Assembly: GCF_003986975.1 (NCBI RefSeq)
Contig: NZ_PIPO01000002.1
Span: forward strand, 124,001 to 188,000
Reading direction: 5' to 3'
Length of the DNA: 64,000 bases
DNA from: Aliidiomarina soli
GTDB lineage: Bacteria > Pseudomonadota > Gammaproteobacteria > Enterobacterales > Alteromonadaceae
Within the stretch, counting starts at the first letter, position 1. The number at the start of each line of letters is the position of its first letter. The notes below the pieces were generated by a model, which was given only the letters and a program-made list of their open reading frames with translations, ran no database searches and had not been told where the DNA came from. The position numbers and the translations under genes were made by a program. Shown here in pieces: positions 1 to 64,000 of this stretch.

Positions 1-75
1 AGCAGGGAGCTTACGGATATCGGGGGCACTGGTCAGAAATTGGGCCTGACCAAAATTTATTACTGAATCTGTCAC
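1..75 (-). CDS. engB: EngB/YihA ribosome-biogenesis GTPase, N-terminal fragment
   Basis: Only the first 25 codons are inside the window; the gene continues beyond base 1. Read on the minus strand from a GTG at 75-73, the peptide contains FLTSAPDIRKLPA, which matches the N-terminus of EngB/YihA (E. coli has FVMSAPDIRHLPS just before the G1 loop). The family is a P-loop GTPase acting in 50S subunit assembly. An AGAGGT Shine-Dalgarno lies five bases upstream of the GTG and supports this start; another in-frame GTG lies five codons earlier. It is divergent from the cytochrome c4 gene. The GTPase motifs cannot be inspected here, but identity is fairly secure from this conserved segment and from yihI nearby. 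Confidence 0.8.
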   Translation of the reverse strand, partial: MTDSVINFGQAQFLTSAPDIRKLPA

Positions 76-163
76 GCTACACCTCTGCACAGAAATTGGG
101 CGGCTATTATGCCGGATTTCGTGCCGTTCAGCTAATCCATTGTACACTCGGTGGGATTAGGCA

Positions 164-191
164 TTTATTCATGCCGAGAATCGTGTAAAAT
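164..191 (+). promoter_or_regulatory. Possible promoter of cytochrome c4 gene
   Basis: A TTTATT box (164-169) and a TAAAAT box (186-191) are 16 bases apart, about 75 bases upstream of the cytochrome start. The -10 is good and the -35 poor. Judged by eye only. Confidence 0.3.
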
Positions 192-264
192 GTATGCCAG
201 TTTAGTACGTTAACAGCGACTTTAAGTCTGGGCGGATGCCCATAATGGATGCAGAGATCAAGTC

Positions 265-897
265 ATGAAGAAATTCGCGATTTTATGTGGTGTAGTACTT
301 TTTGCCAGCAATGCAGCCTTGGCAGAAGAAGGTGATATCGAGCGCGGTCAGGAATTGACGCAAACATGTGCAGCTTGTCATGGCGCAGACGGGAACAGCC
401 CAAGCGGAGATTTTCCGACTATTGCCGGGCAGCATAATAAATACACAATTAAACAGTTGCACGATTTCCAGACTGGCAATGAAAGCCAGGGCGAGCGTGG
501 TCGCTATAACGTACTGATGGCCGACCAGGTTGCAGGTTTAAGTGAGCAGGACATTCGTGATCTGGCAGCATACTTCGCTGCACAGGAACATGAGATTATC
601 GGTACCGACCTGAGTGAAGAAGAGCAGGCTCAGGCGCAGGCTCTGTATATGGGTGGGGACGAAGAGCGTGGCATTACAGCTTGTGCAGCCTGCCATGGGC
701 CGCGCGGTAACGGCATGGGGCTGGCAGCATTCCCAATGATTAGCGGCCAGCATGCAGCCTACACGCGCACTGCACTTGAGCAGTTCCGTAGTGAAGAGCG
801 AAGCAATGATCCCAACGCAATGATGCGTGACATTGCCAGCCGTTTATCAGACGAAGACATTGAACTGCTGTCTCGTTACATCAGCGGTCTTTATTAA
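265..897 (+). CDS. Periplasmic dihaem cytochrome c4
   Basis: This 210-residue protein has a signal peptide ending at Ala-Leu-Ala 18-20 and two haem-binding CAACH motifs (C35-H39 and C140-H144) in two similar halves, the layout of class I dihaem cytochrome c4. Methionines near 85 and 187 are the likely distal ligands. Cytochrome c4 carries electrons in the periplasm between the bc1 complex and terminal oxidases. Length fits the family (about 190-210 residues). The gene is divergent from engB, a pairing common in gammaproteobacteria, and is followed by a strong intrinsic terminator, so it appears monocistronic. The Shine-Dalgarno is weak (GCAGAG), but the signal peptide begins exactly at this ATG. 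Confidence 0.93.
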   Translation: MKKFAILCGVVLFASNAALAEEGDIERGQELTQTCAACHGADGNSPSGDFPTIAGQHNKYTIKQLHDFQTGNESQGERGRYNVLMADQVAGLSEQDIRDLAAYFAAQEHEIIGTDLSEEEQAQAQALYMGGDEERGITACAACHGPRGNGMGLAAFPMISGQHAAYTRTALEQFRSEERSNDPNAMMRDIASRLSDEDIELLSRYISGLY

Positions 898-957
898 TAG
901 CTAAATGACGATTAGCTAAGTGCTAAGCTCCAAGAGTTAGCGCCTGCTACCTAACGA

Positions 958-985
958 AAGCCCCTCATGGCGAGGGGCTTTTTTG
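958..985. terminator. Intrinsic terminator between cytochrome c4 and DUF885 genes
   Basis: The inverted repeat AGCCCCTC / GAGGGGCT around an ATGGC loop is followed by a T run on the plus strand and preceded by AAAG on the minus side. It sits between two convergent genes and most clearly serves the cytochrome gene. Confidence 0.88.
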
Positions 986-1012
986 TATCTGGCTTTTAAC
1001 CTGGACAGTGGC

Positions 1013-2776
1013 TTACTGCGCGGCTTCCTGCAGGTAGCGCTGGATATTGGCTTCCAGTGTTTGTAACGGCACACTGCCATTTTTGAGGATCTGGTAGTGG
1101 AACTCACGAACATCAAAGTCATTACCCAGCTGCTCTTCAGCCAAAGCTCGCAGTTCTTTGATCTTCAGAGCACCTAGTTTGTATGACAACGCCTGGCCTG
1201 GCCAGCTGATGTAGCGGTCAATCTCGGTGTTGACGTTATGCATCGACAAGGCGGTGTTGCTGGCCATGTACTCAACCGCACGGTCACGGCTCCAGCCCAT
1301 GGTGTGCATGCCAGTGTCGACAACCAGACGAGCAGCGCGCCACATTTCGTAGGTTAAGCGTCCAAAGTTGCTATAGGGGTCTGTGTAGAAGCCCATTTCG
1401 AGCCCCAGATACTCAGCGTACAGTCCCCAGCCTTCGCCGAATGCGGAGATGTAGATTTCACGGCGGTACTCAGGTAACTGGTCCATTTCCTGAGCCAGTG
1501 CAATTTGCAGGTGATGGCCTGGAACGGCCTCATGCAAGGTCAGGGCTTCCAGTTCATACAGCGGCCGACGGTCCAGCGCGTAGGTATTAACCCAGTAGAA
1601 GCCCGGCTGGTCATCGCGATTGGCTCGGACATAGCGGCCGGTGGTGTAATTGGGGGCTATTTCCGCTGGAACCGGCTCGACCCCATACGGCGTGCGCGGC
1701 AAATGTCTGAACAAGGCGGGTAACGCAGCATCGGCCCGTTTGGCAATGTAGGCGGCTTCGCGCAGTAATTCCCCGTCACTGCTGGCATAGAACTGGTCGT
1801 CGCTGCGCAGGAACTGAATAAATTCAGCAAAACTGCCGTCGAAACCGACTTCTTCGATAACCTCACGCATTTCAGCGCGAATACGGGCCACTTCATCAAG
1901 CCCGATCTGGTGAATTTCTGCCGGCGTTAAGTCGGTGGTGGTGTAGTGCTGCGCCCGGTTGGCATAAAAGCGCTCACCATGTGGCAATGCTGTCGCTGCT
2001 ATAGAGCGCCGCGCATTGGGCAGATACTCATTTTGCATGAAATCATAGAAGTCCTGATACGCGGTATTCACCTCGGTGGCAATGAGGGTCTGCGCTTCCA
2101 TTTCGAATTCACCGTACTGCTGCTCACTTAGGTGTGACGAGCGCTGTGCGAAAGGCCGATAAAAAACGCTTTCTCTGGGGTCTCCGGTGACGTAGGACTG
2201 AATACCATCAGTGAACCCTGAAAGCACAATCGCAGGTTGGGTAATACCCTGCTCGATGCCTTGACGCATATAGTCCATCTGCTGCTCGAAGTAGGCCGGA
2301 ATGGCACGCAGTTGTTGCAAATGATTTGCGTAGTCCTGTTCGCTGACGAGCTGTGCTTGCCCAGCTAAACTGGCAATGGCACTGTGGAAACCAAATTCGT
2401 TGGTTAGCGGCATCAGGTGCGCATTGAATTCATATTGATCAATGTCATTGGCCAGACTGTACATGATCATGTCGCGGTTAATACGGTTTTGAATACTGAG
2501 TGTGCGCGCATCAATGGCTTCAAGTTGCTGAAAAAACTCAAGGCGCTGAGCATGCCGCTCAGCGAGTGCCTGAGGCGAAATGTCCAGTAACCCGTCCTGA
2601 GGGTGGCGCTGCTCTTTCTGATAGTCCCAGGCCTGCTGAGCGAGACTGGTAAATGCTCGGTCAGGGTGACTTTGAGTCTGAGATTGAGCCTGATTAGATT
2701 GAGTTGAAGGCGACGGCGTGGTACCGGCGCAGGCGCTAAGCATCAATACCGAAGCGGCGACGAGAGAGAGGCGCAT
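1013..2776 (-). CDS. DUF885 family zinc metallopeptidase-like lipoprotein
   Basis: This 587-residue protein starts with a lipoprotein signal (LSAC lipobox near residues 13-16), so it is probably anchored in the envelope. A low-complexity Ser/Gln linker follows. Near residue 415 lies HEAVPGH, the HExxH-type zinc site of the DUF885 family, and about 30 residues later GEGWGLYAEYLG supplies the probable third-ligand glutamate. The family belongs to the gluzincin-like peptidases; substrates are mostly unknown, so a role in peptide scavenging is inference. AAGGAG lies just before the ATG. It is single, with a 660-base gap upstream and a shared terminator downstream. Family assignment is strong, function is not. 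Confidence 0.88.
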   Translation of the reverse strand: MRLSLVAASVLMLSACAGTTPSPSTQSNQAQSQTQSHPDRAFTSLAQQAWDYQKEQRHPQDGLLDISPQALAERHAQRLEFFQQLEAIDARTLSIQNRINRDMIMYSLANDIDQYEFNAHLMPLTNEFGFHSAIASLAGQAQLVSEQDYANHLQQLRAIPAYFEQQMDYMRQGIEQGITQPAIVLSGFTDGIQSYVTGDPRESVFYRPFAQRSSHLSEQQYGEFEMEAQTLIATEVNTAYQDFYDFMQNEYLPNARRSIAATALPHGERFYANRAQHYTTTDLTPAEIHQIGLDEVARIRAEMREVIEEVGFDGSFAEFIQFLRSDDQFYASSDGELLREAAYIAKRADAALPALFRHLPRTPYGVEPVPAEIAPNYTTGRYVRANRDDQPGFYWVNTYALDRRPLYELEALTLHEAVPGHHLQIALAQEMDQLPEYRREIYISAFGEGWGLYAEYLGLEMGFYTDPYSNFGRLTYEMWRAARLVVDTGMHTMGWSRDRAVEYMASNTALSMHNVNTEIDRYISWPGQALSYKLGALKIKELRALAEEQLGNDFDVREFHYQILKNGSVPLQTLEANIQRYLQEAAQ

Positions 2777-2884
2777 GGTGACTCCTTTAAACGGGTTAAT
2801 CGCAACGTCATACTATCAAAACATTGATTGTACGCTTAATTAGCGTCAGGTTGCGACCCTGAGAGTAGTTTTATACCTTCGGTC

Positions 2885-2912
2885 TTTACACAAATTTAAC
2901 GAACGGTAATAA
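2885..2912 (+). promoter_or_regulatory. Possible promoter of the ncRNA candidate
   Basis: TTTACA (2885-2890) and TAATAA (2907-2912) are 16 bases apart, on the same strand as the downstream hairpin series and terminator. A start near 2919 would give a transcript of about 440 nt. By eye only. Confidence 0.3.
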
Positions 2913-2918
2913 GAAACG

Positions 2919-3357
2919 CGTTTTTTATAGCAATAAAGTTGTTGATACTCTGCTCAAAAACCGTAACCTAGGACTCCATAAAGCGTGCTGGCCAGATGAA
3001 AGGTTAATCATTTGTTGGCTTATCTTTTTCAAGCACCAGCACCAATAACAAAAATAATAAAAGCTATAAAAATAAGAATTATAAGAATTATAAAAAGTGC
3101 AGTAAAAAGCGCGCAGATTAAACAAGGAAGAATAATAACGCCAGGAGGCGACATATAAGTTAACCATGGGATGTGGTCGACGTGCCAACAAAGGGATGCA
3201 CAGCAGTTACTGTAGCGCATCGACAATAATAATGGCTAAAAGCTTACAAGACGTAATAACAATAATAACTACGAAAGTAGCGACAACAGTTCTCGAAACA
3301 CCTTAGGGTGCATTGGGTTCAAGTAAGGCGATGAAAGCAATTTCATCGCCTTTTTTA
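2919..3357 (+). ncRNA. Candidate structured small RNA (CsrB/CsrC-like?) upstream of yihI
   Basis: No convincing protein is encoded in 2777-3436. The plus strand has A-rich linkers and compact hairpins: CGCC-AGGA-GGCG (3139-3150), ACCA-TGGGATG-TGGT (3163-3177), GATGC..ACAG-CAGTTA-CTGT..GCATC (3195-3221), CTAC-GAAA-GTAG (3269-3280), CACC-TTAG-GGTG (3299-3310), then a 12-bp terminator stem. Two loops present GGA and further GGA triplets lie at about 2970 and 3125, the kind of site CsrA binds. In E. coli, csrC lies between yihA and yihI; here the same two genes flank the area, with two genes inserted. The 5' end is a guess. There are fewer GGA motifs than in E. coli CsrB/C, so it could be another sRNA or a long yihI leader. 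Confidence 0.45.
3325..3357 (+). terminator. Strong intrinsic terminator before yihI
   Basis: A perfect 12-bp stem AAGGCGATGAAA / TTTCATCGCCTT closes on a GCAA tetraloop (337-340 of this kilobase) and runs into TTTT. It ends about 80 bases before yihI and follows no protein gene, which implies a separate upstream transcript on this strand. Confidence 0.9.
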
Positions 3358-3436
3358 TTTTCTCTGCGCAAATTCACTGCTCTGAATGCCCTTATGCGTT
3401 ACCATATAGCAAGATAGTTATAGTGAGGTACGGATA

Positions 3437-3952
3437 ATGACCCGCCGCAAAAAAACACGAAAACAAGGTCCGCTGGGCGTGAAGTCTCAGCCCAAAAATT
3501 TACGTGAACATGGTGCCACCGACAACAGCAAAAAGCCGCAGCGCAGCAAAGGTAAGCCCGCCGGCAACCGGCACGCCGAAGGCGCCGCAAAATCACCTGC
3601 TGCCACTGCAGCGTCGCGCCAGAACGATCCGAGAGTAGGAAGTAAACGTAAGATCCCATTGAATGCAGCGTCACCAGCGCCAGTCACCGCGAAAAAAGCA
3701 GCCGCTGAACCGCTGTCGCCTGAGCAGGAGTTTGCCGCGCTGGAAGAGAACGAACGGTTACAGACACTGTTAGCCAAGCTGGATGATGGCAAAGCGTTAA
3801 CTGCTGAGGACCAACAATGGGTGGATCGCCAGTTAACCCGCTACCGGGCTCTTGCGGAAAAACTGGGGATCGACCTCGAGGACGACGATGATGACAGTGA
3901 CGACGATTTAGAGCCGTGGCAACGTTTTGAAAACCCGAAAGACTGGGTATAA
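3437..3952 (+). CDS. yihI: YihI, GTPase-activating protein for Der
   Basis: This 171-residue, highly charged protein has the YihI layout. A basic, Lys/Arg-rich disordered N-terminus (MTRRKKTRKQGPLGVKS) is followed by an Ala/Pro/Lys-rich stretch. A short helical core near 105-147 contains LxxLLAKLDDGKALTAEDQQ, and an acidic tail is rich in Asp. In E. coli YihI binds the tandem GTPase Der/EngA, stimulates GTP hydrolysis and so tunes late 50S assembly. GAGG lies just before the ATG. The gene is followed after 12 bases by a DUF2489 gene, an arrangement also found in related gammaproteobacteria. EngB, another ribosome-assembly GTPase, lies in the same neighbourhood. Confidence 0.93.
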   Translation: MTRRKKTRKQGPLGVKSQPKNLREHGATDNSKKPQRSKGKPAGNRHAEGAAKSPAATAASRQNDPRVGSKRKIPLNAASPAPVTAKKAAAEPLSPEQEFAALEENERLQTLLAKLDDGKALTAEDQQWVDRQLTRYRALAEKLGIDLEDDDDDSDDDLEPWQRFENPKDWV

Positions 3953-3964
3953 CAGGAGAAAGCA

Positions 3965-4420
3965 ATGGTTTGGTTAGCATTGATTGTAGGTAGTATTATT
4001 ATTGCGGCATTGGCGTACTACGCAGGTTCGCTGTTAGCACAATTGCGGCGTCAACGGCAGATCCGGGATACGGCCATCGGCAAGCGCAATAGTAATCTTT
4101 TTGAGAGCATCGAAACGATTGCATTAGCCATGCAGCAGGAACAATGCCCGCTATCCGAAGGGTCATTGCGGCTCACGGTGTTACTTGACCATCTCGCCTT
4201 GCCGGGCGATAAAACCTATGAGCAGGACTACCCTGCAATCCATGATATGTATCACCGGATCAAACACATGCCGACCCACGAAGCGCGCAAGCAGCATCCG
4301 AAAAAGGATATTCGTGAAATGGACCGAGAGCGCGAAGGGTATGAAGTGGAGTTGGCAGAGCCGATTCAGAAAGATATCAGCGCGCTGCTGGTATGGGTTC
4401 GCCGACAGCGCGCTGGTTAG
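3965..4420 (+). CDS. DUF2489 membrane-anchored protein
   Basis: This 151-residue protein has one N-terminal membrane helix (residues 3-25), then a basic segment (RRQRQIRD) and a cytoplasmic-type helical domain with FESIETIALAMQQEQCPLSEGSLRL, the signature of DUF2489. The family has no known biochemical role. It follows yihI by 12 bases with AGGAG between them, so the two are surely co-transcribed. In related genomes hemN often follows, but here the next gene is a convergent amidohydrolase. Confidence 0.87.
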   Translation: MVWLALIVGSIIIAALAYYAGSLLAQLRRQRQIRDTAIGKRNSNLFESIETIALAMQQEQCPLSEGSLRLTVLLDHLALPGDKTYEQDYPAIHDMYHRIKHMPTHEARKQHPKKDIREMDREREGYEVELAEPIQKDISALLVWVRRQRAG

Positions 4421-4447
4421 TGTTTAATGGTTAACGGTAAATGGGTT

Positions 4448-5740
4448 TTAGTTCTGCTTGAAGACCTGCCCGTCACGCATCACAAAGTGAATCTCACTTA
4501 GAATGCTGATATCGGCCAGAGGGTCGCCTTCGACAGCGACCAGATCGGCCAGTTTTCCGGCTTCAACAGTACCCAGATCATCGTCTTGCTTAAGCAGCGT
4601 TGCCGCATGATAGGTCGCGCTGCGAATGGCTTCCATGGCAGGCATGCCAGCTTCAACCATATAGCCGAATTCACGGTAATTTTCGCCGTGGTCAAACACC
4701 CCAGCGTCAGTACCGAACGCAATGTTAACGCCGGCGTTATAGGCATCGGCGAATGTTTGCTGAATTAACGGGCCTATCGCGCGTGCTTTAGGGCGCACCA
4801 TCTCTGGAAAAAAGCCATCTATCTCAGCTCGTTCTGCAACTGACTTACCTGCGGTAATAGTGGGCACGTAGTAAGTGCCGTGCTCGCGCATGGCTGCCAT
4901 TACCTCTTCATCCATGTAGGTGCCGTGTTCGATTGAATCTACCCCGGCGCGAACGGCGCGCAGCATCCCCTCGCGTCCGTGAGCGTGAACAGCAACCGTC
5001 ATGCCGTAATCCTGGGCGGTGGTGACAATAGATTCCAGTTCATCCATCATGAACTGAGGGTTGTCACCACTTGAGGCCATGCTGAGAACGCCACCGGTGG
5101 CGGTCAGTTTGATCAGATCAGCACCGTCCTGGTAACGTTTACGCACTGCCTGGCGTGCTTCGATAGGGCCGTTGACCACGCCATCAGCGGGCGTAGGGGC
5201 ATCGCCAATTAAGCTGTCACGTGTATTATTCGTTGGGTCCGCATGACCGCCGGTGGTGGCGAGCGACTTGCCAGCTGCGAAAATGCGTGGGCCTTCGATA
5301 AGCCCCTGGCTGATGCCGTTGCGCAGGGCAACGGAAACGTGATCACTGTCACCAAGTTCGCGCACCGTGGTAAAGCCGGCGTGAAGGGTCAGTCGGGCAT
5401 AATGTGCCGCGCGCACCGCTGTGGTCGCCGGGTTGTCGGTGAACCGGTTCATATACGACCCCTGGCTCAGCTGACTGGACAGGTGGGTGTGGCTGTCAAT
5501 GAAGCCGGGCATGACGGTGGACTGGCGTAAATCAATCAGAGTGTCATCGTCGGATGGTTGTTGAAAACCAGACTCTACACGAGCAAAACGACCATCCTCG
5601 ACAACAATGGTCACCTCACTGCGAGGGTCGTTATCAGTTCCATCGATCAGGGTTCCTGCATGAATATAGGTCGCAGCCTGCAGCTGGCTGGAAAAAGCAA
5701 GACTGGCAGTAACGCCGAGCGTGGCTAAGATTGCTTTCAT
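4448..5740 (-). CDS. Secreted metal-dependent amidohydrolase
   Basis: This 430-residue amidohydrolase-superfamily enzyme has an export signal (residues 1-22, ending Gln-Ala). Metal-site motifs appear in order: GFIDSHTHL (H84 and H86), LIKLTATGG near 210 (Lys of the carbamylated-lysine bridge), HAHG near 250, SIEHGT near 272 and GTDAG near 344. A small beta-sandwich is built from both ends. It resembles the imidazolonepropionase-like and Xaa-Pro dipeptidase (prolidase-like) subgroup, which acts on N-acyl or C-terminal amino-acid substrates. The exact substrate cannot be read from sequence. AGGAGTG precedes the ATG. It is single, convergent with the DUF2489 gene and divergent from cysE. Confidence 0.87.
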
Positions 5741-5805
5741 TGGGCACTCCTCACTATTGTTTTTTTAATTTGCACCCCAACATAACAGAGTTCATAGATG
5801 TACGC

Positions 5806-5835
5806 TTCACCGAATCGACGTGCTCACGTTATACT
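5806..5835 (+). promoter_or_regulatory. Possible cysE-cysK promoter
   Basis: TTCACC (5806-5811) and a near-consensus TATACT (5830-5835) are separated by 18 bases, 37 bases before the cysE start. No CysB site was recognised by eye. Confidence 0.4.
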
Positions 5836-5871
5836 GCGGCAAAGCCCCACACCTGAATTAGGACCAGCGAC

Positions 5872-6681
5872 ATGTTTAAAGGCTTACGAGAAGACATTGC
5901 CAGCGTTTATGCACGAGACCCTGCAGCGCGCCATTTCTTCGAAGTGCTGACCAATTACCCCGGGCTTCATGCAATCTGGTGGCACCGGCTCAGTCATCGT
6001 TTGTGGCTGCTTAAGCTGCGTTGGCTCGCGCGTTTTCTATCGACACTGGCGCGCTGGTTTACCGGGGTAGAAATACACCCAGGGGCAAGAATCGGTCGCC
6101 GTTTCTTTATTGACCACGGAATGGGCGTGGTTATTGGGGAAACCGCTGAAATTGGCGATGATTGTACCCTTTACCATGGTGTTACCTTAGGTGGCACCAG
6201 CTGGACCGCGGGAAAACGCCATCCAACCCTGGGTAATGGCGTGGTTATTGGTGCAGGTGCCAAAGTGCTGGGGCCACTCTATGTCGGCGACAATGCACGT
6301 ATCGGCTCGAATGCGGTGGTGGTGAAAGATGTTCCGGCAGGTGCAACCATGGTCGGTATTCCCGGACGGGTTGTGGCACCAAAGGATATTCCCACCGATG
6401 GCAAACGTGCCGCGATGGCAAAAAAATATGGGTTTGATGCCTACGCTGTGTCAGAAGATAACCCCGATCCGGTGGCGATGGCGATCGGCAATATGCTCGA
6501 CCATGTCAACTTGCTGGACGAGCGGGTCAGTGAGCTGTGTAGCTCGGTAAATAAACTCGGTGGCGACGTGTGTGGGGACTTACCACGCATTGAAATGGAT
6601 GATGAAGATTTCAGGGAAGCAGAGAAGCGCGCCGCGGAAAGTCGGAAAGACGCATTAGACCGCTTTGACCCCAGTATTTAA
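5872..6681 (+). CDS. cysE: Serine O-acetyltransferase
   Basis: This 269-residue acyltransferase makes O-acetylserine from serine and acetyl-CoA, the first step of cysteine synthesis. An alpha-helical N-terminus (1-65) leads into a left-handed beta-helix of hexapeptide repeats (about 70-165). It carries the catalytic [19 protein letters not shown] region, the CoA-site segment [19 protein letters not shown] and the GIPGRVV end of the helix. The C-terminal 90 residues (about 180-269) are longer than in compact CysE forms and end in a charged tail. It resembles the short EpsC/Bacillus-type CysE more than E. coli CysE. cysK follows after 39 bases, so substrate supply and use are co-transcribed. 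Confidence 0.94.
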
Positions 6682-6720
6682 CCGGCAAGTGCCCGGTCGT
6701 AGTTAACTTAAGGAAGGACC

Positions 6721-7698
6721 ATGGCTGAATCCAGCATGCAAGTATTTGACGACAACGCCAGCAGCATTGGACGCACACCGTTGGTGCGCCTGAACCGCAT
6801 AACCAGCTCCAAGGTGCTGGTGAAAATGGAAAGTCGTAACCCGTCTAATAGCGTCAAGTGCCGCATCGGTGCGAGTATGATTTGGGCGGCGGAAGAAGCG
6901 GGCCTGTTAACCGCGGGCAAAAAAATCATCGAAGCGACCTCTGGTAACACAGGGATTGCGCTGGCATTTGTAGCCGCTGCGCGCGGCTACCCGTTGGTGT
7001 TAACGATGCCTGCGTCAATGAGCCTTGAACGGCGTAAACTGTTGAAAGCACTGGGTGCCACCCTGATTCTGACCCCACCCGAATTGGGCATGAAAGGGGC
7101 GGTCGCCGAAGCGGAGCGACTGGAACAGGAAGAGCCAGAGACCTACGTCCAACTGAAGCAATTTGAGAACCCGGCGAACCCTGCAATCCACTTTCAGACC
7201 ACCGCGCCCGAAATTGAAGAAGCACTAGGCGGTGCACCGGACATTTTTGTGGCTGGTGTTGGGACCGGTGGCACCATTAGCGGCGTCGCTCGTTACTTTA
7301 AAGACAAAGGCTGCGCCATGCAGGCGATTGCGGTCGAGCCGGAAGATTCGCCGATTATTGGACAGGCGCTGAAGGGTGAAGAACTCACGCCTGCACCCCA
7401 CAAAATACAGGGCATTGGGGCTGGCTTTATACCGGCGAACTTAGATCTGGCGTTAATTGATGGTGTTGAGCGAGTCAGTAACGACGAGGCGATGGCAATG
7501 GCGCACCGGTTGATGCGCGAAGAAGGTATTCTTGCGGGCATTTCATCCGGCGCTGCGGTGGTTGCCGCTGTACGTCTGGCTGAGCAGGCAGACAATGATG
7601 GAAAAAGCATTGTGGTCATATTACCAAGCTCGGCAGAGCGTTATTTAAGCACGCCACTGTTCAAAGATGTATTTACCAGCCAGGAGCTCGAACCCTAG
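6721..7698 (+). CDS. cysK: Cysteine synthase A (O-acetylserine sulfhydrylase)
   Basis: This 325-residue PLP enzyme joins O-acetylserine and sulfide to give cysteine. The PLP lysine is in [11 protein letters not shown] (near residue 43), the substrate loop is TSGNTGIAL (near 76), the phosphate-binding loop is GTGGTISG and the end has [15 protein letters not shown]. Sequence follows E. coli CysK closely throughout, which favours CysK over CysM. AAGGAAGG lies directly before the ATG. It follows cysE, and CysE-CysK normally form a regulatory complex through the CysE tail. Its TAG stop abuts the ATG of a beta-lactamase-fold gene, so all three are probably one operon. Confidence 0.95.
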
Positions 7699-9471
7699 AT
7701 GAGACGCTTCAGCCTATGGCTGACCGTTCTACTGACGCTAGTGAGTGTTAGTGCGGTGGCTGATACTGATGAAACAACGAATGCGGCGTTAGCTGCTGCG
7801 CTGCAGGAACGGGCAGAGCGGCTTAGTATTGGCCAGGCCGAGGTGATTATCTTTGATGGTCAGGGGGCTCGCTGGCGCCACTCTGTTGGGCAAAGTGACG
7901 AGAACCGCCTGTATTTGGTTGGCCAGGTGACTGAAACACTGACCGCGTTGGCGGTGATGCGCTTAGTCGAGCAGGGGCAATGGAGCCTATTTGACCGGAT
8001 CGACCAGCGTTTGCCTGAACTGACGGTCGAAAACCCGTATCAGGAACAGGCACCGGTTTTGATTATTCACTTGTTGGAGCATTCCAGCGGGTTCGATCAG
8101 CGCCGCTTTAAAAGTCATCTGCAAAGCGGTACTGACCAACCGTCATTGATGCAGCGGCTGGCGCGGGAGCAAGCTGGGTTAAAAGTACGCTGGTCGCCAG
8201 GTTCCGCCAGTAGCCCCAGCACCCTTAATTATGCAGTGTTGGCTGCTATGCTGGAACGCCACTACAATCTGTCGTGGTGGGAGGTCATCGAGACTGAGGT
8301 GTTGCAACCGCTTGGGATTGAAAGTGCTCAGCCAGGTTCCGGCTCAGGCGACGTTCGCCCAGGGTCACATGGTTTACCAGCAGAGGAAGTGCCTTTTGTA
8401 GCTCGCTATTTCACTGAAGCGGACGGGCTCTGGCTGCGCAGTGACGATCTGGTCACACTCGGACGCTTTTTCTTAAGCCGCGGCGCAAGCAGTGCGTCTG
8501 CGGTGTTGCGCGCTGACAGTATCATCGCCATGGAAAGCCCACGCAGTACGGCTGCTGCAGACGCCGGGCTTGAATACGGCTACGCAGCTGGCCTCGACAC
8601 ACGAGCCAGATTTGGTCTCTGGCGCGGACGTCAAAGCAGTCTTGCCGGGTACAGCACGCAGTTTCGTTATAACCCGGAGCTTGATCTGGGCTATGTGATT
8701 GCGACCGATCATCAGAGCTTTCTGCCTGCCTTAGACGAACTAGTGTGGCAGCATTTGCTGGTTGAGCAACAGGGCGTGGTTAATGTACCGGGCGGGGTCA
8801 GTGTGGAGCAGCGCTGGCAGGGCTGGTACCGGTTAGAGAACCCGGAACATGCCATTCTGGCGCCTTTGCACTCTATTTTTGACCTTGCCTATGTCAGTCG
8901 GGATGGCGCCAACCTTACGTTGAAGCCCTGGATCTCGGCTACGGTGCCGCTGCGCTCTGTTGATGGTAGTCGCCTGGCGCACCGTGGAGATGGCAGTGAA
9001 GTTGGGGTGCTTTTCAGTGACGAATATGGCACTCAGCGGATCCAAATCCATACTGAGGTGCGGCAGCGAACCCCGGTGGTCAATGCGTTAGCGCCGCCGT
9101 TGTTGGTCATACTGGGTTTGCTGGTCCTGTTAAGCCACCCATTTGCCCGTCGCAATAGCCTACGCTATCCGACCTCCCGGCACTTCACTACGGCGGCGGC
9201 GTGGTGTCTGCTGTTGGCTGCATTTGTTGCTGGCAGTCTGAGCCTGGAGCAGGCAAGCACCGACAACTGGCGTAGTGTGTTGCTGTTTATATTCACGTTC
9301 TTATTTCCATTGTTCGCCCTGGCGGGTCTGCTAAGTAGCCTGTTTTACTGGCACCGTGAACCGGACCTCCGGGCGAAATGGAGAAATCTTCTTGGTGCAG
9401 TTATCGCGGTCGCGTTTGCTGTCTGGTTTATAACCTCAGGATGGTTCGCACTTCGAACCTGGGCCTGGTAG
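7699..9471 (+). CDS. Beta-lactamase-fold membrane protein lacking the catalytic motifs
   Basis: This 590-residue protein has a signal peptide (1-21), a class-C beta-lactamase/serine-hydrolase-like domain (about 25-370), a spacer and four hydrophobic segments (about 455-475, 495-515, 525-550, 565-585). The fold is recognisable from LVEQGQWSLFDRI, LLEHSSGFD, LQPLGI and YNPELDLGYVIATD. Where active members have SxxK, this protein has Q76-V-T-E79 inside VGQVTETLTA. The YxN site reads P-S-T (173-175) and the HGG/KTG site reads WRG. It should therefore be a non-hydrolytic binding or sensing protein. It begins at the base after the cysK stop, so it is co-expressed with cysteine synthesis genes. Its ligand is unknown. 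Confidence 0.83.
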   Translation: MRRFSLWLTVLLTLVSVSAVADTDETTNAALAAALQERAERLSIGQAEVIIFDGQGARWRHSVGQSDENRLYLVGQVTETLTALAVMRLVEQGQWSLFDRIDQRLPELTVENPYQEQAPVLIIHLLEHSSGFDQRRFKSHLQSGTDQPSLMQRLAREQAGLKVRWSPGSASSPSTLNYAVLAAMLERHYNLSWWEVIETEVLQPLGIESAQPGSGSGDVRPGSHGLPAEEVPFVARYFTEADGLWLRSDDLVTLGRFFLSRGASSASAVLRADSIIAMESPRSTAAADAGLEYGYAAGLDTRARFGLWRGRQSSLAGYSTQFRYNPELDLGYVIATDHQSFLPALDELVWQHLLVEQQGVVNVPGGVSVEQRWQGWYRLENPEHAILAPLHSIFDLAYVSRDGANLTLKPWISATVPLRSVDGSRLAHRGDGSEVGVLFSDEYGTQRIQIHTEVRQRTPVVNALAPPLLVILGLLVLLSHPFARRNSLRYPTSRHFTTAAAWCLLLAAFVAGSLSLEQASTDNWRSVLLFIFTFLFPLFALAGLLSSLFYWHREPDLRAKWRNLLGAVIAVAFAVWFITSGWFALRTWAW

Positions 9472-9484
9472 CAGGTAGGCAAAG

Positions 9485-10330
9485 ATGCAAAGGCAGGACT
9501 TACAAAGCTGGCAGCAGAGTTTTCTGACCCTGCGCTCAAACAAGATGTTTGAAACCGTGGTGATTGCGATTATCGTTATCTCCGCATTGATGGTCGGAGC
9601 GAAGACCTATGAGGAGACCAGTCGCTATACGCCAATTCTGAATATTCTTGATTGGGCGGTGACGCTGTTCTTCCTGGTCGAAATCATTATTCGCATGCTC
9701 AGCGAACCGCGCTTTCGCAACTTCTTCCGTTCGGGCTGGAATATTTTTGATTTCGTGATCGTGGTTGCCAGTTTGATCCCGGTTGAGAACAGCGAAACCG
9801 TGCTCATTGCCCGCCTGCTTCGTGTTTTCCGGGTGATGCGGCTGGTGTCGATGGTACCGGAACTGCGGATGCTGATGAACGCCTTGCTAAAAGCCCTGCC
9901 AAGAATGGGGTATGTGGCACTGTTTATGTTTATTATTTTCTACATTTACGGGGCCGTCGGTAGTTTTCTGTTTCATGATATCAACCCGTTCTACTGGGAA
10001 AATATTGCAATCTCGGTGCTTACCTTATTTCGTATTGCCACCTTTGAAAGCTGGACCGCGATCATGTACGAAACCATGGAGGTTCACCCATGGTCCTGGA
10101 TTTACTATGTCTCCTTTATTTTTCTCAGTGCTTTTATTTTCCTCAATATGATGATCGGTATCGTGCTGGAAACGATGCAAAAGGAAAGTGCTGCGCATGA
10201 TATCGAGCAGGGTGAAGGCGAAGCGGCGGACATCAAAGCGTTACGTCAGGGCGTCGATGATATGCAAACCCAGTTGCAACGTATGGAGCGGATGCTGACC
10301 AAGCAGCAGACGCCTTATGACAGCAAATAG
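9485..10330 (+). CDS. Bacterial voltage-gated sodium channel (BacNav type)
   Basis: This 281-residue single-domain channel has six membrane helices. S1 is about 22-38 and S4 carries arginines every third position (R110, R113, R116, R119 in ARLLRVFRVMRLVSMVP). S5 and S6 flank a pore loop with filter TFESWT (186-191), close to the TLESWS/A of NaChBac and NavAb. The glutamate that selects Na+ is present; the residue before it is Phe instead of Leu. A C-terminal helix (about 250-273) with heptad hydrophobics matches the four-helix coiled coil of BacNav tetramers. In marine bacteria such channels are linked to Na+ homeostasis, motility and pH response. It starts 13 bases after the preceding gene and may be co-transcribed. 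Confidence 0.9.
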   Translation: MQRQDLQSWQQSFLTLRSNKMFETVVIAIIVISALMVGAKTYEETSRYTPILNILDWAVTLFFLVEIIIRMLSEPRFRNFFRSGWNIFDFVIVVASLIPVENSETVLIARLLRVFRVMRLVSMVPELRMLMNALLKALPRMGYVALFMFIIFYIYGAVGSFLFHDINPFYWENIAISVLTLFRIATFESWTAIMYETMEVHPWSWIYYVSFIFLSAFIFLNMMIGIVLETMQKESAAHDIEQGEGEAADIKALRQGVDDMQTQLQRMERMLTKQQTPYDSK

Positions 10331-10342
10331 CGCCGTTTGCGC

Positions 10343-10348
10343 TATACT
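10343..10348 (+). promoter_or_regulatory. Possible -10 element of the amidohydrolase-ggt operon
   Basis: A consensus-like TATACT lies at the 3' edge of a hairpin (ATAGCGC-CGTTT-GCGCTAT, 10327-10345) between the channel stop and the next start. No good -35 was found, so support is weak. Confidence 0.3.
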
Positions 10349-10387
10349 GAAGCCAGTTCAGTGGACCGCTATTTAAGGTAAATAATA

Positions 10388-11731
10388 ATGTTGAAACAGA
10401 CCCTTAGAACAGTATTTAAATATTTCGGCGGGGCGTGCCTGTTGGTAGTGGCGGCACACGCCGAGGCTCAGAATATCGTGTTTACTAACGTCCATGTTGT
10501 ACCTATGGATGAGGAACAGGTGTTAAGGGATCATGCGGTTGTTATTAGCGACGACAGAATTACCTCTGTGCTGCCAATGGACGAATTTCAGCCGCCGCAC
10601 GATGCAACTCTTATCGATGGAGAGGGGCGTTACCTGCTGCCGGGTCTAAGTGAAATGCATGGTCATGTGCCGCCTCGGCAGAGCGAGCAATTTCCTCAGC
10701 GTTATCTTGACGATACGCTATTCCTGTACCTCGCTGGTGGGGTCACCACAGTGCGCGGCATGCTTGGACATGATGATCAGTTGCAACTAAAAGACGAGGT
10801 TGCAAGCGGCGTCCGTCTTGGCCCGACCTTATACCTGGCGGGGCCAAGTTTCAACGGAAACTCGGTGCAGTCGCCTGAACATGCGCGGCAAATGGTGCAG
10901 CAGCATAGCGAGGCAGGGTGGGATCTACTGAAAGTGCATCCCGGCCTGGAACTGGAAGAGTTTACCGCGCTTGCTGAAGAAGCAGAACGGCTGGGTATGG
11001 CGTTTGCTGGCCATATTCCGCAGTCAGTACCGTTGGACCGTGCCATGGAGTTGGGCATCCGCACTATCGATCATTTGGATGGTTATCTTGAATTTATTGA
11101 TGCACTTGACCGGGTAGCGAGCGACGAAGAACTACGCTCGCTAGCCGAACTTACTAAGCAGAGCGGTGTAGGGGTGGTGCCGACGCAGGCATTATGGGCG
11201 ACCCTGATTGGCGCCGCCGATACTGAACAATTGAGCCAGTATGATGAGATTCGTTACATGCCTCAGTCAGTTGTAAATGGGTGGCAACGTTATCTGGATA
11301 ATGCCGCTGAATCGCGGTATTACAGCGGAGATAATGCCGCAGTTCATCAGCAAAACCGACAACGGTTATTGCAAATCCTGCATCAGGAAGGGGTCGAAAT
11401 CCTGATGGGGACAGATGCGCCACAGGTTTACAGCGTCCCGGGGCTCGGTCTTAAGCATGAGTTGGCGATGATGGAAGCGGCAGGGCTGACACCCTATGAG
11501 GTGCTACGTACCGGCACAGTCGCGGTCGGACAGTATTTTCAGGACAAGGACACCTTTGGTCAAATCCGGCCTGGCCACCGGGCCGATTTGCTCCTGCTAG
11601 CCGATAATCCACTAGTGGACCTGTCTACACTCAGTCACCCTGAAGGCGTCCTTGTGCGAGGCCGTTGGTTAAATCGGGACGAGCTTGATCAGGGGTTAGC
11701 AGAGATTGAGGCCGCTTATCAAGGCGACTGA
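10388..11731 (+). CDS. Exported amidohydrolase family protein
   Basis: This 447-residue amidohydrolase-superfamily protein has a signal peptide (about 1-28, ending near AEAQ). It has the HxH metal motif in GLSEMHGHVP, the DLLKVHPG strand with the bridging Lys, FAGHIP, TIDHLDG and a distal Asp in MGTDAPQ. The C-terminal TVEAG-like segment (FGQIRPGHRADLLLLADNPL) is typical. It probably hydrolyses an amide or imide bond in the periplasm, but the substrate is unclear. Its last 26 bases overlap the gamma-glutamyltransferase gene in another frame, so the two are translationally linked. It is only distantly similar to the amidohydrolase at 4448-5740, so it is not a recent duplicate. Confidence 0.86.
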   Translation: MLKQTLRTVFKYFGGACLLVVAAHAEAQNIVFTNVHVVPMDEEQVLRDHAVVISDDRITSVLPMDEFQPPHDATLIDGEGRYLLPGLSEMHGHVPPRQSEQFPQRYLDDTLFLYLAGGVTTVRGMLGHDDQLQLKDEVASGVRLGPTLYLAGPSFNGNSVQSPEHARQMVQQHSEAGWDLLKVHPGLELEEFTALAEEAERLGMAFAGHIPQSVPLDRAMELGIRTIDHLDGYLEFIDALDRVASDEELRSLAELTKQSGVGVVPTQALWATLIGAADTEQLSQYDEIRYMPQSVVNGWQRYLDNAAESRYYSGDNAAVHQQNRQRLLQILHQEGVEILMGTDAPQVYSVPGLGLKHELAMMEAAGLTPYEVLRTGTVAVGQYFQDKDTFGQIRPGHRADLLLLADNPLVDLSTLSHPEGVLVRGRWLNRDELDQGLAEIEAAYQGD

Positions 11732-13445
11732 ATCCGTTCTGTATTCGCTGGTTACGAGCCTGACCCTGGCATTGACCGCCTGCTCTCAGTCAGATGTCAG
11801 TCTTGAAGACCACAGCGAGCGGAACGCTCACATCCACCGCACTCATGCGGTGGTAACCGCAAACAAACATGCCAGTGAGATTGGTCGCGAGATTCTGCGT
11901 GCCGGTGGCAACGCAATGGATGCTGCGGTCGCCAGCCAGATCGCACTGACCTTTGTTGAACCCCATGAAACCGGCCTCGGCGGTGGTGGTTTTATGCTCT
12001 ATTTTGATGCCGAAAGCGGCGAGCAGTTTATGTATGACGGCCGTGAGACCGCTCCGGCTGCTGCCGAAGAAGACTGGTTTCAATGGTGGGGCTGGCCGCT
12101 GCATCATTATCTGGCGGTTACCCGGGGCCGCTCGGTCGGTGTGCCGGGTATGCTGGCGATGCTATACAAGGCGCATCAGGATCATGGCCAGCTAGAGTGG
12201 AACGAGCTTTTTACCGCCACTATTGAGCTGGCTGATGCCGGTATTCCGATGCCGCCGCGACTGCAGCGGCAGATGGCGGCGGACAGAACCCTGGGTTGGT
12301 TTGGTGACGTTAAAGACATGTTTGAAACCTCGCCGGGCAGCGACGAACCCCGATTGCGTAACCCGGAACTTGCCGCCACCTTAAGTCGCCTTGCCGCAGA
12401 GGGGCCAGATGCATTTTACCTTGGTAGTATTGGCGACGCGTACCGCGCCCGCGCCGCTCAGCGCTGGCCGATGCGAGGAGAGCTGACTGCGAAGGACTTT
12501 GCCTCCTACGAAGCGGTTTTACGCGACCCGTTATGTGGTGAGTATCGGGGCTGGCGCATCTGCAGTGCTGCGCCACCATCGTCCGGTAGTATTACCATGC
12601 TGCAGATTCTGGGTATGCTGGAGCCTCACGATGTGGGTTCGATGCAACCGGACAGCCCTGAGTTTATTCATTTATATGCGGAAGCAAGTCGGCTGGCATT
12701 TGCTGACCGTCAGTACTATATCGGTGATCCGGCATTTGCGACGGTGGACGGCGGTGCATTGGTTAACCCTGACTATCTGGCGCAGCGTTCGCGCCTGATC
12801 CGCTCCGGTCGCGCAGCTCGGCAAGCCAACCCCGGTGAACCTTATGGCCGGTTGGAGATTGATGATGCTGAACCGGTGCGCGAAGACGATGAATATGGCA
12901 CCTCACACTTAAGTGTGGTCGACAGCAAAGGCAATGCAGTGGCGTTAACCGGGTCTATCGAGGCGCCTTTTGGCAGTCGCATGGTAGCCGCTGGCTTGAT
13001 GCTGAATAATCAGCTGACTGACTTTGCCTTTGAACCGACCTTAAGTGACCGCCTGTCACCAAACAGGGTTGAACCGGGTAAACGCCCCCGCAGCTCAATG
13101 GCTCCGACTTTTATTTTTAACGCGGAAGGTGAACTGACGTACATCCTAGGTTCACGTGGTGGCAGCCGGATTATCGGGTATGTCACCAAAACCGTGATAG
13201 GTATTATTGACTGGCAATTAAGCCTGCAGCGTTCGATTGACCTGCCCAATCTGCTGCACCGCGGCGAACGGCTTGAAGTAGAACAAGGCACGAATCTGCA
13301 AGACAGGATCGAGGCACTTGAAGCGCTCGGCCATAAGGTCGACCTGGAAATACTCGACAGCGGCGTGCATGGTATCGAACGGGTAGACAACGGTTGGCGC
13401 GGAGCGGCGGATAAGCGGATGGAAGGGGCTGTTTACGGCGATTAG
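11706..13445 (+). CDS. ggt: Gamma-glutamyltransferase lipoprotein
   Basis: This 579-residue Ntn-hydrolase precursor is cleaved into two subunits in the known family. It starts at a TTG; the next residues form a lipoprotein signal with lipobox LTAC (near 23-26), which supports this start. The large-subunit signature NAMDAAVASQIALTFVEPHETGLGGGGF is present. The new N-terminal threonine lies in EYGTSHLSVVD (near 399), followed by the glycine pair and SRMV. The product transfers or hydrolyses gamma-glutamyl groups from glutathione and related peptides. The loop after the catalytic Thr (ALTGSIEAPFGS) departs from the usual SxTxTLN, as in diverged GGT-like hydrolases such as cephalosporin acylases, so the true substrate is uncertain. 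It overlaps the upstream amidohydrolase by 26 bases. Confidence 0.9.
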   Translation: MRPLIKATESVLYSLVTSLTLALTACSQSDVSLEDHSERNAHIHRTHAVVTANKHASEIGREILRAGGNAMDAAVASQIALTFVEPHETGLGGGGFMLYFDAESGEQFMYDGRETAPAAAEEDWFQWWGWPLHHYLAVTRGRSVGVPGMLAMLYKAHQDHGQLEWNELFTATIELADAGIPMPPRLQRQMAADRTLGWFGDVKDMFETSPGSDEPRLRNPELAATLSRLAAEGPDAFYLGSIGDAYRARAAQRWPMRGELTAKDFASYEAVLRDPLCGEYRGWRICSAAPPSSGSITMLQILGMLEPHDVGSMQPDSPEFIHLYAEASRLAFADRQYYIGDPAFATVDGGALVNPDYLAQRSRLIRSGRAARQANPGEPYGRLEIDDAEPVREDDEYGTSHLSVVDSKGNAVALTGSIEAPFGSRMVAAGLMLNNQLTDFAFEPTLSDRLSPNRVEPGKRPRSSMAPTFIFNAEGELTYILGSRGGSRIIGYVTKTVIGIIDWQLSLQRSIDLPNLLHRGERLEVEQGTNLQDRIEALEALGHKVDLEILDSGVHGIERVDNGWRGAADKRMEGAVYGD

Positions 13446-13465
13446 CCATAAACAGCCGCAGAGCG

Positions 13466-14398
13466 CTATTCGGGCTGCTCTTTAACCTTCTTTTTCGCCG
13501 CGTTACTAACCGTCGAACCGCTGATGATGGCGTTGCGGATTTCGTCCATCTGGTCGAGTTGCCCGGTTGGCTGGGGAACCATAATAACGGTACCTTCTTT
13601 GCCGATTGACTCCAGGGCGTCGACGTAGTTGGTAAAGGTCAGCAAATAGACGACGTGTTCTGCACCAATGCCATTCTTTTCGTCGACGACCATGTCAATC
13701 GACTCGCGCAGTCCTTCGGCGATGGCCTTGCGTTGACCGGCAATACCTTCACCCGCAAGGATCTTCGACTCCCGGTCCGCTTCCGCTTTCTTGACGATTT
13801 TGATCCGCTCAGCTTCGGCTTCGTGCTCTGCCGCGCGGCGCTCGCGTTGCGCCGCATTGATACGGTTCATGGAGCGTTTAACGTCTTCATTCGGGTCGAT
13901 ATCAGTGACCAGAGTATTGCGAATGCGGAAACCGAATTCTTCCATCGCCTGTTGCAACTGGTCCATCACAACATTCGAGATCTCGTCTTTGTTATCAAAG
14001 ACATTGTCCAGTGTCTGGCGCGGAATTTGAGCGCGGACAACGTCGTAAACATACGAGGTGATCTGCTCTTCCGGGTCGTCTAGCTGATAAAAAGCATTGT
14101 AAGCCGCTTCGGCGGACTCAACAAAATACTGCACACTGACCCGGGCAATCACAAAGACATTGTCAGACGTTTTGGTTTCAATGCTGACGTTCAGTTGTTG
14201 CACACGTAACGACTGCTTGTGCGAGATTTTCTCCACGAATGGAATAATGAAGTTAAGGCCGGGTTCAAGGGTGCGGGTGTATTTACCAAAGCGCTCCACC
14301 AGGGCCACGTGCCGATGCGGAATTAACCGAACCGACATCGCAAGAATAACAAGTATCGCAAGTGCAATAATTGCGTACTCAAAAGGTAAATTTTGCAT
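13466..14398 (-). CDS. SPFH/stomatin-like membrane protein
   Basis: This 310-residue protein has one N-terminal membrane helix (7-24). An SPFH domain follows, with PHRHVALVERFGKYTRTLEPGLNFIIPF and the long RxxRxAEHEAEAERIKIVKKAEADRESKILAGEG helix that forms the oligomer wall. Stomatin/QmcA-type proteins make large membrane cages or rafts and often regulate proteases or transporters. Many bacteria pair such a gene with an NfeD partner, but none is next to it here. GGAGGC precedes the ATG. It is convergent with ggt and divergent from the RND efflux operon. Confidence 0.9.
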   Translation of the reverse strand: MQNLPFEYAIIALAILVILAMSVRLIPHRHVALVERFGKYTRTLEPGLNFIIPFVEKISHKQSLRVQQLNVSIETKTSDNVFVIARVSVQYFVESAEAAYNAFYQLDDPEEQITSYVYDVVRAQIPRQTLDNVFDNKDEISNVVMDQLQQAMEEFGFRIRNTLVTDIDPNEDVKRSMNRINAAQRERRAAEHEAEAERIKIVKKAEADRESKILAGEGIAGQRKAIAEGLRESIDMVVDEKNGIGAEHVVYLLTFTNYVDALESIGKEGTVIMVPQPTGQLDQMDEIRNAIISGSTVSNAAKKKVKEQPE

Positions 14399-14443
14399 AA
14401 AGCCTCCAGCTGTTTGCGGACCAAATAATATTGTACATAGCTT

Positions 14444-14521
14444 GTTACGATTTAGATTAGCATTCTATGTCGGTTACGATAGGTTTAATGCAATCCAACG
14501 GGCGATTGATTAACGATTGAT
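14444..14521. repeat. Short direct repeats in the SPFH / RND intergenic region
   Basis: GTTACGAT occurs at 14444-14451 and 14473-14480. GATTGAT occurs at 14504-14510 and 14515-14521, just before the Shine-Dalgarno of the efflux operon. Such pairs could be an operator for a regulator of the divergent genes, but no regulator gene is adjacent and chance is not excluded. Confidence 0.3.
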
Positions 14522-14533
14522 AAGGAGTCAGCG

Positions 14534-15625
14534 TTGAGCAGGTTTAAACGAATTAAAGCAGATAAAAAGCAGTTGATAGCGCTAGCGCTGGTTATCGTGC
14601 TGATTGTCTGGTTGATATCAGGAACTTTGCGCAGTGCCCGTGACGAGGCTCCGCAACCTAATGAAGAACAAGCCAGTGAGGAAGTAACCCGGGTCCAGGC
14701 ACAGTGGTTCACGGCAACGAGCTACCAGCCTCAGTTACCGGTTCAGGGACAGCTCGAACCCTGGCAACAGGTTTCGCTGCGGGCTCGCGTCGCTGGCGAA
14801 GTACTCAGTTTGCAGCAGGCAGAAGGCAGTGAAGTTGAAGCGGGTGAGGTGCTATTGCGAATCGAAGCCGAGGACAAAACGGCCCGGCTTGAGCAATTGC
14901 TCGCTGATCAGGAGGTTGCCGCTGCTGAATTGGCTGCTGCTCAACGGTTGCAGCAGGATAACCTGATTGCACAGACCGAACGCTTGCGTTTAAGTGCAGA
15001 GCTGGCGCGAGTCGAGGCGGAATTGAAGATGGCGCAGCTGCAGTTAGAATACACTGAGCCGAAAGCGCCCTTTAACGGAATCTTTGACCGCCGTTTAATT
15101 GACCCTGGTGAATACGTGGATATTGGCCAGGAGCTGTTAATTTTTGCTGATGTTAGTCAGCTAAGAGTCAGCGCCAGCATCCCTCAACAACGCATTAATG
15201 AAGTCCACCGCGGTCAGCAGGTTCAGGTCGAGCTGCTTGATGGCACCCGGCTCGAAGGCGAAGTAATTCATACCAGCCGTATTGCGGACCCGCAAACTAG
15301 AAGTTTTCATATCGAAGTAAAAGTAGCCAACGACGCAAAAGCCGCAGCAGCCGGAGCGAGTGCTAACTTGCGTATTGCCTTGGATGCGACCGACGCGCAT
15401 CAAATTCCTCCATCGCTGTTGCGTCTGGATGGCGACGGGCGGACTACAGTGCGCTTGCTCGACGACCAGCACCAAGTTGCTGAGCGTACTGTGGAAATAT
15501 TGAGCATGGGACGAGAGTCGTTGTGGGTCAAGGGGTTACCGACCAGAGCGCTACTTATTACCCAGGGTGCCGGGTTCGTTGAGCCAGGGGATAAGGTCGA
15601 CGCACAGATAGTCGATAACGAGTAG
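14534..15625 (+). CDS. RND efflux periplasmic adaptor (membrane fusion protein)
   Basis: This 363-residue HlyD/AcrA-type adaptor starts at a TTG with TAAGGAG eight bases upstream. An N-terminal membrane anchor (14-30) is followed by a lipoyl half-motif (VSLRARVAGEVLSLQQAEGSEVEAGEVLLRIE). A helical hairpin of about 75 residues comes next, then the second lipoyl half (APFNGIFDRRLIDPGEYVDIGQELL) and beta-barrel and membrane-proximal domains. It bridges the inner-membrane RND pump and an outer-membrane channel. The RND gene follows after 13 bases. No outer-membrane factor gene is present, so a TolC encoded elsewhere is probably used. Confidence 0.92.
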   Translation: MSRFKRIKADKKQLIALALVIVLIVWLISGTLRSARDEAPQPNEEQASEEVTRVQAQWFTATSYQPQLPVQGQLEPWQQVSLRARVAGEVLSLQQAEGSEVEAGEVLLRIEAEDKTARLEQLLADQEVAAAELAAAQRLQQDNLIAQTERLRLSAELARVEAELKMAQLQLEYTEPKAPFNGIFDRRLIDPGEYVDIGQELLIFADVSQLRVSASIPQQRINEVHRGQQVQVELLDGTRLEGEVIHTSRIADPQTRSFHIEVKVANDAKAAAAGASANLRIALDATDAHQIPPSLLRLDGDGRTTVRLLDDQHQVAERTVEILSMGRESLWVKGLPTRALLITQGAGFVEPGDKVDAQIVDNE

Positions 15626-15638
15626 TGGAGACGGAGCA

Positions 15639-18600
15639 TTGGAATTACTAATACGAGCCGCCCAACAACGTAGTAGAGCAACCATTCTGCTGTTCGTTAT
15701 TCTGTTGGCTGGCGGTTTATTTGCGTATCAGACTATCCCCAAGGAAGCGAATCCGGACGTTCCTATCCCGATCATATACGTCTCCATGGTGTATGAGGGG
15801 GTCAGCCCGGAAGATGCGGAACGTTTGATGGTGCGGCCAATGGAGCAAGAGCTTCGATCGATAGAAGGCTTGCGGGAAATGACCGCCATCGCCGGGGAAG
15901 GGCATGCCTCGGTAACACTCGAGTTTGATGCCGGGTTTGATTCCCGCGCGGCGTTGCAGGACGTTCGCGAGAAGGTCGACCGTGCCCGCGCATACATTCC
16001 CCAGGAAGCTGAAGAGCCCAGTGTACATGAAGTGAATGTGGCATTGTTTCCGGTGCTGTCGGTCGGCTTATCCGGGCCGATCTCCGAAGAGGAGCTGATC
16101 CGCACTGCGCGGCTGCTGAAAGAAGAAATAGAAGGGCTTACCGAAGTTCTCGAAGTGACCATAGGTGGTGACCGCGAGGATCTGCTGGAAATTATCGTCG
16201 ACCCGCAGGTGCTCGCCAGTTACAACATTGTTTACAGCGAATTACTCAGTCTTGTTTCGAACAACAACCAGTTGGTCGCCGCAGGGCGCCTGGATATGCA
16301 AAGCGGTAGCTTTTCAATCAAAGTGCCCAGTGTGATTGGAAGCGTAGAAGATGTGCTTTCAGTGCCGGTCAAGGTCGATGGCGATAATGTGGTTACGTTT
16401 GGCGACGTGGCACGGCTGCGGCGTACCTTCTTTGACCCGGAAGGCTTTGCTCGTATTAACGGCCAGCCTGCGGTGGTGCTGGAGATCTCAAAACGAACTG
16501 GTTCCAATGTCATCGATACGGTGCGCAATGTACAACAGCTGCTCGAGGATGCTGGCGAGGTGATGCCGGAAGACTTGCAGGTTGATTATATTCTTGATCA
16601 GTCGAGTGAAGTCGAGCAGATGCTATCAGAGCTGCTCAACAATGTGATGACCGCGGTTATTCTGGTGCTGATCATTATCATCGCGACCATGGGCGTGCGT
16701 TCAGCGTTGATGGTAGGCCTTACCATCCCCGGTGCATTTCTGGCCACCATTCTGGTGCTTTTAACCATCGGCTATACGATGAACATTATTGTGCTGTTTG
16801 CGCTTATTCTGGTCGCCGGGATGTTAGTGGATGGCGCCGTGGTGGTCTGTGAACTGGCCGACCGGAACCGGCAGCAGGGGGATGACCCTTACGACGCCTG
16901 GGCGAAGGCGGCAAGCCGCATGGCCTGGCCAATCATTGCGTCGACCGCGACCACGCTGGCGGTATTCGTTCCCTTGCTATTCTGGCCTGGGGTGGTCGGG
17001 GAGTTCATGAAGTATCTCCCGGCGACGGTAATTATTGCGTTAAGTGCCTCCTTGGTAATGGCACTCATATTTTTACCTACGCTGGGCGCCATTTCAGGGG
17101 TTTCCCAGGCCCGGCAAGAGGCTGTTGAAGGGCGCTTTACCCATTGGTACAAGTCGTCTTTAACCCGCGCCGTGACAAGGCCGTGGTGGGCGCTGGGCGG
17201 AGTGCTGCTGGTTATTGCTGCGATATATGTGTTGTACGGGAAATTTAATCATGGCGTCGAGTTCTTTCCTGCGGTTGAACCGGAATCGGCTCAGGTGGTG
17301 GTGCGCGCACGCGGTGACTACTCGGTCTATGAAAAAGACGCTATGGTGCGTCAGGTCGAACAGCGCCTTGCGGATCTGACTGAAGTACGGGCGCTTTATG
17401 CACGCTCGATAGCGGCACCAGACTGGAATGCCGGTGTCGACACCATAGGGATTTTGCAGTTTCAGTTCATCGACTGGCACCAACGCCGGCCTGCGCGGGA
17501 AATACTCGCTGAAATGCAACGACGCACTGCGGATATCCCTGGACTGGTGCTCGAGTTTCGGGAACAGGAACAGGGCCCGGGTGAAGGGAAACCCTTTCAG
17601 CTGACGGTGAGTGCGATTGAACCTGAGATGATCAATGACCAGGTCACTCGTATTCGCGCGGCGATGGATGACATTGGGGGCTTTACGGATGTGGCCGATG
17701 ATCGCAGCCTGCCGGGCATCGAATGGCGAATTCAGGTGGATCGCGAAGAAGCCGCCCGGCTTGGTACTGACGTGCTGACAGTGGGCAACGCGGTGCAGTT
17801 AGTGACCAATGGTATTTTATTGGCGCGTTACCGTCCCAGTGATGCAATTGATGAAGTAGACATCCGTCTGCGCTTCCCCGAGAGCTGGCGTCATATCGAT
17901 CAGCTACGACAGCTCACGGTACAGTCGTCACGCGGGCAGATCCCGATCGCCAATATGGTCGAGCTTGAAGCGGCGCCTAAAGTAGGAACACTGCGACGGA
18001 TGGACGGGCGGCGCGCGGTGACCATAGAAGCGGATCTGGAAGCGGGGTATCAACTGGATGAGCGCCTGCAGAGTCTGCAGCAGGAAGTTCTCAATGAGTT
18101 GCCGGATGGCGTATTTATCTCTATCGGCGGTGAAGGCGAAGACCAGCAGGAGGCGGCGCAGTTTTTGATGATGGCGTTCCTGGTGGCTATCTTTCTGATG
18201 ACCTTGATCCTGGTGTTGCAGTTTAACAGTCTGTATCAGACCTTCATTGTGCTGTCGGCCATTTTACTGTCAACAGCCGGTATTCTTGGTGGGTTACTAC
18301 TGAACGGACAATCGTTCGGCATCGTGATGGTTGGCATGGGCATTATTGCGCTGGCCGGGATTGTGGTGAATAACAATATTGTATTGATTGACACCTACAA
18401 CGAATTCCGTGGACAGGGCAAAAGTGCGGTAGAGGCCGCGATTGAAACTGGCACGCTGCGTCTGCGGCCAGTGCTGTTGACCGCGATCACCACGATTTTG
18501 GGGCTGATGCCGATGGTGCTCGGGGTCAACGTCAACCTGCTGGAACCAAGTCTTGGCATCGACGCGCCGTCTACGCAGTGGTGGACTCAGCTCTCCAGTG

Positions 18601-18701
18601 CCATTGCTGGTGGTTTGGCATTCGCCACGGTCCTTACCTTACTGTTAACCCCTGTGCTACTGGTTTTGGGCGCGCGTTTTAAAGAGCGGATTCGACACTA
18701 A
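15639..18701 (+). CDS. RND family efflux permease
   Basis: This 1020-residue inner-membrane pump of the AcrB/HAE type exchanges protons for substrate. It starts at a TTG with GGAG upstream. There are 12 membrane segments: TM1 near 12-30, TM2-TM6 about 335-480, TM7 near 512-530 and TM8-TM12 about 840-1010. Two large periplasmic loops lie between. TM4 has LVDGAVVVCE with a single acidic relay residue where AcrB has Asp-Asp, and TM10 has the NNNIVLID segment. Length is typical. It is coupled to the adaptor gene and ends two bases before the stop of a convergent isochorismatase gene. Whether it moves drugs, lipids or another compound cannot be told. Confidence 0.93.
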   Translation: MELLIRAAQQRSRATILLFVILLAGGLFAYQTIPKEANPDVPIPIIYVSMVYEGVSPEDAERLMVRPMEQELRSIEGLREMTAIAGEGHASVTLEFDAGFDSRAALQDVREKVDRARAYIPQEAEEPSVHEVNVALFPVLSVGLSGPISEEELIRTARLLKEEIEGLTEVLEVTIGGDREDLLEIIVDPQVLASYNIVYSELLSLVSNNNQLVAAGRLDMQSGSFSIKVPSVIGSVEDVLSVPVKVDGDNVVTFGDVARLRRTFFDPEGFARINGQPAVVLEISKRTGSNVIDTVRNVQQLLEDAGEVMPEDLQVDYILDQSSEVEQMLSELLNNVMTAVILVLIIIIATMGVRSALMVGLTIPGAFLATILVLLTIGYTMNIIVLFALILVAGMLVDGAVVVCELADRNRQQGDDPYDAWAKAASRMAWPIIASTATTLAVFVPLLFWPGVVGEFMKYLPATVIIALSASLVMALIFLPTLGAISGVSQARQEAVEGRFTHWYKSSLTRAVTRPWWALGGVLLVIAAIYVLYGKFNHGVEFFPAVEPESAQVVVRARGDYSVYEKDAMVRQVEQRLADLTEVRALYARSIAAPDWNAGVDTIGILQFQFIDWHQRRPAREILAEMQRRTADIPGLVLEFREQEQGPGEGKPFQLTVSAIEPEMINDQVTRIRAAMDDIGGFTDVADDRSLPGIEWRIQVDREEAARLGTDVLTVGNAVQLVTNGILLARYRPSDAIDEVDIRLRFPESWRHIDQLRQLTVQSSRGQIPIANMVELEAAPKVGTLRRMDGRRAVTIEADLEAGYQLDERLQSLQQEVLNELPDGVFISIGGEGEDQQEAAQFLMMAFLVAIFLMTLILVLQFNSLYQTFIVLSAILLSTAGILGGLLLNGQSFGIVMVGMGIIALAGIVVNNNIVLIDTYNEFRGQGKSAVEAAIETGTLRLRPVLLTAITTILGLMPMVLGVNVNLLEPSLGIDAPSTQWWTQLSSAIAGGLAFATVLTLLLTPVLLVLGARFKERIRH

Positions 18702-18703
18702 AA

Positions 18704-19261
18704 CTAGCGGATATAGGTTTTACTAATGTGACGAAATTCGTCAGTAGCGCTTTGCTGAAGCCACTCAAAGGCCACCATCTCGCTACTGACGACAACGCAG
18801 CCAGCATCCCGCATGCGCTGTAAGGCCAGTTCTTTATTGGTGGAATTGCGCGAACCGACTGCGTCTGCCACCACGAAGATCTGAAAACCGGCAGCCTGCA
18901 TGTCGAGGGCCGTTTGTAATACGCAAACATGGGTTTCGGTGCCGGTTAGAATAACCTGTGGCCGTTTTAACGCTTTCAGGCAGGTAGCAATATCGTCTTC
19001 GGCGAAGGCACTGAAATGGGTTTTTTCCATTACTTCAGCCGCTTTCACCAGCTCCGTCAGTTCGCTCACCGTGTGGCCGAGCCCTTGCGGATACTGTTCA
19101 GTGACGATCGCGGGCACGTCCAACTCAGCAGCCACCTGCAGCAACCAGCTGTTGCGCTCTATAATTGCCTGACTGTCGGCAATGGCGGGCGCCAGGCGTT
19201 GCTGGATATCAATCAGCAATAGAAAACTGCTGTGACGATTGATTAATGCGGCATGTTTCAT
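18704..19261 (-). CDS. Isochorismatase-family cysteine hydrolase
   Basis: This 185-residue alpha/beta hydrolase of the isochorismatase/nicotinamidase superfamily shows the catalytic triad: Asp18 in LLLIDIQQRL, Lys in EKTHFSAF and Cys in GTETHVCVLQTALD. It resembles the YcaC-like group, in which reported substrates are small amides, though many members are uncharacterised. GGAGGC lies before the ATG. Its start overlaps the stop of the serine-hydrolase gene by four bases, so the two are translationally coupled. The overall function of this pair is not obvious. Confidence 0.88.
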   Translation of the reverse strand: MKHAALINRHSSFLLLIDIQQRLAPAIADSQAIIERNSWLLQVAAELDVPAIVTEQYPQGLGHTVSELTELVKAAEVMEKTHFSAFAEDDIATCLKALKRPQVILTGTETHVCVLQTALDMQAAGFQIFVVADAVGSRNSTNKELALQRMRDAGCVVVSSEMVAFEWLQQSATDEFRHISKTYIR

Positions 19262-20883
19262 GGCGCCTCCGGCGTTGTCTTACGGCTGAAATGAACGTCG
19301 CGATAGTAATTAGTCGGGTAGAGTCCTACCTGCGTCAGTACAGGACGCAGGGTGAAACGTATATTCAGACCTTCGACCTTGCCTTCAGCGTCCATACTAA
19401 AATAGACGAACTTCTCGCGTTGTGCGCGGTTGTGGTAACTGGCCCGCCAGGTATTGTGATGCCAGTGTTCAAGATCGAGCAGACTTTGCCCATCATTCCA
19501 CAGGTGCAGCGACAGGCCGCCGTTGTCATTGACATAGACTTCAATCTCGCCGTAGAGGTCATCAACATAGCGGCCAGCCATTTGGGTCAGGGTGAAACTT
19601 GGCTGTGTGCCTGTCTGGCGATTCGCCTCTATGCGCTCGCGCTCTTCCATGGCCTGGTCGAAGCGGGCCTGGTAGGCGTCGAAGTACTCTCGTTGCCAGT
19701 CTTTGACAGGCAACTCAGCGACCCGATCAATGATTTCATTGACCACAGCGGGACGGTAGTTTTCAAAGGTATTGGTCATCACAACGATGCCGAGATCAAG
19801 CTCTGGAACCAGGGTTAAGCTGGTATTGAAGCCGTCGGTAGCACCACCATGAGAGGAGGTAGCGAGTCCGCGATAGCTGTTCAGCGTCCAGCCAAATCCG
19901 TAGGCTCGCACGGGTTCATTGCGGTCGCTTCGGGAAAGCGCGATCTGCGGTTGATGCATCTGTTGCATCGTTTCTTCACTTATCAGCCGCTCCCCGGCAT
20001 AGACCCCAGGTTCACCGAGCTGTAAACGGATCCACTGAGCCATGTCATGAGCGCTGGTATTGACTGACGCGGAAGGGCCAACATTGTCGAAATTCCGTCG
20101 TTGAATGGGAACAATGTCGCCTTCAATATACTGATGTGGCCAGGCGATATTGTTATCGTCGGCTGTGAACTGGGTGATTGAGGTGTTGCTGCGCGCCATG
20201 TTCAGTGGCGCAAACAGACGCTGGGCAATAAAATCATCCCAGGACATGCCCGACACGGCTGCAACAATTTCCCCTGCGGCTGAATACATCACGTTGCTGT
20301 ACACATAACGGGAGCGGAACGCTGCTTCAGGCTCAAGGTGGCGCATTTGCCGGATCACGGTTTCGCGGCTGGCGGTTGGCATGTAGCGCAGCTGGTTACC
20401 GGTCATCCGACCAACGCCGACCTGATGGCTTAACAAATCGCGGATGCGAACCTCATGAGTCACCCAGGGGTCACTTAACTGGAAGTAGGGTAAATGGTCA
20501 ATCACGCGGTCATCCCAGTTGAGTTTGCCTTCATCGACCAATATCGCCAACGCTGCTGCGGTCATCGCCTTGGTGGTTGAAGCGACGCCGAACAGGCTGT
20601 GCGGGTTGACCGCCTGTTGTTGCTCAAGGCCGAGCACGCCAAAGCCTTTGGCGTAAATGACTTCGTCATTTTGGACGACGGCGACCGCCATGCCGGGAAC
20701 CTGCCACTGAACGCGACCGCGTTCGATGTAGTCATCAAGACTGACCCTGCCATCCGGGTTAAGCTGGGAAGCGGCCTGGGTTGCAGCCGGCAGGCAAAGC
20801 ACCGCGGCGGTACTGGCAGCAACGACAAGCTGGCGCATGGCAGAGTGAAAACTAGCGATGGAGCGGCGGGATGAACTTAACAT
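19258..20883 (-). CDS. Serine hydrolase, class C beta-lactamase family, periplasmic
   Basis: This 541-residue protein has an N-terminal signal (cleavage after ATQAA, about residue 38) and an intact class-C serine-hydrolase domain. The nucleophile motif is S-T-T-K in VASTTKAMTA, the second motif is YSN in RYVYSNVMYS, and HGG is in SSHGGATDGF. The C-terminal 120 residues (FTLTQMAGRYVDDLYGEIEVY) match the DUF3471 lipocalin-like add-on seen in many such hydrolases. It may be a D-aminopeptidase, esterase or penicillin-binding-type enzyme. It is active by motif, in contrast with the relative at 7699-9471. A methionine 15 residues in is an alternative start but has no better ribosome site. Confidence 0.88.
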   Translation of the reverse strand: MLSSSRRSIASFHSAMRQLVVAASTAAVLCLPAATQAASQLNPDGRVSLDDYIERGRVQWQVPGMAVAVVQNDEVIYAKGFGVLGLEQQQAVNPHSLFGVASTTKAMTAAALAILVDEGKLNWDDRVIDHLPYFQLSDPWVTHEVRIRDLLSHQVGVGRMTGNQLRYMPTASRETVIRQMRHLEPEAAFRSRYVYSNVMYSAAGEIVAAVSGMSWDDFIAQRLFAPLNMARSNTSITQFTADDNNIAWPHQYIEGDIVPIQRRNFDNVGPSASVNTSAHDMAQWIRLQLGEPGVYAGERLISEETMQQMHQPQIALSRSDRNEPVRAYGFGWTLNSYRGLATSSHGGATDGFNTSLTLVPELDLGIVVMTNTFENYRPAVVNEIIDRVAELPVKDWQREYFDAYQARFDQAMEERERIEANRQTGTQPSFTLTQMAGRYVDDLYGEIEVYVNDNGGLSLHLWNDGQSLLDLEHWHHNTWRASYHNRAQREKFVYFSMDAEGKVEGLNIRFTLRPVLTQVGLYPTNYYRDVHFSRKTTPEAP

Positions 20884-20986
20884 GGGAGGCCTTTTAGTAA
20901 CGATTAATAAAAAACGTGGTCACGGAAGTACTTGCAACCGGCAAGCTGGCTGAAATAGTATCGAGCTTTTAACCACGAGGTACGCC

Positions 20987-21829
20987 GTGAAACTTGCGAC
21001 CCTGGGGCCACCAGGCACTTATTCTGATGTGGTTGCGACTATGTATCAGCAGCAACCCGGCGTCGTCTTCGGTGCCAGGCTGGTCTACTACAGTCATCTG
21101 CAACGCTGCCTGCAGGCTTTGCCCGATGAAGCCGACTATGCAGTGGTACCTATAGAGAACATATCAGAAGGCTTCGTACCTGTCGTGCTGGATTATCTGG
21201 TCACTGCCGATCTGCATATTGTCAGCGAGCACTACCAGTCGATTGAATTCAGTGCCTGCGGGGCGGTGGGGGAACTTTCTGAGTGTAAGCGCTTGTATGT
21301 GCAGTTTGTTGCCAGCGGCCAATGTCGGGACTTTATCGATGCACTGGGTGATGTGGAGATCCTGACGACGCAAAGCAACAGCGAGTCACTGCTACTGGCG
21401 GCGGAATTCGGTCAGGGGGCGATGGCCATTGTGCCGAACCATTTATTGGCCGATGCAGCGGCGGATACTATGCCTTGGCGGCAGACTAACGTACACGACT
21501 ACAGTCACAATGCCACCCGGTTTTTGCTGCTGGCACCCGGGCCTGCTCAGGTTGAAGACGTTATTGTAGAGGACGGCGTAGCCCGTAAAACATCGCTGAT
21601 GGTGATGAATGACAATGACCGTCCGGGTTTGCTTGAGCAAGTGTTGCACTGCTTTTCGACCCGGCGTCTGAACCTGTCATCAATTGTATCGCGACCCACT
21701 GGCCAGGGGTTTGGCCAATACCATTTCTTTATGGACGTCGAAGCGAGTCTGAACAATATCGCCATGCAGGGCGCGCTGCGGGCGTTGCAACAAATCACCC
21801 GGGTCAAAGTGCTCGGCTGTTATGGCTAG
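20987..21829 (+). CDS. pheA: Prephenate dehydratase, single-function form
   Basis: This 280-residue enzyme converts prephenate to phenylpyruvate in phenylalanine synthesis. It has the opening LGPPGTYSD, the catalytic-domain motif VPIENISEG, the NATRFLLLA segment with the conserved Thr-Arg-Phe, and a C-terminal ACT domain (about 200-280) with DRPGLLEQVL and SRPTGQGFGQYHFFMD. The ACT domain mediates feedback inhibition by phenylalanine. The chorismate-mutase domain fused in E. coli PheA is absent, so mutase activity must come from elsewhere. The start is GTG with CGAGG before it. It is divergent from the serine hydrolase gene and convergent with the DUF389 gene. Confidence 0.9.
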   Translation: MKLATLGPPGTYSDVVATMYQQQPGVVFGARLVYYSHLQRCLQALPDEADYAVVPIENISEGFVPVVLDYLVTADLHIVSEHYQSIEFSACGAVGELSECKRLYVQFVASGQCRDFIDALGDVEILTTQSNSESLLLAAEFGQGAMAIVPNHLLADAAADTMPWRQTNVHDYSHNATRFLLLAPGPAQVEDVIVEDGVARKTSLMVMNDNDRPGLLEQVLHCFSTRRLNLSSIVSRPTGQGFGQYHFFMDVEASLNNIAMQGALRALQQITRVKVLGCYG

Positions 21830-21843
21830 AGCTGAACGTCGTA

Positions 21844-23802
21844 TTACAGGCGAATTCGATGGCCAAGTTCCAACACGACGTCGCGCTCCCAGCGTGACTC
21901 CAGTTGCGCTTTCAGCTGCAACGCCTGCTCCGGCGACAAGGGTGCCGCTGCCAGCGTTTCAGCTCGAAGGACGATAGTATCCTGGCTCAGACTAACATCG
22001 ACATTGACCAGACGTACCTCAACATCAGATAACAGAAACACCCGTTGCGCCGTGTCACGCTCGAACTGCCAGTGCTGATACATGCCGGCAAACGACAGCG
22101 ACAGAGGAATGGTAATCAGCACAATCGACACCGCGGTTATTGCCAGACCCCGCTTGGCGCGCTGAACCGGGGCGAAGCCAAGAACGAGAAAGGTAATGAC
22201 CGCGGCGCCTATCACGCCGACTAAGTTGGTAACAAACAACAGGCCTGCCCCGTAGACCATGTCCCAGCGCCACCAGCCGAGCCCGATGCCGACCACACAA
22301 AGGGGTGGCACCAGCGCCACGGCGATCGCCACCCCCGGCAGACTGCGCATCACCGAGCTGCGGGCATAGGCATAGGCGCCTGCGACACCACAGGCAATCG
22401 CGATGCCTAAATCGAGAATGGCAGGTTGCAGCCGGCCCTGGATCTCCGGGGTTATCTGCTCAATCGGGAACAGGCGGGCGATGATCGCGGCAGTTGCCAG
22501 TGATAAGCCAATCCCTATACCAATGGTCCGCGCCGACTGGGCAAATAAATTGCCTTCACCGCGCAGAATCGCCATCGCCGCGGAGACCAGCGGCGCCATT
22601 AATGGCGCCAGGATCATCGCCCCGATGATCACCGCCGCGCTGTTCACGAACAGACCCATCGCCGCAACCATGGTGCTAAGCATCATTAATGCCACGTAAT
22701 CGGGGCTTGGGGTCGCATTGTCGCGCAGCTGAACAAAGGCTTCTTTAAAGTCATCTTCCAGGGCATGGGTGAAAAACGGCAACCGACGACTAATATTGGC
22801 AACCCGGGTTTCATTCTGTGGCAGGTTCTCGATGCGCATGGTGTCTTTGTTATCATCCCGGGCCAAATGCATGTCGTGGTAGGCGTCACTCATGTTAATG
22901 CGCGCGGCACGCGGAAACATGGTCAGCTCAATGGTGCTCGCTTTACGGGGTCGTCCATCGAGGTAGAACTTTAGTGTTTGCGCGGACTCAATGGTCAGTG
23001 TATCGGCTTTGATATAACTGAGCGCGGCTGGCAGGCGTTGTAACGAGCGACGCTTACGGCTCAGGGTGGCAAAAATAAAGGCCAGGTACTGGACGATGGA
23101 TTTAGGCGCAATAACAATGGCCGAGAAACGCGCATCCTGTGCCGAGAGACTGGTATTTAGGAGACGCGCCGCACCACCTTGCAGATCGTTTTCAAACGCA
23201 ATAAGCCCGGTGATAACGGTGCGGATTTTTTGTTTGCGTGTGGTCGAAAGAACCACCGGCACCGCTCTGATAGAAAACAACGTCTGGATACTGGACCAGA
23301 GTAATGCCAGCCAATAGAGTGAAAAACGCCAGGCGGACTGGTTTCGGCGCAGATAAAGGCTGCTGCGTTGATTAAGGAATGGTGTTTCACCCAGGTTCAT
23401 GGTCCCGAGCACAATTTCATCATTGCAGCGCAGAATGTCGAGTGCTTCCGGGTCATTCTCAAAGGCCAGACGGATAGCGTCGCTGGTTTGTTTGGGTAGC
23501 TTAAACCACTGGCTCAGCATGAGCCCCTTTTCTAACGGGACTAAGCCTAACGAAAAGTTTAGTGTTTTAGCTAAGTCGATGAATTCACGAACATTCATGT
23601 CGGTGACCAGGGCCACCACATGGTCCGCCTGGTCACTGTAATAACCGGGACGCTGGAGAAAGTCGTCGAGCTCAGCATCGATTAACTCGATTTGATGGGT
23701 CAGGGCAAAACTATGGATGCTTTCCAGCAACGGAAACTGATCTTTGGGGTACACGACCAGTGCTTTCTCGACATACCTGGTGTTATTTTTTTCCGTGGTC
23801 AT
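21844..23802 (-). CDS. DUF389 (TIGR00341-like) membrane protein
   Basis: This 652-residue protein has a soluble N-terminal half (about 1-370). It contains a LCB5/diacylglycerol-kinase-like stretch (TRKQKIRTVITGL..LQGGAARLLNTSLSAQDARFSAIVIAPK). A hydrophobic half of six or seven membrane helices follows, with DYVALMMLSTMVAAMGLFVNSAAVIIGAMILAPLMAPLVSAAMA, the hallmark of DUF389. A short C-terminal soluble domain follows. Family function is unknown. The N-terminal extension makes it longer than many DUF389 proteins. GGAGAG precedes the ATG. Confidence 0.86.
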   Translation of the reverse strand: MTTEKNNTRYVEKALVVYPKDQFPLLESIHSFALTHQIELIDAELDDFLQRPGYYSDQADHVVALVTDMNVREFIDLAKTLNFSLGLVPLEKGLMLSQWFKLPKQTSDAIRLAFENDPEALDILRCNDEIVLGTMNLGETPFLNQRSSLYLRRNQSAWRFSLYWLALLWSSIQTLFSIRAVPVVLSTTRKQKIRTVITGLIAFENDLQGGAARLLNTSLSAQDARFSAIVIAPKSIVQYLAFIFATLSRKRRSLQRLPAALSYIKADTLTIESAQTLKFYLDGRPRKASTIELTMFPRAARINMSDAYHDMHLARDDNKDTMRIENLPQNETRVANISRRLPFFTHALEDDFKEAFVQLRDNATPSPDYVALMMLSTMVAAMGLFVNSAAVIIGAMILAPLMAPLVSAAMAILRGEGNLFAQSARTIGIGIGLSLATAAIIARLFPIEQITPEIQGRLQPAILDLGIAIACGVAGAYAYARSSVMRSLPGVAIAVALVPPLCVVGIGLGWWRWDMVYGAGLLFVTNLVGVIGAAVITFLVLGFAPVQRAKRGLAITAVSIVLITIPLSLSFAGMYQHWQFERDTAQRVFLLSDVEVRLVNVDVSLSQDTIVLRAETLAAAPLSPEQALQLKAQLESRWERDVVLELGHRIRL

Positions 23803-23944
23803 CTGATCTCTCCGTTAGCGGGTAAATCTTTGCCTAAAATAGTCGGCGCAGCTGGAGTCCGTGGCTTAGAATAGGGTAGCCTTAACCACTTTGTGTTTGC
23901 TTAGCTCGCTTGCGGACTGTGTTGAATGTTACGAGGAGCCACCA

Positions 23945-25933
23945 ATGAAGTCATCTTTATTTATTGCCAGTGTTGTTACCGGGGCGATTCTTGTCAGCGC
24001 CTGTGCCACCACCCAAGGCCCCGCACCCGGCACCAGTATGCAGGTTCGGCTGATGCAGACCACGGATCTGCATGCCTATATGAAAGGCTATGATTACTTT
24101 GCCCAGCAACCGACCAGCGACTACGGACTCGCTCACACGGCGGTCCTTATTGAGCAGGCGCGCAGTGAAAGCGCCAACTCGGTGCTGATTGATAACGGCG
24201 ATGTGATTCAGGGCTCAGCGCTGGGCGATTATGTCGCTGGCGAAGGGGTTTCCTACTTAACGCAGCAGACTCACCCGGTGATTGCTGCGCTCAACACCCT
24301 GCAGTATGACGTCGCCAACCTGGGTAACCATGAATTCAACTTTGGCCTCGAATTTCTGCAAGCGACGCTTTCCCAGGCAGATTTCCCGTTTATTAGTGCG
24401 AATACCTTTATAGCCCCGAGCGCAGAGAGCAGCGGCAAACAGGACGTTCCTTTTGGCTCAGCCGAGCCGTTGGTCGAGCCTTATGTCATTTTGCAGCGTG
24501 ACTTTGTTGCCAGTGATGGTCGCACACATCAACTGAATATCGGTGTGATTGGTTTTGTGCCTCCGCAGATCATGAACTGGGACGCCCATCATCTGGACGG
24601 TAAAATCCAGGTTCAGGATATGGTCAAAGCGGCCGAACACTATATCCCGTTGATGCGAGAGCAGGGGGCCGACATTGTGGTTGCGGTTCCGCACTCGGGG
24701 TTGCAGAACTTTGACCATTATCCGCAATTTGCTGAGCAGGCCAGTCTGCAGCTGGCCAAAGTAGCGGGCATTGACGTCATTTTATTTGGCCATCAGCACC
24801 GCGTATTTCCAGGCGCAAGTGATTATGATGATTTACCCGGCGTCGATAACGATGGCGGCTATATTCATGGGGTGCCAGCGGTACAGCCGGGTTACTGGGG
24901 AAGCCACCTCGGGCTGATAGATTTGCAGCTGCGTTACGACCAGGGCTGGCAGGTTGCGGGCAGTCAGGTGAGCCTGCGTGAAATCGACGAACGTACTCAT
25001 GCTCAGGTGGATGCCAGCGTGGCAAACGCCCACAGCGAGACACTGCAACGCTTAAATCAGCCTGTGGCGTCGTTGCAAACCCCGTTACGGAATCATTTTG
25101 CAATGGTGACCCCGGAGCTGACGGTGCAGTTGATCAATGAAGCGCAACAGACGCATGGCGAAACACTGCAACAACAGGGCATTCTACCCACAGACTTACC
25201 GGTTTTAAGTGCTGCCGCACCCTTTAGAAACGGCAGTCAGGGGTCTTCTGATTACACCAGTATTGCAGCCGGCGAGCTTACGTTGGGCAACCTGAGTGAC
25301 CTGTATGTTTACCCCAATACCTTGCAGGTGGTGCGGGTGAATGGCGCTCAGTTGCGCGACTGGCTGGAGATGAGCGCGCGTGCCTATGAACAGATCAGTA
25401 TGCAACCGGAGAGCAACGAATGGCTGCTGAGAGAGGATGTCGCGAGTTACAATTTTGACATTATCCGCGGTGTTACGTACGAAATTCAGCCGCACCACCC
25501 AGCACGTTTCAACGCCGACGGTGAGCTAATCCATCCACGTCATCACCGGGTTTACAATTTGCGGTATCAGGGACTGCTGGTTTCACGGGACGACGAATTT
25601 TTAGTCGTCACCAATAACTACCGGGCCTCAGGGGGCGGTAACTTTCCTCATCTGGATGGTAGTTTAACGGTGTACCAGAGTGCCGAGCAGACTCGTCAGC
25701 TGGTAGCAGATTATTTGCGCCGGCAGGCAGCAACGAATGAGGGGGTCCTGGCCCCAGAACTGGATATACACTGGCACCTGGCGTTGCCCCGTGGTGCTCG
25801 TGCCCTGATGCAGTCGGCGGGAAGTGCAGCGGCGCGCGAAGAGGCCGCCCAGTTGCGTGATATCGAGCATTTACCAGACTACCATGACCATGAATTCGGC
25901 GAAGGGTTTGCAGTCTATCGGGTGCTCCCGTAG
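23945..25933 (+). CDS. cpdB: 2',3'-cyclic-nucleotide 2'-phosphodiesterase / 3'-nucleotidase lipoprotein
   Basis: The start chosen is the ATG at 23945, which has GAGGAG upstream and opens a lipoprotein signal (lipobox VSAC, Cys20), giving 662 residues. A calcineurin-like metallophosphatase domain shows TTDLHAYM (Asp41, His43), DNGDVIQGS, GNHEFNFG, VPHSG and FGHQHRVF. The C-terminal 5'-nucleotidase domain has RNG and NYRASGGGNFPHL, which binds the base. CpdB-type enzymes degrade 2',3'-cyclic nucleotides and 3'-nucleotides in the periplasm for phosphate and nucleoside salvage. This one is lipid-anchored instead of soluble. Its closeness to CpdB rather than UshA rests on overall motif layout. Confidence 0.88.
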   Translation: MKSSLFIASVVTGAILVSACATTQGPAPGTSMQVRLMQTTDLHAYMKGYDYFAQQPTSDYGLAHTAVLIEQARSESANSVLIDNGDVIQGSALGDYVAGEGVSYLTQQTHPVIAALNTLQYDVANLGNHEFNFGLEFLQATLSQADFPFISANTFIAPSAESSGKQDVPFGSAEPLVEPYVILQRDFVASDGRTHQLNIGVIGFVPPQIMNWDAHHLDGKIQVQDMVKAAEHYIPLMREQGADIVVAVPHSGLQNFDHYPQFAEQASLQLAKVAGIDVILFGHQHRVFPGASDYDDLPGVDNDGGYIHGVPAVQPGYWGSHLGLIDLQLRYDQGWQVAGSQVSLREIDERTHAQVDASVANAHSETLQRLNQPVASLQTPLRNHFAMVTPELTVQLINEAQQTHGETLQQQGILPTDLPVLSAAAPFRNGSQGSSDYTSIAAGELTLGNLSDLYVYPNTLQVVRVNGAQLRDWLEMSARAYEQISMQPESNEWLLREDVASYNFDIIRGVTYEIQPHHPARFNADGELIHPRHHRVYNLRYQGLLVSRDDEFLVVTNNYRASGGGNFPHLDGSLTVYQSAEQTRQLVADYLRRQAATNEGVLAPELDIHWHLALPRGARALMQSAGSAAAREEAAQLRDIEHLPDYHDHEFGEGFAVYRVLP

Positions 25934-26023
25934 GAGCCTGACAGCACCCGGAGAAAGGCAGTGCGCGCGTACTTGCCGCCGCGCTATGCTCGGCGTATGC
26001 TAAAACAAAAAAGGAGCACCGCT

Positions 26024-26572
26024 ATGAAAACTGTGACTGAGCAGCTCGCGAAGTACGCTTGTTATCACCGCAATAGAAAGAACATCGCAACCCATCTTAT
26101 CGGTATACCGCTTATCGTCGTGGCGTTACTGACGCTACTTTCGCGGCCGTTACTATTTTCAGTAGCGGGGCTCGCAGTGACCCCGGCGCTGCTGGTTAGT
26201 ATCGCCGCGGTTGTCTATTACGTTCGCCTGGACCGGGGGTTAGGGCTGCTGATGGCGGTGCTTCTGGTGCTGGCCTTATGGGCTGCGGCCGAATTTGCCG
26301 GGTTGACGACCGCTGCCTGGTTAAGTTGGGGCATTGGATTATTTATTGTGGGCTGGGTGTGGCAGTTCGTCGGCCACTATTTTGAAGGCCGCAAGCCAGC
26401 CTTTGTTGATGACATTGTTGGACTGGTTATAGGTCCGTTGTTCGTGGTTGCCGAAGTGGTTTTCATGCTCGGTTTACGCCGCTCACTGCGACATGATGTC
26501 GAAGACCGGGTGGCCGTATTGATGACCGAGGTTGAACAGAATCCTGATCAAGCGGCATCTGCCAGCGACTGA
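26024..26572 (+). CDS. DUF962 / Mpo1-like membrane protein
   Basis: The start at 26024 follows AAAGGAGCACCGCT and gives 182 residues; a longer reading from 25961 adds an unlikely basic leader. The protein opens with LAKYACYHRNRKNIATHLIGIPL, the signature of DUF962 (yeast YGL010w/Mpo1), and has four membrane helices. QFVGHYFEGRKPAF later supplies the second conserved histidine. Yeast Mpo1 is an Fe(II)-dependent dioxygenase that alpha-oxidises 2-hydroxy fatty acids; the histidines needed for iron are present. A role in fatty-acid turnover is inferred. Confidence 0.87.
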   Translation: MKTVTEQLAKYACYHRNRKNIATHLIGIPLIVVALLTLLSRPLLFSVAGLAVTPALLVSIAAVVYYVRLDRGLGLLMAVLLVLALWAAAEFAGLTTAAWLSWGIGLFIVGWVWQFVGHYFEGRKPAFVDDIVGLVIGPLFVVAEVVFMLGLRRSLRHDVEDRVAVLMTEVEQNPDQAASASD

Positions 26573-26614
26573 AACTGAAACTAAGTGCTGGCAGTGTCTC
26601 TGTTAGGGTACTGT

Positions 26615-27130
26615 TTAATCGTTCTCAGCGACGCGTTGGCGAACCACGCTTTCCAGGCTTGTCAGGCCATAGTCCTTACCACGTTCAATTGCTTCTTCCA
26701 GTTCCATATTGTCATGCCATACCGCGTGTAATGCGATCATGGCACCGACTCGGTTGGAGCTGGCGCAGTGTAAGAGTGCTGGTTCGTCACCGATGCGTTG
26801 CAAGATGGTATCGAGCACTTCCACATGCTCAGAATTTAAGTCCTCGCCGCTGGCGATAGGGATATGGTAATAGGCCATGCCACTGGCAGACACCCAGGCG
26901 GCTTCGTTAATGTCGCTGGATTCTTCCGGTGGGCGCAAGTCGACCACATGACGTACTCCTAAGTCAGCGAAGGCTTGCACTTGTGCCTCAGTCGGTTGTC
27001 CGGCGGTGTAGTGCATGTCATTCGGACGGTGAATATGAGAAACCTCCTGCACTGACGCCGGAATGCCTGAGGCCCAGGCTGGCATGCTTACAAATGCCGA
27101 AAACAAGAGTATTTTCAATATTTTAATCAT
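26615..27130 (-). CDS. DUF442/TIGR01244-like periplasmic phosphatase or sulfurtransferase
   Basis: This 171-residue protein has a signal peptide (1-20, ending WAS) and a small cysteine-phosphatase-like fold. It contains YTAGQPTEAQVQAFADLGVRHVVDLRPPEE, then an active-site loop LLHCASSNRVGAM. The spacing is Cys-x4-Arg, as in rhodaneses and DUF442 proteins, and not the Cys-x5-Arg of true tyrosine phosphatases. Members of this group are variously annotated as sulfur transferases or dual-specificity-phosphatase-like proteins. Its periplasmic location and single-gene setting give no clear substrate. Confidence 0.8.
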   Translation of the reverse strand: MIKILKILLFSAFVSMPAWASGIPASVQEVSHIHRPNDMHYTAGQPTEAQVQAFADLGVRHVVDLRPPEESSDINEAAWVSASGMAYYHIPIASGEDLNSEHVEVLDTILQRIGDEPALLHCASSNRVGAMIALHAVWHDNMELEEAIERGKDYGLTSLESVVRQRVAEND

Positions 27131-27283
27131 CTTTACGTTTCTCCTTGGTGAGTCGCTACGTCAGTTATGACGTGGTTTCACTTAATGTTAGCAGGCAGTA
27201 ATGAAATCTGCAGACGTGCGCAGTGAAAATTTACTGCTATGTTTTAGTTGGTATTAAATTGAACTGAACGAAAGGAGACATAC

Positions 27284-27460
27284 ATGTTAGGTTGGGCTCT
27301 GTTATTTTTCATTATCGCGATCGTTGCGGCTGTATTGGGGTTCGGTGGAATCGCAGGTGCGGCTTCTTCAATTGCTCAGGTGATTTTCTTTATTTTCATT
27401 GTTCTGTTGGTAGTCTCTTTGATTGCCAATGCAGTGCGAGGTCGCGGGCCTAAAGCCTGA
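27284..27460 (+). CDS. DUF1328 (YtjA-like) small membrane protein
   Basis: This 58-residue protein, [20 protein letters not shown] at its start, has two membrane helices separated by GGIAGAASS and ends in a short basic tail (VRGRGPKA). That is the YtjA/DUF1328 family. AAGGAG lies seven bases before the ATG. Members are often induced by stress or stationary phase, but their role is unknown. A strong terminator follows after 30 bases, so it is monocistronic. Confidence 0.93.
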
Positions 27461-27490
27461 CCTGGTGTCTGAATCAGCTGATAGACTTGT

Positions 27491-27521
27491 CAAAACCCGC
27501 CTTGTGCGGGTTTTGTTTTTT
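27491..27521 (+). terminator. Intrinsic terminator after the DUF1328 gene
   Basis: A ten-base-pair stem CAAAACCCGC / GCGGGTTTTG with loop CTTGT is followed by a run of Ts. It is a textbook rho-independent terminator. Confidence 0.93.
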
Positions 27522-27593
27522 CGGCGACTCTTCAGTACTATACGGGTATTCGTTAGGCCTGACATTTTGTCGTTGCTGCATTGAGGGTCCCCC

Positions 27594-28808
27594 TTGCCAT
27601 TCTTAGTTATTTTACCCTTGCTTGGCTGGCTTGCAGTCAGTGTGATCCCGCCTTTATTCACGGTTGCTGAACCGGTTATCAATGCACTGGCCTCAAGCTG
27701 GGTCATCTGGCTCAGCCTCAGTGCGGTCGCCGCGTTGGCTGGGTTAATGCGGCAATGGTCGTGGTGGTATTGGCTGGGGTTAGTCGCCAGTGTCTTTTTT
27801 GTCTCTCAACGGGTACTGGCCGAGGCGCTCACCGAGGACGGCGTAGCGGTGTTGCAGGTATTTCTGCCGTTGTTAATGGTCGCCCTGGTATTGCTGCTGA
27901 GCCTGCTGCCGAAACCTCCATTATGGCGACCCCTTGGCCTTACTCTGCTGGCGGTTGTGGTCGGCTTGCCGCTGCTGTTGCTGTTATTATCACTTGCTGA
28001 TGCCCAGCACTGGTGGGGCTTTAATCTGTTTGCCGCCCGCCCGTTGGTGGCTGGCTTGTCACTAAGCTGGCCATTGTTGTTGTTTTCATTGCTGGTGGTT
28101 GGGGTGTGGTTTATACCTCGGGCCAAGCGTAGCGGTCAGCCGCGAGAATGGACCGAACTGGCGGTCACGCTGCTTTTGTTGTTGATGTTACTGACCACGC
28201 AACAGCCGCAGTTAATGAATCTGGCGGCGTTTGCCCTGGCGCTGACTCTGTTACTCGGTCTGACCACGCAAATGCTCAATCTCGCCTACGTTGATGAGCT
28301 GACCCAGCTCCCAGCAAGGCGGGCATTAATGAATGAAATGCGTAAGCTCGGTCGGCGCAGTGCGGTGACTATGCTCGACGTGGACCACTTTAAAAAGTTT
28401 AACGACACCTATGGTCACGATGTCGGCGATCAGGTTTTGCGCTTGATTGCAGCTCAGTTACGCAAAGAACCTGGCTGCAAAGCATTCCGATATGGCGGCG
28501 AAGAGTTCACACTTATTTTTAGCCATGCGGATAAAGAGGAAATTACCCAACGGCTGGAGTCTGTTCGCCAGCGTGTAGCCAACTACCCGTTACGCCTGCG
28601 TTCGCAGCGGCGACCGGTGAGCGGTAAGAAAGGCCAGCAAAAACGTGGCGGCGGTGCTGGTAAGGTGAAAACAGTTAAAGTGACTATTAGCCTTGGCTGC
28701 GCGATTCGCCGGCCCGGCGAGAGTACCGATGCCATGCTGAAGCGTGCTGACAGCATTCTCTACAAGGCGAAGAACGCCGGTCGTAACTGTGCCCTTGTTT
28801 CTCTGTAA
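27594..28808 (+). CDS. Membrane-bound diguanylate cyclase (GGDEF)
   Basis: This 404-residue protein starts at a TTG preceded by GAGGG. About seven hydrophobic segments (residues 1-225) form an unrecognised membrane sensor. The GGDEF domain starts near 233 (DELTQLPARRAL), with the metal-binding DVDHFKKFNDTYGHDVGDQ and the active site YGGEEF (300-305), so it should make cyclic di-GMP. Before the last strands (KVTISLGCAI) there is an unusual Lys/Gly/Arg-rich insert of about 20 residues, near 342-360. No inhibitory-site RxxD was seen directly before GGEEF. It is convergent with the tauE-like gene. Confidence 0.9.
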   Translation: MPFLVILPLLGWLAVSVIPPLFTVAEPVINALASSWVIWLSLSAVAALAGLMRQWSWWYWLGLVASVFFVSQRVLAEALTEDGVAVLQVFLPLLMVALVLLLSLLPKPPLWRPLGLTLLAVVVGLPLLLLLLSLADAQHWWGFNLFAARPLVAGLSLSWPLLLFSLLVVGVWFIPRAKRSGQPREWTELAVTLLLLLMLLTTQQPQLMNLAAFALALTLLLGLTTQMLNLAYVDELTQLPARRALMNEMRKLGRRSAVTMLDVDHFKKFNDTYGHDVGDQVLRLIAAQLRKEPGCKAFRYGGEEFTLIFSHADKEEITQRLESVRQRVANYPLRLRSQRRPVSGKKGQQKRGGGAGKVKTVKVTISLGCAIRRPGESTDAMLKRADSILYKAKNAGRNCALVSL

Positions 28809-28832
28809 ACTCGTTTAGCGCGCGCTATAAAG

Positions 28833-29570
28833 CTAAGGAATCGTCGACAGCAGCATGGCGCCGGCGGAAAAGGTTAGCAGGGCATAAACAATCTGTTTGA
28901 ACTGCCGTTCGTTAACCCGTTTGTGGATGCGGTGACCAAGCCAGAAGGCGATTGCCAGCACTGGCAGGTAAGCCAGAATAACGGGTAGTACAGGTTGAAT
29001 CAGGCCCTGTTGCCACATAATAGCCGAATAGGTCAGGTTCAGACCGAGCCAGACACAGACCAGAGTGGCGCGGAAATTGGCTTTGGCGATGGCAAAGGTA
29101 TTCATAGAATACACCAGTAAGGGCCCGCCAGAGGCAAAAAGGCCGTGGGTGATGCCGGCACAGAATGTCCACCAGGGCTGCCACCACACTGGTTTCGGAC
29201 GGGTGATTATGCCGCGCTGTAATTTGTACCATTCGCGTAGTGCAAACCATAACACCAGGACCGCGAAGGCAGCCTTGAGTGCATCCGAACTGAGCACCTG
29301 CAAGAGGGCAATGCCAAGCAACATACCAGCCAGCATAAACGGCAACATGCGTTTAAAAAGCAGCCGAAAGTCGATATCGCGGAAAAAACGGATAAATAGC
29401 GCGCTACTCATAAAGACACTTAATGGCACCAGAATGGGCAATAATTGCGGGATGGGGAACAATAGGCTGCCTAAGGCCACCGCAATAACAATGCTGCCGA
29501 AACCAGTTATCGATTCACTGGTAAAGGCAATGCCGACAAAGATACCGAGTACTACAAACTCCCAGCTCAT
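28833..29570 (-). CDS. TauE/SafE family sulfite/organosulfur exporter
   Basis: This 245-residue membrane protein has seven or eight helices. The N-terminal motif FTSESITGFGSIVIAVALGSLLFP and the mid-protein repeat GITHGLFASGGPLLVYSMN are the two halves of the TauE/SafE (TSUP) family. Members export sulfite, sulfoacetate or related anions. It lies 15 bases after the ChaC gene in the same direction, and a sulfite-producing enzyme is encoded close by, so sulfite is a reasonable candidate substrate (inference). Confidence 0.88.
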   Translation of the reverse strand: MSWEFVVLGIFVGIAFTSESITGFGSIVIAVALGSLLFPIPQLLPILVPLSVFMSSALFIRFFRDIDFRLLFKRMLPFMLAGMLLGIALLQVLSSDALKAAFAVLVLWFALREWYKLQRGIITRPKPVWWQPWWTFCAGITHGLFASGGPLLVYSMNTFAIAKANFRATLVCVWLGLNLTYSAIMWQQGLIQPVLPVILAYLPVLAIAFWLGHRIHKRVNERQFKQIVYALLTFSAGAMLLSTIP

Positions 29571-29585
29571 ACCTTCCCTTCGTTG

Positions 29586-30146
29586 TTACAGTTCACGTAA
29601 GTGACTAGCGATCTCAAAGACATGCTCGTCGTCGGCCTGCATGTCACGCAGTGCACTTTCCAGTTTCAGCAAATATTCGTCATTCGGCCCGCTCGGGCCG
29701 GTCGAGGATTTAATATGGCGGGCAATATCATAGGCCGATGCAGGACCGAGAAACGCCGCATTTTCCTCGGTCGCGATGTATACCAACCCTTGCGCCGTGT
29801 CTCCGTTATCGAAGGTCATTTCGGTGGTGAAGCGCAGGTAGCCGTTTTTCTCACGGTGGTCGAGGTGGTCAAATACCGCCGGGGTATTCAGGTAGGCCAT
29901 TCCTTTGCAAATGGCACCGGGTTTTTCAATTAATGTGGCGACGCGGCCTGGAGCGTCCGGTGTCCCTCGATGGTCGTGGGACCCTTGCCAGAATCGGCGG
30001 GTCCAGTTTTCTATGTGAGCAGGGCGGCGTTCGAGGTAGTCAAAGTCAACTTTATAAATCAGCGAGCCGTAGCCAAACAGCCATATCTGTTGCTGGTCGC
30101 CAAACAGGTTACGGGACTGATTGAGAGTCTGGGTGTCGTGTGCCAT
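29586..30146 (-). CDS. chaC: ChaC-like glutathione-specific gamma-glutamylcyclotransferase
   Basis: This 186-residue enzyme has the gamma-glutamylcyclotransferase fold. The substrate loop is FGYGSLIYK near residue 24, the Trp-Ser-like region is RRFWQGSHDHRGTPDAPGRVATL, and the catalytic Glu is in DHREKNGYLR. ChaC enzymes cleave glutathione to 5-oxoproline and cysteinyl-glycine in the cytosol. The ATG has AGAGG upstream. Its first 38 bases overlap the 3' end of the EAL gene, and tauE follows after 15 bases, so the three form one operon. Linking glutathione turnover to an anion exporter suggests a sulfur-disposal role. Confidence 0.92.
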   Translation of the reverse strand: MAHDTQTLNQSRNLFGDQQQIWLFGYGSLIYKVDFDYLERRPAHIENWTRRFWQGSHDHRGTPDAPGRVATLIEKPGAICKGMAYLNTPAVFDHLDHREKNGYLRFTTEMTFDNGDTAQGLVYIATEENAAFLGPASAYDIARHIKSSTGPSGPNDEYLLKLESALRDMQADDEHVFEIASHLREL

Positions 30147-31653
30147 GGAGTGCCTCTAGTTGAGCTGCGGGAACGGGCCTACCCAGATAATACCCTTGCA
30201 GACGGTCACAGTTAAGCTCTGTCAGTAAATCGAGCTGGGTTTTCGTTTCAGTACCTTCGGCTACCACTCGCAGATCGAGAGCATGGGCCATGGCTACAAT
30301 GGTTCTGACAATCAATAAATCGTTTTGATTGCGCTCGATATCGCGCACAAAAAGCCGGTCAATTTTGAGTTCATCAACCGGCAAACGGCTTAGAATGCCG
30401 AGTGAGGAATAGCCGGTACCGAAATCATCAATCGCAATACGAAAGCCTTTATCCTTTAATTGCTGCAACAATTGAAGGCTGTGGTCGATGTTTTGCATCA
30501 CAGCGGTTTCGGTAATCTCAAGCTGTATTTTACCTGCCGCAATAAGTTCAGCGGTCTGCGCATTGTGCGAAAAACGGCTGATGAAGGAGGCCAGTGCGTT
30601 GCGGTCATTAATATCGTGCGCTGAGACGTTAACCGACACATGATCGAGTTTGCTAAAAAGCTTCAGAGGGAGCAGGTCATCGAGCACCCGCTGACAGGCA
30701 AAGTCGGTTAACGCCCGGATAATACCCTGTTGCTCAGCCAGTGGAATGAAGACATCTGGTGGCACCTGACCGTGCAAGGGGTGCGACCAGCGGAGCAAGG
30801 CTTCTACACTAACCAGGCGCTGCCCACCGGCAGCGAACTGAGGCTGATAGACCATACTTAACTCACCGCGTTGTTCCGCCTGGCGTAGGTCAGCTGTTAG
30901 CTGAGCGCGTTTATTAATGCTTTCCCCATAGGACTCGCGGTACACGCAGCGCTGGCCGCGGCCCTGTTCTTTAGCCTCGGTCAGAGCCAGGTTGGCGGCG
31001 CTCATTAACTCTTTGCTGTGAGAGGCGTCCTGTGGAAAATAGGCAATGCCGATACTGCAGGTGGCGGCGGTTGGACTATGCTGACGCAGGCTTGTACCTG
31101 GCAGGCTGTCTTTGATCTCCGTTTGTAAGGTTTCCAGTTGAGTGAGCAAGCTATCGTGCGGCGACACACCGCGCAAAGCGATGCAGAATTCATCCGCAGC
31201 AATTCGGCTAATCGCAGCATGGAGCGGGAAATGGGTCCGCAGTTTCTCGGCAAACCCTTGTAACATCTGGTCGCCCTGACGTTGACCGAGTTGACTGTTG
31301 AGCTGGCGAAAATCGTCAATATTCACAACTACCAAGGCCAATGGCTGGTGGGCACTGCGAGCGGCCTCAAGATGCTCGGAGAGAACGTCACGAAACATAT
31401 ATAAGTTGAGAAGCCCGGTAAGGGCGTCCCGTTCATGCAGTTGCTGTTGACGGCGCAGCCAAACCCACGCCAAGAGGCCAAATAAAAGACCGGTGACGAC
31501 TACATAGGCCCAGCCTTTATAGGTTTGCACACGCATTAATGCCGCCGGGTCGACAACCAGAAATTCGGCCGCTCTGTCAGAGAACAGGATCCACACCAAA
31601 CCGATCAAAATATAAATCGCCGTCATTCGCATTGCGGCTTTGGCTGGAGCCAT
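30109..31653 (-). CDS. Membrane EAL-domain phosphodiesterase with degenerate GGDEF
   Basis: This 514-residue protein has two N-terminal membrane helices (about 10-27 and 46-66), then a GGDEF domain in which the signature reads AADEF (near 151-155). An EAL domain begins near 255, with EALLRW (near 284), the metal-site IDDFGTGYSSL and ELKIDRLFVRDI intact. It should therefore degrade cyclic di-GMP, with the GGDEF part serving as a GTP-binding regulatory domain or being inert. It is the first gene of an operon with chaC and the TauE gene, an unusual association of c-di-GMP turnover with thiol metabolism. Confidence 0.9.
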   Translation of the reverse strand: MAPAKAAMRMTAIYILIGLVWILFSDRAAEFLVVDPAALMRVQTYKGWAYVVVTGLLFGLLAWVWLRRQQQLHERDALTGLLNLYMFRDVLSEHLEAARSAHQPLALVVVNIDDFRQLNSQLGQRQGDQMLQGFAEKLRTHFPLHAAISRIAADEFCIALRGVSPHDSLLTQLETLQTEIKDSLPGTSLRQHSPTAATCSIGIAYFPQDASHSKELMSAANLALTEAKEQGRGQRCVYRESYGESINKRAQLTADLRQAEQRGELSMVYQPQFAAGGQRLVSVEALLRWSHPLHGQVPPDVFIPLAEQQGIIRALTDFACQRVLDDLLPLKLFSKLDHVSVNVSAHDINDRNALASFISRFSHNAQTAELIAAGKIQLEITETAVMQNIDHSLQLLQQLKDKGFRIAIDDFGTGYSSLGILSRLPVDELKIDRLFVRDIERNQNDLLIVRTIVAMAHALDLRVVAEGTETKTQLDLLTELNCDRLQGYYLGRPVPAAQLEALHGTRHPDSQSVP

Positions 31654-31828
31654 AGTGCCCCCTTTGCTGGAGTGGGAGGTTTGTATAATTTAGCAGCAGT
31701 TAATGTCTACTGTAGCAATGGAAGCGAGTTGTGGGAAGCTCGTTACGTTGTGGCTCGTTCGGTTGTGAAAGCCGTACTTTGAGCTAGCCTTGCTAGGTAC
31801 CGTGTTTTCAGGCAGAGGTGGGAACAGC

Positions 31829-33205
31829 ATGTTTATTGAAACGATCAAAACCGATGGACTGGCCCATTTATCGTATCTGGTTGGTGACCAGGAAGAAGCG
31901 GTAGTTATTGACCCCCGTCGCGACACCCGGGTGTATGAGCAACTTGCAGGTGAGCACGGATGCCGTATTCGAGCCATTTTCGAAACCCATCGTAACGAAG
32001 ACTTTATTAGTGGTGCCCCGGTTCTGGCCAAACGAACCGGCGCCACCGTTTACCATGGCCCTAATCCGGAAGGCGAGGTGGCTTATGCAAGGATACTTGA
32101 TGACGACTTTTCGATTCAGCTCGGGCGTTTGCGGCTCGACGTATTGACCACCCCTGGTCACACCGACGACAGCATCTCGATTGTGCTTTATGACACCGAG
32201 GCCGACAACAGTATCCCAACCGCAGTGTTTACCGGGGATGCGCTCTTTATTGGTGATGTCGGGCGGACTGATTTTTATCCCGACCGGGCCGAGGAGGTCG
32301 CCGGTCTGCTGCATGACAGCCTCGAGACGCTGGTGGCACTGGGAGACCATGTACTGGTCTACCCGGCGCATGGTGCCGGGTCAGTCTGCGGCGGTGGTTT
32401 GTCCGACCGCGAGTTCTCGTCTATCGGCCATGAAAGGCTAACGAATCCGGCATTGCGGCTACTCGGTGACCGGGATGCATTTATCGCCCATAAAACCTCT
32501 GAGCAGCACTATATGCCACCCTATTTCAAGCTGATGGAGCAACGCAACCTGGATGGACAGGCGCCTGTCCTGCAGCAGGAACTACCGGCACTGAGCATGC
32601 AGCAACTGAGCGAACTGAATGACTGCAGTTGGGTTGATGTGCGGGGGACGGAGTGCTTCAGTGGCCAGCACTTGGGCGGCACACTGTCCCTGCCGATAGG
32701 CATGATAGCTGCCTATGCCGGATGGTTATTGGACCCAGAGAAGTCGCTGGTACTGCTGGCTGAGAATGAAGCACAGGCGAACACTGCGTATGCGCATTTT
32801 TACCGTCTCGGCTTTGACAATGTGCGTGGCTACTGGAAACTGAATACCAATCAGTGGACCATTGAACGTGGGCAGGTTAATCAGCTTCAACATATCACCG
32901 CAGCGGCATTGGCGTCGGCCTTACAGGACGGGTCTGAGACCCAGATCCTGGACGTTCGTAAGCTCGATGAGTGGCAAGATACCGGAGTGATTTCCGGCGC
33001 CTATACCGCGTACCTGGGTCAGCTTTCCAGTAAGCTGGGCGGCCTGCGTTCAGACCGTCCGGTGGTTACCGTATGCGGTTCCGGCACGAGGGCAGTCGTC
33101 GCCGCCTCATTGTTAAAGCGGCAGGGCTTTGACCAGGTTAAAGTGTTGTGGGGCGGCATGCAGGCCTGGCAACAGAGCTATAGCACCGAGCCCTATACTG
33201 ATTAA
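31829..33205 (+). CDS. Metallo-beta-lactamase / rhodanese fusion, persulfide-dioxygenase-like
   Basis: The chosen ATG at 31829 has AGAGGTGGGA upstream and gives 458 residues. Domain 1 (1-240) is metallo-beta-lactamase fold and resembles persulfide dioxygenases, with TTPGHTDDSISI and FTGDALFIGDVGR. The usual HxHxDH metal motif reads H54-R-N56-E-D58-F59. Domain 2 (about 270-350) is rhodanese-like without a catalytic Cys. Domain 3 (about 365-458) is a rhodanese with the loop CGSGTR (Cys near 417). Enzymes of this build oxidise glutathione persulfide to sulfite and move sulfane sulfur. It is divergent from the EAL-chaC-tauE operon, which fits a shared sulfur role. Confidence 0.86.
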   Translation: MFIETIKTDGLAHLSYLVGDQEEAVVIDPRRDTRVYEQLAGEHGCRIRAIFETHRNEDFISGAPVLAKRTGATVYHGPNPEGEVAYARILDDDFSIQLGRLRLDVLTTPGHTDDSISIVLYDTEADNSIPTAVFTGDALFIGDVGRTDFYPDRAEEVAGLLHDSLETLVALGDHVLVYPAHGAGSVCGGGLSDREFSSIGHERLTNPALRLLGDRDAFIAHKTSEQHYMPPYFKLMEQRNLDGQAPVLQQELPALSMQQLSELNDCSWVDVRGTECFSGQHLGGTLSLPIGMIAAYAGWLLDPEKSLVLLAENEAQANTAYAHFYRLGFDNVRGYWKLNTNQWTIERGQVNQLQHITAAALASALQDGSETQILDVRKLDEWQDTGVISGAYTAYLGQLSSKLGGLRSDRPVVTVCGSGTRAVVAASLLKRQGFDQVKVLWGGMQAWQQSYSTEPYTD

Positions 33206-33214
33206 ATTCAGGGG

Positions 33215-35347
33215 TTACTCCACTCGTTGCAGCATAGGCGGCAGGCAATTCAGTAATTGCTTGCCGTACCCCTTGGTCTGTAGGCGGCTGTCATAAATTC
33301 GCACTTCGCCATAACAATCCTGACTGCGCATGAGCCGGCCAACACATTGCACCAAGCGACGGCTGGCATCGGGCAGCGCGATCATAGCGAAAGGGTGCAA
33401 GCCCTGCGCTTCAATGAATTCACTTTCCGAGGCTGCAATCGGGCAATTGACGTCGGCAAAGGGCAGCTTGGCGATACCTACAAAGGTCAGGTAAGCGCCG
33501 GGTAGGTCGAGACCTTCTGAAAAACTTTGGCAGCCAATCAAAATCGAGCGCTTACCTTCATCAACACGCTTTTTATGGCGACGGACCAAGCTGTCGCGGG
33601 TGGCGGTGTACTGCACCAGGCTGTCAGCAGCCAGTGCCGCTGGCAACTTGTCGACAAAGCTCTGCATTTGTCGCTTGGACGCAAAGAGCACCAGTGCTGC
33701 TTTATGCTCGCCAATGTCGTTGCCAAAACGTTTGAGCATGGCACTGGTGTGCGCTGCTTCATTGTTAAAGTTCGGCTCGGGTAAGTCACGGTAGGTCACC
33801 AGCTGCGCTTTTTTGTAGTCAAAGGGTGATTCAATCACCAGAAACTGCACGCCATCTTTTTGGTACAGGCTCAATTGCTCGCTAAAGCGGCGGAAGCTGC
33901 CTAGTGACTGCAATGTCGCCGAGGTGAATATAGTGGCAAAGGCCGGGGTGACAATTTCACGCTCAAACTGGCGGCCAACCTGAATCGGCGTAGCACTTAG
34001 GGTAATATCGACCCGCAGGTCAGAATGGCGGGTTAACCAGCGCGCAATGCCCTGCTTAGGGTTAATTTCAGTTTTCAGTAACACACAGGCATTGAGTGCG
34101 CTTTCCACGGTCTGAGTCAGGTTGCGCAGGCTACCGAGGTAGTTTTGCAAGCGGCTGTCATCGCTAATTGCTTTTTCCTGCGCGTCTTTGATTTTCTCAT
34201 TAACCTTCTGACAGGCTCCATTAAGCCCTTCTAGCGCTGGTTGCAGCTGCTCGCTTAACAGCAGTTGCAGTTGCTCCGGCAGAGCACCTTGCTCAAAGCG
34301 ATGAACTGGTTTTTTAAAGGCGCTGGCGCGAGCCTCGCCTAAATAGCCATGCGCACAGTCAATGATCTGGCTGGCCGCGCTGCTCATCAGTTTAAAGTCA
34401 TCCCGCATGCGCACGGCCAGGTTATCGACGTTGACCACATCCAGAGAGGCCCCGTTGACCAGACTTTGAATATGGTTCACCAGGCGGCCGCTGTTGCGAT
34501 CCAGCTTCGATAAGAGTTCGAAGTTAAGCTCGGCGGCGAGAGAGCTGCGAAAGGTATCGCGAATATGGTGCGCTTCGTCAAAAACAAAAATACTGTCTTT
34601 CGCTGCTGGCAATAAACGCATTTCCGGCTGCACATGGAGCATGTCGGCGTAGAGCATGGCGTGGTTGGTCACAATGACCTGCGCGTCACGGACATCTTTA
34701 CGGGCATCGAAGAAGGCGCAGTTGTCGTAGTGCGCGCAGTTGCGCCGTGAACAGGTGTCGCGGTTGGCATTCACCTGCGACCACCAGGGCTGCTCAAGGC
34801 TTAGTTTGCCGCGGTAGTCGTCTTTCAGGCCATTCCATTGATTGGCATCGAACAGGGTAATCAACTGCTCTACCTGAGTTCGATGCTTGCGCTGGTGCTG
34901 CACATCCGCTTCGTCGGTTAGCAGATCCGGGGCGTCCTGGTCGTTAACGAAGGTTTCGGCGTCACGGCGACAAAAATAGCGACCACGACCCGCCACAAAC
35001 GCTTGTTCAAAATGCAGACCTGCTTTGCGCAGGCGCGGCAAATCATGATTCATGATCTGTTGCTGCAAGGCGACATTGGCGGTTGCCACCACCACATGCT
35101 TTTTCAGCTTAATCGCACTTACAATCGCCGGTAATAAGTAACCGAGGGTTTTGCCAGCACCGGTCTGGCCTTCAATCACCAGCGAGCGATGCGGTTGGTC
35201 GCCTTCCTGATAGACCCCAAATAACGTCTTAGCCACTTCAGCGAACATCGTCATCTGGCCTTTGCGGCTGGTAAAGCCAGGCGTGTCACGGAGCGCATTG
35301 AGCGTCTTTTGCATGCTTTGTTTTACATTGTCAGGAACCATCAGCAA
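33215..35347 (-). CDS. dinG: DinG-type Fe-S ATP-dependent DNA helicase
   Basis: This 710-residue superfamily-2 helicase has Walker A GQTGAGKT (60-67) and DEAH box DEAHHIRD. Four cysteines match the iron-sulfur cluster of the XPD/DinG group: Cys126, Cys199, Cys204 and Cys210. C-terminal motifs GCQSFSEGLDLPG and QCVGRLMRS complete the ATPase core. DinG unwinds 5' overhang duplexes, R-loops and D-loops and is damage-induced in E. coli. It is convergent with the rhodanese fusion gene. The name dinG is by family; YoaA-type relatives are harder to exclude. No LexA box was noticed upstream. Confidence 0.88.
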   Translation of the reverse strand: MLMVPDNVKQSMQKTLNALRDTPGFTSRKGQMTMFAEVAKTLFGVYQEGDQPHRSLVIEGQTGAGKTLGYLLPAIVSAIKLKKHVVVATANVALQQQIMNHDLPRLRKAGLHFEQAFVAGRGRYFCRRDAETFVNDQDAPDLLTDEADVQHQRKHRTQVEQLITLFDANQWNGLKDDYRGKLSLEQPWWSQVNANRDTCSRRNCAHYDNCAFFDARKDVRDAQVIVTNHAMLYADMLHVQPEMRLLPAAKDSIFVFDEAHHIRDTFRSSLAAELNFELLSKLDRNSGRLVNHIQSLVNGASLDVVNVDNLAVRMRDDFKLMSSAASQIIDCAHGYLGEARASAFKKPVHRFEQGALPEQLQLLLSEQLQPALEGLNGACQKVNEKIKDAQEKAISDDSRLQNYLGSLRNLTQTVESALNACVLLKTEINPKQGIARWLTRHSDLRVDITLSATPIQVGRQFEREIVTPAFATIFTSATLQSLGSFRRFSEQLSLYQKDGVQFLVIESPFDYKKAQLVTYRDLPEPNFNNEAAHTSAMLKRFGNDIGEHKAALVLFASKRQMQSFVDKLPAALAADSLVQYTATRDSLVRRHKKRVDEGKRSILIGCQSFSEGLDLPGAYLTFVGIAKLPFADVNCPIAASESEFIEAQGLHPFAMIALPDASRRLVQCVGRLMRSQDCYGEVRIYDSRLQTKGYGKQLLNCLPPMLQRVE

Positions 35348-35445
35348 AAGACCTCGGGTTAAGAAAAGACTGCGTTAGCAACGGGGCGCTAGTATACCCA
35401 AGCAAGGGGGTGCGTTGTAGCCTTTGTCAGGCTACACTAGCGCGG

Positions 35446-36375
35446 ATGTGGAAACGACTGCTTTTTATTGTTTTATTACTGGCCTGCCTGCACCCGCAAG
35501 TGCACGCGGCGCATGCTCTGCTATTAGGCTTGCTGGTCGCCTTTGTCGGTGCCGCGCCGGTTAGGCTGAACACAGCAAAAGTCAGTAAAACCTTATTAGC
35601 CTGCTCCGTGGTGGGGTTAGGCTTTGGCGTTCAGATGAGCACCGCGGTGACCCTGGGCCGGGACTACGCGAGCTTACTGATTGGCTCGATTCTACTGACC
35701 TTGCTAGTGGCGTGGTGGGTCACACGCTGGTTAGGTGTGGCGCGAAAAACCGGCTTCTTAATCGGCGCCGGGACCGCAATATGTGGGGGCAGCGCCATTG
35801 CCGCGGTAGCTCCGGCCATTCGCGCCCGTAGCGAACAGATCGCGATAGCGCTTGGTTGTGTCTTTATCCTCAACGGCCTGGCCCTGATTATTTTTCCTGT
35901 CATCGGTCACTGGCTGGCGCTTGATCCGCAAACCTTTGGGGTCTGGGCGGCCGTTGCCATTCATGATACCTCGTCGGTGGTGGGCGCCGCGCAATCCTTT
36001 CACCCTGACTCACTGGCACCCGCGACCACCCTTAAGCTGGCCAGAGCCGTTTTTATTGTGCCGCTGGTGTTACTCAGCGTCTGGTTGTTTGCCCGCCAGG
36101 CACCTAAAGCCCGCCAGACCTTAAGCGCATTGCCGTCCTTTTTGCCCTGGTTTCTTGTCGCTGTGGTGCTCGCGCAGACGCTGCCGCAGTTAGCGTGGCT
36201 ATTTGAAGACCTGGTATGGCTGGCGCAAAACCTGCTGGTTGTAAGTATTTACTTGCTCGGTGCGTCTATGCAGTTAAGCCAAATCCGCCAGGCAGGCATA
36301 CGGCCAATTCTTCTGGCGACAGTACTTTGGTGTTTAGTCGCCAGTGGTTCTTTGTTGTGGTTGCTCGCGCTCTGA
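35446..36375 (+). CDS. YeiH/UPF0324 family membrane protein
   Basis: Starting at the ATG at 35446, the protein has 309 residues and nine or ten membrane helices. It contains VGLGFGVQMS and GFLIGAGTAICGGSAIAAVAPAI, and AVAIHDTSSVVGAAQ in the second half; these mark the UPF0324/YeiH (PSE) family of unknown substrate. A GTG 36 bases upstream is an alternative start; neither has a clear ribosome site. Its last 42 bases overlap, tail to tail, the last gene of the T6SS effector cassette. Confidence 0.87.
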   Translation: MWKRLLFIVLLLACLHPQVHAAHALLLGLLVAFVGAAPVRLNTAKVSKTLLACSVVGLGFGVQMSTAVTLGRDYASLLIGSILLTLLVAWWVTRWLGVARKTGFLIGAGTAICGGSAIAAVAPAIRARSEQIAIALGCVFILNGLALIIFPVIGHWLALDPQTFGVWAAVAIHDTSSVVGAAQSFHPDSLAPATTLKLARAVFIVPLVLLSVWLFARQAPKARQTLSALPSFLPWFLVAVVLAQTLPQLAWLFEDLVWLAQNLLVVSIYLLGASMQLSQIRQAGIRPILLATVLWCLVASGSLLWLLAL

Positions 36376-37326
36376 GCGCAGTAACACACTACGATGCTGC
36401 CCGTCAGGGTGCGACTCGCTGACTATCGCAGTTTGTTTTGGGGAAGGGGTGAACGCCAGTCGCTCACAGGCGAGGGCTACTGCCACTGGCCATGCTGCTA
36501 CGCCTAAGTCCCCCGCCTGGCGTGCTGGGAAAAGCTGCTCGAGACGTTTATAGTTTCTGTTTCCCCAGTGATATTGAAAGCCCATAAAGGCCTGTAGCGT
36601 GTCATCCGGAGTCTGACAACGGCTATAGACCCAGCTGTCAGGTTCCTCAGTAAGAATCGACTGCACAAAGGGCGCGACGGACAGAGCCAGACCTTGATAT
36701 TCTTTGCTACGTTGGTGCACAGGTTCACTGGTCCAGGCGCCCGGATAAAACTGCACTGCGCCATCCTGACCAGGTTGCAAACCCAGGGTAAACCAGCCCA
36801 TCCCTTCACCAACCGCACGGCCATCAGGATATTGCTGTGTTCGCAAACGGCCTGATCGTAGCCACTCCGCCATCAACGGATGGCTAACCAACGAATCAAC
36901 TCCAATGCAGGTTAACAGGTCGATATCGCCTCGTTGCAACTGGTCCAGTGCCCGCTCGAACTGAGTGAAAAGTTGCCCCGGGTACGCAGTGGTGACGCCC
37001 GGAACATCAATGCTTTCGCTAACCCCCTGATTAACCTCGTCGCCTTGGGGTTCTGCTGGATCAGGCAGCATCAGTATCACACTGTGGTTAGTGTTGGCTT
37101 TCTGTTGTACGACGTCGTTGACTGCTTCCCATAGAAACTCTGGGTTATCGCAGCAGGTTAATTGCACTGGCAGGTGACTTTCAGCATCGCCGGGCCGAAG
37201 CAGCGGTGTTGTCGGGTCGACTTTCATTAAAGGTAGCCGTGCCATTGTGGCGAGCAGCAGCGCCTCGGTTTTCATGCCTGTGGCAAGTAACACACCATAG
37301 TCGGTGACGTAGATATTAGTTTGCAT
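36334..37326 (-). CDS. T6SS-associated ketoacyl-synthase-fold protein, probably non-catalytic
   Basis: With a start at 37326 the protein has 330 residues; an upstream in-frame start at 37389 would add 21 unlike residues. It resembles the thiolase-fold 3-oxoacyl-ACP synthase-like proteins found in T6SS clusters next to DUF2169 genes. The ketoacyl-synthase-like core is seen in DIDLLTCIGVDSLVSHPLMAEWL followed by AVGEGMGWFTLG, matching the usual GGvDs..GEGaG order. The expected nucleophile Cys before this block is not seen (the region reads TAYPGQLF), and the length is short against about 410. It is the last gene of the minus-strand cassette and overlaps the DUF2169 gene by 11 bases. Its role may be effector loading. 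Confidence 0.68.
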   Translation of the reverse strand: MQTNIYVTDYGVLLATGMKTEALLLATMARLPLMKVDPTTPLLRPGDAESHLPVQLTCCDNPEFLWEAVNDVVQQKANTNHSVILMLPDPAEPQGDEVNQGVSESIDVPGVTTAYPGQLFTQFERALDQLQRGDIDLLTCIGVDSLVSHPLMAEWLRSGRLRTQQYPDGRAVGEGMGWFTLGLQPGQDGAVQFYPGAWTSEPVHQRSKEYQGLALSVAPFVQSILTEEPDSWVYSRCQTPDDTLQAFMGFQYHWGNRNYKRLEQLFPARQAGDLGVAAWPVAVALACERLAFTPSPKQTAIVSESHPDGQHRSVLLRSEREQPQQRTTGD

Positions 37327-38371
37327 CGTAAGACTCGTTAAACTGTGGGCCGACATGCGGTGATACAACCAGCCAGCCATCGTTTGCATCCATCATCACT
37401 GACTGCGTAGGTAACGCGGCACGGTAGAGTAAACTAAGCTGCTTTTTATCTGTATCAATCAGCAAGGTATCGCAGGCAAGTGTGTAAGTTTCAGCAGTTG
37501 CCTGCTGACGATAAAGACGGACTTGAGTGAAAGCACTGGGAAGTGTCAGCTCAACTGAGCGCTGTGAGCCAGCGAAAAACCCCTCCAGATACAGCTGCTC
37601 ACCACCAGTAATAAAAGTCGGTAACTGCTGATCATCTGGCGCACAATGATGAACGCGAGGATCGACAGCGTCTCCCCAGGGGCAAACCGACTGATTAAGC
37701 GCCTGCTCTGAGAGCGGCTCACCAAGCCGACGGTAGCGAGGCGCCCATTGAACAGGCAATGGTGCATAACCAGCAGGTCGGTTTCCGCCGCTGAAATTCG
37801 CTTTGAACTCAGACTCATACTCTATGCAGGGGGCATCGGTGTTGTTCAGTAGGCGGCCGCCGGGGTTATAGCCCCGACCTGCGGGGTTATCGGCAAGGCG
37901 AGTACCTGTTTTGGGGTCCATGCCACCGTAGGTCAGTTCATAGGTAAGCGCTGTTGGCTGCAGCGGCTCAATCGGCCCTCGTGTGAGACCAGTCAAGCCG
38001 CGTTTCCAGCGGTGCTGGCCTACTACCAACAACGTTTTTCGCAACTGCCAGTCAGGGCCTTGCAGCGACACGGTTGTGGTCGTACTGGTATCATCCGGAT
38101 GAGCCGGGTGCGCTGTGCCAAACAAATAAAACTCAGCGGTTTGCTTAAAAGGCCCCACCTCACTCGCTTGCAGCAGACTGCTCGCCGTTGGCTCGTCTCG
38201 GTAGGCGTCGGTTAACACCAGCGGAGGCTGTTGGTCAGCCAGCGTGAGGTGCCCGTCGAGATCAAAGTTGCAGGTTGCCTTAACAATGACCGTCTGTTGA
38301 GATCGGCGGTCGAGAGACCAACCGGGCAACAATAAGGCTGGGAGCCTGGATTCGTTGACTAAAACAGGCAT
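37316..38371 (-). CDS. DUF2169 T6SS effector adaptor
   Basis: This 351-residue protein matches the DUF2169 family. It has the opening VIVKATCNFDLDGHLTL, PPLVLTDAYRDEP, and the central ELTYGGMDPKTGTRLADNPAGRGYNPGG. DUF2169 proteins are chaperone/adaptors that load effectors onto PAAR- or VgrG-type tips in T6SS. It starts by TGATG overlap with the upstream membrane-protein gene and overlaps the next gene by 11 bases, so it belongs to the effector operon. The likely client is the VasX-like protein or the DUF4150 tip protein encoded upstream. Confidence 0.87.
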   Translation of the reverse strand: MPVLVNESRLPALLLPGWSLDRRSQQTVIVKATCNFDLDGHLTLADQQPPLVLTDAYRDEPTASSLLQASEVGPFKQTAEFYLFGTAHPAHPDDTSTTTTVSLQGPDWQLRKTLLVVGQHRWKRGLTGLTRGPIEPLQPTALTYELTYGGMDPKTGTRLADNPAGRGYNPGGRLLNNTDAPCIEYESEFKANFSGGNRPAGYAPLPVQWAPRYRRLGEPLSEQALNQSVCPWGDAVDPRVHHCAPDDQQLPTFITGGEQLYLEGFFAGSQRSVELTLPSAFTQVRLYRQQATAETYTLACDTLLIDTDKKQLSLLYRAALPTQSVMMDANDGWLVVSPHVGPQFNESYDAN

Positions 38372-39174
38372 CAGGCGACAACCTTGCTCATCGGAGCGTG
38401 CTTTAATCTGTCCACTAAAGTCCCAATCATTCGCTGTTGGGTTTTTGCGGTCATCAACGCCAGTTCAATCACGACATGCCCAGATTCACCTGACTCAGCC
38501 AGACGATAGAAAACAATCAGTTTATTTGAGTCCCGAGCAATATCGGTGATTTCGCTCAGTAGCAGATTGTGCTGTGGGGTCAGGCCCATACCGATTTTTA
38601 ACTCGTATTCGTTGATGGTAGCGGCAGGGGTAAAGAAACTGATGAACCAAGCGACTGCAATCGTCCCAAGGATAGCGTAGCTAATGCTCTGCTCAAGCGA
38701 GACGTCCCAGTACTGTTGATTGGTTAATGATAAAGCGACACCTGCGGCTATCGCCAGAGTAGTAAGGAAGATGTATTTTTGCGTGTAGAAAGCACTGCTT
38801 CCAGTGTCTGGCTTTGGTTGGTTCTGAGTTGCCTGAGTAAGTTCATCGAGCGTTGCAAGCTGGGGGTTACGTTTTTCACCGCGAAGGATGATCAGAAGCT
38901 TTGCACCAGCCAGTGCAGATACTAAGCCAATGGGGAGAAATACGATACTACCAGCAATAATAAGAATTGCTCCCTTCTCCCGGTCGTGCAAAAAAATTAA
39001 AACCAGCCCAACACCACAGATAAGCAAAGAAGCGACGCTTAAGTAGAATGCATAGCCTAACTTGGTAGCCACCTCGCTATACCAAGGTCCGAAAGAAAGC
39101 GTCTCCTGCCAGACTATGTAAGCTGTAATAGTCATGACAAAGTTAATTAATACGCCAATTGTAGCTTGTTTCAT
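38371..39174 (-). CDS. Putative membrane immunity protein, paralogue B2
   Basis: This 267-residue protein has about five hydrophobic helices: residues 6-22, 37-60, 66-93, and a pair near 135-180. It ends in a soluble tail of about 80 residues with ELKIGMGLTPQHNLLLSEI. It is clearly paralogous to the neighbour at 39209-40000: both open MKQ(A/V)TIG, share GSxxFxPIG and (Y/E)xKxGMGLTxxxNLLLS. I do not recognise a named family. Genes of multi-pass proteins next to a pore-forming T6SS effector are commonly immunity proteins; that role is inference. GGAGAA precedes the ATG. Base composition is AT-richer than the housekeeping genes. Confidence 0.7.
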   Translation of the reverse strand: MKQATIGVLINFVMTITAYIVWQETLSFGPWYSEVATKLGYAFYLSVASLLICGVGLVLIFLHDREKGAILIIAGSIVFLPIGLVSALAGAKLLIILRGEKRNPQLATLDELTQATQNQPKPDTGSSAFYTQKYIFLTTLAIAAGVALSLTNQQYWDVSLEQSISYAILGTIAVAWFISFFTPAATINEYELKIGMGLTPQHNLLLSEITDIARDSNKLIVFYRLAESGESGHVVIELALMTAKTQQRMIGTLVDRLKHAPMSKVVA

Positions 39175-39208
39175 GCTTGATGTTCTCCGCTCGTCTCACA
39201 ATGACTGA

Positions 39209-40000
39209 TTACTCAGGACTAAGCACTGTTGCTGAACTTGCCTGGTTGGAAGGACTTTTTAGTCGGGTTTGTAGGGTTCGATAAAGCTGATGCTGCGTTT
39301 CTTCATCCATGGCCGTCAAATAAATAGGGGCTTCCCATAATTTGCGGTCATCTCTGCGCTGAACGTGAAGGACAATCTTTTTCTTATCTCGATTAATGGC
39401 TCTCACGTCGCTAAGGAGCAGGTTGCTTTTTTGGGTAAGCCCCATGCCGAGCTTTATGTAGTCTTTGCCCACAGTCACGGTGGGTGTATAAGCGCTAATA
39501 AAATGAAGGACTAAACCGCCTATTAAAATACTATAAGTCGCTGAAATAGCGGCAGCGAAGTAAAGGTCAACTGCGAACAGGGCTACGATAGTAATCAATA
39601 ATATGATTGTTAAACTCATAAAATGTTTGCGACTGTAAAAAGCTAGAGATTCTCTACTGGTCGTTGAAAGATCGGGGGCTGAAGGAGCAGAGGCTAAAGA
39701 ATTACTCCGCAGTTTAAGGTCTTGCGCCTGTGCTGACTTCATAAACTTGGCACCACCCAGCAAAGCGATGAAACCAATAGGAATGAAAATGGCACTGCCT
39801 GCCATAATCAGAAAGGCACCAATTTTAGTTTTACTTTGAATAAGTAAAAATAGCCCTACGAAGGATACTAACCAGCAAAGTGCAGAGACATGAAAGAGGA
39901 TGTAGTAAGCCCCCGCATCGATAGTAGGTTGCTGAGCTTCAAAATAAAATAGTACAACTATGATGAGATTAATGAATAGGCCGATGGTGACTTGTTTCAT
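39209..40000 (-). CDS. Putative membrane immunity protein, paralogue B1
   Basis: This 263-residue multi-pass protein is the paralogue of the gene at 38371-39174, with the same order of helices and the same soluble C-terminal module (DYIKLGMGLTQKSNLLLSDV). It overlaps the upstream DUF6708-like gene by four bases (ATGA) and has AGGAAG before its ATG. It is locally AT-rich. Two copies side by side suggest duplication with divergence, as is often seen for immunity genes. No family name is offered. A non-immunity role, such as effector export or localisation, cannot be ruled out. Confidence 0.7.
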   Translation of the reverse strand: MKQVTIGLFINLIIVVLFYFEAQQPTIDAGAYYILFHVSALCWLVSFVGLFLLIQSKTKIGAFLIMAGSAIFIPIGFIALLGGAKFMKSAQAQDLKLRSNSLASAPSAPDLSTTSRESLAFYSRKHFMSLTIILLITIVALFAVDLYFAAAISATYSILIGGLVLHFISAYTPTVTVGKDYIKLGMGLTQKSNLLLSDVRAINRDKKKIVLHVQRRDDRKLWEAPIYLTAMDEETQHQLYRTLQTRLKSPSNQASSATVLSPE

Positions 40001-41289
40001 AATGCTTCCTGCTTAATGTGAACGTTACTGTTCTTTTGTTTACTTGAGTTAATGTCAGATCTCTTCTCTTCAAACTGCTGGTACCACCAATCGCGTCTTA
40101 TGCCTGGCCAACCACCTTCTTTGAGACGAGTGCGTTCAAGAGATGCTTTATCCGGCATGCCATCCCCGCGCAATACCGAGGCGATGACTGCAGGCGGCTG
40201 GCCGACTAATTCACCGGTGCCTTCATCTTCTATTGAATACCAACGTGACACTGGTAACGGTGCGTTGGGATCATCTTTATAGTCAGGATCTGCCTTGGTA
40301 CCTCTCAGGTGGGGCGGCAAGGTGTAGCTTTTATTCCACAGCCCAAACCAGCCAAAGCGAGCACGCACCGCTGGGCGAATTTGTTGCCAGTTGCCGTCGC
40401 TGTTACGCTCCCAATTGGACTCTGTGGGTAAGCGCTCGGGGTCAATCAGCGACCAGAGTTTTTTATATTTACTGACGGCTTTTTCAAAGTCATTATCGCC
40501 ATATATTTCTAGCTCTATATCCAAATCATGTGAGCAGATAGCGTCCAGAGCAATGGATTGTTCCCGCGGCTTGGTCATGAAATCGACAATAAAGCGATAG
40601 ACGGCTTCAGCACCATCTACGGTATAGCCATTATATGCTTTGAGTTCATGAGGTGCTTTGCTATCAAAATGGAACTTAAAATGACGGAACCAGCGCCGGG
40701 TACCATGCTTGTTGAAGCTGACAGGTGGCGGCAGTACGTGTAATTCCGTGTCGGTGGTCTCACCGAGGATACCGCTTGGCATGTCAATCACGGCGATGTC
40801 TGCATCGTCCCAGCGAATACTGTCCTGCTTGTGGCTGAGCCAGCGGGGTAGATGCACGAGTTTATTGCGCCGGTCAAAGACGATGTAATGGCTGAAGGGA
40901 CTGTGGGCGTACCCAAAAAAGCTAATGTAAGCACATATAGTGGATGCACCGACCCCGTACCAGCTAAGCCACCACACAGGAGGTTCGCCCTCCAGGGTGA
41001 GAGTCGCCAGTAGGGCAGTAATGCCAAATCCCAGGCTCAGCAAGGCGATTATCGCCATGGGCAGTATCCAGGGCCGCCAGCCATAAATGAGGTAATCCCC
41101 GCGCAGGTCGCAAAAAACACCAATGGTTTTATCGGTGATGCCCTGATAGAGACGGTTGTAGGTTTTCTCGCCGATGAGCACAGCGGAGCCGTGCTCTTTG
41201 TTGTAGCGCCTGGAAGAAAGTATTTCGTTGGCATAGAAGCGAAACTTACGCTGTCCTTTGCCGTTATCGATGCCACGGTAGATAGGCAT
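39997..41289 (-). CDS. DUF6708-like membrane protein, tandem copy 3
   Basis: This 430-residue protein has two or three membrane helices near 70-135. A conserved block follows with HYIVFDRRNKLVHLPRWLSHKQDSIRW, then GETTDTELHVLPPPVSFNKHGTRRWF and YRFIVDFMTKPREQ. The C-terminal part is repeated almost unchanged in the other two copies (FGWFGLWNKSYTLPPHLRGTKADPDYK). It looks like the DUF6708 family, often found near T6SS genes; I am only fairly sure of the name. Start and stop of adjacent copies overlap in TAATG. It differs from the other copies in its last 25 residues. Its likely role is immunity to the VasX-like effector. Confidence 0.75.
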   Translation of the reverse strand: MPIYRGIDNGKGQRKFRFYANEILSSRRYNKEHGSAVLIGEKTYNRLYQGITDKTIGVFCDLRGDYLIYGWRPWILPMAIIALLSLGFGITALLATLTLEGEPPVWWLSWYGVGASTICAYISFFGYAHSPFSHYIVFDRRNKLVHLPRWLSHKQDSIRWDDADIAVIDMPSGILGETTDTELHVLPPPVSFNKHGTRRWFRHFKFHFDSKAPHELKAYNGYTVDGAEAVYRFIVDFMTKPREQSIALDAICSHDLDIELEIYGDNDFEKAVSKYKKLWSLIDPERLPTESNWERNSDGNWQQIRPAVRARFGWFGLWNKSYTLPPHLRGTKADPDYKDDPNAPLPVSRWYSIEDEGTGELVGQPPAVIASVLRGDGMPDKASLERTRLKEGGWPGIRRDWWYQQFEEKRSDINSSKQKNSNVHIKQEAL

Positions 41290-42572
41290 TAGTCGGTGTC
41301 CTGGCCCAAGCTTTTGCCAGCTACAGCCTGCTCGGGCTCGGAAGCGCTGCTCTCTGCGGTTTCAAACTGCTGATACCACCAATCAAAGCGTGTGCCCGGC
41401 CAGCCGCCTTTTTCAACGCGAGTGCGTTCAAGAGAGGCTTTGTCCGGCATGCCATCGCCGCGCAGCACCGAAGCAATGACCTCAGGGGGCTGGCCGACTA
41501 ATTCACCGGTGCCTTCATTCTCAATGGAGTGCCAACGCGATACAGGTAAAGGCGCGTTAGGGTCATCTTTATAATCTGGGTCTGCCTTGGTGCCTTTCAG
41601 GTGGGGTGGCAAGGTATAGCTTTTATTCCACAACCCAAACCAACCAAAGCGAGCACGCACGGCTGGGCGAGTTTGTTGCCAGTTGTTTTCTCTGTCACGC
41701 TCCCAGTTGGGCTTTGTGGGTAAGCGTTCGGGATCAATCAGTGACCAGAGTTTTTTATATTTACTGACGGTTCTTTCGAAATCATTATTACCCAATTGCT
41801 CCATCTCTACGTCCAGGTCAATAGAGCATAAGGCATCCAAAGAAATATTCTGCTCCCGAGGCTTGGTCATGAAATCGATAATAAAGCGATAAACAGCTTC
41901 AGCCCCATCCACGGTATATCCATCATATTGCTTTAGTTGGTGTGGTGCTTTGCTGTCATCGTGAAACTTAAAATGGCGAAACCAGCGACGGGTACCGTTT
42001 TTATTAAAGCTTAAGGGGGGCGGCACAGCGCTAAGCTGTGTTTCAGTGGTTTCGCCAAGGATACCGCTGGGTACATCAAGAATCGCAATGTCAGCGTCAT
42101 CCCAGCGAATGGTGTCCTGTTTGTGGCTGAACCAGCGGGGCAGGTGCACGAGTTTGTTACGCCGGTCGAATACTACGTAGTGACTGAAAGGGCTGGATGA
42201 GTACCAGAACAGACTAATATAAGTTGCTAAAAGTGATGAGAGTACACCAAAGGGCCAGGTTAAAGTCCAAAGAGATGGAGAGTGGCCTGCGAATAAAATG
42301 ATAAGTCCCAGTACTAACTGACCAAGCGCAATAACACCCAACAACGCCATAGGGATAAGCCATGGTCGCCAGCCATAAATCAGGTAATCGCCGCGCAGGT
42401 CGCAAAAGACCCCGATGGTTTTATCGGTGACGCGCTGATAGAGGCGACTGTAGGTTTTCTCACCGGTGAGTACTGAGGAGCCATGCTGCGCACTGTAACG
42501 TTCAGATGCTAATATTTTATCGGCTTTAACAATATATCTTGGCTGATCAGTTCCACCGCGGTAGACAGGCAT
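41289..42572 (-). CDS. DUF6708-like membrane protein, tandem copy 2
   Basis: This 427-residue middle copy of the tandem set keeps the shared core but diverges in the N-terminal 30 residues (MPVYRGGTDQPRYIVKADK) and in the membrane helices (about 75-130). Its C-terminal tail (EPEQAVAGKSLGQDTD) is nearly the same as that of copy 1. This is a mosaic pattern, with different parts most similar to different neighbours. It is joined to both neighbours by TAATG overlaps. Divergent transmembrane parts in an otherwise conserved protein would fit specificity against different pore-forming domains (inference). Confidence 0.75.
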   Translation of the reverse strand: MPVYRGGTDQPRYIVKADKILASERYSAQHGSSVLTGEKTYSRLYQRVTDKTIGVFCDLRGDYLIYGWRPWLIPMALLGVIALGQLVLGLIILFAGHSPSLWTLTWPFGVLSSLLATYISLFWYSSSPFSHYVVFDRRNKLVHLPRWFSHKQDTIRWDDADIAILDVPSGILGETTETQLSAVPPPLSFNKNGTRRWFRHFKFHDDSKAPHQLKQYDGYTVDGAEAVYRFIIDFMTKPREQNISLDALCSIDLDVEMEQLGNNDFERTVSKYKKLWSLIDPERLPTKPNWERDRENNWQQTRPAVRARFGWFGLWNKSYTLPPHLKGTKADPDYKDDPNAPLPVSRWHSIENEGTGELVGQPPEVIASVLRGDGMPDKASLERTRVEKGGWPGTRFDWWYQQFETAESSASEPEQAVAGKSLGQDTD

Positions 42573-43864
42573 TAGTCGGTTTCCTTGCCCAAACTTTTGC
42601 CAGCTACAGCCTGCTCCGGTTTGAATGCGCTGCTCTCAACGGGTTCAAACTGCTTGTACCACCAACTTTGCTCAGATCCTGACCAACCGCCTTCCTTGAG
42701 GCGAGTGCACTCAAGGGAGGCTTTGTTGGGCATGCCATCGCCGCGCAATACTGAGGCGATGACCTCAGGCGGCTGGCCAATTAGCTCGCCAGTGCCTTCA
42801 TTTTCTATTGAATACCAACGTGACACCGGCAATGGTGCATTAGGGTCGTCTTTATAGTCCGGGTCTGCCTTGGTACCGCGTAGGTGGGGTGGCAAGGTGT
42901 AGCTTCTATTCCACAGGCCAAACCAGCCAAAGCGATCGCGCACCGCTGGGCGAATTTGTTGCCAATTGCCGTCACTGTCACGCTCCCAGTTGGGCTCAGT
43001 AGGTAAGCGTTCGGGGTCAATCAGCGACCAGAGTTTTTTGTGTTTACTGACTGCTTTTTCAAAGTCATTATAGCCATATATTTCTAGCTCTATATCCAGG
43101 TCATGGGAGCAGATAGCATCCAAAGAAATAGATTGTTCCCGCGGCTTGGTCATGAAGTCGACAATAAAGCGATAAACGGCTTCGGCGCCATCCACGGTAT
43201 AGCCATCATACTTTTTAAGTTCGTGGGGCGCCTTGCTGTCAAAATGGAACTTAAAATGACGAAACCAGCGCCGGGTACCATGCTTGTTGAAGCTGACAGG
43301 TGGCGGCAGGACGTGTAGTTCGGTGTCGGTGGTCTCACCGATGATGCCACTCGGCATATCAATCACGGCGATGTCTGCTTCGTCCCAGCGAATAGAGTCC
43401 TGCTTGTGGCTGAGCCAACGGGGCAGGTGGACGAGTTTGTTGCGCCGGTCAAAGACAATGTAGTGGCTGAAAGGGCTATGGGGGTACCAACGAAAACCAA
43501 TATACGCACAGACAGCGGAAGCACCCACACCATACCAGCTTAACCACCACACAGGAGGTTCGCCCTCCAGGGTGAGGGTTGCAAACAGAGCTGTGATACC
43601 AAAGCCCAGGCTCAGCATAGCGAGAATTGCGATGGGTACCATCCAGGGCCGCCAGCCGTAAATGAGGTAGTCGCCGCGCAGGTCACAAAAGGCCCCAATG
43701 GTTTTGTCGGTGACATGCTGATAAAGGCGGCTGAAGGTTTTCTCGCCAGTGAGCACAGCGGAGCCGTGCTCTTTACTGTAGCGCCTGGAAGAAAGTATTT
43801 CGTTGGCATAGAAGCGAAACTTACGCTGTCCTTTGCCGTTATCGATGCCGCGGTAGACAGGCAT
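42572..43864 (-). CDS. DUF6708-like membrane protein, tandem copy 1
   Basis: This 430-residue copy directly follows the VasX-like effector gene, with the effector stop and its ATG overlapping in TAATG. Its N-terminus and membrane part match copy 3 (MPVYRGIDNGKGQRKFRF; LTLEGEPPVWWLSWYGVGAS), whereas its C-terminal tail matches copy 2. Position immediately after the toxin gene makes it the first candidate for cognate immunity protein. Membrane immunity proteins for VasX-type pore formers are known (TsiV2 in Vibrio cholerae), though the sequence relation cannot be tested here. Confidence 0.77.
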   Translation of the reverse strand: MPVYRGIDNGKGQRKFRFYANEILSSRRYSKEHGSAVLTGEKTFSRLYQHVTDKTIGAFCDLRGDYLIYGWRPWMVPIAILAMLSLGFGITALFATLTLEGEPPVWWLSWYGVGASAVCAYIGFRWYPHSPFSHYIVFDRRNKLVHLPRWLSHKQDSIRWDEADIAVIDMPSGIIGETTDTELHVLPPPVSFNKHGTRRWFRHFKFHFDSKAPHELKKYDGYTVDGAEAVYRFIVDFMTKPREQSISLDAICSHDLDIELEIYGYNDFEKAVSKHKKLWSLIDPERLPTEPNWERDSDGNWQQIRPAVRDRFGWFGLWNRSYTLPPHLRGTKADPDYKDDPNAPLPVSRWYSIENEGTGELIGQPPEVIASVLRGDGMPNKASLECTRLKEGGWSGSEQSWWYKQFEPVESSAFKPEQAVAGKSLGKETD

Positions 43865-46800
43865 TATGCAACTCCTATCGTGCTAGTGGAGAATAGAGGG
43901 CAAACTTGTGCTGTTTTGCGTGGCTGATACTCACAACCACTGGGCCCTTGAACGAGGACTTGCGGCTCGCTTCTGCTGTCAAGAGATTGCACTGCCAGGG
44001 CTTGTAATTGGGCCCATTTAGTTTGACTCATAGAGCCCACATTCTCTGAGTTCACAAGCGTAGCGGCGCGATAGTTCCACGTATAGCTCGCCGGGTCTTC
44101 CGGAATATGGAGCTGACCTTTGCCATCAGGGTCAAGTTGCAGTTCAGCACTTACGCGACCAAAAGTCCCAACCACATGCCGCTCTGGCACTTTAGTCAAA
44201 ATGCGCAATCCCCTCGGTGGTAGACTTTGGTTTTGCCCAGCCGGGCTCTGGTTATGAAGCTCGACAACATGACACTGTTCAAGCGGAATCTCTTGGCCGC
44301 GTATATGAAGATGGCCATGAAGGGTTGAGTCTACAGGTGAAAATGCGCCCAATGAGACATTCAATTCAACAATGGCGTGAGTCTCAGCGCCTCTGATTAC
44401 TGCCCAGCGAGAGTGCTCGTGCTCTAGCCGATGTACCTTAATTTCAGCATTGAAGTTGAAGAGTATTTTGGTGATTTCAGTTGATTCACTTTGTAAATCC
44501 AGCGCTTCAAATTGCCTCCAGTCGATGGGTGTTTTCTGAGTCAGGCTGTTGGTGGTTGCCTGGTAAAACTCGATATCTTTTTGGGGAGTGCTCGATGTTT
44601 CAGGCTGCCTAAATGGCAGGTTGCTCACCGCATAAGGGCGAGAGCCGAACCAACCATGGAGTACGGCTTGCTCTAGCGGCGAGTATTCAGAGAATATTCG
44701 CAGTGTGGTTCCTCCTGCGAAAATAGCAATACCAATCAAAAAGAGCCAAAGCGCAGGGCCAGCCGCAATAACGCCAATTACAATCAGGCTGGATGCTAAC
44801 AATAAGGCAGCGCCTACGGCTTCAAGTCCGCCACCTATCATGACGCCTGTATTTCCACTTTGAAAACCTCGCCTTGCGTGCCAGATGCCAAGGGCTGTCT
44901 CGGCGACCCCTGCGACAATTATCAGGGTACGCATAATGACTTTGAAAACAACGTAACTGGCAATTTGTTTTATGCTGAGCCTACTCATAGCGCGTATTCT
45001 TCCGCGTGCAGTTAATCTGTTTTTATTTGCCGAACTCAGTTTCATAGCCTGAGTTTTTGGCATTAGTCTCTGGATCTTTTCCAGAACAAAAGCCGTGAAT
45101 GAAGCAGTGGCAGCGACAGTGCTTAGTGTATCATCCATGTGCTCCCAGTTCGTATCTCTTGATTTTTGAAACGCAAAACGAGCATTCAAAGCTAACAGTG
45201 GCGCTAAAATACTCAGGCTGACGCTTTGCCAGGTACGCGATTCATCAAATGCTCGTAGCCATTCCCCGATACTGCGGCCTTCGGGCACTATTTGGAATGC
45301 TTGCTGTTTTCCTAAGTGGGCCACAGCTAGGGGGTAATTGTCGGATAAGTAGCGGTAGTATGCTCCCCTTGCAGGGACAGTGGCGTGATTCTGCCATTGA
45401 TTTAGCTCAATCGGTGCCGTATACAGCGCGAGCGCCGCTGCTCGGTCTTTACCTATAAAGTCACCAAAGCGGACAATGACGGCGTCAAGAGCCTTCTGTA
45501 CCTGATTGCCAAAGTAATGTGCGCGTGTCTCTGCATATTTGCTGACCAGTGAATCAAAGGTAGCTGGCAGCCGTGTGATCAATCCAATACGGTCAGCGAT
45601 GTCCAGCCCTTGCAGGCGCTCGTCGTCTTCGCCGGGTAGCGGCAGGTCCGGTTCAGAGGTGCGGCGCATGAGCCATTGGTTGAGTGCTTCGTTCTCGCCA
45701 CGAGCGGCCGCGTACACGGGGTGGTCATCTTTTTGCTCGTGATCCAGAATGCAGCTCAGCCAGGTCAGTGACTCAGGCATGAACATGTGCTCCGTCAGCT
45801 GCGTGAACATGGCGAGGCCGACTTCGTTCACCAGGATGTCGTCCGCATTCGTGTAGTCGCTCAGGGAGATGGTGAATTCAGCTTGCTGCAAGAGCGCGAG
45901 CAGGTTTTGTTCGGCGGTTTCAAGGTGTTCGGGCAGCGTTTCTTCCAGCGTGCTCCAGGCTGCCAGTAACTGCTGGTCATAACGCTCTGGGGCAAGGTGT
46001 TGTATCAATTCATTTGGGTCACCGCCGTCGGTCAGCTCTTTTATCATTTGCGCCAGGGCTAACGGACCGGTCTGCTGGCTCTGCTGCCCGGCATTCTGCA
46101 GTGCTATCAGCTCATCCTGTTTGTGCTTGAGGTCGCGGGCGTCCTGCAGCACATCGCTAAGAATCAGGTGCGGCAGGGTGATGGTCTCTGGCATCATCAA
46201 TGGGCCGTCGCCGAACTCGGGCTGAGACGGGCCACTGAGTACATGAATGCGACAATCTTCGATGTCTTCATCGCTTAACGGTATCAGGCTGGTACGTTCC
46301 TCCAGCGCGCTGAGGGTGTCTTCGCTTTGCAAATCGCAGCTGTCTTCGGGGCTACGAAAATCCTCCGGATGCATGCCACCGAGCGCCTCAATTTGCTGCC
46401 AGCTCCATTGCACTTCTGAAAACGCGAGGCGGTACTCCGGGGTTTCGCCATTCACCCGGTAGGCGAGGGTTAAGTCTTCTGAACTTGGGCACTGAGCCGG
46501 ACGCTGGTTCTCGCCAGCGTGTTTTTTCAGGTTCACGTCCAGCAAGTTGCGCTGGCGGCCTTGTGGTAAACGTATCTCCCGCCACAGGTAGCCGTCCTGA
46601 AAAATATACAGCCAACAATTCGAGCGCAGAGGCTGGGTCTGGCCGTCAGGCAGGCGACGCAACAAGCGCAGGGGCATAAACAGGTTGGGGGTATCGGCAA
46701 GTTCAGGTTCGGGGTCAACATCCGGTCGTGTCTGCCAGCTTGGCTGGGGCGCCACGGTCAATGGAATGTAGCACAACCCACCGCCTTGCTCGGGCAGGCG

Positions 46801-46881
46801 CATAAACGGGTTGGGCTGCTGCCCTTGGGCAAGCGCGAAACTAGCGACACCGACCTGGTTAAGCGAATTAATCTGTAACAT
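43864..46881 (-). CDS. VasX-like T6SS pore-forming effector
   Basis: This 1005-residue protein resembles the VasX / BTH_I2691 family of membrane-disrupting T6SS effectors. The N-terminal part (about 1-130) has the VasX-type region, seen in YIPLTVAP, FMPLRLLRRLPDG and SNCWLYIFQDGYLWREIRL. The middle is helical and acidic. Near 640-725 lies a colicin-like set of long hydrophobic helices (RTLIIVAGVAETALGIWHARRGF; GGGLEAVGAALLLASSLIVIG; PALWLFLIGIAIFAGG), followed by YSPLEQAVLHGWFG. The last 250 residues are soluble and beta-rich. It lies between the PAAR-like DUF4150 gene and a run of membrane protein genes, the usual place for effector plus immunity. No enzymatic motif was found. Confidence 0.8.
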   Translation of the reverse strand: MLQINSLNQVGVASFALAQGQQPNPFMRLPEQGGGLCYIPLTVAPQPSWQTRPDVDPEPELADTPNLFMPLRLLRRLPDGQTQPLRSNCWLYIFQDGYLWREIRLPQGRQRNLLDVNLKKHAGENQRPAQCPSSEDLTLAYRVNGETPEYRLAFSEVQWSWQQIEALGGMHPEDFRSPEDSCDLQSEDTLSALEERTSLIPLSDEDIEDCRIHVLSGPSQPEFGDGPLMMPETITLPHLILSDVLQDARDLKHKQDELIALQNAGQQSQQTGPLALAQMIKELTDGGDPNELIQHLAPERYDQQLLAAWSTLEETLPEHLETAEQNLLALLQQAEFTISLSDYTNADDILVNEVGLAMFTQLTEHMFMPESLTWLSCILDHEQKDDHPVYAAARGENEALNQWLMRRTSEPDLPLPGEDDERLQGLDIADRIGLITRLPATFDSLVSKYAETRAHYFGNQVQKALDAVIVRFGDFIGKDRAAALALYTAPIELNQWQNHATVPARGAYYRYLSDNYPLAVAHLGKQQAFQIVPEGRSIGEWLRAFDESRTWQSVSLSILAPLLALNARFAFQKSRDTNWEHMDDTLSTVAATASFTAFVLEKIQRLMPKTQAMKLSSANKNRLTARGRIRAMSRLSIKQIASYVVFKVIMRTLIIVAGVAETALGIWHARRGFQSGNTGVMIGGGLEAVGAALLLASSLIVIGVIAAGPALWLFLIGIAIFAGGTTLRIFSEYSPLEQAVLHGWFGSRPYAVSNLPFRQPETSSTPQKDIEFYQATTNSLTQKTPIDWRQFEALDLQSESTEITKILFNFNAEIKVHRLEHEHSRWAVIRGAETHAIVELNVSLGAFSPVDSTLHGHLHIRGQEIPLEQCHVVELHNQSPAGQNQSLPPRGLRILTKVPERHVVGTFGRVSAELQLDPDGKGQLHIPEDPASYTWNYRAATLVNSENVGSMSQTKWAQLQALAVQSLDSRSEPQVLVQGPSGCEYQPRKTAQVCPLFSTSTIGVA

Positions 46882-46934
46882 GGCAATCCTTGTGTATTCA
46901 GTACGTCGTTCCGTGAATTTGTGGCCGTAAAAGG

Positions 46935-47480
46935 CTATTCGGTGTCGTTTTCTGCGGCAACAGCGTGGCTGTTTTGCATCATGGCGATGCCTTGAGTGGC
47001 ATGGGTGGATGCATGATCAAACAGGGCCGCAGTAATGGTTTCTGTGTCATTGGTAGCCTGCGCCTGGATATCAGAGGGCATGGCTGCGCCGCCCTGCATC
47101 AGCGGAGCCGGGGCAGTGTTACCGTCGTTGGAAATCATCATGTCGCCCATGCGTACCGCCGCCTCGCCTTCAATAAAGACATCGGCTGAACTGCTGATAA
47201 ACTCAGCGGCACCTTCTGTTATGCCAGACTTTACACCGCCGTCTGAGCCCGCTTCGTCACCGGCACTGGCCGCAAAGATCGAGGCGGCGGTACACACCGG
47301 ATGGCCGTCAATGAACACGCTACCTGCGGTGGCGCTGGCGTCTTCGCTTTGGGCGATATTGGCGTATGGAATGGGCACCACCGCCGGGCCCACTTTGGTC
47401 AGGCAGACATCGACCGTGTTCAGTATCCCCCCTGAACCTGCGTGAACCGCGGTGCGCCCGTTAATCAGAACATTACTCAT
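46935..47480 (-). CDS. DUF4150 PAAR-like T6SS tip protein
   Basis: This 181-residue protein has the DUF4150/PAAR-like layout: MSNVLINGRTAVHAGSGGILNTVDVC..TKVGPAVVPIPYANIA, followed by VFIDGHPVCT and VFIEGEAAVRMGDMMISNDGN. PAAR-like proteins cap the VgrG spike and carry effectors. It is immediately upstream of the VasX-like gene (53-base gap) and overlaps the preceding gene by eight bases. Its C-terminal 50 residues are low-complexity and Ala-rich with no toxin domain. It likely forms the tip that takes the VasX-like protein, with DUF2169 as adaptor. Confidence 0.87.
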   Translation of the reverse strand: MSNVLINGRTAVHAGSGGILNTVDVCLTKVGPAVVPIPYANIAQSEDASATAGSVFIDGHPVCTAASIFAASAGDEAGSDGGVKSGITEGAAEFISSSADVFIEGEAAVRMGDMMISNDGNTAPAPLMQGGAAMPSDIQAQATNDTETITAALFDHASTHATQGIAMMQNSHAVAAENDTE

Positions 47481-48624
47481 CAGAAAACTCCTCTGCGCTA
47501 GGGGTAGGTTGAACGTCCGGCAGGCAGAAGCCTGTCAGGCGTTCGGTGGATGGCTGGCCTTGCAACTGCTGGTGTGTAGCTAGTAAGGGAACGCAGCGAC
47601 CGGTGAAGTGGTGGACTAAGCGGCCCAATCCAGTCTGGGTTAGCGGCTGACCGAGAAAATAATGTTGTTCGGCATGCCAGTTTTGCTGCTGTACCCAGCG
47701 GCTCGCTGCGCCAGTGTCAGGTTGTGTCCCTGGGGTCGGCGCGACATGTTGAGCAGGCGCGTCTGCCGCCTGTATCGCCGGGTAATGCGGTAAGTTGCGC
47801 GCGGTCAGCCATAACCAGGCCTGATAAGCGTCAGCCATGCTGGTAGCGTGCTCCATCTGCTCAATCAGTTGTGGCAGAACCACTGGTTTGCCGGTGAAAG
47901 CCAGAGCTAACGGCGAGGATGACGCATGTTTTTCAGGGTGCAGCCAGCAGGCAGCGTGCCAGGCAGGGAGTGAATGCTGCAAAGTGGCAGTTGGTTCCTC
48001 GGTCAGCTCCTCAGCTGCTGCCGGACAACCCTGGCGCGCCAGGGCAAGCAGAGCTGCCAGCCGGGTCTGTGGGGCTTTACTTTGGCTGTATTGCTTAAGC
48101 AACCCTTGTTGGTCTTTCTGCCGCTGTTCGCCGAGCCGTTGCACACAAATGGCCGCGACAGTGTCATCGCTATCCTGCAATCCCTGCTGCAGCCAAATTT
48201 CAGGCAGCTGCGCGGCATGGGTAACTAGCAGCTTGCGTGACAGATCACTGCTGGCAGGTAGTTTTGCATCGGGCTCCGGGGTAATGGCTGCGAGCTGGAA
48301 TGCCTGCTCGATATAGGGGTGCGCGCTGGCATCCAGGCTGTCGGCGAGGTCATCAAGTACTTCGATCGTGGCGTTGAGGTTTTGTTGCAGACCGTAAAAG
48401 ACAGTGAGAAAAAGCTGCAAGGGCTGACTCGCGTCGATCGTAGCAGGGGGGATTGCAACCGTTGAGCGCAGAGCACTGAGGCTGGCCAACAGCCGATAGT
48501 CGAGGCCCGTCAGTATGCTGCGGGCGATAAAGGGCCGTTTCAGGTGGCTAATACGCCGGGCGAGTAGGTCCTCGGCATTGTCCATATGCAGCTTGATTAA
48601 GTCCATGGTGTACGACAGGTTCAA
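47473..48624 (-). CDS. TIGR02270-like HEAT-repeat T6SS accessory protein
   Basis: This 383-residue alpha-helical protein has repeated Ala/Leu-rich helix pairs (LASLSALRSTVA; AAICVQRLGEQRQ; RLAALLALARQGCPAAAEEL) and a C-terminal part with ARNLPHYPAI. This matches the TIGR02270 family found in T6SS effector clusters, whose function is unknown. The start shown is a TTG that overlaps the stop of the DUF6484 gene (TTGA). An ATG at 48609 is the alternative; neither has a clear Shine-Dalgarno, which points to translational coupling. Confidence 0.78.
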   Translation of the reverse strand: MNLSYTMDLIKLHMDNAEDLLARRISHLKRPFIARSILTGLDYRLLASLSALRSTVAIPPATIDASQPLQLFLTVFYGLQQNLNATIEVLDDLADSLDASAHPYIEQAFQLAAITPEPDAKLPASSDLSRKLLVTHAAQLPEIWLQQGLQDSDDTVAAICVQRLGEQRQKDQQGLLKQYSQSKAPQTRLAALLALARQGCPAAAEELTEEPTATLQHSLPAWHAACWLHPEKHASSSPLALAFTGKPVVLPQLIEQMEHATSMADAYQAWLWLTARNLPHYPAIQAADAPAQHVAPTPGTQPDTGAASRWVQQQNWHAEQHYFLGQPLTQTGLGRLVHHFTGRCVPLLATHQQLQGQPSTERLTGFCLPDVQPTPSAEEFSDE

Positions 48625-49100
48625 TTGATATGAACGTTTCCACCTTTCAATCGCAGGTTTTCCGAGGCGGTTTGTTTGAGCTCGCGGGCGTTGATGCTGA
48701 GGCTGCCATTCCGGTTCAGGTGTAGTGAGGTTTCACCGGCGCGCAATTCAATACCGTTTTTGCTCATTGTCACGCCAAGGTCTTCGACCCCAGGCAGACT
48801 GAACTCAATTTTGTCCTGTTTTGCCGGTTGCGCGCTTTGCTCATCCTGCACCGGCATGAGCCGGTGGAGTACCGCTACCTGGGCGTCGTCAAGGATACAG
48901 AAGACTACGCGATCGCCCGGCTTGAGTTGCGGCAGCAACTGACATTGAGCATCAATCTGATGTGTTGTTTGCCACTGGTCAATGATAGCAAGGTTGCCGC
49001 TATCGGTGTTGACCGAGGCGAGTTGAATGATTTCGCCACTGAGGAGAGCTGCCTGAGCAGACTGCAATGGTTGCACACGGGGTTTATGCTTGGCGTTCAT
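48621..49100 (-). CDS. DUF6484 T6SS-associated protein
   Basis: This 159-residue protein has an N-terminal beta-rich domain with KPGDRVVFCILDDAQVAVLHRLMP. The C-terminal section (GVTMSKNGIELRAGETSLHLNRNGSLSINARELKQTASENLRLKGGNVHIN) reads like the repetitive beta-strands of VgrG/phage-spike needle tails. DUF6484 genes are usual companions of TIGR02270 and DUF4150 genes. It is the first gene of the minus-strand cassette, with AAGGAA upstream. It probably interacts with the spike, but no experiment is known to me. Confidence 0.75.
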   Translation of the reverse strand: MNAKHKPRVQPLQSAQAALLSGEIIQLASVNTDSGNLAIIDQWQTTHQIDAQCQLLPQLKPGDRVVFCILDDAQVAVLHRLMPVQDEQSAQPAKQDKIEFSLPGVEDLGVTMSKNGIELRAGETSLHLNRNGSLSINARELKQTASENLRLKGGNVHIN

Positions 49101-49119
49101 GCGGTCAGAGTTCCTTTCT

Positions 49120-49143
49120 GAGTCTAAATTCGGAGTCTAAATT
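49120..49143. repeat. Tandem direct repeat GAGTCTAAATT in the effector-cassette leader
   Basis: GAGTCTAAATT occurs at 49120-49130 and again at 49133-49143, two bases apart, with a poorer copy (GAATCTAAGG) about 20 bases further. They lie 20-43 bases before the DUF6484 start. This could be an operator, a leader element or replication slippage. Confidence 0.5.
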
Positions 49144-49301
49144 TTGAGTTTTAAAGCCTGAATCTAAGGTATTGATCATCCTGATAACGAGCGGAGGCTA
49201 TCACAATCTTACTAGGTAAAAAAAGTGATAATTTCATTTTTCAATGTAAAGATAATAATGACGGTGAATATTATAAGCATATGATTTTAAAGGACTGAGC
49301 G

Positions 49302-49358
49302 ATGAGGGTAAAAATAAAAAAATGGGGTTGCCAAGCTGACGCTTCTGTGAATAAATAA
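49302..49358 (+). pseudogene. 18-codon ORF resembling a MazE/AbrB antitoxin N-terminus
   Basis: The reading frame MRVKIKKWGCQADASVNK followed by TAA starts after AAAGGACTGAGCG, a good ribosome site. Its first nine residues resemble the opening of MazE-type antitoxins (KIKKWGNS). No continuation was found, so it is either a decayed remnant, a leader peptide or a chance match. Confidence 0.25.
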
Positions 49359-49379
49359 AAAAGAAGCGGCGTTAGTCAG
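49336..49379. repeat. Inverted repeat in the T6SS intergenic region
   Basis: CTGAC-GCTTCT (49336-49346) can pair with AGAAGC (49362-49367) and GTCAG (49375-49379), leaving a 7-base bulge and an A-rich loop of 15 bases. No T-run follows, so a terminator is unlikely. It may be a regulator site or RNA structure in the tssJ leader. Confidence 0.4.
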
Positions 49380-49386
49380 GTTGTCT

Positions 49387-49404
49387 GAGTGTCAGCAAAC
49401 ACTC
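49387..49404 (+). promoter_or_regulatory. Leader hairpin upstream of tssJ
   Basis: GAGTGT-CAGCAA-ACACTC forms a six-base-pair hairpin ending 12 bases before the AGGGAAG ribosome site of tssJ. It could modulate translation or protect the 5' end. Confidence 0.4.
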
Positions 49405-49432
49405 AAGAGAATTAACAGGGAAGTAGTTGTAA

Positions 49433-49909
49433 ATGGGCAGTAATAAAGGAATATGCGGCTTCGGGTTTTTCCCGATTTTGCTTTTCGCTTTTTTCCTTAG
49501 CGGATGTGCAACCCCCTCCATCGTGCTCGATATCAGAGCCGACGAAACCCTTAATCCAGACCTGCACGGGCAAAGTTATTCCGTCATGGTTCGCATGTAT
49601 CAGCTCAAAACGGCTGAAGAATTTCAGCAGGCTGACTACCAGTTACTCCTTGAACAAGGCTCCTCGGTTTTGGGTACTAGTTTACTCAAGCAAGAAGAGT
49701 TTATTGTCGAACCGGGAGAGCACCAGCGCCTCGAGTTTTTGCGTGAAGACGGTGCTCAGTATCATGGGGTTGTCGCCTTTTTTCGTAGAGTAGATGGCGA
49801 GCATTGGCGGGCGTCGGGTAAGCTAAAGAATGGCCTGCTCAGACCGATGACAACGCATTCAGAACTAAAATTAAAGAATACTCAGATTGATTTAGCCAGG
49901 ACGCATTAG
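49433..49909 (+). CDS. tssJ: T6SS outer-membrane lipoprotein TssJ
   Basis: This 158-residue lipoprotein has lipobox LSGC (Cys25). The body resembles TssJ (SciN/VasD): DIRADETLNPDLHGQSYSVMVRMYQLKTAEEFQQADY, where the L1 loop contacts TssM. TssJ anchors the TssJLM membrane complex to the outer membrane. AGGGAAG precedes the ATG by nine bases. It is the first structural gene of the plus-strand operon; tssK follows after 39 bases. The lipoprotein signal and gene order make the identification secure. Confidence 0.93.
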   Translation: MGSNKGICGFGFFPILLFAFFLSGCATPSIVLDIRADETLNPDLHGQSYSVMVRMYQLKTAEEFQQADYQLLLEQGSSVLGTSLLKQEEFIVEPGEHQRLEFLREDGAQYHGVVAFFRRVDGEHWRASGKLKNGLLRPMTTHSELKLKNTQIDLARTH

Positions 49910-49948
49910 CAGTAAAGCGAGTGACGCAAACCCTAAAGGACTAGTGGG

Positions 49949-51283
49949 ATGAAAGTAGTAGAAAAAATTGTCTGGGCGGAAGGCGTGGTGCTGACCCAGC
50001 AACACTTCCAGCGCTGGGACTCTCTGCAAACAGCAACCCATGCAGCCTGGCACAGCATGCTAACCGCCTACCCCTGGGGTGTCGATAGCATCGCCTGGAA
50101 CACAACCGCTCTGGCGAATCAGCGACTAGAACTTACCGAACTTAAAGCGGCATTTCCGGATGGCCGTTTAGTCCATTTTCAGCCTAGCGAAGCCACACCG
50201 GTGCAAATGGTGATTGCTGATGAAGCTGCCGATGAGCAGCTTGTCGTTTATGTGGCAATGGCAGATCGTGATCTGGTCGCTGGCATCACTGGCTATCAAC
50301 CGCCGCAGGGCACTGTGGCCTGGCAGGCGCAATACCGCGAAGTCAGTGACGCTTACGACGATAAGCGTAAGGAAGAGCTGCTATTTGCGCAGCCGAACTT
50401 AATGCTGATTACCGAACAAGAACTACGCAATGATCTGGTGGCGTTGCCAGTGTGCTGCCTTCGTCGTCAGGACGATGGGCGTTACGCGCTTGATGAAAGC
50501 TGGCAACCGAGCCTTATTCGTTTGCAGAAGCACACCCGCTCCTACGAAGCGCTCAAGAGTCTGCAGCAGCAACTGCTGCATCGGGTTACTCAATATCAGG
50601 AAAAACGCGGGCTGTTAGGCGACCTGAGCAGTTTCTCCTCGGTGGAGTTAGCCGGATTTATGCTGCAAAAAGACCTTGCTGGTTACCTCAGCGAGCTATC
50701 CAGTTTACTTGGTCCTGCAGGCGGGCATCCGCATGACGCGTTTCTGCTGCTTAACCGGATGATAGCCCAGTTACGTTTGTATGCAGGCGCTGAGGGTGAG
50801 ACCCACGAATACCAGCATACAGACCAGATCAACACATTGGCTGGGCAACTCGAGGAAATCGACTACTTACTGGCGAATCTGACGTATGAGCAGGACGTGC
50901 AGTTACGCCTCGCGCTCAATGAACATGGGGTGCTGGTGACCGAGGACCACAACCTTGGCGACTTCTCGAGTTCGGACTTTTACCTCGCTTTACGCCAACC
51001 GGGTGTGACTCAGGAGTTGCTGGATACCTTCCCTGATTTCTGCAAAGTGGCGGTGCCGTCTGCGATGGAGGAACTGATAGGTTCAGCGTTGCCGGGTCTG
51101 ACACTACGGTACTGCAAACGCATTCCGGCCAAAATTCGACAAAAAAGTGGCTTTGAATATTTCGCCATCGAGAAAGAAGGCGAGCTTTGGCAGCAGGTGG
51201 AGCAGGAACGCGAGCTCGCGGTTTTTTGCACCGGTGAGTTCAGTGACGCCAGCGTTGAATTGCTGGCGGTGGATGCCGGGTAA
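49949..51283 (+). CDS. tssK: T6SS baseplate protein TssK
   Basis: This 444-residue protein opens VVEKIVWAEGVVLTQQHFQRWDSL, which is typical of TssK (VasE), and holds the middle segment GGHPHDAFLLLNRMIAQLRLYAG. TssK trimers join the baseplate to the TssL/TssM membrane complex. Length agrees with the family (about 445). It is placed between tssJ and tssL, as in many gammaproteobacterial T6SS operons. No anomaly was noticed. Confidence 0.95.
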   Translation: MKVVEKIVWAEGVVLTQQHFQRWDSLQTATHAAWHSMLTAYPWGVDSIAWNTTALANQRLELTELKAAFPDGRLVHFQPSEATPVQMVIADEAADEQLVVYVAMADRDLVAGITGYQPPQGTVAWQAQYREVSDAYDDKRKEELLFAQPNLMLITEQELRNDLVALPVCCLRRQDDGRYALDESWQPSLIRLQKHTRSYEALKSLQQQLLHRVTQYQEKRGLLGDLSSFSSVELAGFMLQKDLAGYLSELSSLLGPAGGHPHDAFLLLNRMIAQLRLYAGAEGETHEYQHTDQINTLAGQLEEIDYLLANLTYEQDVQLRLALNEHGVLVTEDHNLGDFSSSDFYLALRQPGVTQELLDTFPDFCKVAVPSAMEELIGSALPGLTLRYCKRIPAKIRQKSGFEYFAIEKEGELWQQVEQERELAVFCTGEFSDASVELLAVDAG

Positions 51284-51321
51284 CAGGTCACACGTCACGC
51301 TATAAGGGAACGGAGACAGGG

Positions 51322-52029
51322 ATGAACAAGCATAGCATGCAGGTGATCATGGATCTGAGTTCGCCAGTTCATTATTTAGTCAGTGATCTGGGCCAGTATC
51401 CGCGCCAATACAATGAAGTGATGGCTGAAATCAATGAACACATCGGCCATAGCCGCAGTGTCCTCGCTGAAATAGGCCTTAGTGACGAGCAGGTCGATGC
51501 GATTGTCTATGCTACCGCTGCCCTGGCTGACGAAATAGTCATGCGCTCAGCCTGGAAAGACAAGGCTCAGTGGGCACGGCAACCATTGTGTGTGCGGCTG
51601 TTCGGTGATGCCCGTGCCGGTCGTCATTTCTTTGACCGCGTGCATACATTGCGCGCCGCACCAGTTACCAATGCGTTGCCACTCTGGCATTTTTGGCGTT
51701 GCATTCAGCTTGGCTTTGAAGGGCAATACCGTAACACCGATGGCCGCGCGTTGCGCGATGTGGTGTTGAGCCTGGAGTCGGGGCTTAGTGAAGCGGGCTT
51801 TATCCCGTCGGCCTCGACAGCGCCATCCGACACGGTGTTACAAGAGTCGGGCTGGGCGCGTCCTGCCTGGCCGTTGCACCGCTACCTGTTGGTCTCGGCA
51901 ATTGTTTTACCTGTACTCATATTTTCAGTTTCCGACCTTATTTTATTTGGAACCCTCGAGCAGTTGCATAATTTTATTCAGTCCCATGCGGATAATTTGC
52001 AAACTAAGTCTGGCTTCATAACCCCCTGA
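51322..52029 (+). CDS. tssL: T6SS inner-membrane protein TssL (DotU/IcmH)
   Basis: This 235-residue protein has a cytoplasmic helical domain (VHYLVSDLGQYPRQYNEVMAEI; ALADEIVMRSAWKDKAQWARQPL; GRHFFDRVHTL) and one C-terminal membrane helix (about 190-212). It has no peptidoglycan-binding extension, so it is the short TssL form. TssL binds TssK on the cytoplasmic side and TssM in the membrane. An eight-base gap to tssM indicates coupling. Shine-Dalgarno AAGGGAACGGAG is present. Confidence 0.94.
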   Translation: MNKHSMQVIMDLSSPVHYLVSDLGQYPRQYNEVMAEINEHIGHSRSVLAEIGLSDEQVDAIVYATAALADEIVMRSAWKDKAQWARQPLCVRLFGDARAGRHFFDRVHTLRAAPVTNALPLWHFWRCIQLGFEGQYRNTDGRALRDVVLSLESGLSEAGFIPSASTAPSDTVLQESGWARPAWPLHRYLLVSAIVLPVLIFSVSDLILFGTLEQLHNFIQSHADNLQTKSGFITP

Positions 52030-52037
52030 GTTGACTA

Positions 52038-55000
52038 ATGAAAAGGATTTCATCGTTTTTAAAGTCGTTTGACTTTATCTTTTTGCTTGCTCTCGTAGTA
52101 CTGGCACTGGTCATCTATTTTTATGGACCACAAGTACCGGTGCTGCAAGACTACCGTATACAGGCCTTATGGACGCTGGCGGCGATTTATGTTGCCTATT
52201 ACCTGCTCTGCCTGATTGTCTGGAGCATCAAGAAATGGCGTATTCGCCGTGCTCGTCGTCGTGGCGAGCCGGAAGAGGCGGAGATCCTGCAGTATATTGG
52301 TCAGGTCGAGAAATTCCTTCACCAGGCTGCTTTTGATCTGGGCCTGCGTCGTTCGTTGAAGAAGTTACCGTTACATTGGGTTACCGGGAGTGAGCACGCG
52401 GGAAAAAGCGAGTTTATTCGTGGCTGCAACGAGGACCCCCTTAAAATACGCACCTTGCAGTTGCCATTAGGACAGCATAGTACCAGTTGGCATTTGTCGA
52501 AGCGGGGCGTTTTCTTCGAATGGCCGCTGCAAGAAACGGATGGCGCAAGCCAAAAACTACTCGTTCGACTCTTTAAATGGGCTGCCAAACGACCGTCGCG
52601 TTTAGGTCGTCTGTCTGATCTTATTTTTGTCTTGCCAACTGAGGGGCTGGCATTGCAAAGCACTGCGCAACTGCAGGCCCAATGTCTGAGCTTTACTACC
52701 TTACTGAAAGCCTGTGCGGAAGGCACCGGGCGTTTGTATCCGGCTTTGCTGATGGTATCCCAGGTCGATCAGTTGCATGGTTGTCAGGCATTTTTTGACC
52801 GTGCTGATCAGCAGGGTGAAGACGCCACCTGGGGTACGCTTATAGCGGGTCGCCAGTGGCATACTGCCACGCCAGAAAGCCTGCAGCAGGCTATTGCCGA
52901 GCGAATCCGGCAAATGTATCAGCAGGTTACCTATGAACCAGTGCCAGCTCATCTAAGTAGTATTGAGAAGCTGGGCCGACACGGTTTTCCTTATCAGATG
53001 CAGCAACTCAGCCTGCGCCTAGGCGAGTTTCTGCAGATTCTGGCCAGTGAATCACGTGCTTTAGCGCACCCTGGTTTTAGTGGAGTGTTTGCAGTGGCAT
53101 CGGCGAAAGGGGCGCATGAACGTGTCCTTCATGGTGTCAGGCAGAGTGGTTTCTTCAAGCGCCAGAGTGACATTACCTGGCGGCAGGAAGGTGGCCCCAG
53201 CCTTCTTTTGTCTGGAGTGCATCGTGTACTGGCCGCAGGCTTTTCTGCGCCGCCCGTTCCTTCAGTTAAACGTTCACAGCGCAACCTCAGAAAGAGTGTT
53301 GTGGTGGCGATGGTGCTGATGTCTTCCACGGTGACTGCGCTTGGCATTACCTACTCAGACTGGCGGTCGCATGAACACATGGTGGCGGAGTTCAGGCTGT
53401 CAGTGGAGCAGCTTGCGAGTGAATATGACAAGGCTAACAGCGTCCCGATGACGCTAATGGGCTTATTCAGTGTGGCGACTCAAAACTTTGAGCAAATGCA
53501 GCAGCAACGCAGTTATGCCGGAGCGATAGGTGTCGACCTGCCGCTTATCACTGCCGGGACCACGGAGCGCCTTGAGCGTTTCCTGACCGCTGCAATGAAA
53601 GATCAGTTCGATACCATGCTCGCACGCAGCCTAGAACAGGCGCTTGAAAAGCAAACCCGGCAATGGGCTGGATTGAACGAGCAGCAGAGAAGCGCACAAC
53701 GGGATAAGTACTACGGTTTGCTAGAAGCCTACCTGATGAAAACCCGTTTCGCTGCCAACATGGACCCGGAAAAGGCCGCAGCGGCAGTTGCACCAGTATG
53801 GTTTGAAGCGGTAATGCAGCGCAGCGTAACTCAGATTGATGCGCCGGTTATTGAGGTGATTCGTCACACACTGGCTTATTTTTACGCGCATGGCTTTGAT
53901 AGTGAGCAGGCAGCACGCTGGACCAGTAACCATTACAGCGACAGACTTGTGGCCACCGCGCGCAGTAACCTGGCAGTTGAAGCCACCGCAGATGCGATTT
54001 ATCAGTTGCTTGCCAGTCGTAATCAACAGCGTTTTGAGCCAGTCAAGTTAAGCGATGTGATTCCGCCGGGTTACCCCTACATCCTGCGCAACGACTATCA
54101 GTTTAGTTCGATGTACTCACGCAGTGTCTGGGAAAACCATATTGAAGATGAAATCAAACGTACTGTACAGCGCGTCAGTATGGACGATTGGGTGCTCGAC
54201 GAGCACTACGGCGAGCGGCAGACTACCCCGGCGGCAGGCCCTCTTGAGGCTCGGGTGCGCGAACTCTATTTCGACGACTATCGGCAGCATTGGGAAGCCT
54301 ACATTCAGGCGTTCTATATGCCACAGTTCGACACGCTCGATGAGGTGCATCATAACCTTCAACTATTGGGTGGCGAACGCACGCCGTTGCGACCCTTGTC
54401 GTTGAATATTCAGTATCAGATTGGCGCGTACCAGCAGTCCACTGGTCAGCGTCAGCGAGTAGAGTCACTGCTGGGCCGTGCTCAGTCTCGCTTTGCTCCA
54501 TTGCAGACTTTCGTCGAATTCTATCAAATTGATGGTGCTCCCCAGTTTGAGCAATATCTGGAAGATATAAACCGTCTGGCTGCGGAAGTTGAATCCATGC
54601 TGGCAGCCGCCCGGGTTAGTCAGGAAGCGTTGCAGTATGCCTCAGCCATGCTGGCAGATCAGGGCAGCAGCCAGCAGCTCTACGCGCTTAATTTAAGTAT
54701 CAACCGCATCCGTCTGGGCCATGGACCGCAAGCCGGTGAACTGTTGCAGCACGTACTGTTGTTGCCCGTAAAAACCACCTGGCAGGCGGTTCTGAACACC
54801 GCAAAAGATGCGCTGCAGGACGAATGGGAAAGAAACATTTATGCCCAGTATAGCGCCCACCTTGACGGACGTTTTCCGTTTGCTCAGAGCTCTGAAGATG
54901 CACCGTTAAGTGCCTTTCACGAATTTTTCGATACCGGAGAAGGCACCTTATGGCGCTTTTACCGGGACATGACTGCGCCTTTCGTAACGTTGCATAGCAA

Positions 55001-55523
55001 CTCTATTGAACACCATACCTGGTTGGGTATGGGCCTTGAGTTCCGAGCGGATTATTTACTGGCGTTGCGCCAGGGACGCCAGATAGCGCGTGCGGTAACC
55101 AGCCAGTTGGACGGCGATCTGGGCTTTCGCTATGCCCTGATGCCTGAACCCGTGCCGGGTATAACCGAGAGCCGTTTCGTGCAGGACGATTTCTTGCTGA
55201 CTTACCGCAACGAACCGCAGCAGTGGCGTGATCATACATGGACAGCTGGGCGGCAAAATTCGCTGTCCAGAGTTCAGTTACGCCCCTCCGGACAGGCGTT
55301 AACGCTGACTCATCAAGCGCACGGCAGCTGGTCGTTGTTGCGCCTTCTGCATCAGGCTGAGGCAAGCCAGGTGCGCAGCAATGAATATGAACTGGTGTGG
55401 TTGCTTGAGGATGAAAATGGCAGTGCAGGAAGCGCACGTTATCGATTCCGTTCCGATCAGGCCGGCTTACTTTTGAATAAGCAGCTGTTTACCGGCTACC
55501 GCTTACCCAGACAGATTTTATGA
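52038..55523 (+). CDS. tssM: T6SS membrane-complex protein TssM (IcmF)
   Basis: This 1161-residue protein has two N-terminal membrane helices (about 11-30 and 43-63) and a third near 425-445. A cytoplasmic NTPase-like domain has Walker A GSEHAGKS (117-124). The large periplasmic part ends in a beta-sandwich C-terminal domain that meets TssJ (SWSLLRLLHQAE..YRFRSDQAGLLLNKQLFTGYRLP). TssM forms the trans-envelope channel. Length is in the usual range (1100-1250). It is co-transcribed with tssL and tssA. Confidence 0.95.
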   Translation: MKRISSFLKSFDFIFLLALVVLALVIYFYGPQVPVLQDYRIQALWTLAAIYVAYYLLCLIVWSIKKWRIRRARRRGEPEEAEILQYIGQVEKFLHQAAFDLGLRRSLKKLPLHWVTGSEHAGKSEFIRGCNEDPLKIRTLQLPLGQHSTSWHLSKRGVFFEWPLQETDGASQKLLVRLFKWAAKRPSRLGRLSDLIFVLPTEGLALQSTAQLQAQCLSFTTLLKACAEGTGRLYPALLMVSQVDQLHGCQAFFDRADQQGEDATWGTLIAGRQWHTATPESLQQAIAERIRQMYQQVTYEPVPAHLSSIEKLGRHGFPYQMQQLSLRLGEFLQILASESRALAHPGFSGVFAVASAKGAHERVLHGVRQSGFFKRQSDITWRQEGGPSLLLSGVHRVLAAGFSAPPVPSVKRSQRNLRKSVVVAMVLMSSTVTALGITYSDWRSHEHMVAEFRLSVEQLASEYDKANSVPMTLMGLFSVATQNFEQMQQQRSYAGAIGVDLPLITAGTTERLERFLTAAMKDQFDTMLARSLEQALEKQTRQWAGLNEQQRSAQRDKYYGLLEAYLMKTRFAANMDPEKAAAAVAPVWFEAVMQRSVTQIDAPVIEVIRHTLAYFYAHGFDSEQAARWTSNHYSDRLVATARSNLAVEATADAIYQLLASRNQQRFEPVKLSDVIPPGYPYILRNDYQFSSMYSRSVWENHIEDEIKRTVQRVSMDDWVLDEHYGERQTTPAAGPLEARVRELYFDDYRQHWEAYIQAFYMPQFDTLDEVHHNLQLLGGERTPLRPLSLNIQYQIGAYQQSTGQRQRVESLLGRAQSRFAPLQTFVEFYQIDGAPQFEQYLEDINRLAAEVESMLAAARVSQEALQYASAMLADQGSSQQLYALNLSINRIRLGHGPQAGELLQHVLLLPVKTTWQAVLNTAKDALQDEWERNIYAQYSAHLDGRFPFAQSSEDAPLSAFHEFFDTGEGTLWRFYRDMTAPFVTLHSNSIEHHTWLGMGLEFRADYLLALRQGRQIARAVTSQLDGDLGFRYALMPEPVPGITESRFVQDDFLLTYRNEPQQWRDHTWTAGRQNSLSRVQLRPSGQALTLTHQAHGSWSLLRLLHQAEASQVRSNEYELVWLLEDENGSAGSARYRFRSDQAGLLLNKQLFTGYRLPRQIL

Positions 55524-55539
55524 CACAGGTTGTTGTTCG

Positions 55540-57015
55540 ATGAGTGATTTCAAAAACAAACAGGCTACCTGGCTTGATGCCATCGGCAACCCGATTGCCG
55601 GTGCTGATGCCCCGGGTGTTGGGCAAGACCCACGTTATGGCGAGCATTTCAGTCAAATTAAGGCGCAAATTGAAAGCAAAAGCGATGCAGACTATGAGTT
55701 GATTCTGACGACGGCTGTCGATGTACTGAGCCAGGAAGGCAAAGATGTGCGCGTGGCCGGCTACTTGTGGTTTGCTGCTACTCGATTGCATGGGGCCGAT
55801 GGATTTTTGTTTGGCTTACAGGTCATGAGTGCGCTGCTGACGACCTTTGCTGACGCATTATACCCGGCAAAGCCAAGCGCCCGACAGGCGGCGCTGAACT
55901 GGATTGCGCAGGACAGAGTGATTCATTTTCTGGAAAGTTATGGCAACGGCTTAACCAATGAAGGCGCTGAGCAGTTAAGCGATGCCTACAAGACGTTTTG
56001 TGAAGCCAGTGGTGCAGTACTGGAAGACGACTTTCACTGGACCAAATTTTCCAGCTGGTTGCAAAGTCAGCAAAAGTCCAAAGCCTTGCCGTCAGACGCA
56101 GGGGGGGCCTCTGCGCCCGCCACTGCAAACCAGGTCCCTGCTGAGATCCAGTCAGATACGCAGTTAACCCAGGTGTTTCGCCACGTCGCCACTTATTACA
56201 GAAAAAATAAGATGTATGGCACCTATGCAAGCCTCAACCGCGCAGTGCGCTGGTCGGATTTAAAAATGCCGCCTGCCGATGATGGGATTACCCGCGTCGC
56301 CGCACCGCCGAACTCTGATCAGGCGAAAATCGAAAACCTGATGGAACAAGGGCAGTGGATGGATGCCTGGCTGGCTTGCGAAGACGCCTTTATGAACCCT
56401 GGCGGTTTGTTCTATCTCGAATACCAGCGTATTGCCCATCAATGCGCCCAAATGGTCGGTCTTGGCGAGGTAACTTATGCTATCGAGGCGCAATTAAGTG
56501 GCCTGTTGCGACGTTTGCCGAAATTGACCAGCCTGCGCTTTGCCGATGAGTCGCCGTTTGCATCAAGCCGCATGCTGGGATGGATCGAGCAAACCTTAAC
56601 GGCGTCCAGCAGTGACAGCGATGGCAGTGTGGATTATCTCAGTCAGGCCCGTGATGTGGCCCGCACTGCTGGTATCACCGCGGCCTTGAAATGGCTCGCT
56701 GAACAGCCGTCTGCCGGCACCATGGAGCGTATTCGACTGAGTCTGATGCAGGGGCAACTCTGTGTAGAAAACGATCAGTCTGCGCTGGCATTGCCGTTAC
56801 TGAAAAGGCTCAGTGACGAACTACTTGAATACCGTTTACCAGCCCTAGACCCCGCGCTTGCTTTGCAGGTGTGGCGGCAATTGCAGTTTGCCCTTGAGCA
56901 TCAGTTAAGGCGTACCCGAGGAGCCGACGACAAAGCTGCCATTAAACAGCAGTTACAGCAGGTCAATCATCAGATTTGTTCAACCGATATTACGATGGCC
57001 AGTCAGTGGCTTTAA
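55540..57015 (+). CDS. tssA: T6SS assembly protein TssA (ImpA N-terminal domain)
   Basis: This 491-residue protein has an N-terminal ImpA domain (IGNPIAGADAPGVGQDPRYGEHFSQIKAQI..VLSQEGKDVRVAGYLWFAATRLHGADGFLFGLQVMSALL). The C-terminal helical part (about 330-491) has KWLAEQPSAGTMERIRLSLMQGQLC and ends with a stretch resembling the VasJ-type TssA tail. TssA primes and caps sheath growth. It follows tssM by 16 bases and precedes tssB by 15. The subtype (short capping or long) is not certain. Confidence 0.9.
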   Translation: MSDFKNKQATWLDAIGNPIAGADAPGVGQDPRYGEHFSQIKAQIESKSDADYELILTTAVDVLSQEGKDVRVAGYLWFAATRLHGADGFLFGLQVMSALLTTFADALYPAKPSARQAALNWIAQDRVIHFLESYGNGLTNEGAEQLSDAYKTFCEASGAVLEDDFHWTKFSSWLQSQQKSKALPSDAGGASAPATANQVPAEIQSDTQLTQVFRHVATYYRKNKMYGTYASLNRAVRWSDLKMPPADDGITRVAAPPNSDQAKIENLMEQGQWMDAWLACEDAFMNPGGLFYLEYQRIAHQCAQMVGLGEVTYAIEAQLSGLLRRLPKLTSLRFADESPFASSRMLGWIEQTLTASSSDSDGSVDYLSQARDVARTAGITAALKWLAEQPSAGTMERIRLSLMQGQLCVENDQSALALPLLKRLSDELLEYRLPALDPALALQVWRQLQFALEHQLRRTRGADDKAAIKQQLQQVNHQICSTDITMASQWL

Positions 57016-57030
57016 AAAAAGGAGAAGGAA

Positions 57031-57555
57031 ATGTCCAGTAGTTTTCAGAACGAGATCCCAAGAGCCCGCGTCAATATATCTCTGGCCTTGGAGACCGGTG
57101 GTGCCACTCAAAAAAAGGAATTGCCATTCAAAATTCTGGTCATGGGTGACTTTAGTCATGGCCAAAGCGAAGGCAGTGTTAAAGACCGTGAGCGGATCAA
57201 TATCACCTCTAATAACCTGGAACAGGTTATGGAAAACATGTCACCGACGATGAATTTCTCGGTTCCAAACCGGATTAAAAATGACGAATCCGAAATTAAA
57301 GTAGAGCTTACCGCGAGCAGCTTTAGTTCATTTCATCCGGAGCAGGTTGCCTATCAGATCCCAGAGGTCAGTGAACTTCTATCAATGCGTAACTTGCTGA
57401 AAGACCTCAAGTCTAACCTGCTCGACAATGCATCTCTGCGCAAAGAGGTTGAACGTGTTCTTAATTCAGAAGGCGACCTGAGTGTGCTGAAGGACCAACT
57501 AAAAGGCTTAATCGCCGATTACCAGGCTCAGGCTGAAGAGCCAGCAGCGGAATAA
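57031..57555 (+). CDS. tssB: T6SS contractile sheath small subunit TssB
   Basis: This 174-residue protein has the TssB/VipA pattern: SFQNEIPRARVNISLALETGGATQKKELPFKILVMGDFS near the start, then an N-terminal handshake segment with FHPEQVAYQIPE and the helix LLSMRNLLKDLKSNLLDN. It pairs with TssC to build the contractile sheath. A very strong ribosome site (AAAGGAGAAGGAA) precedes the ATG. tssC follows after 16 bases. Confidence 0.96.
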   Translation: MSSSFQNEIPRARVNISLALETGGATQKKELPFKILVMGDFSHGQSEGSVKDRERINITSNNLEQVMENMSPTMNFSVPNRIKNDESEIKVELTASSFSSFHPEQVAYQIPEVSELLSMRNLLKDLKSNLLDNASLRKEVERVLNSEGDLSVLKDQLKGLIADYQAQAEEPAAE

Positions 57556-57571
57556 AATAAGGAGATTCACT

Positions 57572-59092
57572 ATGTCTACCCAAACCCAGTCTTCGGCCGA
57601 GAACGCCGCGGTTGTAGAAGATGCCGGAATTTATGAGCGCCTGTGCGCGCTGGCGGATCTGCAACCACTAACTGACCCGGTTAACATCCGCAACTTTCAT
57701 GATCCAGGCGAAATGGCGCGTACCGATGCTAATCAGCGCATTACTGCGGGCCTGCAAGTCTTCTTTGATATCGCTCTGGAAGCTGGTGAGCAGATTGAAC
57801 GGATCGACAAGACGCTGTTGGATTTCTACATCGCTAAAATTGACGAGACGATCAGTGCCCAGTTGGACGAAGTGCTTCACCACGAAGTCTTCCAAAAAGT
57901 TGAGTCAACCTGGCGTGGTTTGAAGTTTCTTACCGACCGTACCGATTTTAAAGCCAACACCAAAGTTGAAATACTGGATATCGACAAAGAGAGCTTGCGA
58001 GAGGACTTTGAAGAAGCACCGGATACCACGCAATCGGGGCTGTTTGATCAGGTATATACACAGGAATACGACACACCAGGTGGCGAACCGGTAAGCGTCA
58101 TGATTGGTAACTATGAATTCGACCGCACAGCGCCCGATGTAGAGCTGTTGTCAGAACTGTCGAAAGTGGCAAGTGCCTCACACTGTCCCTTTATCAGTGC
58201 GGTGGGTCCGGTCTTCTTCGGTAAAGAAGATATCGAAGATATTCCTAAAATTCAGGATCTGTCGAGCTACATGGACCGCGCTGAGTACCTGCGCTGGAAA
58301 GGCTTCCGTGAAACCGAAGACTCGCGTTATGTCGGGCTGGTGTTCCCACGCTTTTTATTGCGCCTGCCGTATGGCGACGAGAACCCGATCCGTTCATTCA
58401 ATTACCAGGAAGCGGTAACCGGCGAGCAACATGGTAAGTACCTGTGGGGTAATTCGGCATTTGCCTTTGCTTCAAACATGGTGCGTAGCTTTAAGAAACA
58501 CGGCTGGACTGTGAACATTCGCGGTCCGGAAGCCGGCGGTAAGCTGGAAGGCATGCCGATCCATTTCTACCAGTCAGGTAAAGGGGTTGAGTCTAAGATC
58601 CCAACTGAAGTACTGATTTCAGAAACCAAGGAACTGGAATTCGCAGACCATGGGTTTATTCCGCTGAGCTATTACAAGAACAGTGACTATGCCTGCTTTT
58701 TCTCTGCCAGTTCGGCACAAAAGCCAACAGAATACGACACGCCAGAGGCTACTGCGAACTCGCGAATCAACGCACGCTTGCCTTATATCTTCCTGGTATC
58801 GCGCATAGCTCAATACCTAAAAGTATTGCAGCGGGAAAGCATTGGTTCACTGAAGTCGCGTCAGGATCTGGAGAATGAACTGAATCACTGGATGCAGGGC
58901 ATGGTGACCAAAATGAATAATCCAGAGCCAGAATTAGCAGCGTCTCATCCACTGCGCGATGGTGCTGTGGTTGTCAATGAACAGGCTGATAACCCTGGTT
59001 TTTATATGGTGAACATGTACGTTCAACCACACTTTCAGGTTGAGGGTGTTGATGTCAAGTTATCCTTGGTATCGCAAATGCCTTCAGTCTAG
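57572..59092 (+). CDS. tssC: T6SS contractile sheath large subunit TssC
   Basis: This 506-residue protein shows the TssC/VipB features: FYIAKIDETISAQLDEVLHHEVFQKVESTWRGLKFL, FDQVYTQEYDTPGGEPVSVMIGNYEFDR and LKVLQRESIGSLKSRQDLENELNHWMQ near the end. With TssB it forms the sheath recycled by ClpV. Length is typical. AAGGAG precedes the ATG. A 100-base gap with an RNA hairpin separates it from hcp. Confidence 0.97.
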   Translation: MSTQTQSSAENAAVVEDAGIYERLCALADLQPLTDPVNIRNFHDPGEMARTDANQRITAGLQVFFDIALEAGEQIERIDKTLLDFYIAKIDETISAQLDEVLHHEVFQKVESTWRGLKFLTDRTDFKANTKVEILDIDKESLREDFEEAPDTTQSGLFDQVYTQEYDTPGGEPVSVMIGNYEFDRTAPDVELLSELSKVASASHCPFISAVGPVFFGKEDIEDIPKIQDLSSYMDRAEYLRWKGFRETEDSRYVGLVFPRFLLRLPYGDENPIRSFNYQEAVTGEQHGKYLWGNSAFAFASNMVRSFKKHGWTVNIRGPEAGGKLEGMPIHFYQSGKGVESKIPTEVLISETKELEFADHGFIPLSYYKNSDYACFFSASSAQKPTEYDTPEATANSRINARLPYIFLVSRIAQYLKVLQRESIGSLKSRQDLENELNHWMQGMVTKMNNPEPELAASHPLRDGAVVVNEQADNPGFYMVNMYVQPHFQVEGVDVKLSLVSQMPSV

Positions 59093-59098
59093 ACCCTG

Positions 59099-59131
59099 TT
59101 CTTCGTGGGTGAGCTTTGAAAGCTCGAAGAA
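59099..59131 (+). promoter_or_regulatory. RNA hairpin between tssC and hcp
   Basis: TTCTTC (59099-59104) pairs with GAAGAA (59126-59131), and inside this GAGCTT-TGA-AAGCTC forms a six-base stem; GTGGGT is bulged on the 5' side. No T-run follows, so it is more likely an mRNA processing or stability element than a terminator. Confidence 0.55.
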
Positions 59132-59192
59132 TTGCCAAGTTGTTGGTAACTACCCGACATAATAGGAAATTTACATTAATAGGAGATTGACC

Positions 59193-59678
59193 ATGGCAAT
59201 ACCTGCCTACATGTGGCTAACCGACGATCAAGGAAATGATGTGCACGGTTCTGTCACCGTATCCGGACGTGAGGGTACGATTGAGGTGCTGGCGTTTGAG
59301 CACGAACTACGCATTCCTACGGATGACGATACTGGTGAGCTGACGGGTACCCGTAAGCACGAACCTTTTATCATTACCAAGTCATTTGATGCGGCTAGCC
59401 CTTACCTTTACAAAGCTTGTAGCACGGGTCAAACCCTGCAGAAGCTGGTACTGAGCTGGTACAAAATTGACGAAACCGGTACTGAGGTGGAGTACTTCCG
59501 CCATACGCTGGAAGGTGTGAAGGTTACATCTGTGGGTCCAAAAATGGAAAACGTTAAGGATTCTGACAAGGAGCGTTACCCGCACCTGGAGCAGGTTGCT
59601 ATTCGTTACCAGAAGATTGCTTGGACGTACCTGGACGGCAACATTGAGTTTGCCGACTCTTGGGTAGAAGGTCGCTAA
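59193..59678 (+). CDS. hcp: T6SS inner tube protein Hcp
   Basis: The ATG at 59193 is chosen because AGGAG is seven bases upstream; an in-frame TTG two codons earlier lies too close to it. The 161-residue protein has the Hcp1 fold pattern: AIPAYMWLTDDQGNDVHGSV, EVLAFEHELRIPTD, RKHEPFIITKSFDAASPYLYKACSTGQ and a terminal W-TYLDGNIEFADSW. Hcp hexamers stack into the secreted tube and can carry small effectors. It has no C-terminal toxin extension. The gene is bracketed by an upstream hairpin and a downstream terminator, which would allow Hcp to be made in excess. Confidence 0.96.
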   Translation: MAIPAYMWLTDDQGNDVHGSVTVSGREGTIEVLAFEHELRIPTDDDTGELTGTRKHEPFIITKSFDAASPYLYKACSTGQTLQKLVLSWYKIDETGTEVEYFRHTLEGVKVTSVGPKMENVKDSDKERYPHLEQVAIRYQKIAWTYLDGNIEFADSWVEGR

Positions 59679-59684
59679 GCGACA

Positions 59685-59713
59685 GGGGCATGGCGTTGCC
59701 ATGCCCCATTTTT
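59685..59713 (+). terminator. Intrinsic terminator/attenuator between hcp and tssE
   Basis: A perfect ten-base-pair stem GGGGCATGGC / GCCATGCCCC with loop GTT is followed by ATTTTT. It directly follows the hcp stop and precedes tssE by 17 bases, in mid-operon, so it likely causes partial termination after hcp. Confidence 0.88.
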
Positions 59714-59730
59714 ACGACTCTGGAAACACC

Positions 59731-60150
59731 ATGTATACGCTTTATGACATTCTTCATGGCAACTACAAAGATGCCTCGGCACTGCCTGCTTATCCGACAG
59801 AAGATGATTTGCTGCACAGCATTCACGACCATCTGCAGCGGCTGTTAAGTGCGCGCTGCGGCGTATTGCAGCATCAGCCGGATTATGGCCTGCCGGAACT
59901 CGATCGCGTTTATCAGGGGTTGCCCCATTCCGAAACCACCCTGGTTCATCAGTTACAGCGCATGATTGAAAAGTACGAACCACGCTTGACTCAGGTTCAG
60001 GTGTTTACAGTATCAGGTGCCAGCCAGGATGCGGTGCTTCGGCTCGGAATCCGTGGCGAAATAGGTAGTGGAGTCAGAGTTGAGTTTTTTAGCCATTTTC
60101 AGGGCAGCGGCAAAGTACGGGTGTCACAGCCGATAAGGGAACAGGCATGA
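59731..60150 (+). CDS. tssE: T6SS baseplate protein TssE
   Basis: The start at 59731 gives 139 residues; an ATG at 59701 is inside the terminator hairpin and so is unlikely to be used. The protein resembles TssE/gp25: LLHSIHDHLQRLLSARCGVLQHQPDYGLPEL, SETTLVHQLQRMIEKYEPRLTQVQV and a later beta-hairpin. The EPRL motif of gp25-like proteins is present. TssE nucleates the sheath on the baseplate. Its stop overlaps the tssF start by four bases (ATGA). Confidence 0.93.
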   Translation: MYTLYDILHGNYKDASALPAYPTEDDLLHSIHDHLQRLLSARCGVLQHQPDYGLPELDRVYQGLPHSETTLVHQLQRMIEKYEPRLTQVQVFTVSGASQDAVLRLGIRGEIGSGVRVEFFSHFQGSGKVRVSQPIREQA

Positions 60151-61841
60151 AAGAATTCTTCGAAAGCGAAATGCAGGATTTTGCCGCGGCGGCTAGTGAG
60201 TTCGCCAGCGCTTATCCGGAACAGGCTGCATTGCTCAACCTGGAGAGTTTGGGTGACCGCGACCCCTATGTTGAACGGCTTTTCGAGGGCATGGCGTTTC
60301 TCACAGCGGGTGTCCGTAAGCAATTGCAACAAGGCATGCCAGAGCTGGCCAGTCAGCTACTGCAACAAATGGCGCCGGCGTTGGGCAGGACATACCCCTC
60401 CAGCTGTGTGGTCGAGTTTAGTTTGCCGCAGGACGCTACCAATCCTATTACTGTCCGTCAGGGACAGCGCGTAACGGCGCGTAACGTAGGCCCAGATCAG
60501 GTTGCCTGCCACTTCACCACGGTCCGCGAGCAAATGATCCGACCGTTGCAGGTACATAGCTTCAAACGCAATGACACCACAGGTGGCCGTTGCCAGTTAA
60601 CCATCGATTTTCTAAAGGCCGAGTCGCAACCCTGGCAAGGTATGAACTTGCAGCGACTGCCGGTTTATCTGAATAGTGACCGCTCACAGGCTTATCGGTT
60701 ATGGCAATTGCTGACCAGTGCGAGCACCCATTGTACGTTGCAACAGCCAGGCAGTGAGCGCCGTTTCGCGGTGCGTTTCGCGCCTCAATCGCTGGCAACC
60801 ATGGCCGGCATGTTACCGGAAACCGGGCGCGACGTAGCCGCCTATTCACTGCCGCTGGATTATTTTTGCGCACGGGAGTTCTTTTTCTACATTGAGCTGG
60901 AAGGCTTGGAAAACGTTGAATGGCAAGAGGGTGCGACCAGCTTCACCCTGACCGTGGACAGCGACCTGACCCTACCGCCAAATCATAGCGTTGATGCCAG
61001 TCAGTTGGTTCTTAATACGGTACCTGTGGTGAATTTGTTCGATGCGGACGCTGAGCCGTTGCGTTTTGATCATACCCGCGCAGACTATCCGTTGCGTCCG
61101 GATACCACCTACCTTGGCCATATGGATATTTTCAGTGTTGACCGGGTGACCGGGCGTAACCTGCATACCGGCGCAGAGCGACGCTATGCTCACTTACATG
61201 CGCGGCATTACCGTAACGGCAATGACAGTGTTTTCTATAGCATTGAGGACCAAACCCCTGCCGGTAAACCCGTGACCCGCCTGGTGCTGCATCAGGGGGG
61301 CCAGCCGGTGTCTGAAATTGTCAGTGTTGGCGTGACCGCCAGCAACGGCTATTACGCCCGCCAGCATATTGGTTTGGGGGCTGTGCAGGAAGTTCGCGCC
61401 GAGTCGCTTGCGGGACTCAAAGTGCGCAATATCACCCGCCCTAGCAAGCCCTGCCGGGCGGCAACCAATGACGGTCCAGAGTGGCGCTGGATAGCGACTC
61501 TCGCCAGTAGTATTGGCAACCTTGAGCATCAGCACCAGCTGCAGCAGTTACTGGGTCTCTATGACTGGAGTGGGGAAGCGGCGAACCGGCGACGAATTGA
61601 GTCGCTGGTGTCATTCAGTAAAACCCTGCAACACGGTATTCAACGGGGCGCCCTGTGTCGACAGTGGGCGGTCGAGCTAACGGTGCAGGAGGAAGCGTTC
61701 GACTCCAAAGCCGACGCCGAATTATTCGGCTATATGATCCACCAGTTGCTGGCGGCGCTGGCGCCGGTCGGCGAAGATGTCTCGACCCGCCTGGTGTTGT
61801 TGCCTGATTATGAGGAAACAAGATGGCTGCCAAGGCGTTGA
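60147..61841 (+). CDS. tssF: T6SS baseplate protein TssF
   Basis: This 564-residue protein matches TssF (ImpG/VasA). It opens FFESEMQDFAAAASEFASAYPEQAALLNLESLGDRDPYVERLFEGMAFLTAGVRKQL and later has PVVNLFDADAEPLRFDHTRADYPLRPDTTYLGHMDIFSVDRVTG. TssF with TssG and TssE forms the baseplate wedge. AGGGA precedes the ATG. It overlaps tssE by four bases and tssG by 19 bases. Slightly shorter than many TssF (about 590), otherwise regular. Confidence 0.95.
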   Translation: MKEFFESEMQDFAAAASEFASAYPEQAALLNLESLGDRDPYVERLFEGMAFLTAGVRKQLQQGMPELASQLLQQMAPALGRTYPSSCVVEFSLPQDATNPITVRQGQRVTARNVGPDQVACHFTTVREQMIRPLQVHSFKRNDTTGGRCQLTIDFLKAESQPWQGMNLQRLPVYLNSDRSQAYRLWQLLTSASTHCTLQQPGSERRFAVRFAPQSLATMAGMLPETGRDVAAYSLPLDYFCAREFFFYIELEGLENVEWQEGATSFTLTVDSDLTLPPNHSVDASQLVLNTVPVVNLFDADAEPLRFDHTRADYPLRPDTTYLGHMDIFSVDRVTGRNLHTGAERRYAHLHARHYRNGNDSVFYSIEDQTPAGKPVTRLVLHQGGQPVSEIVSVGVTASNGYYARQHIGLGAVQEVRAESLAGLKVRNITRPSKPCRAATNDGPEWRWIATLASSIGNLEHQHQLQQLLGLYDWSGEAANRRRIESLVSFSKTLQHGIQRGALCRQWAVELTVQEEAFDSKADAELFGYMIHQLLAALAPVGEDVSTRLVLLPDYEETRWLPRR

Positions 61842-62770
61842 ACCCCGCCGCTCTGACACTGGAACATGTGGTAACAGAAGGGCATCGTTATCACCCTTTC
61901 CAGTTAGTTGAGCTGCTGCGTCGTTTGGCTGGCGACGAGACGCCGGTGCGCATTCGGCCGAGTGATTCGCTGGCATTTCCTGCTGCCGATGTAGGTCGGG
62001 TTAAGCAGCGTGACGACGACAGCATTGATGTTCAGGTTCGTTTTGATGGCTTTTATGGTGTCGATTCGCCATTACCGCATTACTTTCTTGAAGATGCGAC
62101 GGTGGAAACGGATTACGCGGAACGCATACGTGCCTTTCTGGATTTGTTCAATCTGCCATTTTATCAATTGCGCCAGGCTGTCTGGCAGGCAAGCCGTTTT
62201 TACGACTCCAGCGCTAGCAAACTGGGTCCGCTGTCGCAGGTTTTAAGTCAGTTGCTGCCATCAGACAAGGCTGAAACCGATGCCTGTTTGCAATACCCGG
62301 GGCTTTATCTACAGGGCCAGCCGGGCCAGAAAGCACTCGCCGCTATGCTGCGCCAATTGTTGCAATGCCAGGCTCTTGAATTGACCACAGATGCCTGCAG
62401 CTGGCAGCCGTTAACCCAGCCATCACGGCTTGGTGACAGGCCCGCAATCAACGACACCCTTTGCCTTGGGCGGCGGGTCGCGGTGCGAGGTCAGTTGGTA
62501 ACCATTCGGATGGGTCGCTTGAGCAAGTCTGAGGCTGCCCGGGTGCAACCCGGCGGGGCATTGTCACGTTCTTTGGCTCAGGCACTGAGTGCCGCCTTGC
62601 CCGATGACCTGACATGGGCGCTGGAGTTTTCAACTCAGGCGGATGCGAAAGCGCAACAGTTAGGGCGCAAAAAGCTGGCGCTTGGTCGCGCAGGTGCGCT
62701 GGCTAAAGGCCCGACTAACTGGGTCGGGCAACGCTACGTCTGCAGTCAGTATCGCTATTTAATCATTTAA
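61823..62770 (+). CDS. tssG: T6SS baseplate protein TssG
   Basis: This 315-residue protein fits TssG (ImpH/VasB): YHPFQLVELLRRLAGDETPVRIRPSDSLAFPAADV, FDGFYGVDSPLPHYFLED and LDLFNLPFYQLRQAVWQASRF. It forms the wedge with TssF. It begins inside the end of tssF (19-base overlap) with GAGGAAACAAG as ribosome site, so the two are translated together. ClpV follows after 34 bases. Confidence 0.93.
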   Translation: MAAKALNPAALTLEHVVTEGHRYHPFQLVELLRRLAGDETPVRIRPSDSLAFPAADVGRVKQRDDDSIDVQVRFDGFYGVDSPLPHYFLEDATVETDYAERIRAFLDLFNLPFYQLRQAVWQASRFYDSSASKLGPLSQVLSQLLPSDKAETDACLQYPGLYLQGQPGQKALAAMLRQLLQCQALELTTDACSWQPLTQPSRLGDRPAINDTLCLGRRVAVRGQLVTIRMGRLSKSEAARVQPGGALSRSLAQALSAALPDDLTWALEFSTQADAKAQQLGRKKLALGRAGALAKGPTNWVGQRYVCSQYRYLII

Positions 62771-62804
62771 CTAATTATTTCATTCAACCAGAGGGCACTT
62801 TGCC

Positions 62805-64000
62805 ATGGACAACCAAACACTTCGGGTACTGGTCGAAAAGCTAAACCCAACCTGTGCCAGCGCGCTTGAAGCTGCAGCTGGTTTCGCTGTCAGTCGCGGA
62901 CACTTTGAAATCGGTGTCGAGCACATGTTGCTGAAACTGATGGAGAACGCATCCAACAACCATCTGAATGCGGTGCTGAGCTACTTTAAGGTCGATCAGG
63001 ACATGCTGTGGCAAGGGCTGATTGAAAATATCAATGGTTTACGCAGTGGCCAGCCGGGTAAACCGGGTATTTCTCAGGCGCTCTATCAATTGCTCGAGAA
63101 GGCCTGCCTGGCGGCCTCTATTCATTACAACGACGAGCAGATTAACTCGGCCAGTTTATTGGATGCTGCCATCAGCCTGTCCGCGAAGTTGCCTGGGTAT
63201 CAGGCGTACCAACCTCTTGATGCGGTCAACCTGCCGTTGCTGCACCAGCAGTTCGCGGCCATTGTGCATGGCTCTGAGGAGTTGGCGACCCGATCGGCTT
63301 CCGCTTCAACTTCAACAGGCAAAGCAGCGACAGCGGGTGCTGAGGGTGAAACCGCGCTGGATCGTTTTACTACCGACCTGACAGCACGGGCCAGAAGCGG
63401 CAAATTAGATGCGATCAGTGGCCGTAACGCTGAAATTCGCATGGCCATCGATATTCTGTGTCGCCGCCGTAAAAACAACCCGCTGCTGGTCGGTGAGCCA
63501 GGTGTGGGTAAAACCGCCATTGTTGAAGGGCTGGCGCAGAAAATTGTCGCTGGCGAAGTGCCTGACTTACTGAAAAACGTTCGGGTGTGCGTGCTTGATC
63601 TGGGCCTGTTGCAAGCGGGTGCCGGGGTTAAGGGCGAATTTGAACGCCGCCTGAAACAGGTGATCGAAGAAGTCGAAGCCGCCGCTGAACCTGTCATGCT
63701 GTTTATTGACGAGGCACACACGTTAGTAGGCGCCGGTGGGGAAGCCGGTATGAGCGATGCCGCAAACCTGCTTAAACCAGCGCTGGCGCGCGGAGAGCTA
63801 CGCACCGTTGCAGCGACAACCTGGCGTGAGTATAAACAGTACTTTGAGCGCGACCCTGCACTTGCCCGTCGTTTCCAGATGGTGAAAGTCGAAGAGCCGG
63901 ACACTGAAGCCGCCATTCATATGCTGAGCGGCATTAAAACCAGTTACGAAGGTCACCACGGGGTGCAAATTACCGACGAAGCGCTGGAAACCGCGGTGTT
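62805..64000 (+). CDS. clpV: T6SS sheath-recycling AAA+ ATPase ClpV (TssH), N-terminal part
   Basis: The gene is open at the window edge; about 398 codons are visible. The ATG at 62805 has GAGGG upstream. The N-terminal domain (1-155) is Clp-N-like ([28 protein letters not shown]), which binds the TssC N-terminus. A Ser/Thr/Ala-rich linker (about 160-180) follows. The first AAA+ domain has Walker A GEPGVGKT (near 231), Walker [11 protein letters not shown] (near 302), the pore loop [10 protein letters not shown] and the arginine finger region [11 protein letters not shown]. The product disassembles contracted sheath for reuse. Only the first nucleotide-binding domain is seen. Confidence 0.96.

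Follow-up and report, generated by a model that had tools for sequence, protein, structure and literature searches.

In its RNA targets CsrA favours a GGA placed in a short hairpin loop; E. coli CsrB carries 22 GGA, and the base-pairing sRNA McaS is proposed as a CsrA antagonist (PMC7652899). CsrC is credited with 11 CsrA sites (PMC7366521). CrcZ, for its part, has six A-rich stretches that can be bound by the distal face of Hfq, the Kd being about 7.4 nM; CrcZ and mRNA compete for that protein (PMC5501646). By motif content, the RNA described below is CrcZ-like with one CsrA-type hairpin added, and it lies at the csrC position.

A small-RNA gene between DUF885 and yihI

The window is the whole 64,000-nt stretch of contig NZ_PIPO01000002.1, and by window RNA we mean the RNA gene at 2977-3357 (+ strand) within it. 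The gene lies in a 660-base gap (2777-3436) bounded by the start of a minus-strand DUF885 gene on one side and by yihI on the other, both assigned with Pfam. Its neighbours are:

1-138, - strand: start of engB, partial; translation ending FLTSAPDIRKLPA, an EngB N-terminus by eye
265-897, + strand: cytochrome c gene, syntenic marker (Pfam Cytochrom_C, E 2e-23)
1013-2776, - strand: DUF885 gene, separating the cytochrome gene from the RNA gene (Pfam DUF885, E 4.5e-169)
3437-3952, + strand: yihI, syntenic marker (Pfam YihI, E 5.3e-35)

The gene order is therefore engB (by eye), cytochrome gene, DUF885, RNA gene and yihI, with two extra genes, and the first-pass annotation of this DNA had correctly placed yihI directly after the gap and engB two genes away; the 46 aa of the minus-strand reading at 1-138 gave zero matches to Pfam and NCBIfam models. 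We take the cytochrome c gene to encode a cytochrome c4. DUF885 splits it from the RNA gene here and is absent from that place in six related-genus loci; because the end of the cytochrome gene lies upstream without DUF885 in 6/6 of these, DUF885 looks like a lineage-specific insertion in Aliidiomarina. A search for tRNA and tmRNA genes found none.

Comparative evidence shows that the gap is occupied by an independent small-RNA gene, with the following parts:

2942-2969, + strand: sigma-70-type promoter TTGATA-N16-TAACCT, same layout across 17 genus genomes
2977-3357, + strand: small RNA gene, ~380 nt, from promoter and terminator; start placed 7 nt past the -10 box
2985-3042, + strand: predicted 5' stem GUGCUGG/CCAGCAC with inner hairpins (minimum-free-energy fold)
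3139-3150, + strand: hairpin CGCC-AGGA-GGCG, candidate CsrA site, kept in 14/17 genus genomes
3163-3177, + strand: hairpin ACCA-UGGGAUG-UGGU, GGA in the loop (from sequence)
3195-3221, + strand: hairpin GAUGC...GCAUC; stem shared with G010, while G005, G008 and G011 pair through different stems
3269-3280, + strand: hairpin CUAC-GAAA-GUAG (from sequence and position)
3280-3296, + strand: conserved block GCGACAACAGUUCUCGA 5' of the terminator; GCGACAA in 16/17 genus genomes
3325-3357, + strand: intrinsic terminator with 12-bp stem, GCAA loop and T-run (stem-loop and T-run at 3325-3352)

The sequence signals suggest that this RNA is transcribed. Pattern matching identified a promoter of the form TTG-N18/19-GTAAYCT, or something close to it, in 14 of the 17 genus genomes, and in the remaining three it was recognised by eye, with a variant -10; the promoter TTGATA-N16-TAACCT was not among the predictions listed by a generic promoter scan. 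The 12-bp GCAA-loop terminator of the first-pass annotation is exact, and a terminator of the same type stands upstream of yihI in 17/17 genus genomes. When nine of its pairs were checked in 15 distinct sequences, 100% of cells were paired and three pairs had changed on both sides. The annotation had further suggested a transcript of about 440 nt ending at 3357: the end agrees with the terminator, and the length is shortened by the promoter to ~380 nt. Similarly, the span 2777-3436 given for the feature holds for its RNA part, and 2777-2976 is flank and promoter.

The gap DNA itself finds matches at E <=0.01 in 14/17 genus genomes, own genome counted, and the RNAs range from 287 to 685 nt over the 17 genomes, whose clades were aligned separately. 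The + strand of 2920-3360 folds at -98.2 kcal/mol (z -2.05), beating 99 of 100 dinucleotide shuffles, a modest predicted excess. The claim that the gap holds no credible protein is sustained: its longest ORF is 48 aa and no ORF is conserved by eye. A protein-coding reading was rejected, since the ORFs of congeners are unlike one another in length and sequence. Nor is it at all likely that we are looking at a leader or attenuator of yihI instead of a separate RNA. The strand is the same and the terminator is ~80 nt upstream of the start codon, as such an element would have it; nonetheless, another gene stands between the RNA and yihI in several relatives, and the terminator is strong and conserved.

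The csrC position and covariance models

Overall, we consider the presence of a structured RNA gene at the csrC position, as the first-pass annotation proposed, well supported by homologs upstream of yihI in every one of the 17 Aliidiomarina genomes read and in six from two related genera, by synteny and by model matches. The comparison with the Rfam CsrB and CsrC models put forward in the first pass came out negative. At the gathering threshold, Rfam gave zero matches in the whole window. A permissive scan of 2000-4200 gave eight weak matches, including CrcZ (E 2.6) and CsrC (E 3.1), which served as leads; the other six were taken as chance. The CsrC model RF00084 (gathering score 61 bits) reached 10.7 bits in the window, on the terminator only, and at best 30.0 bits, under the gathering score, in congeners; the CrcZ model RF01675 (gathering score 95 bits) gave 11.8 bits (E 2.6) for the window RNA. 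The own genome holds no CsrB or CsrC model match at cut-off, and the sole RF00018 (CsrB) match in it lies elsewhere.

That match, outside the window at G000:C8:4438-4667 (L080:939-1168), is a CsrB candidate with 28.6 bits to RF00018 (cut-off 71), 14 GGA in ~230 nt and a strong terminator; a similar candidate is present in G010.

Covariance models built from relatives extend the comparison. Seven other genomes of the family, which we take to be Alteromonadaceae, have a homologous RNA in the interval from the cytochrome gene to yihI, an interval that in six of them also contains one further gene. Model R1, built from these seven RNAs, matches at least 148 of 196 family genomes at E <=0.01, some of the weaker matches being false. 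Both YihI and R1 were searched in 17 non-genus family genomes, and 14 have both (G019 and G027 gave no R1 match, G020 no YihI match); in 14/14, seven of them not used for building R1, the best R1 match lies ~0.9 kb or less upstream of yihI on the same strand. In an alignment of 31 family sequences (30 of them distinct), paired cells make up 96.1%, compared with 38-52% when partners are slid, and 19/31 pairs have changed on both sides; the alignment was fitted to the model, which favours the pairing figure. A second model, R2, matches at least 76 of 295 genomes of the order at E <=0.001. Stricter filters applied whenever more than 40 genomes were searched, so genomes with no match may still hold the RNA.

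The order-level R2 matches inspected come chiefly from families f6, which is presumably Shewanella-like, and f18, which we take for enterobacteria. Eight R2 matches fall in f18, and the seven that were retrieved all coincide with Rfam CsrC matches, of which six exceed the cut-off and one scores 53.7 bits; the eighth genome, G050, has a CsrC-type match below cut-off. In three enterobacterial loci (L129, L130, L132) the gene lies, by eye, between EngB-like and YihI-like ORFs. In f6, 21 genomes have an R2 match, and of six loci retrieved, four (L137, L138, L139, L142) have the cytochrome gene just upstream. Through these overlaps with Rfam CsrC in f18, and the GGA enrichment in five of the six f6 loci, the two models tie the family RNAs to CsrC. 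Many of the yihI-adjacent RNAs of Alteromonadaceae and Shewanella-like bacteria look like csrC orthologs on these comparisons. Regardless of what the RNA binds, it is a widespread covarying gene beside yihI in both groups, under the Rfam CsrC cut-off in the relatives searched.

In the own genome, R1 ranks the window RNA best genome-wide (27.2 bits, E 0.0019), and the next-best match, at 17.5 bits, covers the terminator end of the model only. At the same time, the covariance-model scores of the window RNA are weak (27.2 and 25.9 bits), and model score as sole evidence was rejected: R1 matches at 29.4 and 30.5 bits occur away from yihI (L163, L164), one of them apparently in a coding gene. By eye, L163 overlaps an apparent acyl-carrier-protein gene with a strong terminator, and one R2 match, L144, sits inside a coding gene. 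R1 and R2 also match CsrB candidates, L083 with 29.8 and 26.4 bits and others with 16-26. Because the two models fail to separate CsrB from CsrC, it is position, not score, that carries the case, and we infer the homology of the Aliidiomarina form to CsrC mostly from position.

The same evidence bears on the possibility that an RNA of other origin replaced CsrC at this site, in which case the A-rich linkers would be spacers and the partner another protein. The weak scores would fit, as would the R2 result that in five of the 17 genus genomes (G003, G004, G009, G012, G015) the best genome-wide match is elsewhere. So would a stem found in 12 genomes of clades B and C, closed around a symmetric A-rich internal loop with GAKAAAAAG-like sequence on each side, for which we know of no counterpart. 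Its structure was drawn by eye from the very sequences counted, and in the 11 aligned (alignment A4, from which G001 was dropped for a large insertion in the hairpin) 11/11 pairs changed on both sides and 93.3% of cells pair, compared with 30-44% when slid. Nonetheless, the csrC-position RNA is the best genome-wide R2 match in the remaining 12 of the 17. The shared gene order, cytochrome gene-RNA-yihI, speaks against replacement too, as does G110, from a related genus, where the order is cytochrome gene-RNA-other gene-yihI as in six of the seven Alteromonadaceae. Replacement therefore strikes us as improbable. Against six loci of the related genera (g50, g52), R2 gave 22.7, 22.6, 16.3 and 16.2 bits in four, and in the other two either no match or a fragment. 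The internal-loop stem, of which L039:2125-2175 (- strand) and L037:2212-2261 (- strand) are examples, is absent from the clade to which the window belongs.

Two published RNAs were considered and set aside. The predicted CsrC of S. oneidensis, between mutM and SO_4727, has four AGGA/ARGGA motifs and is transcribed independently of BarA/UvrY; by this description it is another locus (PMC3171408). The Pf1 sRNA of Pseudoalteromonas, like CsrB (RF00018), is a protein-binding RNA of related bacteria, but its 21 GGA set it apart from the window RNA, and identity was rejected for this GGA-dense CsrB type (PMC9927453). Among titles and abstract openings on CsrB/CsrC, Hfq, Idiomarina and Aliidiomarina, which cover the literature in part, there was no published account of this RNA. 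A 2006 paper reportedly predicted CsrA-regulating RNAs, and an earlier published prediction of this one may exist.

Motif content of the RNA and its relatives

The strongest signal in the window RNA, absent from the first-pass annotation, is a set of five A-rich tracts of merged AAnAAnAA motifs, given here with their mean predicted unpaired probability:

3044-3060, + strand: A-rich tract 1, AAUAACAAAAAUAAUAA, 0.95
3068-3078, + strand: A-rich tract 2, AAAAAUAAGAA, 0.90
3128-3138, + strand: A-rich tract 3, AAGAAUAAUAA, immediately 5' of the AGGA hairpin, 0.79
3225-3232, + strand: A-rich tract 4, AAUAAUAA, 0.90
3255-3268, + strand: A-rich tract 5, AAUAACAAUAAUAA, 0.90

In the full-length window RNA, AAnAAnAA occurs 12 times against 1.7 expected, with 0/500 shuffles as high, and GGA 4 times against 4.2 expected. 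The full-length RNAs of the genus behave alike: AAnAAnAA reaches p <=0.05 in 16/17 and GGA is enriched in 0/17, with G012 and G015 poor in AAnAAnAA at full length (2 and 4, respectively). Across the 64 kb window, the 300 nt of the + strand at 3044 hold 12 AAnAAnAA, and the next-best 300 nt on either strand hold 4. Motif bases are predicted to be unpaired with a mean of 0.89, compared with 0.52 for all bases, in the 381-nt window RNA (0.81 against 0.51 for a fold with four extra bases), and with means of 0.72-0.93 against 0.42-0.55 overall in the 17 genus genomes.

For the last 300 nt before the terminator, the group counts (observed/expected, the expectation coming from dinucleotide shuffles) are:

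f18 CsrC (n=7): GGA 14.6/9.5, enriched in 7/7; AAnAAnAA 0.3/0.3
f6, Shewanella-like (n=6): GGA 12.5/7.6, enriched in 5/6; AAnAAnAA 2.5/0.4
f15/f21 (n=2, L144 dropped before counting): GGA 11.0/8.1; AAnAAnAA 3.5/0.9
Alteromonadaceae, best-scoring loci (n=30; L097, identical to L096, dropped from 31): GGA 7.2/4.6, enriched in 11/30; AAnAAnAA 6.0/1.3, enriched in 24/30
Aliidiomarina (n=17): GGA 4.2/4.7, enriched in 0/17; AAnAAnAA 7.9/1.3, enriched in 15/17

Controls gave GGA 14.0/7.5 and AAnAAnAA 0/0.1 for the CsrB candidates of the own genome and G010 (n=2), 21/12.7 and 0.5/0.5 for two other CsrB candidates, and 8/8.2 and 11/0.7 for one Rfam-found CrcZ (396 nt). In six loci of the two related genera AAnAAnAA numbers 7-12 (p <=0.003, enriched in 6/6) and GGA is enriched in 0/6. 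Twenty lower-scoring family loci, including the two matches away from yihI counted as false, are mixed (GGA enriched at p <=0.05 in 11/20, AAnAAnAA in 10/20).

The window RNA resembles CsrC (RF00084) in its engB-yihI position, as a discrete gene with a G+C-rich terminator, in the graded model matches through relatives, and in having GGA in hairpin loops, two such hairpins in its case. It differs in content: the seven CsrC loci have 12-16 GGA per 300 nt and 0 or 1 AAnAAnAA each, whereas the window RNA has GGA at a background of 4 and carries A-rich tracts. With CrcZ (RF01675) of Pseudomonas it shares a length near 400 nt, several A-rich stretches and, in the one CrcZ compared, strong AAnAAnAA enrichment with GGA at background. 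CrcZ is located by cbrB, is transcribed under the control of CbrB with sigma-54 and acts together with Crc; the locus of the window RNA is a different one, with DUF885 and yihI as neighbours and the sigma-70-like promoter TTGATA-N16-TAACCT.

Taken together, the loci compared appear to grade from GGA-rich CsrA sponges through mixed Alteromonadaceae RNAs to a CrcZ-like profile in Aliidiomarina and the two related genera. One possibility, which we put at somewhat better than one chance in three, is that the csrC locus switched partner in place, from CsrA decoy to Hfq decoy, by way of intermediate Alteromonadaceae RNAs that titrate both. If so, a single gene position would show the stepwise conversion of a decoy RNA between two global regulators. 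The AAnAAnAA motif need not mean lost CsrA binding, because the Alteromonadaceae RNAs carry it along with enriched GGA.

The RNA of the Alteromonadaceae loci in alignment A2 (L085-L114, L045) shows a pair of hairpins of the AGGA type and a GGGAGAAGUGUC stretch. It also has a stem that closes an A-rich loop; this loop is strongly conserved and, in the seven model sequences, can be parsed into consecutive A-R-N triplets.

Hairpins, conserved block and candidate partners

Both GGA-loop hairpins noted in the first pass are present. The AGGA hairpin is missing from G012, G015 and G016; in the 14 genomes that keep it, the loop is constant save for one AGGAA, and the stem is CGCC/GGCG nine times, AGCC/GGCU, UGCC/GGCA and CGCU/AGCG once each, and imperfect in two, so that stem changes mostly keep pairing. 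A hairpin GGCC-AGGA-GGCC occurs in both g50 genomes. From this pattern the AGGA-tetraloop hairpin is clearly under selection, and therefore a single CsrA contact remains likely. The hairpin at 3163-3177 is invariant across the five clade-A genomes and hence offers no covariation evidence; the hairpin preceding the terminator was judged by eye, being out of register in alignment A5.

How much CsrA binding this leaves is the issue on which the strongest of the rivals turns; below it we rank, in order, the base-pairing sRNA, replacement of the gene and a leader of yihI. A diverged CsrC could still titrate CsrA through a handful of sites, namely the AGGA tetraloop, the hairpin with GGGA and one or two GGA elsewhere. 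Its csrC position, the AGGA hairpin in 14/17 genomes, and the 12 bases of that hairpin (CGCCAGGAGGCG), identical in the Rfam CsrC consensus and in L129, L130 and L132, all argue for it, as do the 7.2 GGA per 300 nt (4.6 expected) of the Alteromonadaceae RNAs at this position. In addition, folding predicts that, among the GGA outside the AGGA hairpin, those at 3126 and 3169 are mostly unpaired and the one at 3194 mostly paired. However, GGA is at background in 17/17 genus genomes and 6/6 related-genera loci, the AGGA hairpin is lost in 3/17, and the own genome has a separate GGA-rich CsrB candidate. We also found no convincing UvrY box (TGTAAG-N6-CTTACA) upstream of the RNA gene, the best score over 17 genomes being 9/12 positions and that in the window 7/12; the own CsrB candidate itself scores only 8. 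On balance this reading is unlikely, though by no means negligible, and the CsrA-titrating function suggested in the first pass is not supported as the main one; what survives of it is one conserved AGGA hairpin as a candidate CsrA site.

Confronted with these counts, we favour, at very nearly an even chance, an Aliidiomarina form of the CsrC-locus RNA that is now mainly an Hfq distal-face decoy with one CsrA site kept, because its content is CrcZ-like with one CsrA-type hairpin and both Hfq and CsrA are encoded in the own genome. We take the two proteins to resemble those of E. coli, including the SIYLVNGIKLQGQ stretch of Hfq. Binding of the window RNA to both would work as follows. Five (AAn) tracts without structure would each sit on the distal face of an Hfq hexamer, which binds A-rich RNA, and the proximal face could be taken by the U-rich tail of the terminator. 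Strong transcription of the RNA would then leave less free Hfq, as CrcZ does in Pseudomonas, and the conserved AGGA-tetraloop hairpin would still hold CsrA, such that the RNA may connect both regulators. These marine bacteria would in this way gain a CrcZ-like control of Hfq. As a counterpoint, the single-stranded A-rich segments may serve only as spacers that stay unfolded. McaS-type sRNAs offer a further likeness in possible dual binding of Hfq and CsrA with few GGA sites, McaS itself being short.

The A-rich tracts and U-tail would also suit an sRNA of the Hfq class-II type that acts in trans by base pairing, loaded by its tracts on the distal face and regulating particular mRNAs, perhaps via the conserved GCGACAA(C/T)..GUUCUCGA block. 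The conservation of GCGACAA in the genus, and of a related block, GACAAC(C/A)(A/G)TTCTC, with the same terminator type in 6/6 loci of the two related genera, exceeds what a decoy needs. But class-II sRNAs are usually shorter and have one such A-rich tract, and ~380 nt with five tracts goes beyond that; judged by eye, moreover, the 3' portion of the block is able to pair with downstream sequence. We therefore regard a base-pairing sRNA as rather doubtful.

A minor observation concerns the interval between the RNA terminator and yihI in G012 (L049), which has ~400 extra bases containing, by eye, two near-identical copies of a GCGTCCCTCACGGGGCC...CCCAGCCTCGG unit; this extra DNA is perhaps a small mobile or repeat element.
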